From an uncultured Anaerolineae bacterium (lineage in GTDB: Bacteria > Chloroflexota > Anaerolineae > Anaerolineales > Villigracilaceae): 64,000 bases of DNA. This document shows positions 1 through 64,000 of the stretch, piece after piece (position 1 is the first letter of the stretch; each line of letters begins with the position of its first letter). The notes below the pieces were generated by a model. The model was given only the letters and a program-made list of their open reading frames with translations. It searched no databases and had not been told where the DNA came from. The DNA is taken from assembly GCA_903908605.1 (NCBI GenBank), contig CAIVSQ010000436.1:1-64000 (forward strand), read 5' to 3'. The position numbers were made by a program, and so were the translations under genes.

Positions 1-1
1 C

Positions 2-118
2 AGTCTAAAAATCTTTCGTATTTTGAGTGAACGGTATCGCAATCGACGTCAACGTTTTGGTTTACGTTTCAATCTGATTGCCGCTATTTACAATCTTGAA
101 CTCGCTATCAAGAATTAA
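2..118 (+). mobile_element. 3' end of an IS5/IS4-type DDE transposase, truncated by the window edge
   Basis: Frame-2 translation SLKIFRILSERYRNRRQRFGLRFNLIAAIYNLELAIKN* matches the usual C-terminus of IS5-family transposases; followed by an IS-end-like sequence (gactttcgcaagaggtct). Confidence 0.75.
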
Positions 119-161
119 CCGACTTTCGCAAGAGGTCTAATGATTATTTATATATTTTTTA

Positions 162-386
162 ATGGAGGAAAAAATGATACCGCAAACAATGGATGAGCTC
201 TTTGGGAGTGCATTTGGTCTAATCAGAGGCGCGCTTAATTCGGTCACATACACGGTTGGCTACGTTTTCGAAGCAATCATCCGGCTCAGCCCCCTGCCCG
301 ACGAAGTCGATTTCCTCCTGTTCTGCATGTTATTAATCTGGTTTGTTTCCTTCTTAATCAGGATGATGCGCGGAAAATCAATGTGA
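162..386 (+). CDS. small single-TM protein, overlapping the following ABC ATPase start by 4 nt
   Basis: 74-aa ORF with a hydrophobic segment (DFLLFCMLLIWFVSFLIRMM); its TGA overlaps the GTG start of the next ORF. Start may be 174. Confidence 0.5.
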   Translation: MEEKMIPQTMDELFGSAFGLIRGALNSVTYTVGYVFEAIIRLSPLPDEVDFLLFCMLLIWFVSFLIRMMRGKSM

Positions 387-1141
387 GCGATAAAATCATT
401 ATTGAAGACCTCTATGTTCAATACGAGGATGGCACCGAAACACTGCGAGGGATCAATCTCAACATCCCCGAGAACGCCATCACCGTCCTTTTTGGCCCAG
501 CCGGGGGTGGCAAATCCACGCTCTTACGCTGCATTAACCGTCTTAACGACCTTTCGGATGTCAAAACCACCAGTGGTAGAATCCTGCTGGGTGGTGAAAA
601 CATCCTCGACTCCAAAACAGATGTCATCGGCCTGCGCCGCAAGGTGGGCATGGTCTTCGCCCGACCGGTGGTACTGCCAATGTCCATCCGCAAAAACATC
701 ACCTATGGCCTGGAAGTGATGGGCGAAAAACGCCCTTCAAAACTAAACGAGGCCGTCGAACGCACATTAAAACAGGCCGCCCTCTGGGAAGAAGTCCGCA
801 ACCGCCTGGATGACCCGGCCATTGCCCTCTCTGGCGGTCAGCAGCAGCGCCTGTGCGTGGCGCGCTCGCTGGCACTCGAACCCGAAATCATCTTGTTGGA
901 TGAACCCACCTCAGGCCTGGACCCCATCTCCACTGCCAAGGTGGAAGCCTCGCTGCAAGAACTAAAGCAAAGCTACACCATTATTCTCGTGCCACATTCT
1001 GTTCAACAGGCTGCCCGCACGGCCGATCACGCTGCCTTCTTTCTGCAGGGCGAGCTGGTGGAATACGCGGAAGGCAAATCCATTTTCACATCCCCTTCGG
1101 ACAAACGTACCGAAGACTATATCACCGGCAGGTTTGGCTAA
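383..1141 (+). CDS. pstB: phosphate-type ABC transporter ATP-binding protein (PstB-like)
   Basis: Walker A GPAGGGKST, signature LSGGQQQRL, Walker B IILLDEPTSGLDP, H-loop VPHS; followed by phoU. Confidence 0.8.
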   Translation: MSDKIIIEDLYVQYEDGTETLRGINLNIPENAITVLFGPAGGGKSTLLRCINRLNDLSDVKTTSGRILLGGENILDSKTDVIGLRRKVGMVFARPVVLPMSIRKNITYGLEVMGEKRPSKLNEAVERTLKQAALWEEVRNRLDDPAIALSGGQQQRLCVARSLALEPEIILLDEPTSGLDPISTAKVEASLQELKQSYTIILVPHSVQQAARTADHAAFFLQGELVEYAEGKSIFTSPSDKRTEDYITGRFG

Positions 1142-1180
1142 TTCCATTTACCGATATTCGCAAGTCAGGAGAGGTGTGCC

Positions 1181-1834
1181 ATGTTAAGAAAAACCTTTGA
1201 AACCGAAATCCAACAGCTTAAGGATGAAGTCCTCCTGCTGGGCAGCATGGTCGAGCAAAACGTGCTCGATTCTGTTGAGGCCCTGCGCAAGCGGGACATC
1301 GAAGCCGCGCATAGAGTGATTGCGCTCGATAAGCAAATCAACGATAAGCGCTTTGCTCTTGAAAACCAGGTCATGATCATCATCGCCACCCAGCAGCCCA
1401 TGGCGCATGACCTGCGCTTGCTGGCTTCCTTCTTCGAGGTCATCAGCGAACTCGAGCGCATGGGCGATTACGCCAAGGGCATCGGCACCATCAATGTCCG
1501 CATGGGCGACCAACCCCTGCTTAAACCCCTGGTGGATATTCCCCGCATGGCCGATAAAGGCGCCAGCATGCTGCACCGCGCCCTGGCTGCTTTTGTAAAT
1601 GAAGATGTGGTCGCAGCCCGCAGCATCCCGGCCGAAGATGACGAAGTAGATAATCTCTACATCCAGATCTACCGTGAACTGATGACCTACATCATGGCCG
1701 ACCCTGCCAACATTGAGCGTGCCAACTGGTTGCTGTGGGTTGCCCACAACCTGGAACGCTTCGCCGATCGTGTCACCAACATCTGCGAACGCACCGTCTT
1801 CATCGTCACCGGCGAACTAAACGAGATCTCCTGA
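1181..1834 (+). CDS. phoU: phosphate signalling regulator PhoU
   Basis: 217 aa; TFETEIQQLKDEVLLLGSMVEQ... and ERFADRVTNICERTVFIVTGEL are typical PhoU repeats. Confidence 0.9.
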   Translation: MLRKTFETEIQQLKDEVLLLGSMVEQNVLDSVEALRKRDIEAAHRVIALDKQINDKRFALENQVMIIIATQQPMAHDLRLLASFFEVISELERMGDYAKGIGTINVRMGDQPLLKPLVDIPRMADKGASMLHRALAAFVNEDVVAARSIPAEDDEVDNLYIQIYRELMTYIMADPANIERANWLLWVAHNLERFADRVTNICERTVFIVTGELNEIS

Positions 1835-2048
1835 TCACCGGTTGCCCACCCGCACGCTCTGGTTGGCTTTTTTGCTCACAACACAAAGTCAATTGACGAA
1901 CGGCTGCCCGGCAAGTACAATCACGCCTGGTTGGGTTACCCTGGAATAGACCTGAAAATGACTCTCGCACACCATCATCCGCACCTGGCCCAGCCCCTGC
2001 CCGACCGGCTCGCAGGTTAGTTTTGCTTATCGCAAGCGAACAAACAGC

Positions 2049-2077
2049 ACACCCCGGTCCAAAAACCGGGGTGTTTC
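2049..2077 (+). terminator. Rho-independent-like hairpin between phoU and hisG
   Basis: acaccccggt-ccaaaa-accggggtgt, perfect 10-bp stem followed by tttcatt. Confidence 0.6.
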
Positions 2078-2141
2078 ATTAGTTATCCACAACGACGCGG
2101 GTATGATTTTTCGGCTGCCCGGTTACACAAAGGAGTATTTC

Positions 2142-3146
2142 ATGCAAAGAACCGACCTACGCCTGTCCATTCCCTCCAAGGGCCGCCTGGCAGAAGAAAC
2201 CATCGAATTCCTCAAAGCCTGCGGAATTGATATCTATAAACCCAACCCGCGCCAATACGAAGCCACCATTCCCTCCATACCCGGTCTAACCGTCCTCTTC
2301 CAGCGCCCCACCGATATCGTCATCTCCATCCGCAACGGCAGCGTGGATTTTGGCATCACCGGGCTGGATGTGCTGGAGGAACACCGCGGCGATAATGGCG
2401 ACATCATGATCCTGCACGAAGCCCTCGGCTACGGCAAATGCTCACTCGCCCTGGCCGTCCCCGAAGGGTGGAGCAGCGTGGAAAGCGTCGCTGACCTGCC
2501 TGGCATGGTGACCCAGCTTGGCCGGCCGCTGCGCGTGGCAACCAAGTTCCCCAACCTGACCGAACGCTTTATGAAAGAACAAAACATCCCGATCACCATC
2601 GTCAGCGCCGAAGGCACCCTGGAAATTGCCCCCGCCATCGGCTACGCCGATATGATCTCAGACCTGGTCTCCAGCGGTCAAACCCTGCGCGATAACCGCC
2701 TGCGGCCGCTCGCCGATGGGGTCGTCCAGCGTTCCCAGACCGTGCTGGCAGCCAACAGCGCTGTTCTGCGCAACAACCCCCAGGCGCTGGCTGTTGCCCG
2801 CCAACTGCTGGAATTCATCGAAGCCTACCTGCGCGCCCAAAACAATGTGGCCATCTTTGCCAATATGCGCGGAGAAAGCCCGCAAGCCATTGCCAGCCGC
2901 ATCTTCGCCCAAACCACCATCAGCGGGCTAAATGGCCCCACCATCAGCCATATCGTCCACCGCGATGGCGACCCCAATTGGTACGCACTCCACATCATCG
3001 TCCACCGCAGTGAGCTATCCGCCGCCATCAATGAGCTGCGCGCAGTCGGCGGCAGCGGCGTGGTGGTCGCCCCGGTGACCTACATCTTCGAAGAAGAACC
3101 GCCCCGCTACACCGCCATGCTGGCAGCCCTCGGCAAAACCAAGTAA
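2142..3146 (+). CDS. hisG: ATP phosphoribosyltransferase, long form
   Basis: LRLSIPSKGRLAEETIEFLKACGI, DFGITGLDVLEE, C-terminal ACT-like region; start set at the internal Met with an upstream RBS (aaaggagta). Confidence 0.92.
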   Translation: MQRTDLRLSIPSKGRLAEETIEFLKACGIDIYKPNPRQYEATIPSIPGLTVLFQRPTDIVISIRNGSVDFGITGLDVLEEHRGDNGDIMILHEALGYGKCSLALAVPEGWSSVESVADLPGMVTQLGRPLRVATKFPNLTERFMKEQNIPITIVSAEGTLEIAPAIGYADMISDLVSSGQTLRDNRLRPLADGVVQRSQTVLAANSAVLRNNPQALAVARQLLEFIEAYLRAQNNVAIFANMRGESPQAIASRIFAQTTISGLNGPTISHIVHRDGDPNWYALHIIVHRSELSAAINELRAVGGSGVVVAPVTYIFEEEPPRYTAMLAALGKTK

Positions 3147-3180
3147 CTTTGCGCAGACTGGCCTATGCCAGCCAAAAGAA

Positions 3181-3215
3181 CAGGGGCGGCCCGCATGTGG
3201 GCCGCCCCTGTTGGT
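3181..3215 (+). terminator. terminator hairpin downstream of hisG (convergent with the ABC operon)
   Basis: caggggcggccc-gcatgt-gggccgcccctg perfect inverted repeat followed by ttggtt. Confidence 0.7.
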
Positions 3216-3237
3216 TAATATGGGTGCAACGTTACTG

Positions 3238-4974
3238 TTACTTGAGCTTCCAGTTTTGTGCGCCCCAGGTCATGCTGCCCCAGGTGCTCGGCACGTAACC
3301 TTCGAGGCTATTGGCAAAACCATAGTTATCCTGGAACAGGTACAGGTAAATCTGCGGCAATTCAGCATTAACCTGCGCGCCAATTTCACAATAGGCCGCT
3401 TTTCGGGCAGCCTGGTCAAAATTGGAGCCCGCCACCTTAATTTGCTCATCCACCTTGGTGTTGACCCAACGGAAATAGTTGGCGCCTGTTGGGTTAGCCT
3501 CACTGGGGATATTGGCAGAGCTGTAGGCATCGGCCGTATACGACTGTGGGTCAATGCCAAAACCGCGGTCAAAGATCAGCATATCATAATCACCAATGGC
3601 GCGCGGCGATTTATCCTGGTAGGTGCCAAAGATAATCGAGAAATCATAATTTTGAATGCGTGCTTCAACACCGACCGCCTTCAAATTTTCGACAATGAAT
3701 TCTTCGGTCTGCTGCAGCGGGTCAAAATTGGTGTACCCCTGCAGTTCCAGCGAAAGGCGGGTGCCATCCTTGGCATACATGGCGCCCTTGGCCTCGCGGA
3801 TACCGTCCCCGCCAACCACCCAGCCAGCATCATCCAGCAGTTTTTTGGCCTTCTCAGGATCATACGGGAAGGGTCGGGCCAGGTCACATTTTGACCAGCC
3901 ATATTCAAACGGGTTGGTGGAAGGAGCAGCACTGCCCTTAAGCACATCCTTCAGCAGACTGTCATAGTTGATTGCGGAGGCAATCGCCTGGCGCACACGC
4001 AGATCGCCCAAAATCGGGTGTGGTGCGCTGGCGCCCGGATCCCCATCAAAAGGAGCCGAGAGGTTAAAATCAATTGCCATATTCCAGATACCCGGGATCA
4101 GCTTCTGCTCGGCCTTGCCCTCCAACAGCTTGTTGTAATCCTTCTGGTTCTCACCCGGCCAGAGATGCACCTGGGCCTCGCCCTGCATCATCAGCGCGGT
4201 CTGGGCGGCGGCTTCGGGCACAATGCGGAACACCAGCTTGTCGAGATAGGGCTTGCCAGGCTCATAGTAGTTGGGGTTGCGCTCCATGGTAATGCTCTGA
4301 CCCGACTGCCAGTCAGTCACCACAAACGGCCCGGCTCCCACCGGTTTGCGCGCCCAGGCCCAGTTCGCCATATCTTCAGGGGCACCGGTCGCGTGCCTGG
4401 GCAGCAGCCCATAAGAAAATTGGCTGAGGTAAGAGGGGTAAGGGCTGGTATAGGTCAGCACAGCCGTCTGCTCATCGGGTGTCGCCACCCCAGAGACCAG
4501 GTCAAAACCACCCGTGCCCGAGAGTGCCCCCGAATTAGAGTTGGACAGCACTTCCCATGTGAACTTGATGTCATCCGAAGTAATCGGCTTGCCATCCGAC
4601 CACTTGAGACCAGCCTTAAGTTTCCAGGTCACAGTCAGGTAGTCAGCCGAAAGCCCGCCGTTGGCCTGGGTGGGCACCTCAACAGCCAGCACCGGCACAA
4701 ACTCACCATTTTCATCAATGGTCACCAGCCCGGTCATCGAGGTGGCTTCAGCCACCTGGCGCACGATCGCGGCATCGGTTGAGAAGTAATTCAGTGTTGT
4801 CGGTTCTTCAGGAATCACCAGGCCAACCGTGCCCCCCGGGGCAGCCGGCGCAACAGCTGCACCCTGGCCGGGCGTGGCTTCAACAGCGGCTGGCTGGGTG
4901 GCTGCGGTTCCTCCACCGCAGGCGCTCAGCAGCAGCCCAAACAAGACAATCCAGGCAATCAACTTATTTTTCAT
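3238..4974 (-). CDS. peptide/oligopeptide-type ABC transporter substrate-binding lipoprotein (SBP family 5)
   Basis: MKNKLIAWIVLFGLLLSACGGG lipobox; WKLKAGLKWSDGKPITSDDIKFTWE; ITMERNPNYYEPGKPYLDKLVFRIV. Confidence 0.93.
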   Translation of the reverse strand: MKNKLIAWIVLFGLLLSACGGGTAATQPAAVEATPGQGAAVAPAAPGGTVGLVIPEEPTTLNYFSTDAAIVRQVAEATSMTGLVTIDENGEFVPVLAVEVPTQANGGLSADYLTVTWKLKAGLKWSDGKPITSDDIKFTWEVLSNSNSGALSGTGGFDLVSGVATPDEQTAVLTYTSPYPSYLSQFSYGLLPRHATGAPEDMANWAWARKPVGAGPFVVTDWQSGQSITMERNPNYYEPGKPYLDKLVFRIVPEAAAQTALMMQGEAQVHLWPGENQKDYNKLLEGKAEQKLIPGIWNMAIDFNLSAPFDGDPGASAPHPILGDLRVRQAIASAINYDSLLKDVLKGSAAPSTNPFEYGWSKCDLARPFPYDPEKAKKLLDDAGWVVGGDGIREAKGAMYAKDGTRLSLELQGYTNFDPLQQTEEFIVENLKAVGVEARIQNYDFSIIFGTYQDKSPRAIGDYDMLIFDRGFGIDPQSYTADAYSSANIPSEANPTGANYFRWVNTKVDEQIKVAGSNFDQAARKAAYCEIGAQVNAELPQIYLYLFQDNYGFANSLEGYVPSTWGSMTWGAQNWKLK

Positions 4975-5016
4975 TCTCTCTCCTTTGAACAAAATGCAAA
5001 GCACCGGCAGATCGGC

Positions 5017-5931
5017 TCAACCACCGGTGTGGATGACGTATGGATCGAAGGCGTCACGCAGACCATCCCCAATATAGTTGATAGCCATGACAGTAATGAA
5101 GATCATCAAGCCGGGATAAAAAGCCAACCACGGCGCGCTGAAAACCTTGGTCTGGGCAGTCGCAAGGATGCTGCCCCAGGTGGGGGTCGGTGGTTGAACG
5201 CCGAACCCCAGGTAGCTCAGGCCCGACTCAGTGATAATCGCCAGCGCCATCTGCAGGGTCGCGCTGACCAGGATCGGGCCAATACAATTGGGCAGTATGT
5301 GCAGCAGGATGATGCGCGTGTGCCCACCCCCCAGGGCGCGGGTGGCATTGATAAATTCGCGTTCACGTAGCACCAGGAAGAGACTGCGCACCAGGCGCGC
5401 TGGCCACATCCACGACATCGCCGCGATGATCAAGATCACCACCAGGACGCTGTTCTTTAGCCAGGGTATGGGCTGCTCACGCAGAAAAGCCCCTAGGATG
5501 ATCAGCACAAAAATGGTTGGGAAGGTCAGGAATGCATCCGTAACGCGCATCAGCAGCGTATCCAGCCAGCCACCAAAATAACCCGAGAGCGCCCCCACCA
5601 ACACACCCAACCCAATCGAAAGCACGGTCGAGAGCAAGCCCACCGCCAACGAAACACGCCCGCCATACAGGATGCGCGTAAAAATATCCCGGCCAAGCTC
5701 ATCACTGCCGAACCAGTGCTGCGCGCTCGGCCGTTCATAACTATTGGCAGGGTCCTGTTCGGTGGGGCTGTAGGGGCTCAAGTAAGCAAAAACGGAAAAC
5801 AGGATCAATATCACCAACACCAGAATGGCAGCCCCCGCCAGGCGATGCTTGAAAAAACGATGCAAAACCATCCGGGCCAGGCTGGGCTGGGCAGTGGCTG
5901 CCTGGGCAAGATTGGGCACGGCCTCAGTCAT
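5017..5931 (-). CDS. ABC transporter permease, DppC/OppC family
   Basis: HWFGSDELGRDIFTRILYGGRVSL; ALGGGHTRIILLHILPNCIGPILV. Confidence 0.93.
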   Translation of the reverse strand: MTEAVPNLAQAATAQPSLARMVLHRFFKHRLAGAAILVLVILILFSVFAYLSPYSPTEQDPANSYERPSAQHWFGSDELGRDIFTRILYGGRVSLAVGLLSTVLSIGLGVLVGALSGYFGGWLDTLLMRVTDAFLTFPTIFVLIILGAFLREQPIPWLKNSVLVVILIIAAMSWMWPARLVRSLFLVLREREFINATRALGGGHTRIILLHILPNCIGPILVSATLQMALAIITESGLSYLGFGVQPPTPTWGSILATAQTKVFSAPWLAFYPGLMIFITVMAINYIGDGLRDAFDPYVIHTGG

Positions 5932-6898
5932 ATTTCACCTTCGGGTCAAGCAGTCCATAAGCCAGGTCAGCGAGAATATTGCAGCCGATGATCATCACAG
6001 CTGTGATCATGACAACCCCCAGCAGCACGGGGTAATCACGCCCACGGGCAGCATCCCAAAACAGGCGGCCCATACCCGGCCAGGAAAAAATCGTTTCCAC
6101 AAACAGCGAACCGGCAAACAGGCTCGGCAGGTCCAACGCGATCATGGTGATAAGCGGGATGAAGGCGTTGCGCAGGGCATGCTTGTAATACACACCATTA
6201 TCGGCCACCCCCTTGGCACGCGCGGTGCGCACATAATCCTCGTGCAGCACATCCAGCATACTCGAGCGCAAGAAGCGCGAATACCAGGCCACCCACGAAG
6301 CGCTCAGTGCAGTCACCGGCAGCACCAAATGCCAGGCTGCGTCCCAAAAATCACCTTCCTTGCCGACCGTATTCAACCCCCCGCTTGGGAAGAGCGGCCC
6401 ACCGGTAAAGGGATTCTGTATGTTGATATAAAAAATGACGATCAGCCCCAGGCCAAGCCAGTACACCGGCAGGGATTGGCCAATAAAGGTCAGGGTCGTC
6501 ATGGTATGGTCAAACACAGAATAAGGCTTGCGAGCTGAGAAAGTGCCGAGTGGCACGGCCAGCACCAGGGTCACTGCAAAAGCCAACCCCACCAGCATAA
6601 GCGTATTGGGAATCCGCTCTGAGATCATCACAAAAACCGGCCGGTGAAACTTGATCGAATCACCGAAATCTCCACGCAGGAGGCCGCTTAGCCATTTCCA
6701 ATACTGCACCGGCAGCGGCAAGTCCAGGCCGAGCTTATGTTCAAGCGCGGCGATCTGTACCTGGCTGACATTCGGGTTGCGACGTGCGGCGGTCAGCGGC
6801 CCACCTGGGGCCGCGCGAACCAGGAAAAAAAGCATCAGGCTGATGATAAACGTGATCGGGATAGCCTGGAGAATGCGGCGCACGGCGTATGTGGTCAT
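5924..6898 (-). CDS. ABC transporter permease, DppB/OppB family
   Basis: MTTYAVRRILQAIPITFIISLMLFFLVRAAPGGP; DYVRTARAKGVADNGVYYKHALRNAFIPLIT. Confidence 0.93.
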   Translation of the reverse strand: MTTYAVRRILQAIPITFIISLMLFFLVRAAPGGPLTAARRNPNVSQVQIAALEHKLGLDLPLPVQYWKWLSGLLRGDFGDSIKFHRPVFVMISERIPNTLMLVGLAFAVTLVLAVPLGTFSARKPYSVFDHTMTTLTFIGQSLPVYWLGLGLIVIFYINIQNPFTGGPLFPSGGLNTVGKEGDFWDAAWHLVLPVTALSASWVAWYSRFLRSSMLDVLHEDYVRTARAKGVADNGVYYKHALRNAFIPLITMIALDLPSLFAGSLFVETIFSWPGMGRLFWDAARGRDYPVLLGVVMITAVMIIGCNILADLAYGLLDPKVKYD

Positions 6899-6901
6899 TT
6901 T

Positions 6902-8488
6902 TTAACCTTCGTGGACGATTTTCCCATTGACGACCGTCAGCACAGGCCTGGCAGTACGGATATCTTCTGGCGCCAGGGCAAAAAGATCATGCGAGAAAAG
7001 CACCAGGTCGGCCAGGTAGCCAGGCGCCAGTCGTCCTTTTTGATCCTCCTGGAATTCCGCATAGGCAGCATCACGCGTGTAACCGATCAGCATTTCTTCG
7101 AGAGTCAGGCGCTGGTCCGGGTCACCGGGAGCCCACTTTTTGCGGTTCATGGCCACAAATATATTAATGAGCGGGTCAAACGGGGCCACGGTCCAATCGG
7201 AACCAAGCGCCAGGTGGGCACCGGCATTCTTGATGGATCGCCAGGCAAAAGAAAGCGGCCAGCGCTGCGGCCCCACCCGCGCGGGCCAGACATCACCATC
7301 CCCCAATTCCATCGGCGCATGGCTGGTCTGCATCGAAGCAATCACGCCAAGCTGTGCAAAGCGCGGCATATCATCCGGGTGGATGACTTCAATGTGCTCA
7401 ACCCGGTGACGGCTGTCGCGCTGGCCGTTGATTTTCTGCACCGCTTCATAACCATCCAACACACGCCGGACAGCGCCATCCCCACAGCAATGGACAAACA
7501 TTTGCAAGCCAGCCCGGTCACAGGCAGCCGCCAGCTCCGTAAAACGCTCCAGCGAGTGAATCCCATCCGGGCGCGGATCGGCGTCATCGGCATACGGTTC
7601 AATTGTCAGGGCGGTATAAGATTCCCACACGCCATCCATAAAAAACTTCACCGCACCACCGCGCGCATACTCGCCCTGCCTAGCGGCCATCTCAACAGCT
7701 TCCTGCAAATCTGCCAGCGTAGTCTCGGGCCGGATCCAATAGGGGGTATAAACACGCAGGTTCATTTCGCCCGCATCTTCGAGCGCAGCGTAAAAGCTCA
7801 GTTCTTTCATATCCCCATTCATATTATGTACACTTGTAACGCCGCTGGCATTAATGCGGCTGATCGCCAGTTTAAGCAGCTCACGCTTGCGCGCCTCGTC
7901 CGGGCGCGGAATCAGTTCGCTGACCAGGTCCATGGCCTCCTCGCGCAGTTCGCCAGTTGGCAAACCCTGCTCATCGCGCACAAGGTGACCATTTTCAAAA
8001 CCATCCGCCGGGTGCATCAACCCGGCCAATTCCAACGCACAGGTATTGGCCCAGGCCGTGTGCCCGTCATACGCGCCCACATACACCGGACGATCCGCCA
8101 TAATCCCATCCAGCTGCTGCCGGTCAAACACGATGTTGTACTTAATACCCCGCCCCACCACCCAGGCTTCAGCCGGGTTTGCCGCGGCGAAATCGGCTAG
8201 CACACCTCTCAAATCCACAAAGCTGGTCACTTCTTGCAGTTGGGCACTCCCCAGCCAGACCGAACCCCACAACAGGTGAAAATGCGAATCAATAAAACCA
8301 GCGGTAAGCGTGCCACCCTGGCCATCAATAATACGCGTGCCCGCTCCACGCCAGGCCTCAACGCCAGAACGATCGCCCACATACACAATCCGCTTGTCGC
8401 TCAGGGCCAGGGCTTCAGCCTGCGGGTTGTGTGGGTCGCTGGTAAAAATCTTGGCATTCAGGATAATAAGATCGGCTGGCACGGGCAT
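6902..8488 (-). CDS. amidohydrolase family protein (YtcJ-like)
   Basis: GGTLTAGFIDSHFHLLWG; HRVEHIEVIHPDDMPRFAQLGVIASMQTSHA; ALGSDWTVAPFDPL. Confidence 0.92.
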   Translation of the reverse strand: MPVPADLIILNAKIFTSDPHNPQAEALALSDKRIVYVGDRSGVEAWRGAGTRIIDGQGGTLTAGFIDSHFHLLWGSVWLGSAQLQEVTSFVDLRGVLADFAAANPAEAWVVGRGIKYNIVFDRQQLDGIMADRPVYVGAYDGHTAWANTCALELAGLMHPADGFENGHLVRDEQGLPTGELREEAMDLVSELIPRPDEARKRELLKLAISRINASGVTSVHNMNGDMKELSFYAALEDAGEMNLRVYTPYWIRPETTLADLQEAVEMAARQGEYARGGAVKFFMDGVWESYTALTIEPYADDADPRPDGIHSLERFTELAAACDRAGLQMFVHCCGDGAVRRVLDGYEAVQKINGQRDSRHRVEHIEVIHPDDMPRFAQLGVIASMQTSHAPMELGDGDVWPARVGPQRWPLSFAWRSIKNAGAHLALGSDWTVAPFDPLINIFVAMNRKKWAPGDPDQRLTLEEMLIGYTRDAAYAEFQEDQKGRLAPGYLADLVLFSHDLFALAPEDIRTARPVLTVVNGKIVHEG

Positions 8489-8623
8489 GGCGTCCTCCTG
8501 GGTAAATAATGGGTGAGCGCATACCGCCCCCACCCTGGAAAATAATGTCAACCTCCCGGCAGGAAGGTTCTGCCACTGCCGGTTTTTCTGCCCCATTTAT
8601 AGCATAAAAGCCACCAGGATGAT

Positions 8624-10039
8624 CTACGAATCAAAGCCCAGCCCGAGCGAATCCAGCAGCCTCAGCCACAGGTCTCGCCGGCCCTCGTTGCGATCCGCCC
8701 GGTCCAGCGAACGGCGGGTGAGATTAACCACCCCCGAACGCAGCGGCTCCGGTGGAAAAGGCACCGGCTTTTCACGCACCATGCCCAGCCGGGTTCGCTC
8801 GGTGGCACGCCCATCCAGCAAATCAAGCATCACCTGCGCCCCAAAGCGCGAGGCCCCAACCCCCAGCCCCGTGTAGCCCAGCGCATATGCGCTCAGCCCG
8901 CCATGGGCCGTACCCCAAAAGACATTGAAGCGCGAACAGGTATCGATGGCTCCACCCCAGCGATGGGTGAAGCGCAGCCCTTCCAGCTGGGGAAAGGTCT
9001 GGAAAAAGTGATCTACCAATCGTTCAAACGAAGCCGGGTGTTGTTCGTAGCGCGGACCAAAACCATTGTTCCAATAATACACAGCGTCATAACCGCCCCA
9101 TAGAATCCGCCCATCTGCGCTAGTGCGGTAATAATGAAACTGGTTGCCAACATCCGAGACACCCTGGCGGGCCTGCCAGCCAATCTCAGCACGCTGGGCG
9201 GCCGAAAGCGGCTCAGTCATCAATACATAATCATAGACCGGCACAATATAATACGATAGGCGTTTAAGCAGCGGTGGGAAGGCGTTGGTGGCGAGCGCCA
9301 CCCGCGCCGAGCGCACAGTGGCATGGGCAGTACGCACATGGATAAAGTTGCCATCGCGCATCAATCCAAGCGCGGGTGTATTTTCGTAGATGCGAATACC
9401 CTGTTCAAGGCAGGCCTTACGCAAACCCCAGGCCAGGCGAGCCGGGTTAACCGTGGCTACATCGGGGTTAAACAAGCCGCCCAGGTAGGTGGGCGAATTA
9501 ACCACAGACCGCAATTCTTCACGTTCCAGCCAGGTATATTTTTCACCATACGGCGCTGCCTCGGCCGGCACGGCACGCAGGCCATCCAGCTGATACGGTT
9601 CAGTGGCAACCAGTAGTTCGCCCGAACGTTGGTAATCACAATCAAACCCAAGGTCTTTAACACTGGCCTCAAGCCCATCCAGGTTTTCCTTCCCGAGCCG
9701 GACCAGGCTGGCCAGTTCGGCCGGCCAACGGGCCAGTCCATTTTCCAGGCCATGAGTCAAGGAAGCATCCACAAACCCACCATTCCGCCCGCTGGCGCCC
9801 GAAGCCGCCTCACCTGCCTCGAGAATGATGATCTCACGTGACGGGTCAGCCTGGCGAGCCAGCAGAGCAGTCCATAACCCGGTGAAACCAGCCCCAATAA
9901 TCAACAGATCGGTACGGGCGTCTGCCCTCAAGCCAGGCAAAGGCTCGGGGCGGGCAGGATCATCCAGCCAAAAGGGCTGTGGCCTGGCGTCAGCCAGGGA
10001 TTTAAGCATATCGGGGCGGGGCTGATTGGCAAATGGCAT
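8624..10039 (-). CDS. FAD-dependent oxidoreductase (DAO/PuuB-like)
   Basis: TDLLIIGAGFTGLWTALLARQADPSREIIILEAGEAASGASGRNGGF dinucleotide-binding motif; C-terminal HGGLSAYALGYTGLGVGASRFGAQVMLDLLDG. Confidence 0.93.
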   Translation of the reverse strand: MPFANQPRPDMLKSLADARPQPFWLDDPARPEPLPGLRADARTDLLIIGAGFTGLWTALLARQADPSREIIILEAGEAASGASGRNGGFVDASLTHGLENGLARWPAELASLVRLGKENLDGLEASVKDLGFDCDYQRSGELLVATEPYQLDGLRAVPAEAAPYGEKYTWLEREELRSVVNSPTYLGGLFNPDVATVNPARLAWGLRKACLEQGIRIYENTPALGLMRDGNFIHVRTAHATVRSARVALATNAFPPLLKRLSYYIVPVYDYVLMTEPLSAAQRAEIGWQARQGVSDVGNQFHYYRTSADGRILWGGYDAVYYWNNGFGPRYEQHPASFERLVDHFFQTFPQLEGLRFTHRWGGAIDTCSRFNVFWGTAHGGLSAYALGYTGLGVGASRFGAQVMLDLLDGRATERTRLGMVREKPVPFPPEPLRSGVVNLTRRSLDRADRNEGRRDLWLRLLDSLGLGFDS

Positions 10040-10090
10040 CTGGCAACCTGTGCATAAAAATGGAGTGGGGATGAAAGCTATTTCTGTATT

Positions 10091-10675
10091 TTAGTCATTG
10101 TTTCCGCAGGCAATACCGTCGTAATTGTCATCCAGGAAGTGAATATCCCCGGCACCCTCGCGCTTGCAGTAGTTGAAGCAAACCTGGGCCTTGGCGCGAG
10201 TCTGGAAATCGTTGCAGTCCAGTAAATCGGCAGAACAGTTACAGGGCGCGTTGACCCGCCTGGTCTTTTCAGCATTGATAATCCGCATCAAACGTGTGGC
10301 CTGCACATATTCGGTCAGCATGGCCACCTGGGTGGAAGAACGCGCCGTAAGCAAAAAGTCGTGCAGGGCCGTCATTTCAAGCGTCGAAAGCAGCGTCACC
10401 TGCGGGGTTGCAGATTGTGGGAATGCGGAAGGCAGCGGCGTCAGGCTAACCATTCCTGGCAGACGCAGGACCGGGGTTCGGCTGACATATGGAACCAGCA
10501 CAGGAGTCTCAGACGCCGATTCCATACCGGTGGGCGAATAAGTCACCAGGGCCGGCGGCTTGAACTGCGCGGCAGGGTCTTTGGTGCTGAGTGCCAGGAA
10601 AGTAACCCACACAGCAGCCAGGCCCATAACAATAACCAGTGCCACCTGGGTAGCGGTTTCAGAAGAACGTTTCAT
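10091..10675 (-). CDS. membrane-anchored protein with C-terminal excalibur-like Ca-binding domain
   Basis: N-terminal TM; C-terminus CSADLLDCNDFQTRAKAQVCFNYCKREGAGDIHFLDDNYDGIACGNND fits the excalibur pattern. Confidence 0.7.
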   Translation of the reverse strand: MKRSSETATQVALVIVMGLAAVWVTFLALSTKDPAAQFKPPALVTYSPTGMESASETPVLVPYVSRTPVLRLPGMVSLTPLPSAFPQSATPQVTLLSTLEMTALHDFLLTARSSTQVAMLTEYVQATRLMRIINAEKTRRVNAPCNCSADLLDCNDFQTRAKAQVCFNYCKREGAGDIHFLDDNYDGIACGNND

Positions 10676-10759
10676 TTTTTACCTGTAAGAAAAAGCCCGG
10701 CTACAAAAACCAACAAACCAACTGGGAAACACATAGTTTGCAACAGGGTCCATATTAGC

Positions 10760-11066
10760 TCAAATTGTACCAGCCTTGGCGCGTCTGCTATTATAAAGAT
10801 TTGGAACCAATGTATCCGCAAGAGAGAAACGTCCAATGGCGGCGTCATACCACCTGGCGTTTAAAAAAACATTGCTCAAACTCCATCTCGTTGTTTGATT
10901 GGCCCGAAATTTATACTCAGTCGGAGTAGCTCCACTCTTAAAGCATTTTTCGCCAAAGGGCTTGTAGCACAGCTCAGCGACTTTTTTCCCGCTGGTTTTC
11001 GTCGTCACAGCCGTCGAACCAAGATGGTCACCGAGCGGGTAATATAGGGCGGTTTCCCGGCCGTCG
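10760..11066 (-). pseudogene. RHS-repeat-associated core fragment (relic)
   Basis: Minus-strand reading gives ETALYYPLGDHLGSTAVTTKTSGKKVAELCYKPFGEKCFKSGATPTEYKF...NARWYDAAIGRFSLADTLVPN, an RHS core motif series with no RHS body around it. Confidence 0.75.
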
Positions 11067-11069
11067 TCC

Positions 11070-12164
11070 TTATTTCAGGTGTTCGTCAAAGAAGTCAATC
11101 GTCCTCTGCATGGCCAGGCTGAAATAATGCGAGATGTTGTGATTATCCTTCTCATATAGGTACAGCTCCGATTGTCCCCCGGCGGCGCGGATCTGCTCAT
11201 CCAGCCCCACAGAGAAACTGACCGGCACATCTTCATCCTCGGTGCCGTGATGCAGCTGAATCGGCCCGGAAAGATCAGCCAGGTAATTATTGGCCGAGAG
11301 TTAGGCCCAAAAAGCCGGGTTCTCCTGAGGAGTGCCGTAGGTCTCCAGCCAGCTGCTGCGCCAACCGGCCCCGCGTGATGAGGGCGAGGGGGTAAACGAG
11401 CCGCTGCGCCGCCAGTTGTAGATCATATCTGGGTAAGAACCCACCACCCCGGCCCAGATCACACCCGCCTTAATCTCATGGCTAACCACCATCGCCCTTA
11501 AGGTCAAGTAGCCCCCCATCGAATGCCCCCACATGCCAATCCGCGCGGGGTTGACCTGTGGCAGGCGTTTGATCGAAGCCAGCGCATTCAGCACATCAAT
11601 CGCATAACCAGGATCACCATACGCCCCACTGGCCGGCCCCTCCGACTGATCGTGACCACGATAATCGATGCGAAAGACCACATACCCGGCCAGGGCCAGC
11701 CGGTCCACATAGGCAATGTAGCGCTCGGTGGTACGGTAAACTTCCGGCGGAATATAGCCGTGATTGAAGACAATCGCCGGGAAGCCGCCTTCAGGAACCT
11801 CACCATCGGGAATGGTCAGCAAAGCATAGATCTTGTAGCCTTCGGAGAGGTATGAAGCATAGTAACGCCGGTAATTGCCCCCGCGTGCCAGCTCTTTTTC
11901 AATGACGATATCGCTGCCAAGGTAAGACCCGGCCCGTAAGAAAGCGATGCTTACCGGGTGCGGCGTGGGCGTAGGGCTGGGGGGGATGGTTGGTGTGGCT
12001 GAAGGCAGCTGAATGGCTGTAGCGCTGGGCGATGGAGCGGGGGTTTCGCTGGCCACCAGGCGCACAGACGGGGTAGCCAGAGGGATGTCCTGCTGCGGCG
12101 GCGTGGGGGCACAAGCCACCAGCACCAGCGCGACCAGCAGGAAAACAAGCCTGATATTTTTCAA
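11070..12164 (-). pseudogene. alpha/beta hydrolase (prolyl-oligopeptidase-like) lipoprotein interrupted by one in-frame TAA
   Basis: ORF 12164-11301 (MKNIRLVFLLVALVLVACAP..., nucleophile motif GHSMGG) ends at TAA 11303-11301; the same frame resumes LSANNYLADLSGPIQLHHGTEDEDVPVSFSVGLDEQIRAAGGQSELYLYEKDNHNISHYFSLAMQRTIDFFDEHLK* to 11070. Confidence 0.85.
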
Positions 12165-12469
12165 AAGACCTCACAATAAAATGAACGGCATTCGCCAGTA
12201 AAATTTAACCTATACAGATCATTATAGTCATAAATATGGCAAGCTGATGAAAAATCCAGCCCATAGCATGCGTGCAACCAGCCCGGAGCTCTGCTGAAAT
12301 CAATATTTTCAACTCATCTTGCTAAAAAATTTTACTGGTCCACGGTAGCGTGTGATGTACGCGAATATATTTTCGTCATTAACATGCATCGCACTTCACC
12401 GCCACATGTAGATGAATCCATTGACTGTTACACGCCGGCTAAACCGTGTACACTATCAATAACAGGCAA

Positions 12470-12713
12470 ACCCCTGCAAATCCCGCCCTCCTTCGCGCCC
12501 TTCGTGCCTTCGTGGTGCCCCGCTCTTCACCCACCACCACCCAGTCTGCTGACGCTATTACCAAGGTGTTTTCCATCCAATCAAATCATATTTGTCATAG
12601 TACAGCCCGCATCACATAAACACAAAATAACTCCGTGAATCTCCGTGCCCTTCTCCGCGCTCTCCGTGTCACCGCCTTTACTCCCGCCAGGCCAAACAAA
12701 TAAAATATCCATG
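12470..12713. repeat. noncoding direct repeat, copy 1 (~244 bp)
   Basis: acccctgcaaat.ccgccctccttcgcgcccttcgtgccttcgtggtgccccgctcttcaccc...cccagtctgctgacgctattaccaaggt...ctccgtgaatctccgtgccc...gccaggccaaac; nearly identical to 12788-13035. Confidence 0.9.
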
Positions 12714-12738
12714 ACCCGGCGGGTTTAACCCCAAAAAG

Positions 12739-12770
12739 CATGGATAACCATGGATAAACATGGATAATAA
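12739..12770. repeat. short tandem repeat between the two long copies
   Basis: catggataac-catggataaa-catggataat, three ~10-bp units. Confidence 0.85.
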
Positions 12771-12787
12771 TACATTTCTTCAACCTA

Positions 12788-13035
12788 ACCCCTGCAAATA
12801 CCGCCCTCCTTCGCGCCCTTCGTGCCTTCGTGGTGCCCCGCTCTTCACCCCCACCACCCAGTCTGCTGACGCTATTACCAAGGTATTTCCCATCCAATCA
12901 AATCATATTTGTCATGGAACACATGGCGTCATGTAAACACAAAAAAAATAACTCTGTGAATCTCCGTGCCCATCTCCGCGCTCTTCGTGTCACCGCCCTT
13001 ATTCCCGCCAGGCCAAACGAGTGATATACCCATGA
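12788..13035. repeat. noncoding direct repeat, copy 2 (~248 bp)
   Basis: Nearly identical to 12470-12713 over its full length, with scattered substitutions and small indels. Confidence 0.9.
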
Positions 13036-13141
13036 ACTTTCATTAATACGCTGCCTGTTGTGTCATGCACCTCCATGCCAATTTTTGATTTATACTACAT
13101 AAGAAATGGGTTGATTTAATAAAAACAAAAGGGACACAAGG

Positions 13142-15595
13142 ATGCCAACAAAAACAGGATATCACCAGGCGGGTCGCATAGATGCTACCTATTTCACCAG
13201 GCTTAAAAAAGTAACACAGGTCACCCCCACCGAACAAGGTATCCTGGCAGAAATCGATGACGAGCTGCTGCGCATCGACGTCATCCGCGCGGATATTTTA
13301 CGCATCAAGATCAGCCGCGGCCGTCATTTTGATGAGCAGCCCACCTTCGCAGTCTGTGCAGATTTAAATGCCCACCAGCCCACCTTCAAGCTGGATATTA
13401 CCGCTGAGCGCGCCTTGCTGGACACAGGTCAGATCACCCTTACCCTGGGCCGCACCCCCTTTCATCTCGAAGCCCGTCGCAAAGATGGCAGCCTGGTTTT
13501 CACCTCCATGCCCGAACAGGATGGCAGCAGCTGGGCCTATGCCACCCTCAATGACGAATTTGTCGTCTACCGTTCCTGCCGCCAGCAGGATGCCTTTCTC
13601 GGGCTGGGCGAAAAAACCGGCCGGCTGAACCGCAAAGGAGAGGACTATACCCTTTGGAACACAGACGTGCTCAATGGCAGCGCAGTCGCCGAGTTTAAAG
13701 CCGGCTATCCGTCCGGTCACCCGCGCGCAGATGAGACCAGCACCGGCTTCGACCCTTACTATGTCTCGATTCCATTCTTTTATCACCTCTCTGCCGAAGG
13801 CAGCGCAGCAGCTGGTTTCTTCGTAGATAACGGTTACCGCGCCAGGTTCGACTTTTCGCCCGCGGATGAGTATGGTTTCCATTTCCTCGGCGGGCAGTAC
13901 ACCGAATACATCTTCGCCGGACCACAACTCAGCGATATCCTGGCTGGCTACACCTGGCTGACCGGACGCATGCAGCCTCCTCCGCTCTGGTCACTGGGCT
14001 ACCACCAATGCCGCTGGCACGCCTATACACAAGCAACCCTCGAAGCACTGGCTGACCAGGTTCGTGCCCACAAAATTCCCTGCGACACCCTCTGGTTGGA
14101 TATTGACTACATGAACGGTTACCGGGTCTTCACCTGGAACCAGGAAGCCTTCCCGGATAGTGCCGCCACGCTAAAACGGCTGGGCGACCGGGGCTTTCGG
14201 GCCATCACCATCATCGACCCGGGTATCAAGTTTGACCCAGGCTACCCGGTCTATGACCAGGCCGTTGAGCGCGACGTACTCTGCAAGACCGAACAAGGCG
14301 CAACCTACATCGGCCAGGTTTGGCCGGGAAAAACCGTCTTCCCCGATTTCGTTACCCCCGAAGCACGCGCCTGGTGGGGTGAACTAAACGCCGCCCACGT
14401 CAAATCGGGCCTGGCAGGCATCTGGAATGACATGAACGAACCCGCCACAGGCGATATCCGCTCAGATGCCATGCGCTTTGGCAAGGGACAATACTCACAC
14501 GCACGTTTTCACAACCAGTACGCCTTGCTGATGGCCATGGGTACCACCGAAGGCTTGTTGCAAGCCATGCCAGACCGCCGCACCTTCGTCCTCTCACGGG
14601 CAGGCTTCGCCGGCATCCAGCGCTACGCCGCCAACTGGATGGGCGATAACCTATCACGTTGGGATCACCTCTGGATGAGCTTGCCAATGGGCATGGGGTT
14701 GGGCCTTTCTGGCCAACCATTCGTCGGAGCCGATATTGGTGGCTTTTCCGGCAATACCAACGCTGAACTTTTCACCCGCTGGATTCAGTGCGGGGCACTG
14801 GCTCCCTTTTGCCGCAACCACAGCAGCACCGGTCATATCGACCAGTACCCATGGTCCTTTGGTGAAGCCTATGAAGAACTGGCCCGCCAGGCGCTAGAAA
14901 TGCGCTATAAATTACTGCCCTATATCTATTCGGCCTTTGTGCACTCGGCCGAAACCGGCGCACCGGTGCAGCAAGCCCTGGTCTTCGCCTTCCAAAACGA
15001 TCCGACCCTGCGCGATATCGATGATCAATACCTGCTCGGCAGCCAATTGCTGGTAGCGCCCGTTTACAACCCCGGCACCACAGCCCGCCATGTCTACCTG
15101 CCAGAAGGCAGCTGGTACGATTGGCACAGCGGGGAATGCCTGCCCGGCAAACGCTTCGTAACCGCTGCCACCCCCATGGACTTTATCCCTGTCTACGCCC
15201 GTGGCGGGGCGGTCATCCCCACCTGGCCCGAAGCCCCTGCCACTACCGACGGCTACCACCCCGAAAAAATTGAGCTGCACATCTTCGTTCCCCTTGCCGA
15301 TGGCGAATACTCCTCCATGCTGCACGAAGACGACGGCCTGACCTTTGCCTTCCAAAATGGTAGCTTCCTGCGCACCACTTTCAGCCTGCGCCGCAGCGGC
15401 AACCAGATCAATCTGCATGGTCAGGTCAGCGGCCATGGCTACCCTGAATTCGCCCGCCATACATTTGAACTGGTCTGGCACGGGGCAACCCCAGAGAATA
15501 TCCTGGTCAACGGGCAAACCGTCACCGCCCAGAATGGGCGCCTGGTCATCCCCAACCGCGGCAGTGATCTGCAAATCAGCGCGCAGCTTCACTAA
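13142..15595 (+). CDS. GH31 alpha-glucosidase
   Basis: 817 aa; GIWNDMNEPA catalytic motif, LWLDIDYMNGYRVFTWN, GQPFVGADIGGFSGN. Confidence 0.95.
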   Translation: MPTKTGYHQAGRIDATYFTRLKKVTQVTPTEQGILAEIDDELLRIDVIRADILRIKISRGRHFDEQPTFAVCADLNAHQPTFKLDITAERALLDTGQITLTLGRTPFHLEARRKDGSLVFTSMPEQDGSSWAYATLNDEFVVYRSCRQQDAFLGLGEKTGRLNRKGEDYTLWNTDVLNGSAVAEFKAGYPSGHPRADETSTGFDPYYVSIPFFYHLSAEGSAAAGFFVDNGYRARFDFSPADEYGFHFLGGQYTEYIFAGPQLSDILAGYTWLTGRMQPPPLWSLGYHQCRWHAYTQATLEALADQVRAHKIPCDTLWLDIDYMNGYRVFTWNQEAFPDSAATLKRLGDRGFRAITIIDPGIKFDPGYPVYDQAVERDVLCKTEQGATYIGQVWPGKTVFPDFVTPEARAWWGELNAAHVKSGLAGIWNDMNEPATGDIRSDAMRFGKGQYSHARFHNQYALLMAMGTTEGLLQAMPDRRTFVLSRAGFAGIQRYAANWMGDNLSRWDHLWMSLPMGMGLGLSGQPFVGADIGGFSGNTNAELFTRWIQCGALAPFCRNHSSTGHIDQYPWSFGEAYEELARQALEMRYKLLPYIYSAFVHSAETGAPVQQALVFAFQNDPTLRDIDDQYLLGSQLLVAPVYNPGTTARHVYLPEGSWYDWHSGECLPGKRFVTAATPMDFIPVYARGGAVIPTWPEAPATTDGYHPEKIELHIFVPLADGEYSSMLHEDDGLTFAFQNGSFLRTTFSLRRSGNQINLHGQVSGHGYPEFARHTFELVWHGATPENILVNGQTVTAQNGRLVIPNRGSDLQISAQLH

Positions 15596-15804
15596 GATAC
15601 AATAGTGAAGAAAAACAGCATAAGCATCCTCACCTTACCCCCACTGCAACCAGCCCGGCTCGCTGGCCGGGTTGGCCCGTTCCTCAAAACCCAGGCCGCT
15701 TTTTTTACAGGCAAAAACGGCCTGCACTCACACAAGCCCCACCAGAGCCTGGCATTCGGCAGAGCAGTCTCCCTATCAGCACAAATGCCTCACAAGTCTC
15801 TTTC

Positions 15805-18800
15805 ATGACACCCAATATGCAGCCACCCCACTACCTCTCGCGCGTACTGCGCACCAAGATCATCCCGCCGCCTCTCAACGCACGGACACTTCCGCGCCCA
15901 CGGGTTCTCCTGGCGCTCCGCCAATCCCTCGAATACCGCCTGACCCTTTTGCAGGCCGGTGCCGGGTATGGCAAGAGCACCTCCCTGGCCGAAATGGCCC
16001 GCGAGATATCGCCCCTGATCTGGTACCAGGTAAACCCGGAGGACAATGACGCCCTCGTCTTCCTGCTGCACCTGTGCCACGCAATTGCACAGACCCTTCC
16101 AGGCATCCAGGACCTGCCGCTGGCCTACCTGGAAGCCTGGGAAGGCTCACAGGGCCCCCTGCCGTGGAGCGACGTGGTCGACGCCCTGATCAACGCCCTA
16201 AGCGCACATAACCCGGCCACCCCCATCTGCTTCGTGCTCGATGACGCCCACCTGGTAACCGAGAACGGCGAGGTCGTTTTCATCCTGGACCGATTAATCG
16301 CCCGCTCCCCGGCTCACCTGCACATCCTGCTCTCCGGTCGTCCTACCATCACACTGCCCGGCCTGGCACGCCTGCGCTCTCGTGGCGAGCTATTATCCCT
16401 CGACCAATCCGTACTGGCATTCACCAACCAGGAAACAGCCGCGCTCTTCAGCAGCTACTATGGGGTGGAACTGACCACCGATGAAGTCGACGCACTCGTT
16501 ACCTATTCAGAGGGCTGGGCCATTGCGCTGCAGCTGATCTGGCAAAGCATCCGCAGTCAGACGCTTTCACCGCTGGAATTCCCCGATCACTGGCAGGCCG
16601 GCTCACTAGACTCACTTTTCGAAATGCTCGCCCGTGAAGTCTTTGAAGGCCAACCCACCGATGTACGCGATTTCTTGCTGGTCACCGCCACCCTGCGCGA
16701 ACTTTCCCCAGAAGCCTGCAACGAACTGCGCTCAGCAACCGATTCAGCCGCCATGCTCTCCTACCTCAAACGTCAGGACCTGTTTGTAGTCGAAACCGCC
16801 GGCGGCGCGCTTCGTTATCATCACATCTTTCGTAATTTCCTTCACCTGCAAGCACCCGCCGAAGATCGCCGGCGTTGGAACCACGTGGCAGCTGTTTATT
16901 TCCTCAGGCTCAACAACCACGAAGCCGCCATCGATCACCTGCTGCGCGCGCAAGCCTGGGCCGAAGCTGCCGACCAGCTCAATTCTTACTCCCCCCTGCT
17001 ACTCGCCGCTGGTCGCCTGGATACACTGGCAACCTATATTGATGCCTTGCCCCCCGAAACCCTGCACCAACACCCCGGGCTGGTCTTCTCAATGGGTGAA
17101 CTCGCCCGCCTGCACAGCCGCTTTGAAGAAGCCCTCGGCTGGTACAACCAATCCGAAACCTTGTGGCGCATTCTCGGCCGCCAAGACGGCATAGCCCGGG
17201 CCTTGCGCGGGCAGGCACGTGTCTACTTGGATACCGTGAACCCCAGCAAAGCCCAGGAACTGCTCGAAAAAGCCACCCGCCTGAGCGATGGTTTCGATGA
17301 TCGTGAAACACAGGTCCGCCTGTTTGAACTGCTCGCCGAAAACAAGCTCAACGCCGGGCGCGTGGAAGAAGCCGAGCGCCTGCGCCAGCGCGCCAATGAA
17401 CTGCGCCTCGAAGGCCCCTCCAACGACCAACTGCTCTTCCGCGTCTGGCTGCGCACCGGCCGCCTGCAGGAGGCAAAAAACGGTTTGGAGCAACTTGCCC
17501 GCACCGAGATTCGCGAACCCGTTCAAATGCCGCGCGCTCACCGCGAAACCGTCCTGGTGCTCTCGCTGGTATATGCCTTCATGGGCCAGGGCGCCGAAGC
17601 CTACCAATCTGCCCTGGACGGCACAAAACGCGGCGAGGAACTAAAATCACCTTTTGTTACAGCCGTCGGGCTGATGCGCCAGGGGCATGCCCTCATGCTG
17701 CTGGGCGGTGCCCACAACTACCAGCTCGCCCGCCAGCTCTATGAAAACAGCATCGAAATCAGCCGCACCCTGGCAGTCACCCGCCTGCGCGTCGAAGCAG
17801 ATTGGGGGCTGTGCCGATCCTACGGCTACACCGGCGACCTCGTCCGAGCCCAACAGCACGCCCAGGACGCCATCGAGATCGCCGGCCAGGCTGGTGACGA
17901 GTGGATCGCCTCCCTCACCCGCCTTTCAATGGGCGCCAGCCTGGTCATGGCAGCCCGCTACGAAGCCGCCGAGCACTGGCTAAACCAGGCCGTAACGGGG
18001 TTCCAGGAATGTTCAGATACCTTCGGCCGCAGCACGGCGCGTCTCTGGCTTGCCCTGGGTTTCTTTCAACAAAAACAATACAACCGCCTGGCCCAGGTAC
18101 TGCCTGAGGTACTAAGCTCCTGCCGTGCAAATGGCTATGAATTTTTATTCAAGCGCTCTTCCTTCATCGGCGCATTGGATGAACGGATCTTCTTCCCCAT
18201 GCTGCTGCACGCCCGTAAACAGGGTTGGGAATCGCTCTACATCGGGCAAGTACTGGCTGGCTGTGGGCTGCCCGGCCTCGATCTGCACCCTGGCTACCAA
18301 CTGCGCGTGCAAACCCTGGGTAGCTTCCAGGTCTGGCGGGGCAGCGAACCGATCCCCTCCAACGGCTGGCGACGCGAAAAATCCCGGCATCTCTTTCAAC
18401 TGCTGCTCTCACAGCGCCACACCACCCTGGATCGCGACCAGATCTGCGAATATCTCTGGCCAGAAAGCGACCCACAGGTAGCCCAGCGCAACTTCAAAAT
18501 TACCCTCAACACCCTCTACCAGGTGCTGGAACCGGACCGCGACCCCGGCGCCGATTCGGCCTTCATCCAACGCGGGGGGGCCGCTTACAGCCTGCGCCGC
18601 ACCGCCGATCTCTACCTGGATGCCGATCAATTTGCCCAGGATGCCCGCCAGGCCTTGCGCTCCGGCCAGGGCGACCTGGCCAACCTGCTAGCGCTTGCCA
18701 GCCTTTACCAGGGCGAATTCCTACCCGAGACGCTCTACGAAACCTGGGCCGCCGAAGAACGCGAACGCCTGGCCGCCATTTTCCTCGAATTCTCCGACCT

Positions 18801-19047
18801 GCTGGTCGAACGCCTGGCTAACGAAAGCCGCTGGGCGGAGGTGATCGAACTCTCCCAACGCGTCTTAAAACAAGATAACTGCTGGGAACGCGCCTACCGC
18901 CACATCATGAACGCCTACCATCACCTCGGGGATCGCGGCCAGGTTGGGCGGACCTACCAACGATGTGTCCAGATCCTGCGGCAAGAGTTGGATGTGAGCC
19001 CGGCACCCGAAACCGAAAAACTCTACCAGGACCTCATCAAAGATTAG
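15805..19047 (+). CDS. STAND-ATPase/TPR transcriptional regulator with C-terminal winged-helix plus BTAD domain (MalT/SARP-like)
   Basis: Walker A LLQAGAGYGKST; TPR-rich middle; C-term LRVQTLGSFQVWRGSEPIPSNGWRREKSRHLFQLLLSQRHTTLDRDQICEYLWPESDPQVAQRNFKITLNTLYQVLEP and BTAD helices. Confidence 0.9.
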   Translation: MTPNMQPPHYLSRVLRTKIIPPPLNARTLPRPRVLLALRQSLEYRLTLLQAGAGYGKSTSLAEMAREISPLIWYQVNPEDNDALVFLLHLCHAIAQTLPGIQDLPLAYLEAWEGSQGPLPWSDVVDALINALSAHNPATPICFVLDDAHLVTENGEVVFILDRLIARSPAHLHILLSGRPTITLPGLARLRSRGELLSLDQSVLAFTNQETAALFSSYYGVELTTDEVDALVTYSEGWAIALQLIWQSIRSQTLSPLEFPDHWQAGSLDSLFEMLAREVFEGQPTDVRDFLLVTATLRELSPEACNELRSATDSAAMLSYLKRQDLFVVETAGGALRYHHIFRNFLHLQAPAEDRRRWNHVAAVYFLRLNNHEAAIDHLLRAQAWAEAADQLNSYSPLLLAAGRLDTLATYIDALPPETLHQHPGLVFSMGELARLHSRFEEALGWYNQSETLWRILGRQDGIARALRGQARVYLDTVNPSKAQELLEKATRLSDGFDDRETQVRLFELLAENKLNAGRVEEAERLRQRANELRLEGPSNDQLLFRVWLRTGRLQEAKNGLEQLARTEIREPVQMPRAHRETVLVLSLVYAFMGQGAEAYQSALDGTKRGEELKSPFVTAVGLMRQGHALMLLGGAHNYQLARQLYENSIEISRTLAVTRLRVEADWGLCRSYGYTGDLVRAQQHAQDAIEIAGQAGDEWIASLTRLSMGASLVMAARYEAAEHWLNQAVTGFQECSDTFGRSTARLWLALGFFQQKQYNRLAQVLPEVLSSCRANGYEFLFKRSSFIGALDERIFFPMLLHARKQGWESLYIGQVLAGCGLPGLDLHPGYQLRVQTLGSFQVWRGSEPIPSNGWRREKSRHLFQLLLSQRHTTLDRDQICEYLWPESDPQVAQRNFKITLNTLYQVLEPDRDPGADSAFIQRGGAAYSLRRTADLYLDADQFAQDARQALRSGQGDLANLLALASLYQGEFLPETLYETWAAEERERLAAIFLEFSDLLVERLANESRWAEVIELSQRVLKQDNCWERAYRHIMNAYHHLGDRGQVGRTYQRCVQILRQELDVSPAPETEKLYQDLIKD

Positions 19048-19107
19048 CTCAATCAGCCTGCCAGCTTTGTAACCGCCTTGTACCCATGACTCGTTATGAT
19101 GTAGAGC

Positions 19108-19347
19108 ATGGATACAGTATCCCTGCCCCCCTCACTCTCAATATCCTCATTCGTTATCCGTTTTGTAGTGAATCCCGGCTCTCAAAATTACCGCGGCGAA
19201 ATTCGCCACATCCAAACCCAGCAGGAGCTGCATTTTCAATCTTGGGAGGATGCCGTCAAATTCATCCGCGTCTACGTCCCCATCGAACCTGAACCAGGCA
19301 CCGGCCCCCAACCTGCCGGCCATCCTGAAATCCCCCTCCCGGAATAA
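19108..19347 (+). CDS. small conserved-looking protein of unknown function
   Basis: 79 aa (FVIRFVVNPGSQNYRGEIRHIQTQQELHFQSWEDAVKFIRVYVP); ends 2 nt before the next gene. Confidence 0.6.
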   Translation: MDTVSLPPSLSISSFVIRFVVNPGSQNYRGEIRHIQTQQELHFQSWEDAVKFIRVYVPIEPEPGTGPQPAGHPEIPLPE

Positions 19348-19349
19348 CC

Positions 19350-20345
19350 ATGTCACGCCACCCACAAATCCTCGCCACTGGCAGCTATGTACCCGAACGT
19401 ATCGTCACCAACGCCGAAGTTGATGCGTTAATGGGCGCATCCACCGCCGATTGGCTGCTCGCCAACGTGGGCATCCGCGAACGGCGCTGGATGGCCCCCG
19501 ACCAGGTCACCTCAGACCTGGTCACCGAAGCCTCGCGCATCGCCCTGCAGCGGGCCGGCATCCGCGCCACCGACCTGGATTTAATCATCGTCTCCACCGA
19601 CACCCCCGATTACCTCTCTCCTTCCACTTCAGTAGTCGTGCAGTACAAGCTCGGCGCTGAAAACGCCGGTTGCTACGATGTCAATTCAGCCTGCGCCGGC
19701 TGGGTAACCGCCCTCGACCAGGGCGCGCGCTACCTGATGACCGAACCCACCTACAAATACATCCTGGTCGCCGGTGGCTATGGCATGAGCAGGTACCTCG
19801 ACCTTCAGGATAAAAAGACCGCCAACCTCTTCGCCGACGGTGCCGGTGCGGTTGTGCTGGGGGTCGGTCAACAACCCGGCTTCCTGGCCAGCAACCTGCT
19901 GGCGGTCGGTTCCTACCACGACGCCCTCGGCATCTACACCGGCGGAACCGCTCGTCCTGCCAGCCCCAAAAACGTCGCCACCTTCGGCGGGCCAAAGGTC
20001 GAATTCGTCAAAAAATTCCCCAAGACCTTCAACACCGAATACTGGCCCAAGCTGATGCAAGGCGCTCTGGATAAAGCCGGCCTCGGCTTTAACGATGTCG
20101 ATCACTACTTTTTTACCCAACTCAATCTGCGCACAATCGAAGCAATGATGGAACTGCTCAAGCAGCCCATCACCCATGCTCACTGGGTCATGGATAAATG
20201 GGGCTACACCGGCTCGCCCTGCGTGGTAATGGCCCTCGATGATGCCATTCAGCAGGGCCGCGGCCCCAAGCCCGGCGAAGTCATATTGTTTTGTGCCAGC
20301 GGCGGAGGCATCACCATGGCCTCATCCGTCTGGCGTTGGGTCTAG
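19350..20345 (+). CDS. KAS III-like (FabH-like) ketoacyl synthase with atypical His/Asn positions
   Basis: DVNSACAGW active-site Cys; DGAGAVVLG; FTQLNLRTI where HQAN is usual; GYTGSPCVVMALDDA where GNTSAAS is usual. Confidence 0.88.
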   Translation: MSRHPQILATGSYVPERIVTNAEVDALMGASTADWLLANVGIRERRWMAPDQVTSDLVTEASRIALQRAGIRATDLDLIIVSTDTPDYLSPSTSVVVQYKLGAENAGCYDVNSACAGWVTALDQGARYLMTEPTYKYILVAGGYGMSRYLDLQDKKTANLFADGAGAVVLGVGQQPGFLASNLLAVGSYHDALGIYTGGTARPASPKNVATFGGPKVEFVKKFPKTFNTEYWPKLMQGALDKAGLGFNDVDHYFFTQLNLRTIEAMMELLKQPITHAHWVMDKWGYTGSPCVVMALDDAIQQGRGPKPGEVILFCASGGGITMASSVWRWV

Positions 20346-20355
20346 CGGAGGATCC

Positions 20356-21882
20356 ATGTACATCGGCGATTACCTGGCACGTAGAGAACTTTACAGCCCG
20401 CAGCGGCTGGCCTTTATTGATGCGGGCAAGAACCCTGAATGGCGCCTGACCTTCAAACAGGCCAACCAACGCGCCAACCGACTGGCCAACTGGCTTCAAG
20501 ATCACGGCATCGGCAAAGGGGATCGCGTCGCCATTTTGGCGCGTGACGGCATCGAGCATCTCGACCTGTTTTTCGCCTGTTCAAAGCTGGGCGCCATCCA
20601 CACCGCCCTCAACTGGCGGCTCAACTGGCGCGAACTGCTCGAAATCTTCCAATACACCAACCCCAAAGCCCTACTGTACTCGGATGACTTCAAATCCAAC
20701 GTCGCCGAGCTCACCAACCAATACCCGCTGACCTGCCTGCACATCGATGGCGAAGGACTGCCCGGCAGCCAGCATTTCGAAACCTGCCTGCAAGGCGCCC
20801 CCGCCAACCCGGTAACCTGTGAAACCCTCGAAGCCGAAGATACCGCCGCCCTAATCTTCACCGGCGGCACCACCGGCCTGCCCAAGGCAGCCGAAGTCTC
20901 GCACCGCATGATCGCCTGGAACACCCTCAACACCGTCATCCACGACGTCACCCACAATGATGTCTACCTGAACGTCTTTCCCATGTTCCACACCGGCGGC
21001 ATGTTCGTCTACACCTTGCCACAGGTTATTTTTGGTGGCACCACCATCCTGATCCGCGCCTTTGACCCTGCCCAGGTACTTAGCCTGCTGCAGCGCGAAA
21101 AAGTCAGCATCTTCGCCGCCGTTCCCACCATGTACCAGGCCCTCACCACCGCCCCCAACTGGGCCACAGCCGATCTTTCTGCGCTGCGCTTCTGCACTTC
21201 AGGCGGCGCACCCCTGCCCGTACCGCTGGTTGAGAAATACACCGCCGAGAAAGGCATTCGCTTCAAACAGGGCTTCGGCATGACCGAGTTTGGCCCCGGC
21301 ATATTCGCCCTGGCCCCCGAAGATGCCATCCGCAAGGCCGGTTCCATCGGCCGCCCCAACTTCTTCGTAGATGCACGCATCGTCGATGACGAAGGCAACT
21401 TCCTGGCAGCCGACCAGCAGGGTGAGCTGGTTCTCAAGGGCCCCTCGTACTGCTCAGGCTACTTCAACAACCCCGAAGCCACCCAGGCGGCTGTCGATGC
21501 CCGCGGTTATTTTCACACCGGCGATATCGCCCGGTTTGACCAGGAAGGCTACTTCTTCATCGTCGACCGCAAAAAAGACATGTTCATTAGCGGCGGGGAG
21601 AATGTTTACCCGGCCGAGATTGAAAAAGCCCTTTACCAGCACCCATCCGTGCACATGTGCGCGGTCGTCGGCCTGCCAGACCCCAAATGGGGTGAAGTAG
21701 GCAAGGCCTGCGTGGTGCTCAAACCGGGAACCAGCGCCAGCGAAGCAGAACTGCTCGAATTCATGCAATCGCAGCTAGCAAAGTACAAGGTTCCCAAGTC
21801 CGTCTCGTTCATGGACGCCTTGCCGATTTCAGCAGCGGGAAAGATCCTAAAACGCGAGCTGCGGCAACGCTGGCTATCCTGA
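20356..21882 (+). CDS. AMP-dependent acyl-CoA synthetase/ligase
   Basis: LIFTGGTTGLPKAAEVSH; GYFHTGDIARFDQEGYFFIVDRKKDMFISGGENVYPAEIE; PISAAGKILKRELR. Confidence 0.94.
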   Translation: MYIGDYLARRELYSPQRLAFIDAGKNPEWRLTFKQANQRANRLANWLQDHGIGKGDRVAILARDGIEHLDLFFACSKLGAIHTALNWRLNWRELLEIFQYTNPKALLYSDDFKSNVAELTNQYPLTCLHIDGEGLPGSQHFETCLQGAPANPVTCETLEAEDTAALIFTGGTTGLPKAAEVSHRMIAWNTLNTVIHDVTHNDVYLNVFPMFHTGGMFVYTLPQVIFGGTTILIRAFDPAQVLSLLQREKVSIFAAVPTMYQALTTAPNWATADLSALRFCTSGGAPLPVPLVEKYTAEKGIRFKQGFGMTEFGPGIFALAPEDAIRKAGSIGRPNFFVDARIVDDEGNFLAADQQGELVLKGPSYCSGYFNNPEATQAAVDARGYFHTGDIARFDQEGYFFIVDRKKDMFISGGENVYPAEIEKALYQHPSVHMCAVVGLPDPKWGEVGKACVVLKPGTSASEAELLEFMQSQLAKYKVPKSVSFMDALPISAAGKILKRELRQRWLS

Positions 21883-21924
21883 AATCCTTCCAGTCGCTTT
21901 AATTTTCAACAAAGGAGAAAAAGC

Positions 21925-22974
21925 ATGTCCCCTGTTCCTACCCTACCCGGCGTCACCTCAAAAATGGTGGATACCCCGCGCATCAAGACCCATGTACTCT
22001 TCAGCGGGCCTGAGAACGGAACCCCAGTGCTATTCCTGCATGGCAACGCTTCCTCAGCCACCTTCTGGGAAGAAATCATGCTGGCCCTTCCCGCTGGTTT
22101 CCGCGGCATCGCGCCCGACCTGCGCGGCTACGGCGACACCGAAGACAAATTGGTCGATGCCACCCGTGGCGCCGCCGACTGGATCGATGACATCCTCTCA
22201 TTAATGGATGTGCTCAAAATTGAGAAAGCCCACGTCGCCGGCCATTCGATGGGTGGCACGCTGGTCATGAACCTGGTGGCAGCTGCACCCGCCCGTGTCT
22301 TAAGCGGGACAGTGGTTAACCCCGGTTCACCCTATGGCTTCGGCGGCTCAAAAGGCCTGGACGGGCAGCCCTGCTACGATGACTTCGCTGGTTCCGGCGG
22401 CGGCATCGTCAACCCGGACTTCCCCAAGCTCATCGCCGCTGGCGACCGCTCCAGCGACAACCCGCAGGCCTCACCGCGCGTTGTAATGAATTCCTTCTAC
22501 TTCAAGCAGCCCTTCAGCTCAGCCCGCGAAGAAGATCTGCTTTCTTCCCTGCTGACCGAAAAAGTCGGCCCAGACAAGTACCCCGGTGATTTTGTGCCCT
22601 CCGCCAACTGGCCCAACGTTGCGCCCGGCAGTCTCGGCCCCATCAACGCCATCTCCCCCAAACACGTCGGTGACTCCGTCAAGAAATTCATCCTCGCCAG
22701 CCCCAAGCCCCCCATCCTGTGGGTCCGCGGCGATGCCGACCTGATCGTTTCAGATAATTCCTTCTTCGACTTTGGCACCCTCGGCAAACTCGGCTATGTC
22801 CCAGGTTGGCCCGGTGAAGAGATTTACCCGCCCCAACCCATGGTCAGCCAGACCCGCCACGTCCTCGAGCAGTACGGCCCGTTTGAAGAAGTTGTCATCG
22901 CCGAAACCGGTCACTCGCCCTTCATCGAAAAACCGGCCGAATTCTTGGCAGCCTTCCTCAAAGTATTGAAATAA
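21925..22974 (+). CDS. alpha/beta hydrolase
   Basis: PVLFLHGNASSATFWEE; VAGHSMGGTLVMNLV; C-terminal ETGHSPFIEKP. Confidence 0.92.
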   Translation: MSPVPTLPGVTSKMVDTPRIKTHVLFSGPENGTPVLFLHGNASSATFWEEIMLALPAGFRGIAPDLRGYGDTEDKLVDATRGAADWIDDILSLMDVLKIEKAHVAGHSMGGTLVMNLVAAAPARVLSGTVVNPGSPYGFGGSKGLDGQPCYDDFAGSGGGIVNPDFPKLIAAGDRSSDNPQASPRVVMNSFYFKQPFSSAREEDLLSSLLTEKVGPDKYPGDFVPSANWPNVAPGSLGPINAISPKHVGDSVKKFILASPKPPILWVRGDADLIVSDNSFFDFGTLGKLGYVPGWPGEEIYPPQPMVSQTRHVLEQYGPFEEVVIAETGHSPFIEKPAEFLAAFLKVLK

Positions 22975-22981
22975 TCATCCT

Positions 22982-23021
22982 GGGCACGGCGCCTGCTATT
23001 CCAATGGCGGGCGCCGTGCTC
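22982..23021. other. intercistronic hairpin, 10-bp perfect stem
   Basis: gcacggcgcc (22984-22993) pairs with ggcgccgtgc (23010-23019), between hydrolase and thiolase; no T-run. Confidence 0.6.
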
Positions 23022-23038
23022 CATCAAGGAACCAATCT

Positions 23039-24307
23039 ATGCCCGCAACCCGCCCACTCGCACGCGGTGTCGCCATGGTAGGCGCCGGCATGTCCAAATT
23101 CGGCGCTTTTCCCGCCAAAAACAGCCGCGATCTATTCGTGGATGCCTACAAAAGCATGTCTGCCTCGCTGGACAAGGGCTTTGACCCCCGCCAGATCGAT
23201 GCTTTCTACCTCGGCAATTTCAGCAGCGACCAATTTGAGCACCAGGCCCACACCGCCCCCTTGCTGGCGGATGCCGTCGGCCTGACCCCCATCCCCGCCA
23301 CCCGTGTCGAAGATGCCTGTGCCTCGGGCGGCGTCGCCCTGCGCCAGGGTGTCATGGCAATCGCCTCGGGCATGGCCGATATGGTCCTGGTGGGCGGAGC
23401 CGAAAAAATGACCGCGCTATCCACTGCCGCCGTCACCGAAGCCCTGGCCACCGCCGCCGATGTTGCCTTTGAAATCCCGGCCGGTTTCACCTTCCCTGGT
23501 TTTTACGCAGCCATTGCCAGCGCTTACATGCACCGCTACGGCATGCAACCCGCACACCTGATGAACGTGGCCATAAAAAACCACGATAACGCTGCCCTCA
23601 ACCCCAACGCCCAGTTTGGCATGACCATTCAAACCTGGATGGAAGGCCGTATCGCTGCAGCCGTAAAAAAAGGCAAACCGGCCCCCACCTGGCAAAATAT
23701 CTGGGATTTCCTATACGACGAAGCCGGTAACCCCATGATCGCCTGGCCCCTGCGCCTGTTTGATTGCTCACCCGTTTCGGATGGCGCCGCCGCAGTCTTG
23801 TTGGTGGCGGCCGACCGCGCTCATGAATTTTCAGATCACCCCATCCATATCATCGGCAGCGGGCAGGCCTCCGACCGGGCCCTGCATGACCGCACTGAGC
23901 TGACCACCCTCTCCGCCGCCCGCAAGGCCTCCTCAGATGCCTACGCCATGGCCGGCATCCGCCCCCGCGACATCCGCATCGCCGAAGTCCACGACTGCTT
24001 TACCATCGCAGAGGTAATCGCCAGTGAAGACCTGGGCTTCTTCGCCCCCGGCGAAGGGTTCAAGGCCGCCGAAGATGGCGTCACAGCCCGTAACGGCGCC
24101 AAACCAATCAACACATCCGGAGGGCTCAAAGCCAAGGGCCACCCGGTCGGCGCTTCGGGCGTAGCCCAGGCCGTCGAAGTCTGGAAACAAATGCGCGGCG
24201 AAGCCGGCCAACGGCAGGTACCCGGCGATGTGCCCCTGGCGCTGACCCACAACGTCGGTGCGACCGGCTCCACCTGTGTGGTGCATGTTTTCGAGAGAAA
24301 AGACTAG
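23039..24307 (+). CDS. thiolase/acetyl-CoA acetyltransferase family
   Basis: VEDACASGGVALRQGVMAIASGMADMVLVGGAEKMT; INTSGGLKAKGHPVGASGVAQ. Confidence 0.93.
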   Translation: MPATRPLARGVAMVGAGMSKFGAFPAKNSRDLFVDAYKSMSASLDKGFDPRQIDAFYLGNFSSDQFEHQAHTAPLLADAVGLTPIPATRVEDACASGGVALRQGVMAIASGMADMVLVGGAEKMTALSTAAVTEALATAADVAFEIPAGFTFPGFYAAIASAYMHRYGMQPAHLMNVAIKNHDNAALNPNAQFGMTIQTWMEGRIAAAVKKGKPAPTWQNIWDFLYDEAGNPMIAWPLRLFDCSPVSDGAAAVLLVAADRAHEFSDHPIHIIGSGQASDRALHDRTELTTLSAARKASSDAYAMAGIRPRDIRIAEVHDCFTIAEVIASEDLGFFAPGEGFKAAEDGVTARNGAKPINTSGGLKAKGHPVGASGVAQAVEVWKQMRGEAGQRQVPGDVPLALTHNVGATGSTCVVHVFERKD

Positions 24308-24320
24308 CTGGAGGAACCTT

Positions 24321-24752
24321 ATGATGAGCGAAGAAACCACCCCCCGCCTGTTTTCATCTGCATCCTTTGACCTGTTCCTCTCGGAGCACCGCCTGATGGG
24401 TTCGCGCTGCACCACCTGCGCGGCAACCTACCTGCCACCCCGCGCAATTTGCCCGGCCTGCCTCAGTGATCAAATGGAATGGCTCCAGGCCAGTGGCCAG
24501 GGCCAACTGGCGGCCTTCACCGTTATCTACAGCGGGCCCACTTTTATGGTTGAACAGGGCTTTGACCGTAAGAACCCCTATATATCTGGCATCGTCACAC
24601 TCGCAGAAGGCCCCTCCATCAGCGCCCGCATCACCGGCCTCGACCCGCTCAAACCGGAGGAAATCCGCATCGGCAGCCCGCTGAGCGTGGACTTCATCGA
24701 CACCGGCACAGGCGAAACCCACCAAACCGCCCTGGCATTTCGGGCGGCATAA
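24321..24752 (+). CDS. Zn-ribbon OB-fold protein (DUF35-type acyl-CoA-associated)
   Basis: GSRCTTCAATYLPPRAICPACLSDQMEWLQASGQGQLAAFTVIY, four-Cys Zn ribbon plus OB fold, next to a thiolase. Confidence 0.9.
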   Translation: MMSEETTPRLFSSASFDLFLSEHRLMGSRCTTCAATYLPPRAICPACLSDQMEWLQASGQGQLAAFTVIYSGPTFMVEQGFDRKNPYISGIVTLAEGPSISARITGLDPLKPEEIRIGSPLSVDFIDTGTGETHQTALAFRAA

Positions 24753-24776
24753 CCGGGGCACACCCCGGCCCTTTTA
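24753..24776 (+). other. short intra-operon hairpin with U-tract
   Basis: ccgggg-caca-ccccgg followed by cccttttaac. Confidence 0.45.
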
Positions 24777-24811
24777 ACATTTTTCACTTACCAGTACAAG
24801 GAGCGTATTTC

Positions 24812-25576
24812 ATGCGCATGAAAGACAAGGTTGTGCTCGTCACCGGTGGCGCCGCAGGCATTGGCAAGGCCACCGCGCTGCGCTTCGCCGAAGAAGGCGC
24901 GCAGGTCGTCATCTGCGACGTAAATGAAAACACCGGCGCAGAACTCGCCAGTCAGCTCGGGCCACGGGCTTCCTTTTACAAGGTCAATGTCACCAGCCGC
25001 GCAGACGTGCAGGCCTGGATCGATGCCGTCGTGGCAAAATATGGCCGCATTGATGTTATCGTCAACAACGCCGGAATTTTGCGGGATGGCCAATTGATCA
25101 AGTTCAAAGAAGGCCAGCTGCTCGGGCAAATGGCCGAAGCCGATTTCGACCAGGTCATTGCGGTCAACCTCAAGGGCGTCTTTAACTGCACCCAGGCCGT
25201 TGCCCCCATCATGGCCAGGCAGGGCTCCGGCGTCATCCTGAATGCCACCTCCATCGTCGGGCTGGACGGTAACTTTGGCCAGACCAACTACGTTGCCACA
25301 AAATCCGGCGTAATCGGCATGACCAAGGTTTGGTCACGCGAATTGGGCCGCTTTGGCATCCGCGTTAACGCGGTGGCCCCCGGCTTTATCGCCACCGAAA
25401 TGGTCACCGCCATGCCAGAAAAAATCCTGGATGGCATGAAAGCCCGCACCCCGCTCAGCCGCCTGGGTGAACCGCGCGACATCGCCAACGCCTACCTGTT
25501 CCTGGCCTCAGACGATGCATCCTTTATCACCGGCGAAACCCTGCGCGTGGATGGCGGGATTGTGGTGGGCACCTAA
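24812..25576 (+). CDS. short-chain dehydrogenase/reductase (FabG-like)
   Basis: VVLVTGGAAGIGKATALRFAEEGA; NNAG; YVATKSGVIGMTK; MVTAMPEKI; SFITGETLRVDGGIVVG. Confidence 0.94.
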   Translation: MRMKDKVVLVTGGAAGIGKATALRFAEEGAQVVICDVNENTGAELASQLGPRASFYKVNVTSRADVQAWIDAVVAKYGRIDVIVNNAGILRDGQLIKFKEGQLLGQMAEADFDQVIAVNLKGVFNCTQAVAPIMARQGSGVILNATSIVGLDGNFGQTNYVATKSGVIGMTKVWSRELGRFGIRVNAVAPGFIATEMVTAMPEKILDGMKARTPLSRLGEPRDIANAYLFLASDDASFITGETLRVDGGIVVGT

Positions 25577-25605
25577 CCCTTCTCCAATCACTTTACCGCG
25601 CCCCT

Positions 25606-27147
25606 ATGAGCCACTCCGCTGACCTGCTCACCAACCGTGCCCGGCTTACGCCCGACCGTGAAGCCCTTTATGACCTGCATACCGGGCAGCGCTGCACCTA
25701 TGCAGAGCTCAATACACGCGCCAACCAACTGGCCAACCTGCTGCGGGCTAATTTCGGCCTACAAAAAGGCGACCGGGTTTCAATCCTGGCGCACAACTCA
25801 ATTGCCTACATCGATCTGCTCTATGGGCTGGCAAAAATTGGTGCCATCTTTGCACCGCTCAACTGGCGACTGACCGGCCGGGAACTGACCTACATCATCA
25901 ATGACTGCCAGCCCAGGGTGCTGATCTGTGGCCCGGAGTTCGCCCAGGTTCTAGCCGAAATACGCCCTGCCATCCAGGTCGATACCATCCTGGCGCTCGA
26001 AGGTGCCGAAATCACCTCATCTTTCAGCTACGAACAGTTGCGTCAGCAGGCCTCCCCGCTCGAGCCCCAACGCCCCGCCCTGGATGGCCAGGATCCTTAT
26101 TGCATCCTGTACACATCCGGAACCACCGGGAAGCCCAAGGGCGCCGTCCTACCACACCGCCAGGTGCTCTGCAATGCCATCAACACCGTCATTTCATGGA
26201 GCCTGGGCGAAAAAGACGTCTCACCCATCCTGACGCCCCTCTTCCATGCCGGTGGGCTGTTTGTTTTTCTGGTGCCGCTCTTTTATGTTGGCGGGCGCAT
26301 TGTCCTGGCACGCAGCTTCGACCCGGCGGCTTCATTAAAAGTAATCGTATCCGAAGGCTGCACGGCCATCCTGGGCGTTCCCACCCTCTTCCAGACCTGG
26401 CTGAACGCCCCCGCCTTTGCCACTGCCGATTTCAGCCAGGTTCGTTTTTTTATCAGCGGAGGCGCGCCCTGCCCCCCCACGCTCATTCACACCTGGCACG
26501 CACGCACAGGCACCCCCCTGCGCCAGGGCTATGGCTTAACCGAAGTAGGCGTCAACTGCTTTTCCATGACCGACAGCGAAGCCCTCGAGAAAGCCGGTTC
26601 GGTCGGCAAACCCATTTTCCACAGCCAGGCCCGGCTGGTGAATGCCAAAAATCAGGACCTGCCCCCCGGTGAAACCGGCGAGCTGCTCTTCGCCGGCGAC
26701 CACGTTTGCAGTGGCTATTGGAACCGGCCAGAAGAAAGCGCCGCCGCCCTGCGCGATGGCTGGTTCCACACCGGTGATATGGCCCGTCAGGACCAAGACG
26801 GTTATTTTTATATCGCCGGGCGCTCAAAGGACATGATCATCAGCGGTGGCGAAAATATTTACGCTGCCGAAGTCGAAGCCGTCTTTCGGGAACACCCGGC
26901 CGTGGCCGATGCGGCCCTCATCGGCCAACCCGATGAAACCTGGGGCGAAGTCGGTTTAATCATCGTTGCGCTCAAACCAGGCCAGCAAGCCAGCCACTCA
27001 GACCTGCTCAATTTCTGCCAGGGACGGCTGGCGAAATATAAAATCCCCAAACGGCTGGAATTCACCCCCGCCCTGCCCTATTCACCCTATGGCAAGGTCA
27101 TCAAAGCCGAACTTAGAAAGCACTGGCTGGGAAGAGAAACCGCCTAA
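25606..27147 (+). CDS. AMP-dependent acyl-CoA synthetase/ligase (paralog of 20356-21882)
   Basis: ILYTSGTTGKPKGAVLPHR; GWFHTGDMARQDQDGYFYIAGRSKDMIISGGENIYAAEVE. Confidence 0.94.
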   Translation: MSHSADLLTNRARLTPDREALYDLHTGQRCTYAELNTRANQLANLLRANFGLQKGDRVSILAHNSIAYIDLLYGLAKIGAIFAPLNWRLTGRELTYIINDCQPRVLICGPEFAQVLAEIRPAIQVDTILALEGAEITSSFSYEQLRQQASPLEPQRPALDGQDPYCILYTSGTTGKPKGAVLPHRQVLCNAINTVISWSLGEKDVSPILTPLFHAGGLFVFLVPLFYVGGRIVLARSFDPAASLKVIVSEGCTAILGVPTLFQTWLNAPAFATADFSQVRFFISGGAPCPPTLIHTWHARTGTPLRQGYGLTEVGVNCFSMTDSEALEKAGSVGKPIFHSQARLVNAKNQDLPPGETGELLFAGDHVCSGYWNRPEESAAALRDGWFHTGDMARQDQDGYFYIAGRSKDMIISGGENIYAAEVEAVFREHPAVADAALIGQPDETWGEVGLIIVALKPGQQASHSDLLNFCQGRLAKYKIPKRLEFTPALPYSPYGKVIKAELRKHWLGRETA

Positions 27148-27192
27148 ACGCACTTTGCCACCCGAATGCACGGAACAATCCAAGGAGATACT

Positions 27193-27999
27193 ATGCCTGT
27201 TATCAAAGCCAATGGCATCGACATATATTATGAAGAACAGGGCAGCGGCACACCGCTCGTCTTGATCGCCGGCTTGGGGTACCCACTCTGGGAATGGCAC
27301 CAGATGGTTCCTTACCTGGCAGAACATTTCCGCGTAATCAGCTTTGACAACCGCGGCGTGGGCCAGACCGATAAACCGGCCGGTCCTTACACCGCCTCGC
27401 TCCTCGCAGCAGACCTGGCCGGTCTGCTGCAGGCACTCGGGATTAACAAAGCAACTGTCATGGGGCACTCGATGGGCGGGTTCATCGCCCAGGCCTTCGC
27501 CCTCGAACATGCCGACCTGCTCGATAAGCTAATCCTGGCCTCCACCAATTTTGGCGGACCTCACCATGCCCCCATCACCCCCGAAGCCATGAAGGTGCTG
27601 ACCGACATAACCAGCGACCCGCTCACCCGCTTCAAAAACGGCCTGCTGGTCAGCACCGCCCCTGGCTTTGCCGAGAACCAGCCCGAAATATTACAAGCCT
27701 GGCTGGACTGGCGCCTGGCCAACCCGCTGCACCTGCCGGGCTACCAGGCCCAAATGGCTGTTGGCATGGGACTGCTGGCGGAGGCCGCCTGTTTCGAGCA
27801 CAAGCTTAACCAGGTCACCGCCCCCAGTCTGGTCTTGTTCGGTGCCCACGACAAAGTTGTTCCACCCGCCAACGCCAGCCTGTTGGCCAATCGACTACCC
27901 AACAGCACCATCCACATCCTGGAAAACGCCGGGCATTTCTTCCCGCTTGAAACACCACAGCAAGCTGCCCAGGCGATCCAGCAGTTTGCGCTGCAATAA
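27193..27999 (+). CDS. alpha/beta hydrolase
   Basis: MPVIKANGIDIYYEEQGSGTPLVLIAGLGYPLWEWH; VMGHSMGGFIAQAFAL; ENAGHFFPLETP. Confidence 0.93.
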   Translation: MPVIKANGIDIYYEEQGSGTPLVLIAGLGYPLWEWHQMVPYLAEHFRVISFDNRGVGQTDKPAGPYTASLLAADLAGLLQALGINKATVMGHSMGGFIAQAFALEHADLLDKLILASTNFGGPHHAPITPEAMKVLTDITSDPLTRFKNGLLVSTAPGFAENQPEILQAWLDWRLANPLHLPGYQAQMAVGMGLLAEAACFEHKLNQVTAPSLVLFGAHDKVVPPANASLLANRLPNSTIHILENAGHFFPLETPQQAAQAIQQFALQ

Positions 28000-28030
28000 C
28001 ATTTCGACAGAAATTTATCGACCTTGTTTC

Positions 28031-28072
28031 CCAAAAGCGGGGCACCAACCGGCGCTCCGCTTTTGGTTTTAA
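28031..28072 (+). terminator. Rho-independent terminator after the acyl-CoA operon
   Basis: ccaaaagcgg...ccgcttttgg perfect 10-bp stem followed by ttttaat. Confidence 0.75.
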
Positions 28073-28085
28073 TATTCCCATCCAA

Positions 28086-28127
28086 CCATCCCTGCACGCA
28101 GGCTTCCATCGCCGTGTGCAGGGATGG
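28086..28127. repeat. 12-bp perfect inverted repeat upstream of the phosphatase gene
   Basis: ccatccctgcac-N18-gtgcagggatgg. Confidence 0.7.
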
Positions 28128-28263
28128 GATTAAAGTGCTAAAATTTAAAAACATACTTTTCCGGTAAGATTGGGACCTTCCTGCTCAAAGGGTAACCTTC
28201 CGCCCGGCTTGCCCGGCATACTCCACCGTAGAACCCTCATGAGCAAGAAACAGGAAAACCTGT

Positions 28264-30099
28264 ATGAAAACCAGGCCAAACGCGTCAAAAATAGCGAACA
28301 GTAAATTAGAACAGGATCTGGCCCAACGGCAGGCTGAACTGGCGATCATCAACAGCGTTCAGCAAGGCCTGGTCGCACACTTGGGTGTGCAGGCCATTTA
28401 TGACCTGGTCGGGGATGAAATCCGCGACATTTTCAACGCGCAAGTCGTGATGATTTCTCCCTATGACCCCACCAGCAACACCATCGAGCACCGCTACGCA
28501 ATAGAACGCGGTGAGCGGGTCTATTCCCCCGGCCAGCACGCTCCCGGCGGCTTTCGCTCAAAAATCATCCGCACTGGTCTACCCGTGCTCGTCAATAGTG
28601 ATGTCGCCGAGCAGGCCGCCCGCCTGGGGCAGCCCACCCTGCCCGGCACAAAAACACCAAAATCCTGGCTGGGCGTCCCCATGATGGTGCGCGGCGCAGT
28701 GACAGGCATCCTCAGCCTGCAAAATGTGGATGAAGAAAACGCCTTCGAAGAATCGGACGTGCGCCTGCTGCAAACCATCGCCAATTCAATGAGCGTGGCG
28801 CTCGAGAACGCGACCTTGTTTGATGAAACTCAGCGCCTGCTGCGCGAAACAGAACAGCGCGCGGTTGAGCTCCAAATCATCAACAACGTTCAGGAAGGTC
28901 TGGCCCGCAGATTGGAGCCAAAAGCCATCCAGTCGCTGGTAGGCGAAAAGATACGCGAAACCTTTCACCTGCAGGCCCAAATCGTCTTCATCGCCATGCT
29001 GGAAACCGACACAGACCAGCTGGATTTCGCCTACCTGTACCAGCGCGACAACACCAATCCGCCTGGCATGGATCTAATCCTGCCCTTGGCCCGACAACCA
29101 CTCACCCATCATCAAGCGCTGCTGCTGGAAAACGCCGGCCCACTGGGCACACGCGGGGCAGCAATCCTGGTCCCCATGCTAACCGGGGCAACCCTCCAGG
29201 GCGTGCTGGGGGTGATCAACCTGGAATTGGAACATCCCTTCACCACAGCCGACCTGCGCCTGCTCGAAACCCTTGCGCACGCCACCAGCCTGGCCCTCGA
29301 AAATGCCCGCCTGTGGGAACAGGAAAAAATCTACCGCAAGGCACTCGAACGCGAGTTTGAGATCGGTCGCAACATCCAGGCAAGTTTCTTGCCAGAGAGC
29401 CTGCCCCAGCCCCCAGGCTGGGAGATCGCAGCCTCGCTAAAGTCGGCGCGCGAAGTCGCCGGCGACTTTTATGATGTCTTCGAGCTGCCTGATGGCACGG
29501 TTGGATTGGTGATCGCCGATGTCTGTGACAAGGGTCTGGGCGCAGCCCTCTTTATGACCCTCTTCCGCAGCCTGCTGCGCGTTATCTCGAACATCGATTT
29601 CTTCACCCGCGGCCTTAGCACCCCGGCGGCGCGCATCCATAACACCATCTCACTGACCAACAACTACATCGTCGAAACCCACGGCCTGACCGGCATGTTC
29701 GCCACCATCTTCTTTGGTATCCTGGATGTCACCAGTGGTCTGCTCACCTATATCAACGCCGGCCATTTGCCGCCCCTGCATGTCAACCGCACCGGAATGC
29801 GGGCCGCCCTGCAAATCTCTGGCCCAGCCGTCGGCGCCATGCTCAACGCCCAGTACCGGGTCGGCGAACTGCTCTTTGAAGAAGGCGATACCCTCTTCGC
29901 CTATACCGATGGCTTGACAGATACCTCCGACCCTGCTGGCCAATTATTCGAAGTCCGCGAATTTGTTCCCCTGCTGGCTGGCAACCTGCCCCTGGACGGG
30001 CTGCTCGATCATTTTCAAAATCGCATCGAAGAACATGCCAGCGGCTCAAAGCAGTTTGATGACATCACCATGCTGGTTATCCGCCATTCCAAACATTAA
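28264..30099 (+). CDS. GAF-domain PP2C/SpoIIE-type serine phosphatase
   Basis: Two GAF-like regions; C-terminal EIGRNIQASFLPESLPQPPGWEIAASLKSAREVAGDFYDVFELPDGTVGLVIADVCDKGLGAALFM; DTLFAYTDGLTDTSDP. Confidence 0.92.
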   Translation: MKTRPNASKIANSKLEQDLAQRQAELAIINSVQQGLVAHLGVQAIYDLVGDEIRDIFNAQVVMISPYDPTSNTIEHRYAIERGERVYSPGQHAPGGFRSKIIRTGLPVLVNSDVAEQAARLGQPTLPGTKTPKSWLGVPMMVRGAVTGILSLQNVDEENAFEESDVRLLQTIANSMSVALENATLFDETQRLLRETEQRAVELQIINNVQEGLARRLEPKAIQSLVGEKIRETFHLQAQIVFIAMLETDTDQLDFAYLYQRDNTNPPGMDLILPLARQPLTHHQALLLENAGPLGTRGAAILVPMLTGATLQGVLGVINLELEHPFTTADLRLLETLAHATSLALENARLWEQEKIYRKALEREFEIGRNIQASFLPESLPQPPGWEIAASLKSAREVAGDFYDVFELPDGTVGLVIADVCDKGLGAALFMTLFRSLLRVISNIDFFTRGLSTPAARIHNTISLTNNYIVETHGLTGMFATIFFGILDVTSGLLTYINAGHLPPLHVNRTGMRAALQISGPAVGAMLNAQYRVGELLFEEGDTLFAYTDGLTDTSDPAGQLFEVREFVPLLAGNLPLDGLLDHFQNRIEEHASGSKQFDDITMLVIRHSKH

Positions 30100-30130
30100 G
30101 CCGCCGGCAAATCGCCAGCGGCTTAATGTT
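30092..30130. terminator. bidirectional terminator between convergent genes, overlapping the phosphatase stop codon
   Basis: aacattaagccgc (30092-30104) and gcggcttaatgtt (30118-30130), perfect 13-bp stem. Confidence 0.7.
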
Positions 30131-30150
30131 AAACACGGCTACCCGTGAAT

Positions 30151-32133
30151 TTATTTTCCAGCCTGCTCTTTTTCCAACGCGTTAATCTCCCGCCAAACAC
30201 GCAGCAGTTCGGCCACACTCCAGGCCTGGGCCACGCAACCACGCGGGGTATGAGGCGCATCGCCATCAAAAATATCGCTGACGCTCCCAAGCCCGCGCAC
30301 AGACAGGTGTTCAAAAAGCGGTTCCAGGAAGGAAAGCGCCAGCTGTGAATCGCGGTAAACACGCAAGTGCGCGCTGACAAACGGACCGATCAACCAGCCC
30401 CACACCGTTCCCTGGTGGTAGGCACTGTCGTCCATCGCGTGGTCGCCATTATAACGACCGATATACCCGGGCTCATCTGGCGAAAGACTGCGCAAACCCA
30501 CCGGTGTCAGCAGCTTGCGTAAGGAAATATCCACAACCGCCTTTTGCTTTTCGGCCGATAGCGGGCTATAGTGCAGTGAAACCGCTATCAACTGGGTGGG
30601 ACGCAGCGCCGGGTCATCGCCGCCAGCCGGCGTATCAAGCACATCATAACAATAGCCCAGTTTCTCATTCCAAAAACGCGAAAAACCAGTCCCGGCTTTA
30701 TCCGCCATCGCCTGGTATCGGCCAGATGGCTCGTTAATGGCCTGTGAAAATTCAATCATGCTGTGCAGGGCGTTATACCACAACGCGTTAACCTCAACCG
30801 GCTTGCCCGTACGCGGTGTGATACCCCAATCGCCGATCTTGGCATCCATCCATGTCATCGGTATGCCGGGTTCGCCTGCATATAACAAGCCATCTTCTTC
30901 ATCCACTTTTATCTGGTACCGCGTGCCAGCTTCATGCCAATCAATCATCTCAACCAGCACCGGGAAAAGTTCACGCACTAAATCCAGGTCGCCCGTTTCG
31001 CGGAAATACGCCCGGATGGCTTCAAAATACCACAGGGTCACATCCGCAGTCTTATACTCCAACACACCACCCGCTTCAGGCAGGTGATTGGGCAGCATGC
31101 CCTGGTCAACATATTGGGCAAAGGTCCTTAAAATACTGCGCGCCTCTGCGTACCTGCCAGTTGCCAACAGTAAACCAGGCAGGCTGATCAGCGTATCGCG
31201 ACCCCAGTCTCGCAACCAATGATAACCGGCGATGATGGACCATCCCTCCGGGGCACCAGGCTCAACCCGTTTGACCACAAATTGGTCCGCCGCCAATACA
31301 AGTCGAATGGGCATCTCAGGTGCCTGCGCAACCAACGCTTCCTCGTAGGCTTTTCGCTGCGCCAGAGCGCTCTTACCATCCAGGTTAGGCGATGCCTCTG
31401 TACTGATGACAAAGGTAACCGTTTCGCCAGGCTCCAGCGTAACGCGAAAATCACCCACATTCAGGTGGTCTTCCATCGCCACCGCACCGCGATAGGGCTC
31501 CATATTTAAAGAGAAATTACGGTACCAGTGATGTTCCTGCACCACCGTAGCCCGCTCACTGAGGATGTAAAACGGCAATGCGCTCTCAAAAGGACCGACC
31601 TTCAGCCCCTGCGCCACTCTGCGAACCTGCATCTGCCAATCGCCTGCATGAGTTTCTGCGTGAATATCGCGGTAATTAACCATGGCACGCGCCGTAAGCG
31701 TCATCGGGAACAGCGCCCGGCGTAAATGGTAACTAATGTAAGTTGTGTTTTCGCCTGGTTGCATCCAAATACGCTTTTCCAGGTGTGCGCCACCGAATGT
31801 AAACGTCCATGTTGGGATGGCGCCTTCAAGTTGGAAACGTTCAATATGGCGATAACCATGGGGTTCAACCAGGATATCAGCCCAGCGATTGGAATAAATC
31901 GGGTAAATACGCCCATCATATTCCACCGTATCATCCAGCTTGCTGACCATCAGGATGCGTCCCAGCGGCGGGTTTAAAGCAGCAATGAGCAATCCATGAT
32001 ATCGGCGCGTCAACAGGTTGGCGACCGTACCCGAGGCGTAACCACCAATCCCGTTGGTGACCAGCCATTCCATCGATTCTGATGTGGAGAGTTCTCCACA
32101 GATACCACGACTAAAAAAAATTGATCTCATCAC
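30151..32133 (-). CDS. glycogen debranching enzyme/amylo-alpha-1,6-glucosidase family
   Basis: EWLVTNGIGGYASGTVANLLTRRYHGLLIAAL; IIAGYHWLRDWGRDTLISLPGLLL; YHQGTVWGWLIGPFVSAHLRV. Confidence 0.94.
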   Translation of the reverse strand: MMRSIFFSRGICGELSTSESMEWLVTNGIGGYASGTVANLLTRRYHGLLIAALNPPLGRILMVSKLDDTVEYDGRIYPIYSNRWADILVEPHGYRHIERFQLEGAIPTWTFTFGGAHLEKRIWMQPGENTTYISYHLRRALFPMTLTARAMVNYRDIHAETHAGDWQMQVRRVAQGLKVGPFESALPFYILSERATVVQEHHWYRNFSLNMEPYRGAVAMEDHLNVGDFRVTLEPGETVTFVISTEASPNLDGKSALAQRKAYEEALVAQAPEMPIRLVLAADQFVVKRVEPGAPEGWSIIAGYHWLRDWGRDTLISLPGLLLATGRYAEARSILRTFAQYVDQGMLPNHLPEAGGVLEYKTADVTLWYFEAIRAYFRETGDLDLVRELFPVLVEMIDWHEAGTRYQIKVDEEDGLLYAGEPGIPMTWMDAKIGDWGITPRTGKPVEVNALWYNALHSMIEFSQAINEPSGRYQAMADKAGTGFSRFWNEKLGYCYDVLDTPAGGDDPALRPTQLIAVSLHYSPLSAEKQKAVVDISLRKLLTPVGLRSLSPDEPGYIGRYNGDHAMDDSAYHQGTVWGWLIGPFVSAHLRVYRDSQLALSFLEPLFEHLSVRGLGSVSDIFDGDAPHTPRGCVAQAWSVAELLRVWREINALEKEQAGK

Positions 32134-32305
32134 AATTCCTACTCGAATGACAATGACACATGATCCCAGGAACGATCATTAAGGGATGGTAGCCATATTT
32201 TATAATTGGCACAATTCTACCCGGCTTTGTCTTATTTTACGGGCCGCTTAATTGATTAAAAGGTTTGTATTCATTCTACACCTTTGTTATGCCGGGTTCA
32301 ATCAT

Positions 32306-32344
32306 AAAAGCACAGGCCTTGAATAAATGCGCTGTGCTTTTTTC
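32306..32344 (+). terminator. terminator-like hairpin with T6 on the plus strand
   Basis: aaaagcacag...ctgtgctttttt, perfect 10-bp stem; flanking genes are both minus strand. Confidence 0.6.
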
Positions 32345-32468
32345 GTGTCCCAACCAGGTTGTTTTCGGGCCACCTGGTATCCACAATCATCATGAGTTCA
32401 GAGGTGTCTGCCTGGTTGCTCGCTTGCACACCCAGATAAAATATTTTTCCTGCTTGTTTCCTATTTTC

Positions 32469-33398
32469 TCATACCTGGAATATTCGCTCGGTACCATCAT
32501 CCGGGACCCATACCTGTCCATCATGATCCACCGCCAGATAATAAAATTCTGGGTGACTGGCAACCAGGCTGCGAGCAAACTGCGGCCCACCGATTAACAT
32601 GGACTTGGCACCAGCTTCTGCCAGCGCGCCAGAAGGGGCAAAGGCTGTCACACTCAACCATGGGCTGTCCGAAGGTTCACCACTGCGCGGATCCACCAGG
32701 TGATGACGCCGAATGCCATCCTGCTGCCAGAAACGACGCGCAACCGAGGATGTCGCGACCGCGCCTGGCTCCGCCAGGAAGTTCATCAGGTCAAGATCTG
32801 GGTTGCGCGGATCTTCAAGCGCAATTTCCCACTGTTCCTGCCCCGCAGGACGCCCCACCAGGAACAGATCCCCGCCTGCATTCACAGCGCAGGTGGAAGC
32901 AAATTTCCGCAGGCGCAGCGTTGCCTGTTCAGCGATCCAACCCTTGGCAATCCCACCCAGGTCAATCCTCATACCCATTGGCAAACGAACCGCCAGGTTA
33001 CTGACCTCAAATTCAATCGACCCAAAGGAGGGCAAATCCTGGCGCCCACGCAGGGCAGAACCTGGCCCAGGCCCCGCAGATCGAAGTTCCTCGATCGTGC
33101 GGTCGTAACCAAGTGCCTCAAGATCCGGCAGTATCGACGGATCGAATAAGCCGCCAGTCAGGGTAAAACACTCAACCGCCGCCTGAAGCAGGCTGAACAT
33201 TTCGGCTGAGACCGGGAACCAGGAGCCTGCCGCATGGTTGAGGCGCGCCAGCTCACTGGTGGAAGAAAAGCGCGTAAACCGCTGTTCACAGGCTTCAATA
33301 AAACTGCGCGTATGAACAAAACCTTCTTGCGCGGCAGACCCTTCGGCTGCCAGCAAAATGGTGGTGCTCATCGCGCGAAAACTATCATATTCCATCAA
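32469..33398 (-). CDS. apbE: FAD:protein FMN transferase (ApbE family)
   Basis: RIDLGGIAKGWIAEQATLRLRKFASTCAVNAGGDLFLVG; HHLVDPRSGEPSDSPWLSVTAFAPSGALAEAGAKSMLIGG. Confidence 0.93.
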   Translation of the reverse strand: MMEYDSFRAMSTTILLAAEGSAAQEGFVHTRSFIEACEQRFTRFSSTSELARLNHAAGSWFPVSAEMFSLLQAAVECFTLTGGLFDPSILPDLEALGYDRTIEELRSAGPGPGSALRGRQDLPSFGSIEFEVSNLAVRLPMGMRIDLGGIAKGWIAEQATLRLRKFASTCAVNAGGDLFLVGRPAGQEQWEIALEDPRNPDLDLMNFLAEPGAVATSSVARRFWQQDGIRRHHLVDPRSGEPSDSPWLSVTAFAPSGALAEAGAKSMLIGGPQFARSLVASHPEFYYLAVDHDGQVWVPDDGTERIFQV

Positions 33399-33675
33399 GG
33401 ACCTCCAGTGAGCACCCGCAGAAAATATGGAGCGGGTGGTTAAGACAAGTTCAATGTGCTGAATTTCACCTGACCAATTCAGGTACAGGTCAGCGTGCCA
33501 GGGGTTTCATTCGGACGCGGCTCTTTTAGCAGTGCTGTAGCCAGTCTTATCGAATGCGCTGATCAACCGCCGCAACGCTAAAGAGGCAACCCGATAATAA
33601 CTTTAAAGGTATGCACACTAAATGATTGATTTTTTGGGGGAAGGATGATGTCTCAGTGACTACAACGCTGGACCG

Positions 33676-34380
33676 CTACAGATCATCCAGTGATTTCGGC
33701 GACGGGGTCCCGCACGCAATCCAGTAAACAGCAAAAAAGACCGTCGTCAAAAATGTCAACGCGTATATTTTAAGCACCCAGGGTAGGTCTGAATCCGTAC
33801 CAGCATACAGTCCATGAAAAAGAGTCCCCGCGTAAGCCAGCAGGCTGACGACATGAATCCCCTGGAAAACACGCAAAGTGATAAACCGGCGAATATAAAA
33901 AGTCAGCGACACCAGCAAAGCAAAATACAGACTCAGGATGCCCAGCCCAACCCAAAATGGACGGTAATTGGAAATAAAAGGCACCAGGATTTGCTCCAGT
34001 GTAAACGGCTCAACCAATTCAAGCAGCAGTACACCAGCATGCAGAAAAGAAAAACCAAGCCCCAGCAGCGAGAGATGTTCATGAAAAGCGATCGTCATTT
34101 TGTGCTCAAGCACTGCATCAAAAATCTTACTGCTGACAGCAAACCCAAACACCGTCGAAAGCCAGAACAGCAGGTAGGCCATCAACCCCGAAGCGCGGTT
34201 GATATACCACCAAACATGCATACTTTTTAGTGCAAATGGTTCCGTAATCATCTCGAAGAGCGAGGTGCTACCGTTAATTGGCACAACCAACACAAAGGCC
34301 ACACACATCAGCATCAGCGTGATCACAAAAGGCAATGCGCCTACCTGGTTTGGACGGTTCTGACCGGGGTTAACTGACAT
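33676..34380 (-). CDS. ferric reductase-like transmembrane heme protein (YedZ/FRE-like)
   Basis: NRASGLMAYLLFWLSTVFGFAVSSKIF; HEHLSLLGLGFSFLHAGVLL; FQGIHVVSLLAYAGTLFHGLYAGTDS. Confidence 0.85.
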   Translation of the reverse strand: MSVNPGQNRPNQVGALPFVITLMLMCVAFVLVVPINGSTSLFEMITEPFALKSMHVWWYINRASGLMAYLLFWLSTVFGFAVSSKIFDAVLEHKMTIAFHEHLSLLGLGFSFLHAGVLLLELVEPFTLEQILVPFISNYRPFWVGLGILSLYFALLVSLTFYIRRFITLRVFQGIHVVSLLAYAGTLFHGLYAGTDSDLPWVLKIYALTFLTTVFFAVYWIACGTPSPKSLDDL

Positions 34381-34423
34381 TCTCACGACCTTGAGTTCAG
34401 TGTTGAGCCACCTGGCTGACCAA

Positions 34424-34834
34424 TCATGAGCCACCTGTACGCAACCAGGGCGTGGCAGTCGGAATATTGGCGGTGGCTTGCAGGGTTGGTATAGCAGTGG
34501 GCTGCGGCATCGGGACGATGGTGGCAAGCTGGGTTGGTAGCACAGTGGGTGGAATCACCGGTGGGGCCGAGGTGGGCGCGCCGGTTGGCAGTGGGCTCGG
34601 AATGATCAGGTTAAAACTTTTTATATTGCCCGGTGTAATCGTTACCGCGGCAACCAGCGCGTCGATATCCGGTACTGGCGGGAGCACAACCGTAGCGGTG
34701 GGGCTGGTTGGGTTGGGCTGTGGGGTTCCCTGGTTGTCCCTCGGCTCCGAGGCGCGCGCCAGGTAAAGCCAGACCAGTAAGAATCCGACCATGCTGACCA
34801 ACGAAACCCATGTGCGCGCAAATTGTTTAATCAT
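34424..34834 (-). CDS. Pro/Thr-rich membrane-anchored small protein
   Basis: 136 aa; N-terminal TM then low-complexity P/T/A-rich tail; in line with neighbouring minus-strand genes. Confidence 0.65.
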   Translation of the reverse strand: MIKQFARTWVSLVSMVGFLLVWLYLARASEPRDNQGTPQPNPTSPTATVVLPPVPDIDALVAAVTITPGNIKSFNLIIPSPLPTGAPTSAPPVIPPTVLPTQLATIVPMPQPTAIPTLQATANIPTATPWLRTGGS

Positions 34835-34867
34835 ATTTACCTTAAAAAGTACCCGGCTGTGAGAACA

Positions 34868-35221
34868 TCATGGCTTGGGCTGCTGGAGGATGGTGATAGT
34901 TCCATCCTTGGCAATGGCGATCAAACCCTGCTGTTCAAGCTGGTTGAACACCGCCTGATACTGCTCAATCTGGCGATTAGCGAGATCAATCTGCTGGTTG
35001 GCTGCACTCAGCCGCCTGGCCGCCGTGGTAAGCTGCGAGGTGTATTGTTTTTCACGCGCCTTAAAATCATTCAATACATTCTGATTGTCCACAGCCACCT
35101 GCGTACTTGCCGCAACCACATCGGCTGTGACCAGGGCATCCCTGCCCATTAAATACATCGCAGTTCCAAGCAAAGCGGTTACCAAAACCGCGGCGATCAA
35201 TGCGGTAACAGACCTGTCCAT
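34868..35221 (-). CDS. small membrane-anchored coiled-coil protein
   Basis: 117 aa; N-terminal TM (VTALIAAVLVTALLGTAMYLMG) then Q/A-rich helical region. Confidence 0.65.
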   Translation of the reverse strand: MDRSVTALIAAVLVTALLGTAMYLMGRDALVTADVVAASTQVAVDNQNVLNDFKAREKQYTSQLTTAARRLSAANQQIDLANRQIEQYQAVFNQLEQQGLIAIAKDGTITILQQPKP

Positions 35222-35740
35222 AAATCTCCAAAATAATTCACACCCAAAGTTGTGCTCTCGTGCCGTTACCCGGCAGTCATTTTTATTTTATCCTGTATTT
35301 TGTACCTGGCACGTGAAAAGCGCCTAAATTAACACACCTACATTTTAATCGACAGTTGCCCGGGAAAGATAACATTACCATACAAAATCAACCGCCCAAG
35401 GCAATCACCCCCGCCGCAGTTGTAGTTTTATTAGGAATTCAGGTTCCAATCCCGTGAAAACCAGCCTCCTTGCAAATATTGAACCAACATCCCATCGATT
35501 AGTTACCTGCTTGCGAGTAAAATTTACTTACCAAACATAGAATCCAAGATAGCAAAAAATAATATGTCAACCTGTAAACATGGCCCAATAAATATTTTAC
35601 AACGCCACAGACCAGGTTCAACCAGCATCTCGTTCAGACCAACGATTGCAAAGCGTGGTATCCGCCCATAAAGGCGACCCTGCGCAATTAATCCATTGAT
35701 TTTTTTATTATCAAGGAACATCAACCTTATTAGCACTTCA

Positions 35741-38700
35741 ATGCAAGGCGAAACTTCCTTCCCACTCAGCAAAACAAAAACCATCGCGCCGCGACGCAGA
35801 GCGGAGCTGATCACGCGCCCGCGCTTAATTAATGAAATTCACGCCCTGTTGAACAAAAAGCTGGTCCTGATCTCGGCCCCGGCTGGTTATGGAAAAACCT
35901 CGCTCTTGATCGACATGGCCGAAAACAGTGAAATTCCATTTTGCTGGCTTTCACTCGACAGCCTGGACCAGGACCCCCAGCGCTTCCTCGCCTATTTCAT
36001 CGCCAGTATCCAGGAACGCTTTCCAGGCTTTGGGACGATTTCCACCAGCATGTTGAAAAACACCACGCTGATCGAGAAGGAAAACGAACGTCTGGTCATC
36101 ACCATCACCAATGAAATCCAACAGGAAATTCATGAGCACTTCGCCATCGTGCTGGATGACTATCAGTTCGTCGACCCGGTTCCCGCAGTGCGTATTTTCA
36201 TTAACCGCTTCATCGAACTGGTGGGGGAACACTGCCACCTGCTGCTACTCTCACGCCTGCTGCCAACCCTGCCCGACCTGCACCTGTTGGTCGCCAGGGA
36301 CCTGGTGGGAGGCCTGGGCGTGGAAGACCTGGGCTTCCTGCCAGAAGAAATCAGGGCGCTTTTCGATCAAAATAGTCACCAGCATCTTAGCCTGGACGAA
36401 GCCCGCGATATAGCGCGACTGACAGATGGCTGGGTGACCGCCATTGCCCTAACCGGTCTTTCTCACCACGCCGGCCTCCGCAACCCCACCACCCCGGCCG
36501 CACGTACCGGCATCGAGTTATACGACTACTTCACCCGCGAAATCCTCGCAAAACAGCCCACCGATGTGCGCGATTTCCTGCTGCTAACTTCCCTGCTTGA
36601 CGATGTAAATATTGAACTTTGCCAACAAGTACTCGAACCCGTTGTTTCGCAGCGTGACCTGGATTGGAAAAAATTATTCCACGCCATCCAAACCAACAAC
36701 CTGTTCGCCATCCCCATCGGCACAGATGGACGTGACTTTCGCTACCACCATCTTTTTCAGGAATACTTGCAAACCCGCCTGCAAGAAGAAACCCCGCAAA
36801 TCATCCAGCAGGTCATGACCCGCCTGGCAGATTATTATCGCCAACAGCGGGACTGGGATAAAGCCCACTATATTTATGAAAACAATGGTGACTTGCAAGC
36901 CCGCATTGCACTCATCGAGCAGGCGGGCACCTATCTAATTCAAAATGGGCGCATCGTCACCCTTGCTAGCTGGTTGGACCGCCTGCCCGTCTCCATCCTG
37001 CAAAACAACCCCAGGCTGCTCTCGCTGCAAGGGTCAGTAGCCTACACCCAGGGCGACACCCAGATGGGAATTTCGCTCCTGAGCCAGGCCGAAACTCAGT
37101 TCCGGCAGCAAGCAGACATCGAAAACCTGACTCTGACACTGGTACGCCGGGCTGCCGCCTACCGCGAATTGGGAGGCCTGCCTCTGGCCATGCAAGACGC
37201 CGAGGAAATCATGGCGATCACCGTGGGCATCCCTAACGATGAAATCCAGACCACCTATGCCGCCGCTGAACGCGTCAAAGGCATGGTGCTCTTCCGGCAA
37301 GGCAACAGCCTTGCGGCTGCCCCCTTGCTCGAGGACGCCCTGCGCCGCCTGGTACGCCTGCAAGACTTCGTGCAGATACCGATCCTGGAAATGGAATTGG
37401 GCACCATCCATCACGCCCTCGGCAACACTGAAACTGCCATCCTTTATTATCAGAGCGCCCTGAAAACCTGGGAAAAAGATGGCAACCTGGGCTGGCAGGC
37501 CACATTAATGAACAACCTGGCCGTGTTGCACCATTCACGCGGCGAATATGAACTGGCATTCAGGGTTTTGGAAGACGCGATCGACTGCGCCCAGCGTAGT
37601 GGCTACACCCGCGCCCAGGCTTTGGCACTCAGCAGCCTGGGAGACCTGTTGGCTGACCTGCAGGAAACCGAACGCGCTGGCGAATGTATCGATCAGGCTC
37701 TGGTGATCGCTTCACAACTCGGATACTCATTCCTGGTCTTTTACACCTCGGTAGCCAAAGCCCGTATTGCCCGGCTCGAAAATCGCCCTGCCGTAGCTGA
37801 GGCCCTGCTGCGTGAATTATCTGGGCGCAGCGGACAAAACACATCCCAGGCCGATGAAGCCCTCTTCCTGATGGAACACGGCCTGCTATTGCTTTACCAG
37901 GATCAGGTTCACCAGGCATCCGGCCAGTTGGCCCGCGCAATCAACCTGTATGAACGCGATGGACGCGCACTGGAAGTCAGCATCGCAAAACTATGGTTGG
38001 CCGCAGCCCACCTGGCCCTGGGCGAAACAGACTCTCTGCCACTCGAGCTGAGCAACCTGAACACCGCCTGGATAACCCTCAAGGAACCCGCCCCCCTGCA
38101 AATCGCCGCCAGTGAGATCCAACACTGGTTGCAAAAATTTCAACTGGCAGGCTCAGACCTGCAGCCATTCCAGCCCTGGTTTCAACGCGCCAATGAATTC
38201 ACCCAGCAAATTTCCACCATCCGTAGAAACGTCCGGCGGGCATCAAAATCCGCTTTCATTTCCCCTCCACATATCACCATTCAGGGCTTCGGCCCGGCTC
38301 TGGTAAGGGTAAACGGCAGCGAATTGCAGCTTTCTGACTGGCAAACCAGGGAAACGCGTGATTTATTTTTCCATTTTCTCGAAACCAATGCCAGCACCAA
38401 AGAGGAAGTAGCCGCTGTCTTTTGGCCGGATATTTCCCCTGAACGGTTGAAAATGCGTTTTAAAACCAGCCTCTACCGTCTGAGACACGCCGTCGGGCAG
38501 AACACCATCCTGTTTGACGGCGAGCGCTACCGTTTCAACCATAACCTTGATTATGAATACGACCACGAGACCTATGAGAAACAGGTCGAATTTGCATCCA
38601 CCTGCAAAAGCCCCGCCGAAACAGCCGCCCAACTGCAGATCGCCGTGGACCTGGTGCATGGGCGCTTCCTGGCAGATATCGACCTGGAGTGGGCGGATAT

Positions 38701-38986
38701 CCTCAGAAACGAGTTCGAAACCCGCCACCAGGCCAATTTGCTCAACCTGGCCTGGTTATACCTGCAAACAGGCCAGCATGCTTCCGTTCTGGCGGCCTGC
38801 CAGGCCGCCCTCGAAACCGACCCACTTCTCGAGGATGCCTACCAGTTGATGATGCGCGCCCACCTGCGCCTGGGGGATAGGGCCGCCGCTGCGCGGGTCT
38901 ATAAAACTTGCAGCCAGGTATTACAAACCGAATTGGGGATCAAACCCTCAGCAGAGCTGGAAAAACTGCGCAAAGAACTAAATTAA
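35741..38986 (+). CDS. STAND-ATPase/TPR/BTAD transcriptional regulator (second copy of this architecture)
   Basis: Walker A LISAPAGYGKTSLL; TPR-rich; C-term VRVNGSELQLSDWQTRETRDLFFHFLETNASTKEEVAAVFWPDISPERLKMRFKTSLYRLRHAVGQNTILFDGERY and BTAD. Confidence 0.9.
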   Translation: MQGETSFPLSKTKTIAPRRRAELITRPRLINEIHALLNKKLVLISAPAGYGKTSLLIDMAENSEIPFCWLSLDSLDQDPQRFLAYFIASIQERFPGFGTISTSMLKNTTLIEKENERLVITITNEIQQEIHEHFAIVLDDYQFVDPVPAVRIFINRFIELVGEHCHLLLLSRLLPTLPDLHLLVARDLVGGLGVEDLGFLPEEIRALFDQNSHQHLSLDEARDIARLTDGWVTAIALTGLSHHAGLRNPTTPAARTGIELYDYFTREILAKQPTDVRDFLLLTSLLDDVNIELCQQVLEPVVSQRDLDWKKLFHAIQTNNLFAIPIGTDGRDFRYHHLFQEYLQTRLQEETPQIIQQVMTRLADYYRQQRDWDKAHYIYENNGDLQARIALIEQAGTYLIQNGRIVTLASWLDRLPVSILQNNPRLLSLQGSVAYTQGDTQMGISLLSQAETQFRQQADIENLTLTLVRRAAAYRELGGLPLAMQDAEEIMAITVGIPNDEIQTTYAAAERVKGMVLFRQGNSLAAAPLLEDALRRLVRLQDFVQIPILEMELGTIHHALGNTETAILYYQSALKTWEKDGNLGWQATLMNNLAVLHHSRGEYELAFRVLEDAIDCAQRSGYTRAQALALSSLGDLLADLQETERAGECIDQALVIASQLGYSFLVFYTSVAKARIARLENRPAVAEALLRELSGRSGQNTSQADEALFLMEHGLLLLYQDQVHQASGQLARAINLYERDGRALEVSIAKLWLAAAHLALGETDSLPLELSNLNTAWITLKEPAPLQIAASEIQHWLQKFQLAGSDLQPFQPWFQRANEFTQQISTIRRNVRRASKSAFISPPHITIQGFGPALVRVNGSELQLSDWQTRETRDLFFHFLETNASTKEEVAAVFWPDISPERLKMRFKTSLYRLRHAVGQNTILFDGERYRFNHNLDYEYDHETYEKQVEFASTCKSPAETAAQLQIAVDLVHGRFLADIDLEWADILRNEFETRHQANLLNLAWLYLQTGQHASVLAACQAALETDPLLEDAYQLMMRAHLRLGDRAAAARVYKTCSQVLQTELGIKPSAELEKLRKELN

Positions 38987-39005
38987 TATGTCTTTGTACC
39001 CACTT

Positions 39006-39044
39006 TTGAAGCCTGGATTGGGTTATTCTATAATCGTTACCCAA
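39006..39044 (+). promoter_or_regulatory. sigma70-like promoter with inverted repeat across the -10
   Basis: TTGAAG (39006-39011) - 17 nt - TATAAT (39029-39034); inverted repeat TTGGGT (39018-39023)/ACCCAA (39039-39044) brackets the -10. Confidence 0.6.
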
Positions 39045-39069
39045 CATAATCCATTCAATAGGTGCAAAA

Positions 39070-39213
39070 ATGAAAAAAACTACCTTCCAGCTCGGACTAT
39101 CCCTATCAAAAATTCAGAAACACCACCTGCAGCTCTTCCTGCTGGTTGTGACACTTGTCATGTTGGTATTGGGCGCTGGCGCTCCCATCGACGGCGGCGG
39201 TATCGGTAAATAA
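39070..39213 (+). CDS. 47-aa hydrophobic Gly-rich-tail peptide (not in the supplied ORF track)
   Basis: MKKTTFQLGLSLSKIQKHHLQLFLLVVTLVMLVLGAGAPIDGGGIGK*; RBS-like aggtg upstream; TAA abuts the GTG start of the next gene. Confidence 0.7.
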   Translation: MKKTTFQLGLSLSKIQKHHLQLFLLVVTLVMLVLGAGAPIDGGGIGK

Positions 39214-39813
39214 GTGATCCTGCTACCCGCCCTCCTCGCAGGGTTATTGGCTGGCTGGCTGGCGAGCAAGTGGCATGGCTCAGCCTGGCAGTTACCCCAA
39301 TTACAGCACACCTGGCTGGTGCTGATCTTCTTTCTTCCGCAATTCTTCGCTTTTTACCTGCCCGCCACACGCACCCACCTGTCCACCCTGGCAGCCGCAA
39401 CTTGCCTGGTCACCTCCCAAATTGGGCTTTTATTATTTTGTCTGGTCAATCCACGGTTACCCGGCATGCCCCTGCTGACCGTGGGGTTATCTTTCAATTT
39501 ACTGGCCGTCATCACAAACGGTGGTTTGATGCCCATCAGTACTATCACCGCCGGCAAATTAATCCCGGCCAGCCTGCTTGCCAACATATCGGTTGGCGCG
39601 CGCTTCAGCCCGGCTAGCAAAGATATCCTGCTCCTCCCAGAAATGATCAACCTGCCCTGGCTCTCCGACCGGTTCGTGGGTCCCTCCTGGATACCCTACC
39701 GTTTCGCATATAGCCTGGGAGATCTTCTCATCAGTACCGGCGTTTTCCTCTTATTGGCTTTGCCAAATTCCCAAAGGAAGGTTCATAAAAATGTTAACCA
39801 ACCAGTTATTTGA
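39214..39813 (+). CDS. DUF5317-like multi-TM membrane protein
   Basis: 199 aa, GTG start; NLLAVITNGGLMPISTITAG, SKDILLLPEMINLPWLSDRF, YSLGDLLISTGVF pattern recalled for DUF5317. Confidence 0.75.
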   Translation: MILLPALLAGLLAGWLASKWHGSAWQLPQLQHTWLVLIFFLPQFFAFYLPATRTHLSTLAAATCLVTSQIGLLLFCLVNPRLPGMPLLTVGLSFNLLAVITNGGLMPISTITAGKLIPASLLANISVGARFSPASKDILLLPEMINLPWLSDRFVGPSWIPYRFAYSLGDLLISTGVFLLLALPNSQRKVHKNVNQPVI

Positions 39814-40111
39814 TCAGCATATTGGTGTTCGCAGCGGTCGCAAGGATACCAACGAAATCAGCCGCTTGCTAGCCGCGGCGGTTGTCAGCCGGCAATTTTG
39901 CGCCCTCTTGCTAAACGACCCGGCCCGGGCCATCAGCAGCGGCTACGCCGGGGAACATTTTTCCCTAAGCACTGAGGAGTACCAATTCGTACTCGCAGCA
40001 AAAGCCACCACCCTGCCAGAGTTTGCCCAGCATTTATGTAAATTACTGCCCACCTCCACCCAGGGCTCGAAATCCTCATTATTAAACGAAAATTACCAGG
40101 TACGCTTATAG
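39791..40111 (+). CDS. small protein resembling NHLP-clan (Os1348-like) leader-type proteins
   Basis: 106 aa; ISRLLAAAVVSRQFCALLLNDPARAISSGYAGEHFSLSTEEYQFVLAAKATTLPEFAQHL, a compact helical leader-like core; overlaps the upstream gene by 23 nt. Confidence 0.6.
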   Translation: MLTNQLFDQHIGVRSGRKDTNEISRLLAAAVVSRQFCALLLNDPARAISSGYAGEHFSLSTEEYQFVLAAKATTLPEFAQHLCKLLPTSTQGSKSSLLNENYQVRL

Positions 40112-40233
40112 CAAGGTAAAGTTTCGAATGACACAACCCACCCACTCCCACAAATTACGCATACTACCGCTTGAAATTACGGCGGAATAAGGTACTTCGG
40201 ATTTGTGAACTCCCTGGGTATAGAAAGAACGGT

Positions 40234-42264
40234 ATGAAACCCATATCCCCATCCGTGGAAACCCGGTTTCCAGGACGCCCATCCAGTGACACGGATGCAA
40301 TCCTGAAAACCATATTCCAAATCTTCCCTGATTTACTCTTTTATCTTGATGAGCATGGGGTCATCATCAATTATCTCGCCAGCGAGAGTGTCAACTTCTT
40401 CACCAGCCCCGAACAATGCCTGGGCCGGCATGTGTTGGATATCTTCCCTCCGCACGCCGCAGCGCAGGTACTTTCGGCCATGAACAAGACCCTGCAAAAC
40501 GGGGAAATTTCCACCATCGATTACGAAGTTTCCACCAGTCCTCAAAAACTGTCCTACTCCATTAACTGCCTCAAGATCAAGACCTCCAACCTGATCCTGA
40601 TCGTAAGAGATACAACCGAACAAAAGCGCAAAGCAGATTTGGCTGAACAACACCGCAAATTGATGGGTACCCTGCAGGAAAGTGCTCGCCAGCTTTCGAG
40701 AGAACTGGATAGTCAGGTATTGGGGAATGTCATCACCCAAGCCTGTGTTGAGTATCTTGGCGCAAGCGAGGTTTGGCTGGGATGGTTAAAAATCGGCCAG
40801 GGCATGCAAGAGCTTACCTATTTATCAACCGGCTCAACAAAAACCAGCTTGAGCAAACCCACTGACAATGAAATAAACACGCTGCTGGTTAATAAATTAG
40901 CGATCTTGGAAACCTCCGACCCCGGCTCGAACAGCCAACCATACAGCCGGGCCTTATTCCCCATCCTGGCAAATAACCAGGTTATGGGTGTTTTAGGTTT
41001 GGTGGTTGAGCAGGCCGATTTTTTCACCCCCGAAATGATCGAATACTTTATTGCCTATAACTCGCTGGTCGGATCGGCTATACAAAATGCCCATCTCTAC
41101 GAAGATTCGCGCCGGCAGCTCAGCCAGATGCAAACACTGCGCTCGATTGACCAGGCCATCCTCTCCAGCATGGATATGAAATCCATGACCGAAATCATCC
41201 TGAAAGAGGTCGCCAAGCACATCCACGTCGACGCCCTCTCCCTGCTGATCCTTGACCCAAAAACACAGATGCTCAACTTTGTGGATGGTTTTGGCTTCCA
41301 CTACGAAACCCTGCGTCATTCGCACTTAAGAATTGGCGAGAGCTTCGCGGGCCAGGTTGCACTAGAAAAAAGAATCGTATACGTGGAAAACCTGCAGAAC
41401 GACCCAAAAAACTTTTCGCGCGCCGCCAGATTCCATGAAGAAGGCTTTATGATGTACCTGGGCACCCCGCTCATCGCCCGCTCCGAAGTAAGGGGAGTGC
41501 TGGAAATTTTCCAACGCCGGCCCTTTGAACCGGACGAAGAGTGGTACACCATGCTGGAAACCCTTTCCAACCAGATCGCAATCGCCATAGATAACACCCT
41601 ACTCGTCAAATTCCTAAAGGATTCCCGGCTCGAATTAACCAACGCTTACGATGCCACTATCGAAGGCCTGTCTCGAGCCCTTGAACTACGCGACCGGGAG
41701 ACCGAAGGACATACCCGCCGGGTCGCTAAAATGACGGTTGAACTGGCTCGCCGCATGGGAGTTTCGGATGCCGATATGCCCCTGGTACACCAGGGCGCGC
41801 TGTTGCACGACATCGGCAAGATGGGCATCCCGGATGCCATCCTGCTCAAGCCAGGTTCCCTGCTGCCAGATGAATGGGAAGTCATGAAACAACACCCGCT
41901 CTATGCCTACCAACTGCTCGCACAGGTGGAGCATCTCAAACAGGCCATGGATATTCCACTCTACCACCACGAAAAATGGGACGGCAGCGGCTACCCCTAT
42001 GGACTAAAGGGCGAACAGATTCCCTTCCCAGCCCGGCTTTTTTCGATTGTGGATGTCTATGACGCGCTGACATCGAATCGCCCCTATCGTTCCGCCTGGC
42101 CAGTTGATAAAACCATGACCTACCTGCAATCACAATCAAAAATATTTTTTGACCCCGCTGTAGTGCCTGTCTTCAGGCAGTTGATCCTGCGCGATACCAT
42201 CCCCATGCGCCGCGATGCCCGCAGTCATTCCAAAACCACCCCCATACAACAGTTGTTCAAGTAG
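40234..42264 (+). CDS. PAS/GAF sensor with C-terminal HD-GYP domain
   Basis: GHTRRVAKMTVELARRMG...GALLHDIGKMGIPDAILLKPG...YHHEKWDGSGYPYGLKGEQIPFPARLFSIVDVYDALTSNRPYR. Confidence 0.94.
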   Translation: MKPISPSVETRFPGRPSSDTDAILKTIFQIFPDLLFYLDEHGVIINYLASESVNFFTSPEQCLGRHVLDIFPPHAAAQVLSAMNKTLQNGEISTIDYEVSTSPQKLSYSINCLKIKTSNLILIVRDTTEQKRKADLAEQHRKLMGTLQESARQLSRELDSQVLGNVITQACVEYLGASEVWLGWLKIGQGMQELTYLSTGSTKTSLSKPTDNEINTLLVNKLAILETSDPGSNSQPYSRALFPILANNQVMGVLGLVVEQADFFTPEMIEYFIAYNSLVGSAIQNAHLYEDSRRQLSQMQTLRSIDQAILSSMDMKSMTEIILKEVAKHIHVDALSLLILDPKTQMLNFVDGFGFHYETLRHSHLRIGESFAGQVALEKRIVYVENLQNDPKNFSRAARFHEEGFMMYLGTPLIARSEVRGVLEIFQRRPFEPDEEWYTMLETLSNQIAIAIDNTLLVKFLKDSRLELTNAYDATIEGLSRALELRDRETEGHTRRVAKMTVELARRMGVSDADMPLVHQGALLHDIGKMGIPDAILLKPGSLLPDEWEVMKQHPLYAYQLLAQVEHLKQAMDIPLYHHEKWDGSGYPYGLKGEQIPFPARLFSIVDVYDALTSNRPYRSAWPVDKTMTYLQSQSKIFFDPAVVPVFRQLILRDTIPMRRDARSHSKTTPIQQLFK

Positions 42265-42278
42265 CACCTGTTCATTCT

Positions 42279-42328
42279 AAAAGAAGAGGATGGCAGCCGG
42301 TTTCTGGTTGCCATCCTCTTCTTTTTTA
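42279..42328. terminator. bidirectional terminator between convergent HD-GYP and pepD genes
   Basis: aaaagaagaggatggca...tgccatcctcttctttttt, long near-perfect stem. Confidence 0.8.
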
Positions 42329-42353
42329 TGGGTAACCCAACGACATCCCAAAA

Positions 42354-43784
42354 TTATCGGTAAGACGCCAGGAAGGCCACCATAAAGCTCCAGATGCGCC
42401 CAATCGAGGGAATGTACATTCTTTCGCCAGGGGAATGCGGGTTTTCGATGGTAACCCCAATCGAAAGCATATCCATGCCCGGGTAGATGGCGCCAATGGT
42501 ACCGCACTCCAGTCCGCCATGGATCAAGGTGACTTCCGGTTCCGCGCCAAAAACAGACTGGTAGATTTCTTTACTACGCTGCAGCAGCGGCGATTTCATA
42601 TCCGGCTTCCAGCCTGGGTAAGCAGGGGTGCTCGCGACTTCGGCACCAGCCAACAGGCCGATCGAGGTGATACGCGCAGTCAAATCCGTCATACGGCTCA
42701 TCACTGTGCTGCGCTGGCTGGTCAACATTGAGAAATTACCATCGCTTAGCGCAATATGGGCCAGGTTATTGGATGTTTCAACAAACCCCGGGATGCTGGC
42801 AGACATTTCCGCCACGCCATGGGGCACGGCTAGCAGCAGCTGGATTACCTTAACAGTAGCGGCCTCTGTTGCTGCCCTGCCAGCCTGCGCCGGGCTGAGC
42901 GTCAACACAATCTCGTTTTCCACCGGGGTATATTCCTGGTTAAAGATCATTTGCGCTTCAGCAACCGCTTTTTCCACCGCCGCGGTTTGCTGTGGATCAC
43001 AGGTGAATACCGCTTCAGCGCCTCGTGATATGGCGTTATGCGCGGTGCCACCAGCCAGGCTGATGAGCGCCACCGGCACCGACTGCCGTACCTGAGCCAG
43101 GGCACGTCCAATCAACTTGTTCGCGCTGGCATAATGACGATGAATATCCACACCAGAGTGCCCGCCGCGCAGCCCGCTGACCTTGAGATGCCAGGCGGTC
43201 TTGCCACTGGCATCTTCAAATTCCACCGGCATGTTCAATTGGGTGGTTTGACCCCCGGCGCAGCCCACAATAAAAGTGCTGACATCTTCCGAATCGAGAT
43301 TGACCAGGATCTTGCCGCTGACAAAACCAGGTTGCAGTCGGTTGGCACCATGCAAACCTACCTCCTCCTGGACCGTGAAGAGCAATTCAAGTGGAGGATG
43401 GGCCACCGAAGGATCGCTTACCAGGCCCAACGCAAGGGCAATCGCAATACCATTGTCGGCACCCAGGGTGGTACCGTCGGCATGCAGCCAGTCACCATCC
43501 ACAATGCATCGAATGGCATCTTTGAGGAAATCATGGGGCGAATCAGGAGTTTTCTCGCAAACCATATCCATGTGCCCCTGCAAAACGACAACTGGCGCGT
43601 TTTCACGGCCCGGAGTGCCAGGGATGCGGATAAGCAGGTTGCCAGCCTCATCTAACAGCGCCGGATAGCCATTCTCTGCCGCAAGTGACTGCAACCAGGC
43701 GGCCACCTGGGCCTCATTACCACTTCCGCGCGGAATGGCGGATAAACGTTCGAAGATGGTCAAAACATGCTGGACTGGATCCAT
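42354..43784 (-). CDS. pepD: aminoacyl-histidine dipeptidase (beta-Ala-His dipeptidase)
   Basis: AIPRGSGNEAQVAAWLQSLAAENG; VVLQGHMDMVCEK; TLGADNGIAIALALG; GLRGGHSGVDIHRHYASANKLIGR; IHGGLECGTI. Confidence 0.94.
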   Translation of the reverse strand: MDPVQHVLTIFERLSAIPRGSGNEAQVAAWLQSLAAENGYPALLDEAGNLLIRIPGTPGRENAPVVVLQGHMDMVCEKTPDSPHDFLKDAIRCIVDGDWLHADGTTLGADNGIAIALALGLVSDPSVAHPPLELLFTVQEEVGLHGANRLQPGFVSGKILVNLDSEDVSTFIVGCAGGQTTQLNMPVEFEDASGKTAWHLKVSGLRGGHSGVDIHRHYASANKLIGRALAQVRQSVPVALISLAGGTAHNAISRGAEAVFTCDPQQTAAVEKAVAEAQMIFNQEYTPVENEIVLTLSPAQAGRAATEAATVKVIQLLLAVPHGVAEMSASIPGFVETSNNLAHIALSDGNFSMLTSQRSTVMSRMTDLTARITSIGLLAGAEVASTPAYPGWKPDMKSPLLQRSKEIYQSVFGAEPEVTLIHGGLECGTIGAIYPGMDMLSIGVTIENPHSPGERMYIPSIGRIWSFMVAFLASYR

Positions 43785-43847
43785 TGATTCACCTTTAGGA
43801 GTTTGAAAGTATCCGCGCGCCTGGCGCGGCTAAAAATAACGGGGAGT

Positions 43848-45308
43848 TCAGGATGCGTTGAGCTGTTTTTCCAGCTCTGCACGCAGCACCTGCGGATTTG
43901 CCTTGCCACCGGCTTTGCGCATGACCTGACCAAACAGGAAATTCGCCACGGTAATCTTGCCAGCCCGGTAATTGGTCACTTCACCAGCGTATTCGGCCAG
44001 GATCTCGGCCACCAACCCGGCGATAAAATCCAGGTCAGAGACCTGTGCCAGGCCTTTCTCGCTAACAATCTGCCCGGCGGGTTTACCACTTAAAAACATG
44101 TCGGCCAGCACACCCTTGCCAGTATTCTGGTTGATCTGCCCGGTGCTGATCAACGTCAACAGGCCAGCCAGGCCCGTGGGTGTAACCTTGAGGTCTTCAA
44201 ACGACACACCAGAAGAGTTCATTAATGAAAGCAGCTCCCCTGTCACCCAGGCGTACACGGTACGCAAACCACTCTCCGGGCTGGCCTTCACCACTGCATC
44301 AAAATACTCACCCAGCTGCTTTTCGGATGCAAGCTGCCAGGCTTCTGCGGCACTGAGACCATACTCGGCCACAAAACGGCTGCATCGTTCCCATGGCAGT
44401 TCAGGCAGAGCCTGGCGAACATCGTCCATCCAGCGCTTGCTTACCAGCAGGGGCGGCAGGTCGGGCTCGGGGAAATAACGGTAATCGTGGGCATCTTCTT
44501 TTGAGCGTTGGCTAAACGTCACCTGGCGGTTCTCATCCCAGCCAACAGTTTCCTGGGCCACCTGCCCACCAGATTCAATCAACTCAATCTGCCGGGTAAT
44601 CTCATAAGCCACCCCGCGCTCCAGGGCACGGAAAGAGTTTAGATTCTTAATTTCGACCTTGGTGCCCAGCTCCTCCCGCCCAAGCGGGCGGACCGAAATA
44701 TTCGGCTCAATACGCATGACACCCTTCTCAAGATCGCCGCTGTTTACACCCAGGTACCGTACCAGCGCCTGCAGTGTCTCGGCATAGACTCGTACTTCTT
44801 CAGCCGAGTGAAAATCAGGTTCTGTGACAATTTCCAGCAGCGGCACACCGGCGCGATTGAGATCCACCAGTGAAAAAGATTGCCCGGCCGCGTCCACGTG
44901 CGTCAACTTGCCGGTATCCTCCTCAAGATGCACGCGCCGAATGTGAATGAGTTTTTCACCCTGCGAGGTCTGCAGGGTAATCCGCCCATTTACCGCCAAC
45001 GGTTGCTCATACTGGGTAATCTGGTAACCCTTCGGCAAATCAGGGTAGAAATAATTTTTACGAGCAAAAATGCTAATCGGAGCAAGTTCACACTGCAGAG
45101 CCGCCGCTACGCGCAAGCCAAACTCCACCGCACGCCCATTCAAGACAGGCAGGCTACCCGGGTGTCCGGCACAGATCGGGCAGACAGCCGTATTTGGCGC
45201 TGCGTTGGTCGAATCGACCACCGGGCAGCTGCAAAACATTTTTGAGTTTGTAAGCATTTCAACATGAACTTCAAGCCCAATGACGGGTTCGTAAGGGATA
45301 CTACTCAT
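43848..45308 (-). CDS. gatB: Asp-tRNA(Asn)/Glu-tRNA(Gln) amidotransferase subunit B
   Basis: YEPVIGLEVHVEMLTNSKMFCSCP; VCPICAGHPGSLPVLN; FYPDLPKGYQITQYEQPLA. Confidence 0.96.
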   Translation of the reverse strand: MSSIPYEPVIGLEVHVEMLTNSKMFCSCPVVDSTNAAPNTAVCPICAGHPGSLPVLNGRAVEFGLRVAAALQCELAPISIFARKNYFYPDLPKGYQITQYEQPLAVNGRITLQTSQGEKLIHIRRVHLEEDTGKLTHVDAAGQSFSLVDLNRAGVPLLEIVTEPDFHSAEEVRVYAETLQALVRYLGVNSGDLEKGVMRIEPNISVRPLGREELGTKVEIKNLNSFRALERGVAYEITRQIELIESGGQVAQETVGWDENRQVTFSQRSKEDAHDYRYFPEPDLPPLLVSKRWMDDVRQALPELPWERCSRFVAEYGLSAAEAWQLASEKQLGEYFDAVVKASPESGLRTVYAWVTGELLSLMNSSGVSFEDLKVTPTGLAGLLTLISTGQINQNTGKGVLADMFLSGKPAGQIVSEKGLAQVSDLDFIAGLVAEILAEYAGEVTNYRAGKITVANFLFGQVMRKAGGKANPQVLRAELEKQLNAS

Positions 45309-45360
45309 GGGGAGATTCCAGTCCGCGGAGGCCGCTGCGACCCCCAACTTCTAAGATAAT

Positions 45361-46131
45361 TCAGCCAAACTTGGCCGGTCTTTTTTCCAGGAAGGCTGCC
45401 ACGCCTTCCTTATGTTCAGCGCGCGCGCCGGCAACTTCCTGGACGTAGCTTTCGTACTCCAGGACTGCCTGCAGGTCGGCTAAAACTGCCCTATTATAAA
45501 CGCGCTTGGAAAGTCCAAACGCCCCAACCGGCCCGGCCGCCAATTCTTGTGCCAACGCGCCAACGGCCTGGGGTAAGTTTTCAAAGGGAACCACCCGGTT
45601 GACCAGCCCCCACTCGAGGGCTTTCTCTGCCAAAAGCGGCTGGTTGCTAAAAGTTAGCTCAAGGGCACGCCCCAGGCCAACCAGGGCCGGCAGTAGCAGC
45701 GAAACCCCAGAATCAGGCGCCAGGCCTATCCCGGTAAAGCCCACCACAAAACGGGCATTCTCCGCAGCCACCCGCAAGTCGCACGCCAGGACAATCCCCA
45801 GCGAAGCACCCGCACAGGGGCCATTCACAGCGGCGATGACCGGTTTTTCAATCCGGCGCAACTGCAAAATCAGTGGATTGTACGTTGCCAGTAAATGCTC
45901 TCGGTAAGAAAGTTCCGCTCCCCCAGCCTTAATTTCTTCAATATCCTGCCCGGCGCCAAATACACGCCCAGCGCCGGTTAACACCACCACACGCACCTGC
46001 GCATCACGCCCGGCCTGGTTTATGGCGGCCTGCAATTCACCTATCAACTCAAGGTTGAAGGCGTTGGCTTTTGGCCGGTCAATCGTCAGCCAGAGCACGT
46101 TACTTTGCAGTTCAGAACGGACAAAAGCCAT
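45361..46131 (-). CDS. enoyl-CoA hydratase/isomerase family protein
   Basis: VLWLTIDRPKANAFNLELIGELQAAI; GRVFGAGQDIEEI; IAAVNGPCAGASLGIVLACDLRVAAENARF. Confidence 0.93.
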   Translation of the reverse strand: MAFVRSELQSNVLWLTIDRPKANAFNLELIGELQAAINQAGRDAQVRVVVLTGAGRVFGAGQDIEEIKAGGAELSYREHLLATYNPLILQLRRIEKPVIAAVNGPCAGASLGIVLACDLRVAAENARFVVGFTGIGLAPDSGVSLLLPALVGLGRALELTFSNQPLLAEKALEWGLVNRVVPFENLPQAVGALAQELAAGPVGAFGLSKRVYNRAVLADLQAVLEYESYVQEVAGARAEHKEGVAAFLEKRPAKFG

Positions 46132-46180
46132 TGCACAGCCGTATAAATGAGATGAAGAAAGGAGAACTGACTACCAGCTC

Positions 46181-46552
46181 TTATTCCAGGATGTCGAAAT
46201 CGTCATCCTCGCTGGAATCATCATCGTTGTTGATTTCCAGTTCCATGTTATCGCGCTGCAAGTGCAGCCACAGTAACAGGACCTGGCCATCGTCCGTATC
46301 AATCGAACGCGCTGCCAGGATCGGAGCCGATAGCTCCAACCCGGCCTCATCGCGGTAATGCAGGGTAATTGACTCTCGCTGGCTCCACCGCTGATAACAA
46401 CGCTGCACCAGGGCGGGACCATTAAAAGTTCGGAGGCGTGTCAGCGCAGTAATCGAGAACTCGCGCGTCTCGTTCAAACCAAGCGCCCAGCCATCCTGCA
46501 CGGGTTCGAACACGGGAGTAGGTCCTTCGATAATTGTAATTTTATCTTCCAT
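46181..46552 (-). CDS. hypothetical protein with acidic C-terminus
   Basis: MEDKITIIEGPTPVFEPVQDGWALGLNETREFSITALTRLRTFNGPALVQRCYQ...; acidic tail NNDDDSSEDDDFDILE. Confidence 0.7.
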   Translation of the reverse strand: MEDKITIIEGPTPVFEPVQDGWALGLNETREFSITALTRLRTFNGPALVQRCYQRWSQRESITLHYRDEAGLELSAPILAARSIDTDDGQVLLLWLHLQRDNMELEINNDDDSSEDDDFDILE

Positions 46553-46720
46553 AAGGTTTTTTCCTGTAAAGTTAAGACCATAATACCATAAAAGGGTATG
46601 CGAAACATAAGAATACACCGGATTTTAAGGTAGCCAAAAGTCACCCAGCCACCCCAAAACCGGCGTTTTGACCGAAAGAATATTTTTCCAATAAAGGTGA
46701 TTAATGTCATCGAAATTGCT

Positions 46721-46748
46721 TATAATTTTTTCTTTGTGAAATTTCACA
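46721..46748 (+). promoter_or_regulatory. candidate nuo promoter/operator: TATAAT plus 14-bp perfect palindrome
   Basis: TATAAT at 46721-46726; TGTGAAATTTCACA at 46735-46748, upstream of nuoA. Confidence 0.45.
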
Positions 46749-46812
46749 CTGACATTATCCTATGTTATACTTTGCGCAATCTGTCTCAAAACCCTCCATG
46801 GGAGTGTGTATT

Positions 46813-47184
46813 ATGTTGCTTGAGTATGTGGCTATTGCAATTTTTATTGCGTTGACGACACTGGTTGGTGTCATAGCGATCGTTCTGGGAGCCATTTTTG
46901 GGCCCAAACGTCCAGCCGGCAAGAAATCCATGCCGTATGAATCGGGTATGAACCCGATTGGTCCAGGTACTCGCCGTATCCCGGTGCGCTTTTACCTGAT
47001 CGCTGTGCTATTCATCCTGTTCGACATCGAAGTTGTGTTTTTCATCCCCTGGGCCCTGGTCTTTAACGATTTTGTCAAAGAAGGCCAGGGACTTTTTATG
47101 TTGGCCGAAATGATGGTGTTTGTTGCCATCTTGATGGCGGGTTATGCCTATGCCTGGAAGAAAGGAGCGTTGGAATGGGATTAG
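46813..47184 (+). CDS. nuoA: NADH-quinone oxidoreductase subunit A
   Basis: [44 protein letters not shown]. Confidence 0.95.
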
Positions 47185-47657
47185 AACAAAAATTAGGAAA
47201 TATGGGCGTGGTAACCGCACGTCTGGAAGACCTGGTCAACTGGGGCCGCACAAACGCAATGTGGCCGATGTTGTTTGGTCTGGCTTGCTGTGCCATTGAA
47301 ATGATGTCCGCCCAGGCAGCCAATTATGATATGAGCCGTTTTGGTATGGAACTAATGCGCCCAAGCCCACGACAAAGCGACCTGATGATTGTGGCCGGGC
47401 GCGTATCCCGCAAAATGGCCCCGGTTGTCCGCCGTCTCTATGATCAGATGCCCGATCCGAAATGGGTGATTGCCATGGGTGATTGCGCCTCCTGCGGTGG
47501 TGTCTTCAATAACTACGCTGTCGTGCAGGGCGTGGATGAGGTCGTACCGGTGGATGTCTACGTGGCAGGCTGCCCGCCGCGCCCCGAAGCCCTGATTCAT
47601 GGTGTGGTTACACTTCACGAAAAAGTGCGCCGCGAAAAGATGAAGGACTGGGCCTGA
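47175..47657 (+). CDS. nuoB: NADH-quinone oxidoreductase subunit B
   Basis: [82 protein letters not shown]. Confidence 0.97.
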
Positions 47658-47658
47658 G

Positions 47659-48183
47659 ATGAGCGAAAACCTTGCCACCATCATTGAAAAAATCGCCCGG
47701 CGATTTGATGGGCAAACTACCGAATTCGCCGGCGAAACCAGCCTGACCCTGCCTGTAGGAAAAATCCTCGCGGCAGCCCAGGCCATCCATGACGAATACG
47801 CCTTTGACCTGCTTTCCGCCCTGACCGCGGTGGACTACTGGCCTGAGGAAAACCCACGGTTTCATTTAATCTATCGTTTCACATCCATCGCCAATTGCCA
47901 GTCGCTCAATGTGCGTGTACCCGTCGCGGCCACCAGCCCCACGGCCCCCACGCTCGAGGGTGTCTATCACAATGCCAATTGGAAAGAACGCGAAGTGTAC
48001 GATATGTTCGGCATCAACTTTGAGGGACATTCCGACCCTCGCCGTATCCTCATGCCCCAGGACTGGGAAGGTCACCCACTGCGCAAGGATTACGCCCTCG
48101 GCTACGAAGAACCCCAGTTTTCATTTAACTATGACGAAATTGATGTCCGCAAACCGTATGCAAAGAACAGGCGCGGAGAGTAG
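47659..48183 (+). CDS. nuoC: NADH-quinone oxidoreductase subunit C
   Basis: [39 protein letters not shown]. Confidence 0.96.
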
Positions 48184-48185
48184 TT

Positions 48186-49415
48186 ATGGCTCAAATTGAT
48201 GAAGTAAATCTCGCTGGAATGTCTCATCTCGTCTCGGAGCGCGCTCTGCGAGGCGAGACGATGCTGTTAAATATGGGTCCTCAGCACCCTTCCACCCACG
48301 GCGTGCTGCGCCTGCTGCTGGAGCTGGATGGCGAAACCGTGCTGAATGCGATCCCAGACATCGGCTTTTTACACACCGGTGTTGAGAAAAACATGGAAGC
48401 CAAGACCTACCAGAAAGCCGAGGTAATGACCGACCGCCTGGATTATATGAACACGGTCGGCAACAACCTGGCCTACTGCCTGGCAGTGGAAAAACTGATT
48501 GGGCTGGACGTACCCGTCCGCGCTCAGGCCCTGCGCGTCATCCTGGCTGAACTCAAACGCATTTCCTCGCACCTGGTCTGGTTGGGCACCTCTGCCCTCG
48601 ACCTGGCGGCCATGTCTGATTTCATGTACGCCTTCCGCGAACGTGAAATGATCCTCGATATTCTCGAAATGGTTTCCGGGCAGCGCATGATGACCACCTA
48701 CATCCGCCCAGGCGGTGTCTGGCGCGATGTGCCGGTGGAATTCGAAGCCGCCGTGCGCAACCTGCTCAAGATCATGCCGAAACGCATCGATGAATATGAA
48801 TCTTTGCTCACCAAGAACCCGCTGTTTATTGACCGCACTGCCGGCATCGGCATTATTTCGGCCAAAGACGCGGTGAACTGGGGTCTGACAGGCGCTTCAC
48901 TGCGCGGCTCGGGCGTCAATTATGACGTGCGAAAATTCGCCCCCTATTCCGGGTACGAACAATATGATTTCGAAGTACCGCTCGGAACCGATGGCGATGT
49001 GCGCGCACGTTACGTTGTGCGCATGGCCGAGATGCGCCAGTCCATTCGCATCATCAACCAGGCCCTCGATAAACTTCCGATCGGCCCTGTCCGCTCAAAC
49101 AACTATAAATTCGTGCCCCCGCCCCGGTCTGAGATCGGCACAAGCATGGAAGCCCTGATCCACCACTTCAAACTATGGACCGAAGGTTTCCAGGCCCCCA
49201 AGGGTTCCGTTTACTCGGCAGTCGAATCCCCGCGCGGCGAACTGGGCGTTTACCTTGAAAGCGATGGTGGCCCCAAGCCCATGCGCGTCCACTTCCGAAC
49301 CCCTTCATTTGACAACCTGCAAGTGCTGCCGGTTCTCGCCAAGGGCTTCCTGGTGGCGGATCTAGTGGCTATCATTGGTTCCGTTGACATTGTGCTGGGA
49401 GATATTGACAGATGA
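48186..49415 (+). CDS. nuoD: NADH-quinone oxidoreductase subunit D
   Basis: NMGPQHPSTHGVLRLLLELDGE; GFLHTGVEKNMEAKTYQKA; VVAIIGSVDIVLGDIDR-type C-terminus. Confidence 0.97.
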   Translation: MAQIDEVNLAGMSHLVSERALRGETMLLNMGPQHPSTHGVLRLLLELDGETVLNAIPDIGFLHTGVEKNMEAKTYQKAEVMTDRLDYMNTVGNNLAYCLAVEKLIGLDVPVRAQALRVILAELKRISSHLVWLGTSALDLAAMSDFMYAFREREMILDILEMVSGQRMMTTYIRPGGVWRDVPVEFEAAVRNLLKIMPKRIDEYESLLTKNPLFIDRTAGIGIISAKDAVNWGLTGASLRGSGVNYDVRKFAPYSGYEQYDFEVPLGTDGDVRARYVVRMAEMRQSIRIINQALDKLPIGPVRSNNYKFVPPPRSEIGTSMEALIHHFKLWTEGFQAPKGSVYSAVESPRGELGVYLESDGGPKPMRVHFRTPSFDNLQVLPVLAKGFLVADLVAIIGSVDIVLGDIDR

Positions 49416-49915
49416 GTCTCGCCGAAAAATATTCCGAAGAAGTAAAGGCCATATTCACCAAGTATCCCGTCAAGCGCTCGGCAGTCATGCCCATGTTATA
49501 CCTGGCCCAGCGCGAGAACGGCTTCATCACCAAGGAAGGCATGGCCGAAATCGCCACCATGCTGGAACTGGATGTGACCGAAGTGGCTTCGATTGTAGGT
49601 TTCTACACCCTCTACCACGATGAAAAAGCCGGCAAATACCGCATGCAAGTCTGCAATGACCTGCCTTGCGCGCTGCGCGGTGCTGACAAGTTCCTTGATG
49701 CACTCTGCCAGAACCTGGGCGTCAAGGTTGGCGAAACCACGCCCGATGGCCTGGTGACGGTAGAAGCCGTGATGTGCCTGGCAGCCTGCGATAAAGCCCC
49801 CATGTTCCAACTGCAAGAAGGCGACAAAGTCACCTACCACGAGAACATGACCGTGGACCGCAGCATGGAACTGATCGCGGCACTCAAAGCCGGTTCATTT
49901 GGCCAGGAGCGATAA
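49412..49915 (+). CDS. nuoE: NADH-quinone oxidoreductase subunit E
   Basis: KRSAVMPMLYLAQRENGFIT; VCNDLPCALRGADKFLDAL; VMCLAACDKAPMFQL. Confidence 0.95.
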   Translation: MSLAEKYSEEVKAIFTKYPVKRSAVMPMLYLAQRENGFITKEGMAEIATMLELDVTEVASIVGFYTLYHDEKAGKYRMQVCNDLPCALRGADKFLDALCQNLGVKVGETTPDGLVTVEAVMCLAACDKAPMFQLQEGDKVTYHENMTVDRSMELIAALKAGSFGQER

Positions 49916-49917
49916 TA

Positions 49918-51192
49918 ATGACACATTTCATATTACGCCACCGCGATATCCCCGATATCAAGAAACTTGATGTTTACAAGCAGAACGGCGGTTTCGAGAG
50001 CCTCAAAAAGGTAATCACCTCGATGCAGCCCCAGCAGGTGGTCCAGGAAGTTAAAGATTCCGGTCTGCGCGGCCGCGGCGGCGCAGGTTTTCCAACCGGT
50101 GTCAAGTGGTCCTTCCTGCCCAACAACATTTGGCCGCACTACGTCGTCTGTAATGCGGACGAATCCGAGCCAGGCACCTTTAAAGACCGCGAAATCATGG
50201 AAAGCAATCCTTTCCAATTTCTCGAAGGTGTCGCCATCGCCTGCTATGCCGTTGGCGCCAACGAAGGGTATGTCTACCTGCGCGGCGAGTTCCAACAGGT
50301 GCAGCTCTTCCTCGATCAGTGCATCCTCGAGATGGAAAAAGCTGGTGTGCTGGGCGATAACCTCTTCGGCAGCAGCTACTCACTGCGCCTCAAGACCCAC
50401 CTGGGCGCAGGCGCTTACATCTGCGGTGAAGAAACCGCCCTGCTCGAATCAATTGAAGGCAAGCGTGGTCAGCCACGCGTGCGCCCGCCATTTCCGGCTG
50501 TGGTTGGCCTGTACAGCAAACCAACCGTCATCAACAATGTCGAGACTCTCACCAACCTGCCCATGATCATGGAAAAAGGCGCCGGCTGGTACAAGAGCCT
50601 GGGCACCGAGAAAAGCGCTGGAGTGAAGATATTCTCGCTCTCGGGCAATGTCAACAAGCCAGGCAACTATGAGCTGCCGCTCGGCACCACCTTCCGTGAG
50701 CTGATCTACACAGTCGGCGGCGGCATCAGCGATGGGCACAAGTTGCGCGCCATCATGCCCGCCGGCGCGTCCTCCTCCATCATCCGCGTCGATGATAGCT
50801 GCTTTGACAAAGTCATGGACACCAAGATGGACTACGAAAACGTGCAGAGCGTCGGCTCGTTGTTGGGCTCTGCTTCGGTGATCGTGATTGATGACACCCA
50901 CACCATGGATTGGGTAATTAACAAGACCGTCCACTTCTTCAAGCATGAATCCTGCGGCAAATGCACCCCCTGCCGCGATGGAAATTACTGGATGCTGCAC
51001 ATCGTCGAACGCATCCACGCCGGCCATGGCACCAATGCCGATCTGTTGCTGCTCAAGAACGTGGCTACACAAGTAAATGGAAAATGCCTGTGCGCCCTGG
51101 GCGACTTCTCTACAATGGCCGTTACATCGGCCCTTGAGCGTTTCCCCGAAGATTTCGTAGTAGCCCCAGACGCAACCCAGGTGAAGGCATAA
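49918..51192 (+). CDS. nuoF: NADH-quinone oxidoreductase subunit F
   Basis: GLRGRGGAGFPTGVKWSF; CNADESEPGTFKDREIME; ESCGKCTPCRDG. Confidence 0.97.
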   Translation: MTHFILRHRDIPDIKKLDVYKQNGGFESLKKVITSMQPQQVVQEVKDSGLRGRGGAGFPTGVKWSFLPNNIWPHYVVCNADESEPGTFKDREIMESNPFQFLEGVAIACYAVGANEGYVYLRGEFQQVQLFLDQCILEMEKAGVLGDNLFGSSYSLRLKTHLGAGAYICGEETALLESIEGKRGQPRVRPPFPAVVGLYSKPTVINNVETLTNLPMIMEKGAGWYKSLGTEKSAGVKIFSLSGNVNKPGNYELPLGTTFRELIYTVGGGISDGHKLRAIMPAGASSSIIRVDDSCFDKVMDTKMDYENVQSVGSLLGSASVIVIDDTHTMDWVINKTVHFFKHESCGKCTPCRDGNYWMLHIVERIHAGHGTNADLLLLKNVATQVNGKCLCALGDFSTMAVTSALERFPEDFVVAPDATQVKA

Positions 51193-51196
51193 CGCT

Positions 51197-53635
51197 ATGG
51201 CAAAAACAGTTACCCTCACCATTGATAATATAAAAGTTTCTGTGCCCGAAGGCACCCTGGTGGTCGATGCCGCCAAGAAAGTCGGCATTGATATCCCGGT
51301 CTTCTGCTACCACCCCAAGATGGAACCGGTTGGCATGTGCCGCCAGTGCCTGGTGGAAATCGGACGCCCGATGATTGACCGGACCACCGGTCAGCCCATG
51401 CTTGAAGCCGATGGCTCACCCAAAATGCAGTTCATGCCCAAGCTCGAGACAGCCTGCACCAACCCCGTCTCTGAGGGCATGACCGTGCTGACTCAAACCA
51501 GCAAGGCCCAGGCCGGTCAGAAGGAAATCCTCGAACTTCTGCTCACCAACCACCCGCTCGATTGCCCCATCTGCGACAAAGGCGGCGAGTGCCCACTGCA
51601 AAACCTGACCATGGAGCACGGATCCGACAAGAGCCGCTTCATCTTTGATGAAAAACAGCGCCAGAACAAGCATGTTGCCCTCGGCGACCTGATCTTCCTG
51701 GACCGCGAGCGCTGCATCCAATGCGCACGCTGCATCCGCTTCCAGGATAAAATCGCCGGCGAGCCGGTGCTGAGCTTCTATAACCGCGGCCGCTCAACCG
51801 ATATCGTCACCTTCTCGGACCCCGGTTTTGACTCGGTCTTCTCGGGTAACACCACCGACATCTGCCCGGTAGGCGCATTAACCACCGCCGATTTCCGCTT
51901 TGGTGCCCGCCCCTGGGAAATGAAGAACGCCGCCTCGGTCTGCAACCAGTGCTCCGTTGGTTGTAACCTGACCTACAACGTTCGCCGCGAAGTCAAGTCC
52001 GGCGGCGGGTACGTCATCAAGCGCGCCCTGCCCCGCCAAAACGAACAGGTCAACGAGATATGGTTGTGCGATAAGGGCCGTTTTGCAAGCCACCATTATG
52101 CCGAATCGGGCGCACGCCTGGCCCAGGACGCAAAAGAGCTGGAAAGCTCCATCAGCCGCGCCGCCGAAAAACTGGCCGCAGCCAAATCCGATGCCGTCAT
52201 CCTGGCCGGCGGGCGTCTTTCCAACGAAGACCTCTTCAACCTCAAACAGCTTGCCTCTGGCCTGGGCGCACAGTTACACCTCTACTCTCACATGGGTGGT
52301 GGCGATCAGACGACCGCCTTTGGGCTGAGCGCTGGCTCCAACCTCGGCGACCTGGGCAAGGGCGATACCATCCTAGTGGTTGCCTCTGACCTCTACAACG
52401 AAGCCCCCATCTGGCACCTGCGCGTCAAGGCAGCCGCCCAACGCGGCGCCAACCTGATCCTCGCCACTGCGCGGGCCACCAAGCTGGATGAATTTGCCAG
52501 CCTGGTCGTGCGTTATGCCTATGGCGATGAAGTCCAGGCTGTCAATAACCTGGCCACCAACGAAAAGACCGCCGCCGCGCTCAATGAAGCCGCCAACCTG
52601 GTGATCTTCTACGGCTCGGATGGGCTGGGCTTGCAGGGCAGCGCCGATCTGGCCGCCGCCTGCGCCGGTCTGCTCAAGACACACACTGGCAAGCCCAACA
52701 ACGGCCTGGTGGGTGTCTGGTCAAGCTCCAACACCCAGGGCGCTTGGGAACTGGGCATTACCCCCGCCACCGATCTGGCGGGTGCCCTGGCAGGCAAAAC
52801 CGTCTACGTGGTGGCTGCTGACCCGGCCGGGGATGATCCCAGCCTGGCCGAAGCCCTCAAATCTGCCAAAACAGTCATCGCCCAGGACGTGCTTTCCACC
52901 GAAACCACCCGGCTGGCCGAAGTTGTGCTGCCCGCCGCCGCGCACGTCGAACGCGAAGGTTCCTACACCTCCGCCGAGCGACGCGTTCAGCGCTTCTACC
53001 CGGCCATCCCCGCCAAACCGGGCACCCGGGCCGATTTCAGCCTGGTGGCTGAAATTGCCAGAAAATGCGGTCTCGAGCTGGAAGGTCGTTCAGCCCTGCT
53101 GGTGATGAACAAGATTGCAGCAGCCGAAAAAGTCTTCGGCGGCATCAGCTACAACAGCCTGGCCGAAACCATCCGCCAGTGGCCGGATATTGGCCGTGGT
53201 GACCTGTATTACGGCGGCACTTCCTACGATAACACCCAGGGCCTTGGCAATCACCTGACTCTGGCCAGTGCCGCACCCACGGCCGCCCCGGCCGCGAAGA
53301 GTGTGCGCCCGGCCGAAGGCACCCTGGTGGCTGTTCCCGTGACAAAACTTTACGACCAGGGCACCACCCTGGCCGCCGCCGCGCTCCTCAAGAGCCACAC
53401 CGGCGACGCGAGCGTGGTGCTCCACCCGGCAACTGCCGCCAAATTTGGTCTGGGCAGCGGCGGGCTGGCAAGCATCAAGCTCAACGGTGTGGAAGCCCAG
53501 GTGAAAGTACGCCTGGATGCCTCCCTCTCCGCGGGCGTTGTGCTGGTATACCGCAGTTTTGGCATCCCCATCCCCGAGCCGACCACAGTGGAGCTCCAGG
53601 CGAGCAATACAATATCGGCCGCTGAGAAGGCCTGA
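51197..53635 (+). CDS. nuoG: NADH-quinone oxidoreductase subunit G
   Basis: FCYHPKMEPVGMCRQCLVEI; DCPICDKGGECPLQNLTMEHG; RCIQCARCIRF. Confidence 0.96.
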   Translation: MAKTVTLTIDNIKVSVPEGTLVVDAAKKVGIDIPVFCYHPKMEPVGMCRQCLVEIGRPMIDRTTGQPMLEADGSPKMQFMPKLETACTNPVSEGMTVLTQTSKAQAGQKEILELLLTNHPLDCPICDKGGECPLQNLTMEHGSDKSRFIFDEKQRQNKHVALGDLIFLDRERCIQCARCIRFQDKIAGEPVLSFYNRGRSTDIVTFSDPGFDSVFSGNTTDICPVGALTTADFRFGARPWEMKNAASVCNQCSVGCNLTYNVRREVKSGGGYVIKRALPRQNEQVNEIWLCDKGRFASHHYAESGARLAQDAKELESSISRAAEKLAAAKSDAVILAGGRLSNEDLFNLKQLASGLGAQLHLYSHMGGGDQTTAFGLSAGSNLGDLGKGDTILVVASDLYNEAPIWHLRVKAAAQRGANLILATARATKLDEFASLVVRYAYGDEVQAVNNLATNEKTAAALNEAANLVIFYGSDGLGLQGSADLAAACAGLLKTHTGKPNNGLVGVWSSSNTQGAWELGITPATDLAGALAGKTVYVVAADPAGDDPSLAEALKSAKTVIAQDVLSTETTRLAEVVLPAAAHVEREGSYTSAERRVQRFYPAIPAKPGTRADFSLVAEIARKCGLELEGRSALLVMNKIAAAEKVFGGISYNSLAETIRQWPDIGRGDLYYGGTSYDNTQGLGNHLTLASAAPTAAPAAKSVRPAEGTLVAVPVTKLYDQGTTLAAAALLKSHTGDASVVLHPATAAKFGLGSGGLASIKLNGVEAQVKVRLDASLSAGVVLVYRSFGIPIPEPTTVELQASNTISAAEKA

Positions 53636-53646
53636 GGAGGTAATAA

Positions 53647-54786
53647 ATGGATTGGGCTTTAATCCTTGAATGGGTGATCAAATCGTTCATCCTGGTGATG
53701 GTGCTGCTGACAGGCTTCGCCTATCTGACATGGTATGAGCGCAAAGCGCTTTCACGCATGCAGGTTCGCTATGGACCCAACCGCGCCGGTAAATTTGGCT
53801 TACTGCAGCCCGTAGCGGACGCAGTAAAACTGATCTTCAAAGAAGAACTCATCCCCGACCAGGCCGAGAAGGTGTTGTTTATCCTCGCACCGATCATCAC
53901 AGTCGTGCCAGCGGTGGTCATCACTGCCACCGTACCTTGGGGACCCAGCTTTGTGGCCTTTGGACACACCATTAACCTCTACATTGCCAACACCGATGTA
54001 GGCATCCTGTACGTGACCGCCATCGCCTCCATTGCCGTGTATGGCATCGTACTGGCGGGCTGGTCGAGCAACAACAAGTACGCCATGTTGGGCGGCTTAC
54101 GCTCCACCGCGCAGATGGTCAGCTACGAACTCGCCCTGGGCCTGTCCTTCACCGCTGTCATCTTGCTGGCTGGCACCATGAACATGATGGGTATTGTCGA
54201 AGCGCAAAAGAATGTCTGGTTCGCCGTATTACAGCCCACCGGCGCGGTCATCTTCCTGATTGCCACCCTGGCTGAGTTGAACCGCGCCCCCTTTGACATG
54301 CCCGAAGCCGAACAGGAACTGACCGCCGGCTACCACGTCGAATACTCTGGCATGAAATTCGCCCTGTTCTTCATGGCCGAATACACCAAGATGATCGCCA
54401 TTTCGGCCATCTCTGCCACCATTTTCTTCGGTGGTTACCGTGAATTCTGGTTCCTGACCAACATCGCGCCCTTCCTGAGCGTCGATAATGTGCCGCTGCT
54501 TGGCCCGGTGTACATGTTCCTAAAAATCATCGTGCTGCTCTTCGGCATGATCTGGGCACGAGCCACCCTGCCCCGCATCCGTTACGACCGCCTGATGGCC
54601 TTCGGTTGGAAAGCCATGCTGCCGCTCTCGCTGGCAGTGGTGATGGTTTCAGCCTTCGGCATTGCCCTGACTCAAATTAACCCTCTCTTCAAATGGTTCA
54701 CCCCGGTCGTATCTGTCCTGATTGGCTTCCTGACCATTGGTATCGTTGATAACGCTTTACGGAGGAAAGTCCATGCGACTCGTTGA
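53647..54786 (+). CDS. nuoH: NADH-quinone oxidoreductase subunit H
   Basis: YERKALSRMQVRYGPNRAGKFGLLQPVADAVKLIFKEE; LAELNRAPFDMPEAEQELTAGYHVEYSGMKFALFFMAEY. Confidence 0.97.
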   Translation: MDWALILEWVIKSFILVMVLLTGFAYLTWYERKALSRMQVRYGPNRAGKFGLLQPVADAVKLIFKEELIPDQAEKVLFILAPIITVVPAVVITATVPWGPSFVAFGHTINLYIANTDVGILYVTAIASIAVYGIVLAGWSSNNKYAMLGGLRSTAQMVSYELALGLSFTAVILLAGTMNMMGIVEAQKNVWFAVLQPTGAVIFLIATLAELNRAPFDMPEAEQELTAGYHVEYSGMKFALFFMAEYTKMIAISAISATIFFGGYREFWFLTNIAPFLSVDNVPLLGPVYMFLKIIVLLFGMIWARATLPRIRYDRLMAFGWKAMLPLSLAVVMVSAFGIALTQINPLFKWFTPVVSVLIGFLTIGIVDNALRRKVHATR

Positions 54787-55291
54787 ACCTTTCCTTGAAA
54801 TGATCGGTGGCATGAAAACCACCCTCATGATGATGTTTGAAAAACCGGTTACCGTCCAGTACCCGGAGGAAAAACGCCAGGTATCAAAACGCTACCGCGG
54901 ACGCCACGAGCTGAAGCGCTACGATAACGGCCTGGAAAAATGCATCGGTTGCGCCCTGTGCGCCGCCGCATGCCCTGCGGACGCCATCTTTGTTGAATCT
55001 TCAGAAAATACAGACGAAAAGCGTTTCTCGCCCGGTGAGCGCTATGCCAGCACCTACGAAATCAACATGCTGCGCTGCATTTATTGTGGTTTTTGTGAAG
55101 ACGCCTGCCCAACTGAGGCGGTTGTGCTTGGTGACAACTACGAACTGACCTTCACCGACCGGCGTGACGCCATCTACACCAAAGATATGCTGATCGTTCC
55201 CGTACCGCAGGGCGGAGCACCCACCCCGCAGGTAACCGAACCAGGGTTGTTCAACCGCTCTGTGCCGGAAATGAATGATCCGCAAGATTAA
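54773..55291 (+). CDS. nuoI: NADH-quinone oxidoreductase subunit I
   Basis: Two 4Fe4S motifs CIGCALCAAACP and CIYCGFCEDACP; overlaps nuoH end. Confidence 0.95.
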   Translation: MRLVEPFLEMIGGMKTTLMMMFEKPVTVQYPEEKRQVSKRYRGRHELKRYDNGLEKCIGCALCAAACPADAIFVESSENTDEKRFSPGERYASTYEINMLRCIYCGFCEDACPTEAVVLGDNYELTFTDRRDAIYTKDMLIVPVPQGGAPTPQVTEPGLFNRSVPEMNDPQD

Positions 55292-55311
55292 CGAGAACAC
55301 AAAGGTGACCA

Positions 55312-55884
55312 ATGTCCGGTGAATTAATCCTGTTTCTCATACTTGCCCTGACTGCCATCGCATCGGCAGCCGGTATGCTTATCAGCCGCAACGCGGTTTA
55401 TTCGGCTCTCTACCTGGTGCTAAACTTCGGGACCGTCGCGATCTTCTACCTGCTGCTGGGCTCGCCCTTCATTGCCCTCTCGCAGGTCACGGTCTACGGG
55501 GGCGCCATCATGGTACTCTTCCTCTTCGTGATCATGCTGCTCGGCAGCGAGCCGATCCTGGCGGAAATCAGTTGGAAGAAAATCCTGCCTGCCATCGTAC
55601 TCGGCCTGGGCCTGGTGGCAGAGGCACTCTATCTCGTCATTCAAAAAGTTTCCGCGGCCAGTTTACAAGTCGCCACCAGCACAGCTGAGGCAAATCCTTC
55701 TCCCCTGGCCAGGCACTTGTTCACCGTCTACTTGCTACCCTTTGAAATCACATCCATCCTGCTGCTGGTTGCGATGGTGGGCGCAATCATCCTAACCAAG
55801 CAGCCCCGGGTGAAAATTCCGGGCGCTAACGGCTCCAATAACATTAGCGAGCCCCAAGCGGAAAAGAAAGGAGCGCAGGGATAA
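55312..55884 (+). CDS. nuoJ: NADH-quinone oxidoreductase subunit J
   Basis: [52 protein letters not shown]. Confidence 0.95.
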
Positions 55885-55886
55885 CT

Positions 55887-56207
55887 ATGATCCCAGTCAA
55901 TTATTACCTCGCACTTTCCGCCATACTGTTCTCCATGGGCGCGATGGGAGTTCTCATCCGCCGCAATTCACTGGTGATTTTCATGTCTGTTGAATTGATG
56001 CTGAACGCGGCCAACCTGACCTTTGTTACCTTCGCCCGCATGTACTCCACGCTAAACGGAACCTCGGTCTTCAACGGCCAGATCTTCGTTTTCTTCGTGA
56101 TGACCGTAGCGGCAGCCGAAGTGGCAGTGGGTCTGGCCTTGATCGTGGCCATCTTCCGCACCCGGCAAAGCATCGATGTCGACCAGTTGAACAGCATGAA
56201 GGGATAA
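55887..56207 (+). CDS. nuoK: NADH-quinone oxidoreductase subunit K
   Basis: [47 protein letters not shown]. Confidence 0.96.
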
Positions 56208-56214
56208 GAAATAT

Positions 56215-58287
56215 ATGCAAACAACTCCTGAACTGTTGTTTAAGCTGGTCCCCCTGATCGTCTTTTTACCGGTCTGTGGTGTCTTGATCAACCTGATCAT
56301 CGGCCCCCGGCTGAGTGAAAAGGGTATTGGTATCGTGGCTGCTTCTGCTTCTGGCCTGGCCTTCGTGGTTGCCCTGCTGCAGGTATATGCCCTCACGCTG
56401 CACCCCGAAGGCGCGGATGCTCCTTTCCTGCCCTGGATCCACATTGGCACGCTGGTCATCGACTGGACTTTCCGTGTAGATACCCTCTCTGCGACGATGA
56501 TGATGGTCGTCTCAGGTGTCGGCACGCTCATCCACATTTACGCCATCGGCTACATGCACGAAGATGTACGCTTCAAGAACGATGTCGGGCGCTATCGTCG
56601 CTTCTTCGTCTTTCTGAACCTCTTCATCGCCATGATGATGATCCTGGTCAGTGGCAACTCATACATGATGCTGTTCGTCGGCTGGGAAGGCGTGGGTTTA
56701 TGCTCCTTCCTCCTGATCGGCTTCTGGTATGACATGGATACGCTCGGACGCCCGTCCTTCGCCAATTCCAATGCCGCCAAAAAAGCCTTTATAACCAACC
56801 GAGTCGGCGATTTCGGCTTCCTGCTGGCTGTTTTCACCATGTTTTGGAACTTTGGCTCCACCAATTTCGCCGAAGTCTTAAAAGCCGCCCAAACCGCTGA
56901 ACCATCGGTCATCCTGGCGATCTCCGTCTTCATGCTAATCGGCGTCGCCGGCAAATCCGCCCAGATCCCACTCTTCATCTGGCTCCCGGATGCCATGGCC
57001 GGCCCCACCCCGGTTTCCGCCCTGATCCATGCGGCCACCATGGTTACCGCTGGTGTGTACCTGGTGACCCGCTCGGCCCCCATCTTCACCCTCAACCATG
57101 ATGCCCAATACATCGTCGCCACGCTTGGCGCAGTGACGGCCCTCTTCGCCGCCACCATCGCCGTTGGCCAATACGATATCAAGAAAGTACTGGCCTATTC
57201 CACCATCAGCCAGTTGGGCTTCATGGTGGCAGCCGTTGGCATGGGCGCATTCGCAGCCGGCATGTTCCACCTGATTACCCACGCCTTCTTCAAGGCACTC
57301 CTGTTCCTCTCGGCCGGTTCGGTCATCCTCGGCATGGAACGCGGTCACCATCACCTGGCCCATGGGCATCACGACAGCCATGGCGGCCATGAAGAGGTCT
57401 TTGACCCCGGTGACATGCGCAACATGGGCGGCCTGCGCAAGCAGATGCCGGTCACCTTCTGGCTCTACATGATTGGCACCGTCGCCTTGGCCGGCCTGTT
57501 CCCCTTCGCCGGTTTCTGGTCCAAAGACGAAATTCTGGCCGATGCCTTCCTGGAATTCAAGCATGTCTACATTCTGCTGACCATCGCCGCCTTCCTGACT
57601 GCCTTCTACATGGGGCGACAGGTTTGGATGGTCTTCTTTGGCAAGCCCCGCCACGAAGTGGCCAAGCACGCCGAGGAAAGCCCATTGATCATGACCGCCC
57701 CGCTGATGGTTCTGGCAGCGCTCTCGGTCTTCGGTGGCATGCTTAACCTGCCCGGTGTCCATACCCTGACTGCCTGGTTGGAACACACCATCAATATTCA
57801 TCCTGGTGAGTTCAACATGACCGTGGCGCTCAGCTCAACCGTGATAGCCCTGGTAGCAATCTTCCTCTCCTGGTGGCTCTACATGCGCAAACCTCTCGAA
57901 GCCGGTCAGCCCGACCCGCTCAAGAAAATGCTTGGGCCGCTCTTTACCGGGATGGAAAACAAGTGGTTTGTCGATGAAGCCTACAAGTTCGTGTTTATCG
58001 ACCGCTACGTGGATCTGGCCCGCTTCCTGGCCCAAACTGTTGACTGGGATTTCTGGCACGAATGGTTCCACAATTCCGTCATTGCCAAGGGTTTCGTCGG
58101 TCTTACCCGCTTCCTGGCTGATCCGGTCGATCTAGGTGTTGTTGATAAAGCGTCCAAGGTTTTGGCGGACGCTGTGCAAGCTTCGGCGAATTCTCTGCGC
58201 AAAATCCAGAACGGTTTTGTGCGAAGTTATGCCCTGTCGGTATTGCTGGGCGTGGTGGCCATCCTCGGCTACCTACTCTTAAAATAA
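56215..58287 (+). CDS. nuoL: NADH-quinone oxidoreductase subunit L
   Basis: MLFVGWEGVGLCSFLLIGFWY; QIPLFIWLPDAMAGPTPVSALIHAATMVTAGVYLV; contains a His-rich loop. Confidence 0.96.
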   Translation: MQTTPELLFKLVPLIVFLPVCGVLINLIIGPRLSEKGIGIVAASASGLAFVVALLQVYALTLHPEGADAPFLPWIHIGTLVIDWTFRVDTLSATMMMVVSGVGTLIHIYAIGYMHEDVRFKNDVGRYRRFFVFLNLFIAMMMILVSGNSYMMLFVGWEGVGLCSFLLIGFWYDMDTLGRPSFANSNAAKKAFITNRVGDFGFLLAVFTMFWNFGSTNFAEVLKAAQTAEPSVILAISVFMLIGVAGKSAQIPLFIWLPDAMAGPTPVSALIHAATMVTAGVYLVTRSAPIFTLNHDAQYIVATLGAVTALFAATIAVGQYDIKKVLAYSTISQLGFMVAAVGMGAFAAGMFHLITHAFFKALLFLSAGSVILGMERGHHHLAHGHHDSHGGHEEVFDPGDMRNMGGLRKQMPVTFWLYMIGTVALAGLFPFAGFWSKDEILADAFLEFKHVYILLTIAAFLTAFYMGRQVWMVFFGKPRHEVAKHAEESPLIMTAPLMVLAALSVFGGMLNLPGVHTLTAWLEHTINIHPGEFNMTVALSSTVIALVAIFLSWWLYMRKPLEAGQPDPLKKMLGPLFTGMENKWFVDEAYKFVFIDRYVDLARFLAQTVDWDFWHEWFHNSVIAKGFVGLTRFLADPVDLGVVDKASKVLADAVQASANSLRKIQNGFVRSYALSVLLGVVAILGYLLLK

Positions 58288-58305
58288 AGGCTGAGAGGAC
58301 GAATT

Positions 58306-59825
58306 ATGAACTTTTTGTTGCACCCCCTCAATCTGGTGACGTTTTTCCCGCTCGTAGGCGTACTTGTGCTCCTTTTCATCAAATCGGACGCAAAGAACGC
58401 TATTCGCTGGACGGCACTGGGCACCGCGCTCGTTAATTTTGCCATTTCTTTATGGGCGCTATCCTTATTCGACTCCACCAACCCCAATCTGCAGCTCGCC
58501 GCCCAGTTTAACTGGATACAGGTTGCCGGGTGGAACATCCAATATTACCTGGCTGTCGACGGCCTGAGCATTCTGCTCGTGCTGCTGACCACCTTCCTGA
58601 CCCCCATCGCCATCCTGTCCACCTGGACAGCCGTTGAAGATCGGGTCAAGGATTTCATGATCTTCTTCCTGATGCTGGAAGTGGGCATGTTGGGCGTCTT
58701 CCTGGCGCAGGACCTGTTCATGTTCTACATCTTCTGGGAATTCACCCTGATCCCAATGTACTTCCTAATCGGCATCTGGGGTGGTCCCAATCGCCTGTAT
58801 GCCGCGGTCAAGTTCTTCCTCTACACCATGGCTGGCTCAATCTTGATGCTGCTGGCTGTGTTGTGGCTTGGCATCAACCAGGGCACCTTCACCGTGCCCG
58901 ACCTGGTTGCCAAGGGTGGCATCCCCGCCGGTGTGCAAACCTGGCTGTTCCTGGCATTTACAATGGCCTTCGCCATCAAGGTGCCAATGTGGCCGCTGCA
59001 CTCCTGGCTGCCCGATGCACATGTGGAAGCTCCCACCGCCGGTTCTGTCATCCTTGCTGGCGTACTGCTAAAAATGGGCACCTACGGCTTCCTGCGCTTC
59101 AACCTGCAGCTCTTCCCTCAGGCAGCCGTTCAATTCGCACCCACCATCGCCGTTCTAGCGGTCATCGGCATCTGTACGGCGCCGCGGTTTCCTACTCCCA
59201 AAAGGATGTCAAGAAACTGGTCGCCTACTCATCGGTCTCGCACCTCGGCTTCGTTATGCTCGGATTGTTCGCACTGAACGCCCAGGGTATTGAAGGCGCC
59301 ATCCTGCAGATGATCAACCACGGTCTGAGCACCGGTGCATTGTTCCTCCTGGTCGGCATGATCTACGAACAGACCCACACCCGTGAAATCGCCGTCTATG
59401 GCGGCCTGTGGAAGATCACCCCGATCTTTGGCTCGTTGATGCTGATCGTGGCGCTCTCCTCCATGGGTTTGCCTGGCTTGAACGGTTTCGTGGGTGAGTT
59501 CACCATCCTGCTGGGCGCGTTTGGCTCCAAAGCCTTCGGCACCCCCTGGTACGCGATCCTCTCTGCGGCAGGCGTCATCCTGGCAGCCATCTACATCCTG
59601 TACATGTTCCAAAAGATGTTCCTCGGCCCGGTCGGTAAGATCGTGGAAGAAGTCAAGCACCACGGGCACCCCCTGCGCGATTTGAACCTACGCGAAATCG
59701 TCACCCTGCTGCCCCTGCTCGTCTTCATCTTCTGGATTGGTCTTTACCCAACGCCGTTCTTCAACCTGATCGCCCCGGCGGTGGAAAAACTGCTTATCCC
59801 GTTCAAAGCCATCCTTGGCGGCTAA
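58306..59825 (+). pseudogene. nuoM: NADH-quinone oxidoreductase subunit M with a one-base frameshift at ~59171-59174
   Basis: N-terminal frame to ...VLAVIGI (58306-59172) then the NuoM reading continues in another frame YGAAVSYSQKDVKKLVAYSSVSHLGFVMLG... to 59825. Confidence 0.88.
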
Positions 59826-59842
59826 AGTACCTTGCTTTCATT

Positions 59843-59873
59843 CCCGCCGAACCTGTAAAATGGTTTCGGCGGG
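59843..59873 (+). other. hairpin between nuoM and nuoN
   Basis: cccgccga-acc...ggt-t-tcggcggg, single bulge. Confidence 0.5.
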
Positions 59874-59890
59874 GGTGAAGTGGAGTGGAT

Positions 59891-61336
59891 ATGACCCAAA
59901 TTGATTTCTACACAATCCTACCGGTCAGTGTGCTGATCGTCTGGTCCTGTATCCTGCTGCTGGTCGATGCGTTTGCCAGCAAGGATAACAAGGGCCTCAC
60001 GGCGCTGCTGGCTGCCACAGGTCTGGCACTCACCCTGGGCTTCAGTCTGTCCCAGTTGGGAAACAACTCCGTCGGGTTTAACGGCATGGTTGTGCTGGAT
60101 GGTTTCTCCAACTTCCTGAACATCCTGTTCCTGCTGACCGGCCTGTTCGCCGTAGCGGTGGCTTACGCCTACCTCAAGCGCATGAACATCAACCACGGTG
60201 AATACTACAGTATCATCCTGTTCTGTCTTTCGGGCATGATGTTGATGTCACAAGCCACCGATTTGATCATCACCTTCCTGGCCCTCGAACTGCTCTCCAT
60301 CCCGCTCTACGTACTGGCGGCCCTGGCGCAGACACGCGGTGAATCACAGGAAGCCGGTATCAAATATTTCCTGCTCGGCTCTTACGCCACGGGCTTCATC
60401 GTCTACGGCATCGCGCTGACTTTCGGTGCAACCGGAACCACCAGCTTTGCCGGCATTGCCGCAGCAATCGCGGCCGGTGCAGCTTCCAAGGGCCTGTTGA
60501 CCGCTGGCGCAGGGTTGATCCTGGTTGGTTTTGGGTTCAAAATCGCCAGCGTCCCCTTCCACATGTGGACCCCGGATGTCTACCAGGGCGCCCCAACCCC
60601 GGTGACCGCCTTTATGGCCGCTGGTGCCAAGGCCGCCGGTTTCGCCGCGCTGATGCGTGTGTTTGGTTCGGTCTTTCCCTCGCTTGCGACCGACCTGATG
60701 CCCGTCCTGGCTGTCCTTTCTGCCCTCTCCATGATCGTGGGCAACGTCATCGCCATCGCCCAGACCGACATCAAGCGCATGCTGGCTTATTCCAGCATCG
60801 CCCAGGCCGGCTACATTCTGATGGCTTTTGTGCCCTTTGCCGACCCAAAAGTACGCCTGGTGTCAGTCGCCTCCGGTCTGTTTTACCTGGTAGCCTATAC
60901 CATCACCAGCTTCGGCTCGTGGGGTGTGGTCATTGCCATGGAAAAAGCCGAAGGCAAAGGCCTGGCCATCGAAGATTACGCCGGAATGGGCAAGAAATAC
61001 CCCCTGCTGGCCGCTGCCATGACCATTTTCATGCTCTCCCTGACCGGCCTGCCGCCCACACTTGGCCTCGTTGGTAAGATCTATCTTTTTAGGGCGATCA
61101 TGGAAGGCGGCGTCTATTGGCTGGCGATTGTTGGTGTGATCACCTCGCTAATTTCCGCTTACTACTACCTGCGCGTAATCGTCGTCATGTACATGAAGAG
61201 CGGCGATCCCGTCCTTGCTCGTGATACCTGGCTGGAGCTGGCCATTGGCATCAGCGCAGTCGCAACCGTGCTGATCAGCCTTGTGCCGCAATCGCTCTTC
61301 AGTTGGGCCTCCCAGGCGCTTCTGACCATTTTCTAG
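59891..61336 (+). CDS. nuoN: NADH-quinone oxidoreductase subunit N
   Basis: ELLSIPLYVLAAL; ASVPFHMWTPDVYQGAPTPVTAFMAAGAKAAGFAALMRVF; DIKRMLAYSSIAQAGYILM. Confidence 0.96.
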   Translation: MTQIDFYTILPVSVLIVWSCILLLVDAFASKDNKGLTALLAATGLALTLGFSLSQLGNNSVGFNGMVVLDGFSNFLNILFLLTGLFAVAVAYAYLKRMNINHGEYYSIILFCLSGMMLMSQATDLIITFLALELLSIPLYVLAALAQTRGESQEAGIKYFLLGSYATGFIVYGIALTFGATGTTSFAGIAAAIAAGAASKGLLTAGAGLILVGFGFKIASVPFHMWTPDVYQGAPTPVTAFMAAGAKAAGFAALMRVFGSVFPSLATDLMPVLAVLSALSMIVGNVIAIAQTDIKRMLAYSSIAQAGYILMAFVPFADPKVRLVSVASGLFYLVAYTITSFGSWGVVIAMEKAEGKGLAIEDYAGMGKKYPLLAAAMTIFMLSLTGLPPTLGLVGKIYLFRAIMEGGVYWLAIVGVITSLISAYYYLRVIVVMYMKSGDPVLARDTWLELAIGISAVATVLISLVPQSLFSWASQALLTIF

Positions 61337-61363
61337 CCTGGTCAGCGCTAACACAACAAAAGT

Positions 61364-61403
61364 AATACGGGCCGCGGAAATCATCCGCGACCCGTATTTT
61401 TTA
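61364..61403. terminator. terminator of the nuo operon
   Basis: aatacggg-c-cgcgga...tccgcg-a-cccgtatttttta. Confidence 0.8.
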
Positions 61404-61425
61404 TTCTTTGTACAAAAATAAACGA

Positions 61426-63048
61426 TCAAGCCGGGACGGTATACGCCAGAGCCAACCAGCGGTTTTCGCCAATTTCTCCCCAGCCACTCATCTCGCGGGT
61501 GACATCAAACAGGTCCCCAACCTTAGCCTTGCCGATCACCGCGTAACTGGAACCAGGCCCAGAGCGAATATTCAGAGAAACCTGGCTAATGCGCACGCTG
61601 CGCGACAGGCGAAAACCAATCCCCGCAGTTGGAATAATGGCCGAGCGTTCCGGGTTGGGGAAACTGGTATCGTTGACCACATCTTTCCAGGCCTTCCAGA
61701 ACATATCCAACGGGTAAGCATGCGCGCAGCCGATTTCAGGGTTGGTGTAAAGTGGATCGTGCACATAGACATTCTTGATATCCATGCCAACCACCACTGC
61801 AAAATGCGGACCATCAAAATGCTTCTCGGTCAGCCCAGCCTCCTCCAGCACCTTGTAGCGCAGCAGGACCAACGGGGGTTTGCCCGCAGCCAGGGCAGCA
61901 AAAAGATCCTGCATGGTCAATGCCGCCTTGAAGTCAGTCAACAATCCCAGGCTGCCCATCGCATTGCGCAGCTGCACAACACTCAGGAAAGGATCCCCGG
62001 CAATCCCATACTTGAAATAAAACTCGTCCGGGGTTATCTTCAGGTTGAAATAGGCACCCAACAGCATGATGGCCGAAGCTGCACCGCAATCATTGTTATG
62101 CGCATCGGCTCCAGCACCAATTTGAGAGACATACGGCACCGGCAACAGCACTTCCGGCCTAAAAGCCGTGCTCCAGCTGTACTCGGTTACCTGACCGGTA
62201 TCCAGGTTTTCGACCTTATAACGCATGGCCTTCGATCCAGACGGCACTGGCGGTACTGGTGCCGGGGTCGGAACCGGGTCAGGCGTAGGGGCCGGATCCG
62301 GCGTGGGGACGGGGGTCGGATCTGGGCTGGGCGCTGGGTCAGGCGTAGGAACCGGCTCAGGCGCAGGCGTGGGGTCGGGTGCCGGTATGGGGTCAGGGGT
62401 CGGCGTTGGATCAGGCATGGGTGGTGGGGCCGGCTGGTCATTCACCAACGCCATCACATTGGCCTTAAACTGCTCCATCGGAAAGGCCGGGCCTGGATCC
62501 CACTTGCGCTTGGGGGCAATATCATCATGCCCAAGGATATCCTTAAAGCCATAGGTACGGATTAATTCCGCCACCACCTCGGCGGCGGTGCCAAGCTGAA
62601 CGCCGGTGAACTTATGCCAGCCATAGATCACCTTGGGGTAAGTCTTGTGAGCCGAGACCAACACCTCTGAATCAGGGTAAACCTTGCCAAACGATGAAAC
62701 CCACTGGTCACCAGACCGCTGCAGCATACCAGCATTATCCAGCTCAATCCCAACCGAGTAGGCATTTAATTTATTGTAGCCACCCCACGAACTGATCCCA
62801 GCGTGCCAACCCACACGGTCAAACGGGATCATCTGCACCACTTCGCCATCCCGCCCGATGATGATATGCGCCGAGACCTGGCTGGCTGGGTTCATAAACC
62901 AGTTCACAATGCTCTGCACGTTGGCCCCATTGGTGTAATGCATAATAATAAAAGTCTTTTCGCTTAGGGGCGCGCCACGATTTGGGGAAGCAACAAATTT
63001 GACGGGGGTGTCTATATCATATTTAAGCAGGTGGTTGGATATTTTCAT
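61426..63048 (-). CDS. N-acetylmuramoyl-L-alanine amidase domain + C39-like peptidase domain + SH3-like domain protein
   Basis: FIIMHYTNGANVQSIVNWFMNPASQVSAHIIIGRDGEVVQMIPFDRVGWHAG (Amidase_2-like); VPYVSQIGAGADAHNNDCGAASAIMLLGAYF (C39-like Cys); VSLNIRSGPGSSYAVIGKAKVGDLFDV (SH3). Confidence 0.87.
   Translation of the reverse strand: MKISNHLLKYDIDTPVKFVASPNRGAPLSEKTFIIMHYTNGANVQSIVNWFMNPASQVSAHIIIGRDGEVVQMIPFDRVGWHAGISSWGGYNKLNAYSVGIELDNAGMLQRSGDQWVSSFGKVYPDSEVLVSAHKTYPKVIYGWHKFTGVQLGTAAEVVAELIRTYGFKDILGHDDIAPKRKWDPGPAFPMEQFKANVMALVNDQPAPPPMPDPTPTPDPIPAPDPTPAPEPVPTPDPAPSPDPTPVPTPDPAPTPDPVPTPAPVPPVPSGSKAMRYKVENLDTGQVTEYSWSTAFRPEVLLPVPYVSQIGAGADAHNNDCGAASAIMLLGAYFNLKITPDEFYFKYGIAGDPFLSVVQLRNAMGSLGLLTDFKAALTMQDLFAALAAGKPPLVLLRYKVLEEAGLTEKHFDGPHFAVVVGMDIKNVYVHDPLYTNPEIGCAHAYPLDMFWKAWKDVVNDTSFPNPERSAIIPTAGIGFRLSRSVRISQVSLNIRSGPGSSYAVIGKAKVGDLFDVTREMSGWGEIGENRWLALAYTVPA
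62230..62440 (-). repeat. in-gene repeat encoding a (P-D/E-P-x-P) linker
   Basis: Encodes PPPMPDPTPTPDPIPAPDPTPAPEPVPTPDPAPSPDPTPVPTPDPAPTPDPVPTPAPVPPVP. Confidence 0.9.
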
Positions 63049-63158
63049 GGGACCGCCGATGATCAATGAAGTGTGGAACCTTATACTTTCAATATTATCT
63101 CTATTATGCCCGAAATTGAAGCTGGACACAAATGAAACTGTTGGTAAAATCCATCCCT

Positions 63159-63845
63159 ATGATAAAAGCGCTTATTTTTGACTTCGACGGATTAATTTTA
63201 GACACTGAGACCCCCGAGTACCACGCCCTCAGCGAAATATATCGCGAATACGGGCAGGAACTCCCCATCACGGTATTTGCCCAGGTGGTAGGTTCAGATT
63301 ACAGCCATGCGTACGAACCAGTCAGTCACCTGCAGGGACTTACCGGTAAAAACCTGCAAGACGCTGGCATATTGCAAAGAATGCATACCCGCCGCATGGA
63401 GTTGATTTACCAGAATACCACCCTGCCAGGTGTGGATAACCTGGTGCGTGAAGCCCACCTGGCAGGGTTAAAACTTGCAGTTGCTTCCAGTTCCGCCCAC
63501 GCCTGGGTCGATCAACATCTCGCCCGGCTGGGTCTGTTTGACTTTTTTGATGTGATCATCTGCAAGGACGATGTTGGCCGCATCAAGCCAAATCCCGACT
63601 TATTCCTGGCGGCCATCCAGGCCCTCGATGTGCAGCCATCCGAAGCCGTGATTTTTGAGGATTCCTTAAACGGCATCATCGCCGGGCAGCTCGCCGGCAT
63701 CCGTGTCGTGGCAGTCCCCAATCCCATAACCGAACACCTTGACCTGCAAGGCCAAACACTGCGCTTAACCTCCCTGGCTGGGCTCACCCTTGAGGTTTTA
63801 TTTAGTCAATTATCAGCTTTTTCTCATGGGGATGCTGTACAATAG
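63159..63845 (+). CDS. HAD-superfamily hydrolase, beta-phosphoglucomutase-like
   Basis: MIKALIFDFDGLILDTETPEYHAL; KLAVASSSAHAWVDQHLARLGLFDFFDVIICKDDVGRIKPNPDLFLAAI; VIFEDSLNGIIAGQLAGIRVVAVPN. Confidence 0.94.
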   Translation: MIKALIFDFDGLILDTETPEYHALSEIYREYGQELPITVFAQVVGSDYSHAYEPVSHLQGLTGKNLQDAGILQRMHTRRMELIYQNTTLPGVDNLVREAHLAGLKLAVASSSAHAWVDQHLARLGLFDFFDVIICKDDVGRIKPNPDLFLAAIQALDVQPSEAVIFEDSLNGIIAGQLAGIRVVAVPNPITEHLDLQGQTLRLTSLAGLTLEVLFSQLSAFSHGDAVQ

Positions 63846-63880
63846 AAGTGGACACTAATCATCCAGACTAGGAGCGAAGT

Positions 63881-64000
63881 ATGTCACAAACGAACGGCCA
63901 GATACGTTGGCAAGCCATTGTCGCCCGGTATGCGGAACCCGATACCTGGCATAGCATCTGGCAAATTATCAATTCGGTCGTCCCCTTTATTGCGCTTTGG
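63881..64000 (+). CDS. probable fatty-acid desaturase, 5' end only
   Basis: MSQTNGQIRWQAIVARYAEPDTWHSIWQIINSVVPFIALW..., running off the window; resembles the N-terminus of membrane desaturases. Confidence 0.5.
   Translation, partial: MSQTNGQIRWQAIVARYAEPDTWHSIWQIINSVVPFIALW

Follow-up and report, generated by a model that had tools for sequence, protein, structure and literature searches.

A gene cassette in an uncultured Anaerolineae bacterium looks like an undescribed bacterial peptide-signaling circuit that extends across many uncultured Chloroflexota. In this cassette, a previously unnamed peptide travels with an apparently dedicated regulator, a functionally uncharacterized membrane protein, and an enzyme predicted to act on c-di-GMP. 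Soils, sediments, sludge, and groundwater harbor abundant Chloroflexota, for which we found no peptide-signaling system described in the open literature searched. Because a peptide without a known family, its probable regulator, a putative operator, and a short target list come together, the circuit can be tested at once. We describe the locus as it stands in the window, the whole stretch of 64,000 nucleotides analyzed (Table 1), and compare it with its counterparts in related genomes.

Table 1. Features of the cassette, with positions in the window
Feature	Position	Strand	Basis or remark
STAND-TPR-SARP (BTAD) regulator, 1096 aa	35696..38986	+	the listed TTG may not be the true start
Putative SARP operator: direct repeat, degenerate, with a 12-bp period (TTTGTACCC / TTTGAAGCC)	38993..39013	+	sequence
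Putative -10 element: TATTCT (39024) and TATAAT (39029), which overlap	39024..39034	+	
AGGTG, Shine-Dalgarno-like, for the peptide	39060..39064	+	sequence
47-aa membrane peptide MKKTTFQLGLSLSKIQKHHLQLFLLVVTLVMLVLGAGAPIDGGGIGK	39070..39213, stop included	+	conservation, dN/dS
Membrane protein of the DUF5317 family (199 aa, starts with GTG)	39214..39813	+	PF17248
106-aa Os1348-like (NHLP clan) protein	39791..40111	+	NF038399, E 4.4e-5
PAS/GAF/HD-GYP protein	40234..42264 from first in-frame ATG; longest frame from TTG 40171	+	

The peptide and its conservation

The initial annotation had singled out a 47-aa open reading frame whose stop abuts the GTG of a DUF5317-like gene, and whose product has a basic head, a hydrophobic core, and a tail; each of these points is borne out, and the frame is a genuine gene. 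The frame starts with ATG, 83 nt beyond the stop of the regulator gene, and its TAA (39211-39213) directly adjoins the GTG at 39214. Stop and start codons of the 2 genes abut or overlap in many loci, an arrangement in which translational coupling is likely. A tblastn search with filtering off, as the annotation had suggested, placed the peptide ahead of DUF5317 at each of the 13 loci read in 12 related genomes, one of which contributes 2 (E 3e-5 to 9e-16). Wherever DUF5317 is detectable in a relative, homologues lie between that gene and a STAND-TPR-SARP (BTAD) regulator. The peptide is present in 44 of the 44 named Anaerolineae genome loci recovered, and a profile search blind to neighboring genes (best E 3e-23) detected it in 25 of 199 class genomes, with a BTAD gene beside it in all but one. 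A further check proposed there, dN/dS, gave a pooled value of 0.15 over 13 disjoint pairs; by this measure, the peptide is under purifying selection. The homologues in relatives, the profile matches, and the dN/dS value together rule out a chance reading frame. The peptide matches no family in Pfam or NCBIfam.

Features of the product are kept as well. The 71 homologues span 30-63 aa and have a hydrophobic stretch and a small C-terminal tail: the N-side is positive in 70 of them, which combine a basic head, a TM helix, and a neutral tail, and the mean charge is +3.0 N-terminal of the helix and -0.6 in the tail. A conserved GxGAP marks the end of the helix and is followed by a short glycine-rich tail, which varies in sequence among homologues except at the P and some of the glycines. 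The window copy has the tail IDGGGIGK, with no Cys, Ser, or Thr. Shine-Dalgarno-like elements precede most homologues. Loci carry the peptide gene in 1 to 3 tandem copies, whose tails are identical in some cases; in others, each copy has a repeat of its own.

The upstream regulator and the peptide promoter

The gene upstream encodes a protein with a MalT-like STAND NTPase at its N-terminus (residues 26-475), TPRs in the middle, and a SARP winged helix with BTAD at its C-terminus (residues ~862-1095); the succession of an OmpR-type DNA-binding domain and BTAD is the one that defines SARPs. It matches BTAD (1.4e-19), TPR_12 (1.7e-17), and TPR_MalT (2.1e-7) in Pfam, MalT (4.5e-61) and AfsR (9.8e-19) in NCBIfam, and, in the PDB, MalT (8bob, 7.9e-31 over 28-440) and AfsR (8hvr, 5.9e-6 over 896-1093). 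Intact homologues have open frames of ~1070-1140 aa. The peptide stands beside such a regulator in all relatives' loci that extend far enough upstream. Of the 44 named loci, 41 have the 2 side by side, and the other 3 are cut by contig ends. The initial annotation was right about the position of the BTAD gene, about the peptide, and about a recurrent module; its emphasis needs to change, since the regulator that it mentioned merely as lying upstream is, together with a putative SARP-type promoter, the most constant partner of the peptide across these gene neighborhoods.

SARP target promoters carry direct repeats that overlap the -35 region, with the 3' repeat 8 bp from the -10 element (PMC10936776); the criterion we applied was repeats 11 or 22 bp apart with this spacing. 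The putative operators of the cassette have the -10 spacing and, in most cases, a period of 12 bp, and they are predicted to bind the regulator. A 2-copy direct repeat of this period with at least 8 of 9 matches occurs in 44 of 71 peptide promoters against 0.5 expected from dinucleotide shuffles, and in 2.2% of the other stretches of these loci; the copy in the window is degenerate, at 7/9 matches. The repeat sequence differs between lineages and the period stays the same. Of the 36 TTTGAAGCC-class promoters, 32, that of the window included, have a TANNNT that starts 10 bp downstream of the second TTTGAAGCC. The repeat and the fixed -10 spacing resemble the layout of SARP promoters, which would tie the peptide gene to the regulator encoded ahead of it. 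The set of sites is small: the genome of the window has one single site at up to 3 mismatches, and 42 of 150 family genomes carry the repeat, mostly at the cassette (reversed-pattern controls, 0). In related genomes, a few genes outside the cassette lie behind the same repeat, giant secreted RHS-repeat proteins among them.

Partner proteins of the cassette

The DUF5317 protein matches PF17248 at E 7.4e-26 (91.4 bits against a curated cut-off of 25). Its AlphaFold2 model (pLDDT 94.7) has about 5 long helices, and a PDB fold search with it returned no match (best E 4.8). No catalytic motif is known for DUF5317. Two aspartates are invariant, D152 and D170, the latter in an SxGD context; a GxGD-type intramembrane protease, considered for this pair, found no support in the fold search. 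DUF5317 occurs in 119 of 400 Chloroflexota genomes and also in Thermus and Thermotoga maritima, a species for which a peptide, TM0504, is reported. In other classes, it is fused to an exporter-like MFS_3/MFS_1 domain, and on a Euzebya plasmid to EAL; these fusions link it to export and to c-di-GMP. We did not find DUF5317 in the literature searched, and the cassette gives genomic context to this widespread protein, whose structure is confidently predicted and has no PDB match.

The 106-aa gene overlaps the end of the DUF5317 gene (39791 versus 39813) and is followed by the PAS/GAF/HD-GYP gene, the order claimed in the initial annotation. There, the small protein had been called leader-like, a description to be revised. 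It has an Os1348-like domain and resembles the Os1348/NHLP clan in that 52 of 58 aligned homologues, itself included, match NF038399 at E <= 0.001 (best 4.7e-16); the window protein is a weak match, at 23.5 bits against a curated cut-off of 40. Unlike members of that clan, it has no core peptide and no adjacent RiPP enzymes. Its homologues stop a short way past the conserved domain, which leaves no sign of a core peptide behind a leader; this, the lack of modification enzymes, and the DUF5317 and HD-GYP neighbors led us to reject an NHLP RiPP precursor. A PDB fold search with its model (pLDDT 69.7) gave no match. The HD-GYP protein matches PF13487 (HD_5, E 3.3e-36), GAF (2e-19), and PAS_4 (1.5e-10), and its signature residues, HDIGK and HHEKWDGSGYP in the translation, predict a c-di-GMP phosphodiesterase.

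The recurrent order is regulator, peptide(s), DUF5317, Os1348-like protein, and HD-GYP, and the association of DUF5317 with HD-GYP proposed earlier does recur. Neither of the conditions that the initial annotation named for its refutation, a short ORF that lacks conservation and a DUF5317/HD-GYP association that fails to recur, came true. Each of the last 3 genes is absent from some versions, and the cassette is patchy: DUF5317 is detectable in 1 of 10 same-genus relatives. Five cassettes without DUF5317 have lost GxGAP and kept the tail. This suggests a dependence of the motif on DUF5317, and a strict one is excluded since 2 loci (L194 and L195), in which only regulator and peptide are recognizable, keep GxGAP (as GAGAP) with no DUF5317 nearby. 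In other Chloroflexota classes, shorter peptides of 24-33 aa precede HD-GYP-DUF5317 pairs, and in Euzebya one short peptide precedes a GGDEF/EAL gene. Pfam, NCBIfam, and the literature searched yielded no match to the system or to the peptide family, in keeping with the earlier view that the module is undescribed.

A possible signaling circuit and competing explanations

We put at about even the chance that the locus is a self-regulated peptide-signaling cassette wired as AfsR is to afsS. In such a circuit, the regulator would bind the repeat, which covers the -35 region, and activate the promoter of the peptide operon, as promoter anatomy and adjacency suggest. By the positive-inside rule, the peptide would insert with its N-terminus inside and its tail outside, and DUF5317 would probably handle it in the membrane, by exporting or cleaving it or by conferring immunity. 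An autoinduction loop could then arise if the tail, or the membrane peptide as a whole, acted back on the regulator; the simplest case is a ligand for its TPR/STAND sensor, a receptor role to which adjacency and the TPRs point. A cytoplasmic STAND-TPR receptor would depend on peptide import or on sensing the membrane peptide from the inside; the cassette contains no importer and no known maturation protease. Outputs would include c-di-GMP breakdown by the operon's HD-GYP enzyme and the distant repeat-bearing genes of related genomes, giant RHS proteins included; direct control of c-di-GMP by the cassette is one option. More tentatively, this could be the first peptide-communication system of Chloroflexota, in which a STAND-TPR-SARP regulator and DUF5317, an unexplored membrane fold, would make and read the peptides and control giant RHS surface proteins along with c-di-GMP turnover. 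That its membrane-tail peptides form a family unrelated in sequence to known communication systems is part of the same reading and similarly tentative.

The AfsR-afsS pair of Streptomyces shares with the locus a regulator with SARP, nucleotide-binding STAND, and TPR domains, an adjacent small gene, and direct repeats, putative operators here, that overlap -35, 8 bp before -10 (PMC10936776). The differences are that STAND is here MalT-like and N-terminal with SARP C-terminal, that the period is 12 bp rather than 11, that the small product is a membrane peptide where AfsS is sigma-like, and that DUF5317, Os1348-like, and HD-GYP genes follow. RRNPP systems comprise a propeptide of 10-100 aa secreted by Sec or PptAB and a receptor of 250-500 aa with TPRs, encoded by adjacent genes (PMC10075063). 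As in Rgg/SHP of Firmicutes, we find a basic-head hydrophobic peptide of fitting size, an adjacent TPR regulator, and apparent autoregulation; unlike RRNPP receptors, the regulator includes STAND and SARP domains and is 1096 aa long, and the host is a Chloroflexota member. The circuit is best read as functionally similar to RRNPP quorum sensing, with a receptor outside the size range of those systems. AgrBD likewise combines a small membrane peptide and a multi-TM protein in one operon. However, DUF5317 has no matching fold and was the only match where an AgrB-family cysteine endopeptidase would be expected, the window tail has no residue for a (thio)lactone, and the cassette has no histidine kinase pair; tail sequence and fold search rule out an Agr-type peptide.

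The peptide might instead be a resident small membrane subunit that binds and tunes DUF5317 and/or the c-di-GMP enzyme, with the SARP regulator answering another signal to turn on the operon and no cell-cell signaling involved. The abutting genes, the short peptides before HD-GYP-DUF5317 pairs and the Euzebya GGDEF/EAL gene, and the loss of GxGAP along with DUF5317, as if DUF5317 recognized it, would all suit a subunit. We nevertheless hold it to be rather unlikely: GAGAP stays intact in L194 and L195, the window HD-GYP protein is soluble and several cassettes have none, the constant partner is the regulator, and tandem copies with the same tail better suit a signal. A bacteriocin-like antimicrobial, with DUF5317 for immunity or export and the SARP protein as cluster-situated activator, is improbable, even though the peptide is small and cationic-hydrophobic and SARPs are the classical controllers of antibiotic clusters, as in Streptomyces (PMC10972967). 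The fusion of DUF5317 to MFS_3, a "transmembrane secretion effector," would fit as well, and the giant RHS proteins that share the cassette's repeat hint at competition. Yet bacteriocins usually diversify faster, and this peptide is strongly conserved across an order, matches no bacteriocin family, has no modifying enzyme, and is regularly accompanied by HD-GYP and Os1348-like proteins. Least plausible, and already disfavored, is a leader whose translation rather than product controls DUF5317 through coupling or attenuation: the abutting or overlapping codons would fit, and against it stand the amino-acid conservation (dN/dS 0.15), the duplicated copies, the peptides without DUF5317, and, in some loci (L080), a gap to DUF5317 that exceeds 70 nt. 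If the signaling reading is true, the shorter peptides of other classes and of an actinobacterial plasmid, which precede HD-GYP/DUF5317 or EAL/DUF5317 genes, would point to an ancient module that couples peptides to c-di-GMP.

A conserved small peptide gene and its neighbors

The 47-aa ORF is a real gene, and its neighborhood is conserved. The initial annotation placed it against a DUF5317-like gene, with a BTAD regulator upstream and a 106-aa protein and then a PAS/GAF/HD-GYP gene downstream; the sequence bears this arrangement out. In Pfam, the respective matches are DUF5317 (7e-26), BTAD and TPR for the regulator, and HD_5 (3e-36), GAF, and PAS_4 for the last protein, whose HD-GYP signature residues are complete.

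Thirteen of 61 genomes have DUF5317 relatives, among them the genome of the window, and a peptide homologue lies directly 5′ of DUF5317 in all 13 loci read (12 other genomes). The BTAD regulator precedes the peptide in 12; the remaining locus ends at a contig end. A scan of named genomes returned 44 Anaerolineae loci, overlapping in part with the genomes of the 13-locus set, that encode the peptide (44/44), the regulator (41/44; the other 3 are contig ends), an Os1348-like protein (43/44), and a recognised HD-GYP protein (36/44). A peptide-only profile, run against 199 genomes of the class, matched 25; a BTAD gene adjoins every match except one, a probably spurious 1529-aa frame in L095 (L-numbers are loci in other genomes).

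The consensus peptide opens with a basic head and a motif resembling KINRQHIQL, continues into a hydrophobic helix that finishes in LVLGxGAP, and closes with a short tail rich in Gly. The pooled dN/dS (13 disjoint pairs) is 0.15, a sign of purifying selection. Neither Pfam nor NCBIfam gave a convincing family match. Peptide genes also occur in tandem: 2 in L046, 3 in L067, and 3 in L054. Each L054 copy has its own 12-bp repeat promoter, and one encodes 63 aa with an additional hydrophobic segment at the N-terminus. No GAP-type peptide was found elsewhere in the window.

By its matches, the regulator is a hybrid of a MalT-like STAND N-terminus (NCBIfam 4.5e-61; PDB sequence search, 8bob 7.9e-31) and an AfsR-like SARP C-terminus (NCBIfam 9.8e-19; 8hvr 5.9e-6). 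The window holds a second large BTAD-regulator-like ORF, a 1159-aa frame scoring 124 bits to the cassette regulator, which adjoins a run of thiolase/acyl-CoA ligase-like genes. The 106-aa protein belongs near the Os1348 family, which 52 of 58 homologues match, with the window's own copy below the curated cut-off; no core peptide was found in it.

Coordinates of the cassette and related features
Feature	Location	Coordinates	Strand
BTAD regulator	window	35696-38986	+
47-aa peptide	window	39070-39213	+
DUF5317	window	39214-39813	+
106-aa protein	window	39791-40111	+
HD-GYP	window	40234-42264	+
BTAD-regulator-like ORF	window	15568-19044	
Tandem peptide genes	L054 (same locus as L022)	9002-9978	
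DUF5317-EAL fusion	L130	5917-8457	
RHS-repeat/SpvB-like gene	L218	3271-9999	
RHS-repeat/SpvB-like gene	L219	4980-10643	
RHS-repeat/SpvB-like gene	L222	3-8642	
RHS-repeat/SpvB-like gene	L263		
RHS-repeat/SpvB-like gene	L267		

The promoter repeat and its other sites

The peptide genes are preceded by a two-copy direct repeat, in its typical form a doubled TTTTGAAGCCTG. With no sequence assumed in the scoring, a period-12 repeat with at least 8/9 matches occurs in 44 of 71 peptide promoters. Dinucleotide-preserving shuffles put the expectation at 0.5, with a maximum of 3, and none of the other periods came near the observed count; 2.2% of 1340 other windows from the same loci carry such a repeat. 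The 71 promoters are related sequences and hence not fully independent. The unit varies by lineage (TTTTGAAGCCTG, TGTAAGCACTTT, CTCTGTCCCCAT, and others) at constant period, so the period reflects more than shared descent of one sequence. Among TTTGAAGCC-class promoters, 32 of 36, including that of the window, have a TANNNT box whose start lies 10 bp beyond the second TTTGAAGCC or, equivalently, 8 bp beyond the 11-mer TTTGAAGCCTG. In the published SARP layout the 3′ repeat also lies 8 bp from the -10 (PMC10936776), but the period is 11 rather than 12.

A search of 150 family genomes, tolerating at most 1 mismatch, located the doubled repeat in 42; a reversed control pattern gave 0 matches. The sites form a limited set, a putative small regulon, and most are cassette promoters; in the window's own genome, the peptide promoter is the only match to its repeat. 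We assume that sites in other genomes answer to the cassette regulator rather than a paralogue. Five precede giant secreted RHS/SpvB-type proteins, which measure at least 1888-2880 aa and in one case include S-layer homology domains; another site (L220) precedes a histidine kinase. Behind further sites lie sensor-like, HU-like, and secreted proteins, with translations inspected by eye only; on the same inspection, HU/IHF-like DNA-binding proteins of one type stand just behind the repeat in L219, L254, and L256.

A candidate signaling circuit and its alternatives

The cassette is wired in the manner of AfsR/afsS, where AfsR activates afsS; by analogy, activation of the peptide operon by the upstream regulator is well supported. 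The charge difference (+3.0 versus -0.6) suggests that the peptide inserts N-in/C-out. DUF5317 would then handle it, the TPR/STAND part of the regulator may sense the tail or the peptide, and the output may be c-di-GMP. The main rival to such signaling casts the peptide as a membrane subunit that is not secreted. Less likely are an antimicrobial role or a short ORF acting as a translational leader. RRNPP systems are functionally close, but the regulator falls outside their receptor size, one RRNPP criterion (PMC10075063), and its domains also differ. Neither the peptide family nor the cassette turned up in the open literature searched, a body that excludes most subscription journals and preprints.

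DUF5317 and cassette variants

The predicted DUF5317 structure, a high-confidence model (pLDDT 94.7), has about five long helices, with no fold match in the PDB. Cassettes lacking DUF5317 in L196, L199, L252, L255, and L258 have lost GxGAP and kept the tail; L194 and L195 also lack DUF5317 but retain GAGAP, so the GxGAP-DUF5317 link is not strict.

Among 400 Chloroflexota genomes, 119 encode DUF5317. In the phylum's other classes the gene often lies downstream of an HD-GYP gene, and in eight of the loci read the HD-GYP-DUF5317 pair has a 24-33-aa ORF (M[KR]...TM...GGASLKGL type) ahead of it. On Euzebya pacifica plasmid pEDY32-46I (L130), a DUF5317-EAL fusion stands beside a GGDEF/EAL gene, just before which is an unannotated short GAP-like ORF, a weak match at 14 bits. 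The resemblance of these short ORFs is suggestive, making them candidate peptide homologues. The other classes also have occasional fusions of DUF5317 to an MFS transporter domain; in L161, L163, and L165 this domain is C-terminal, and HD-GYP genes adjoin.
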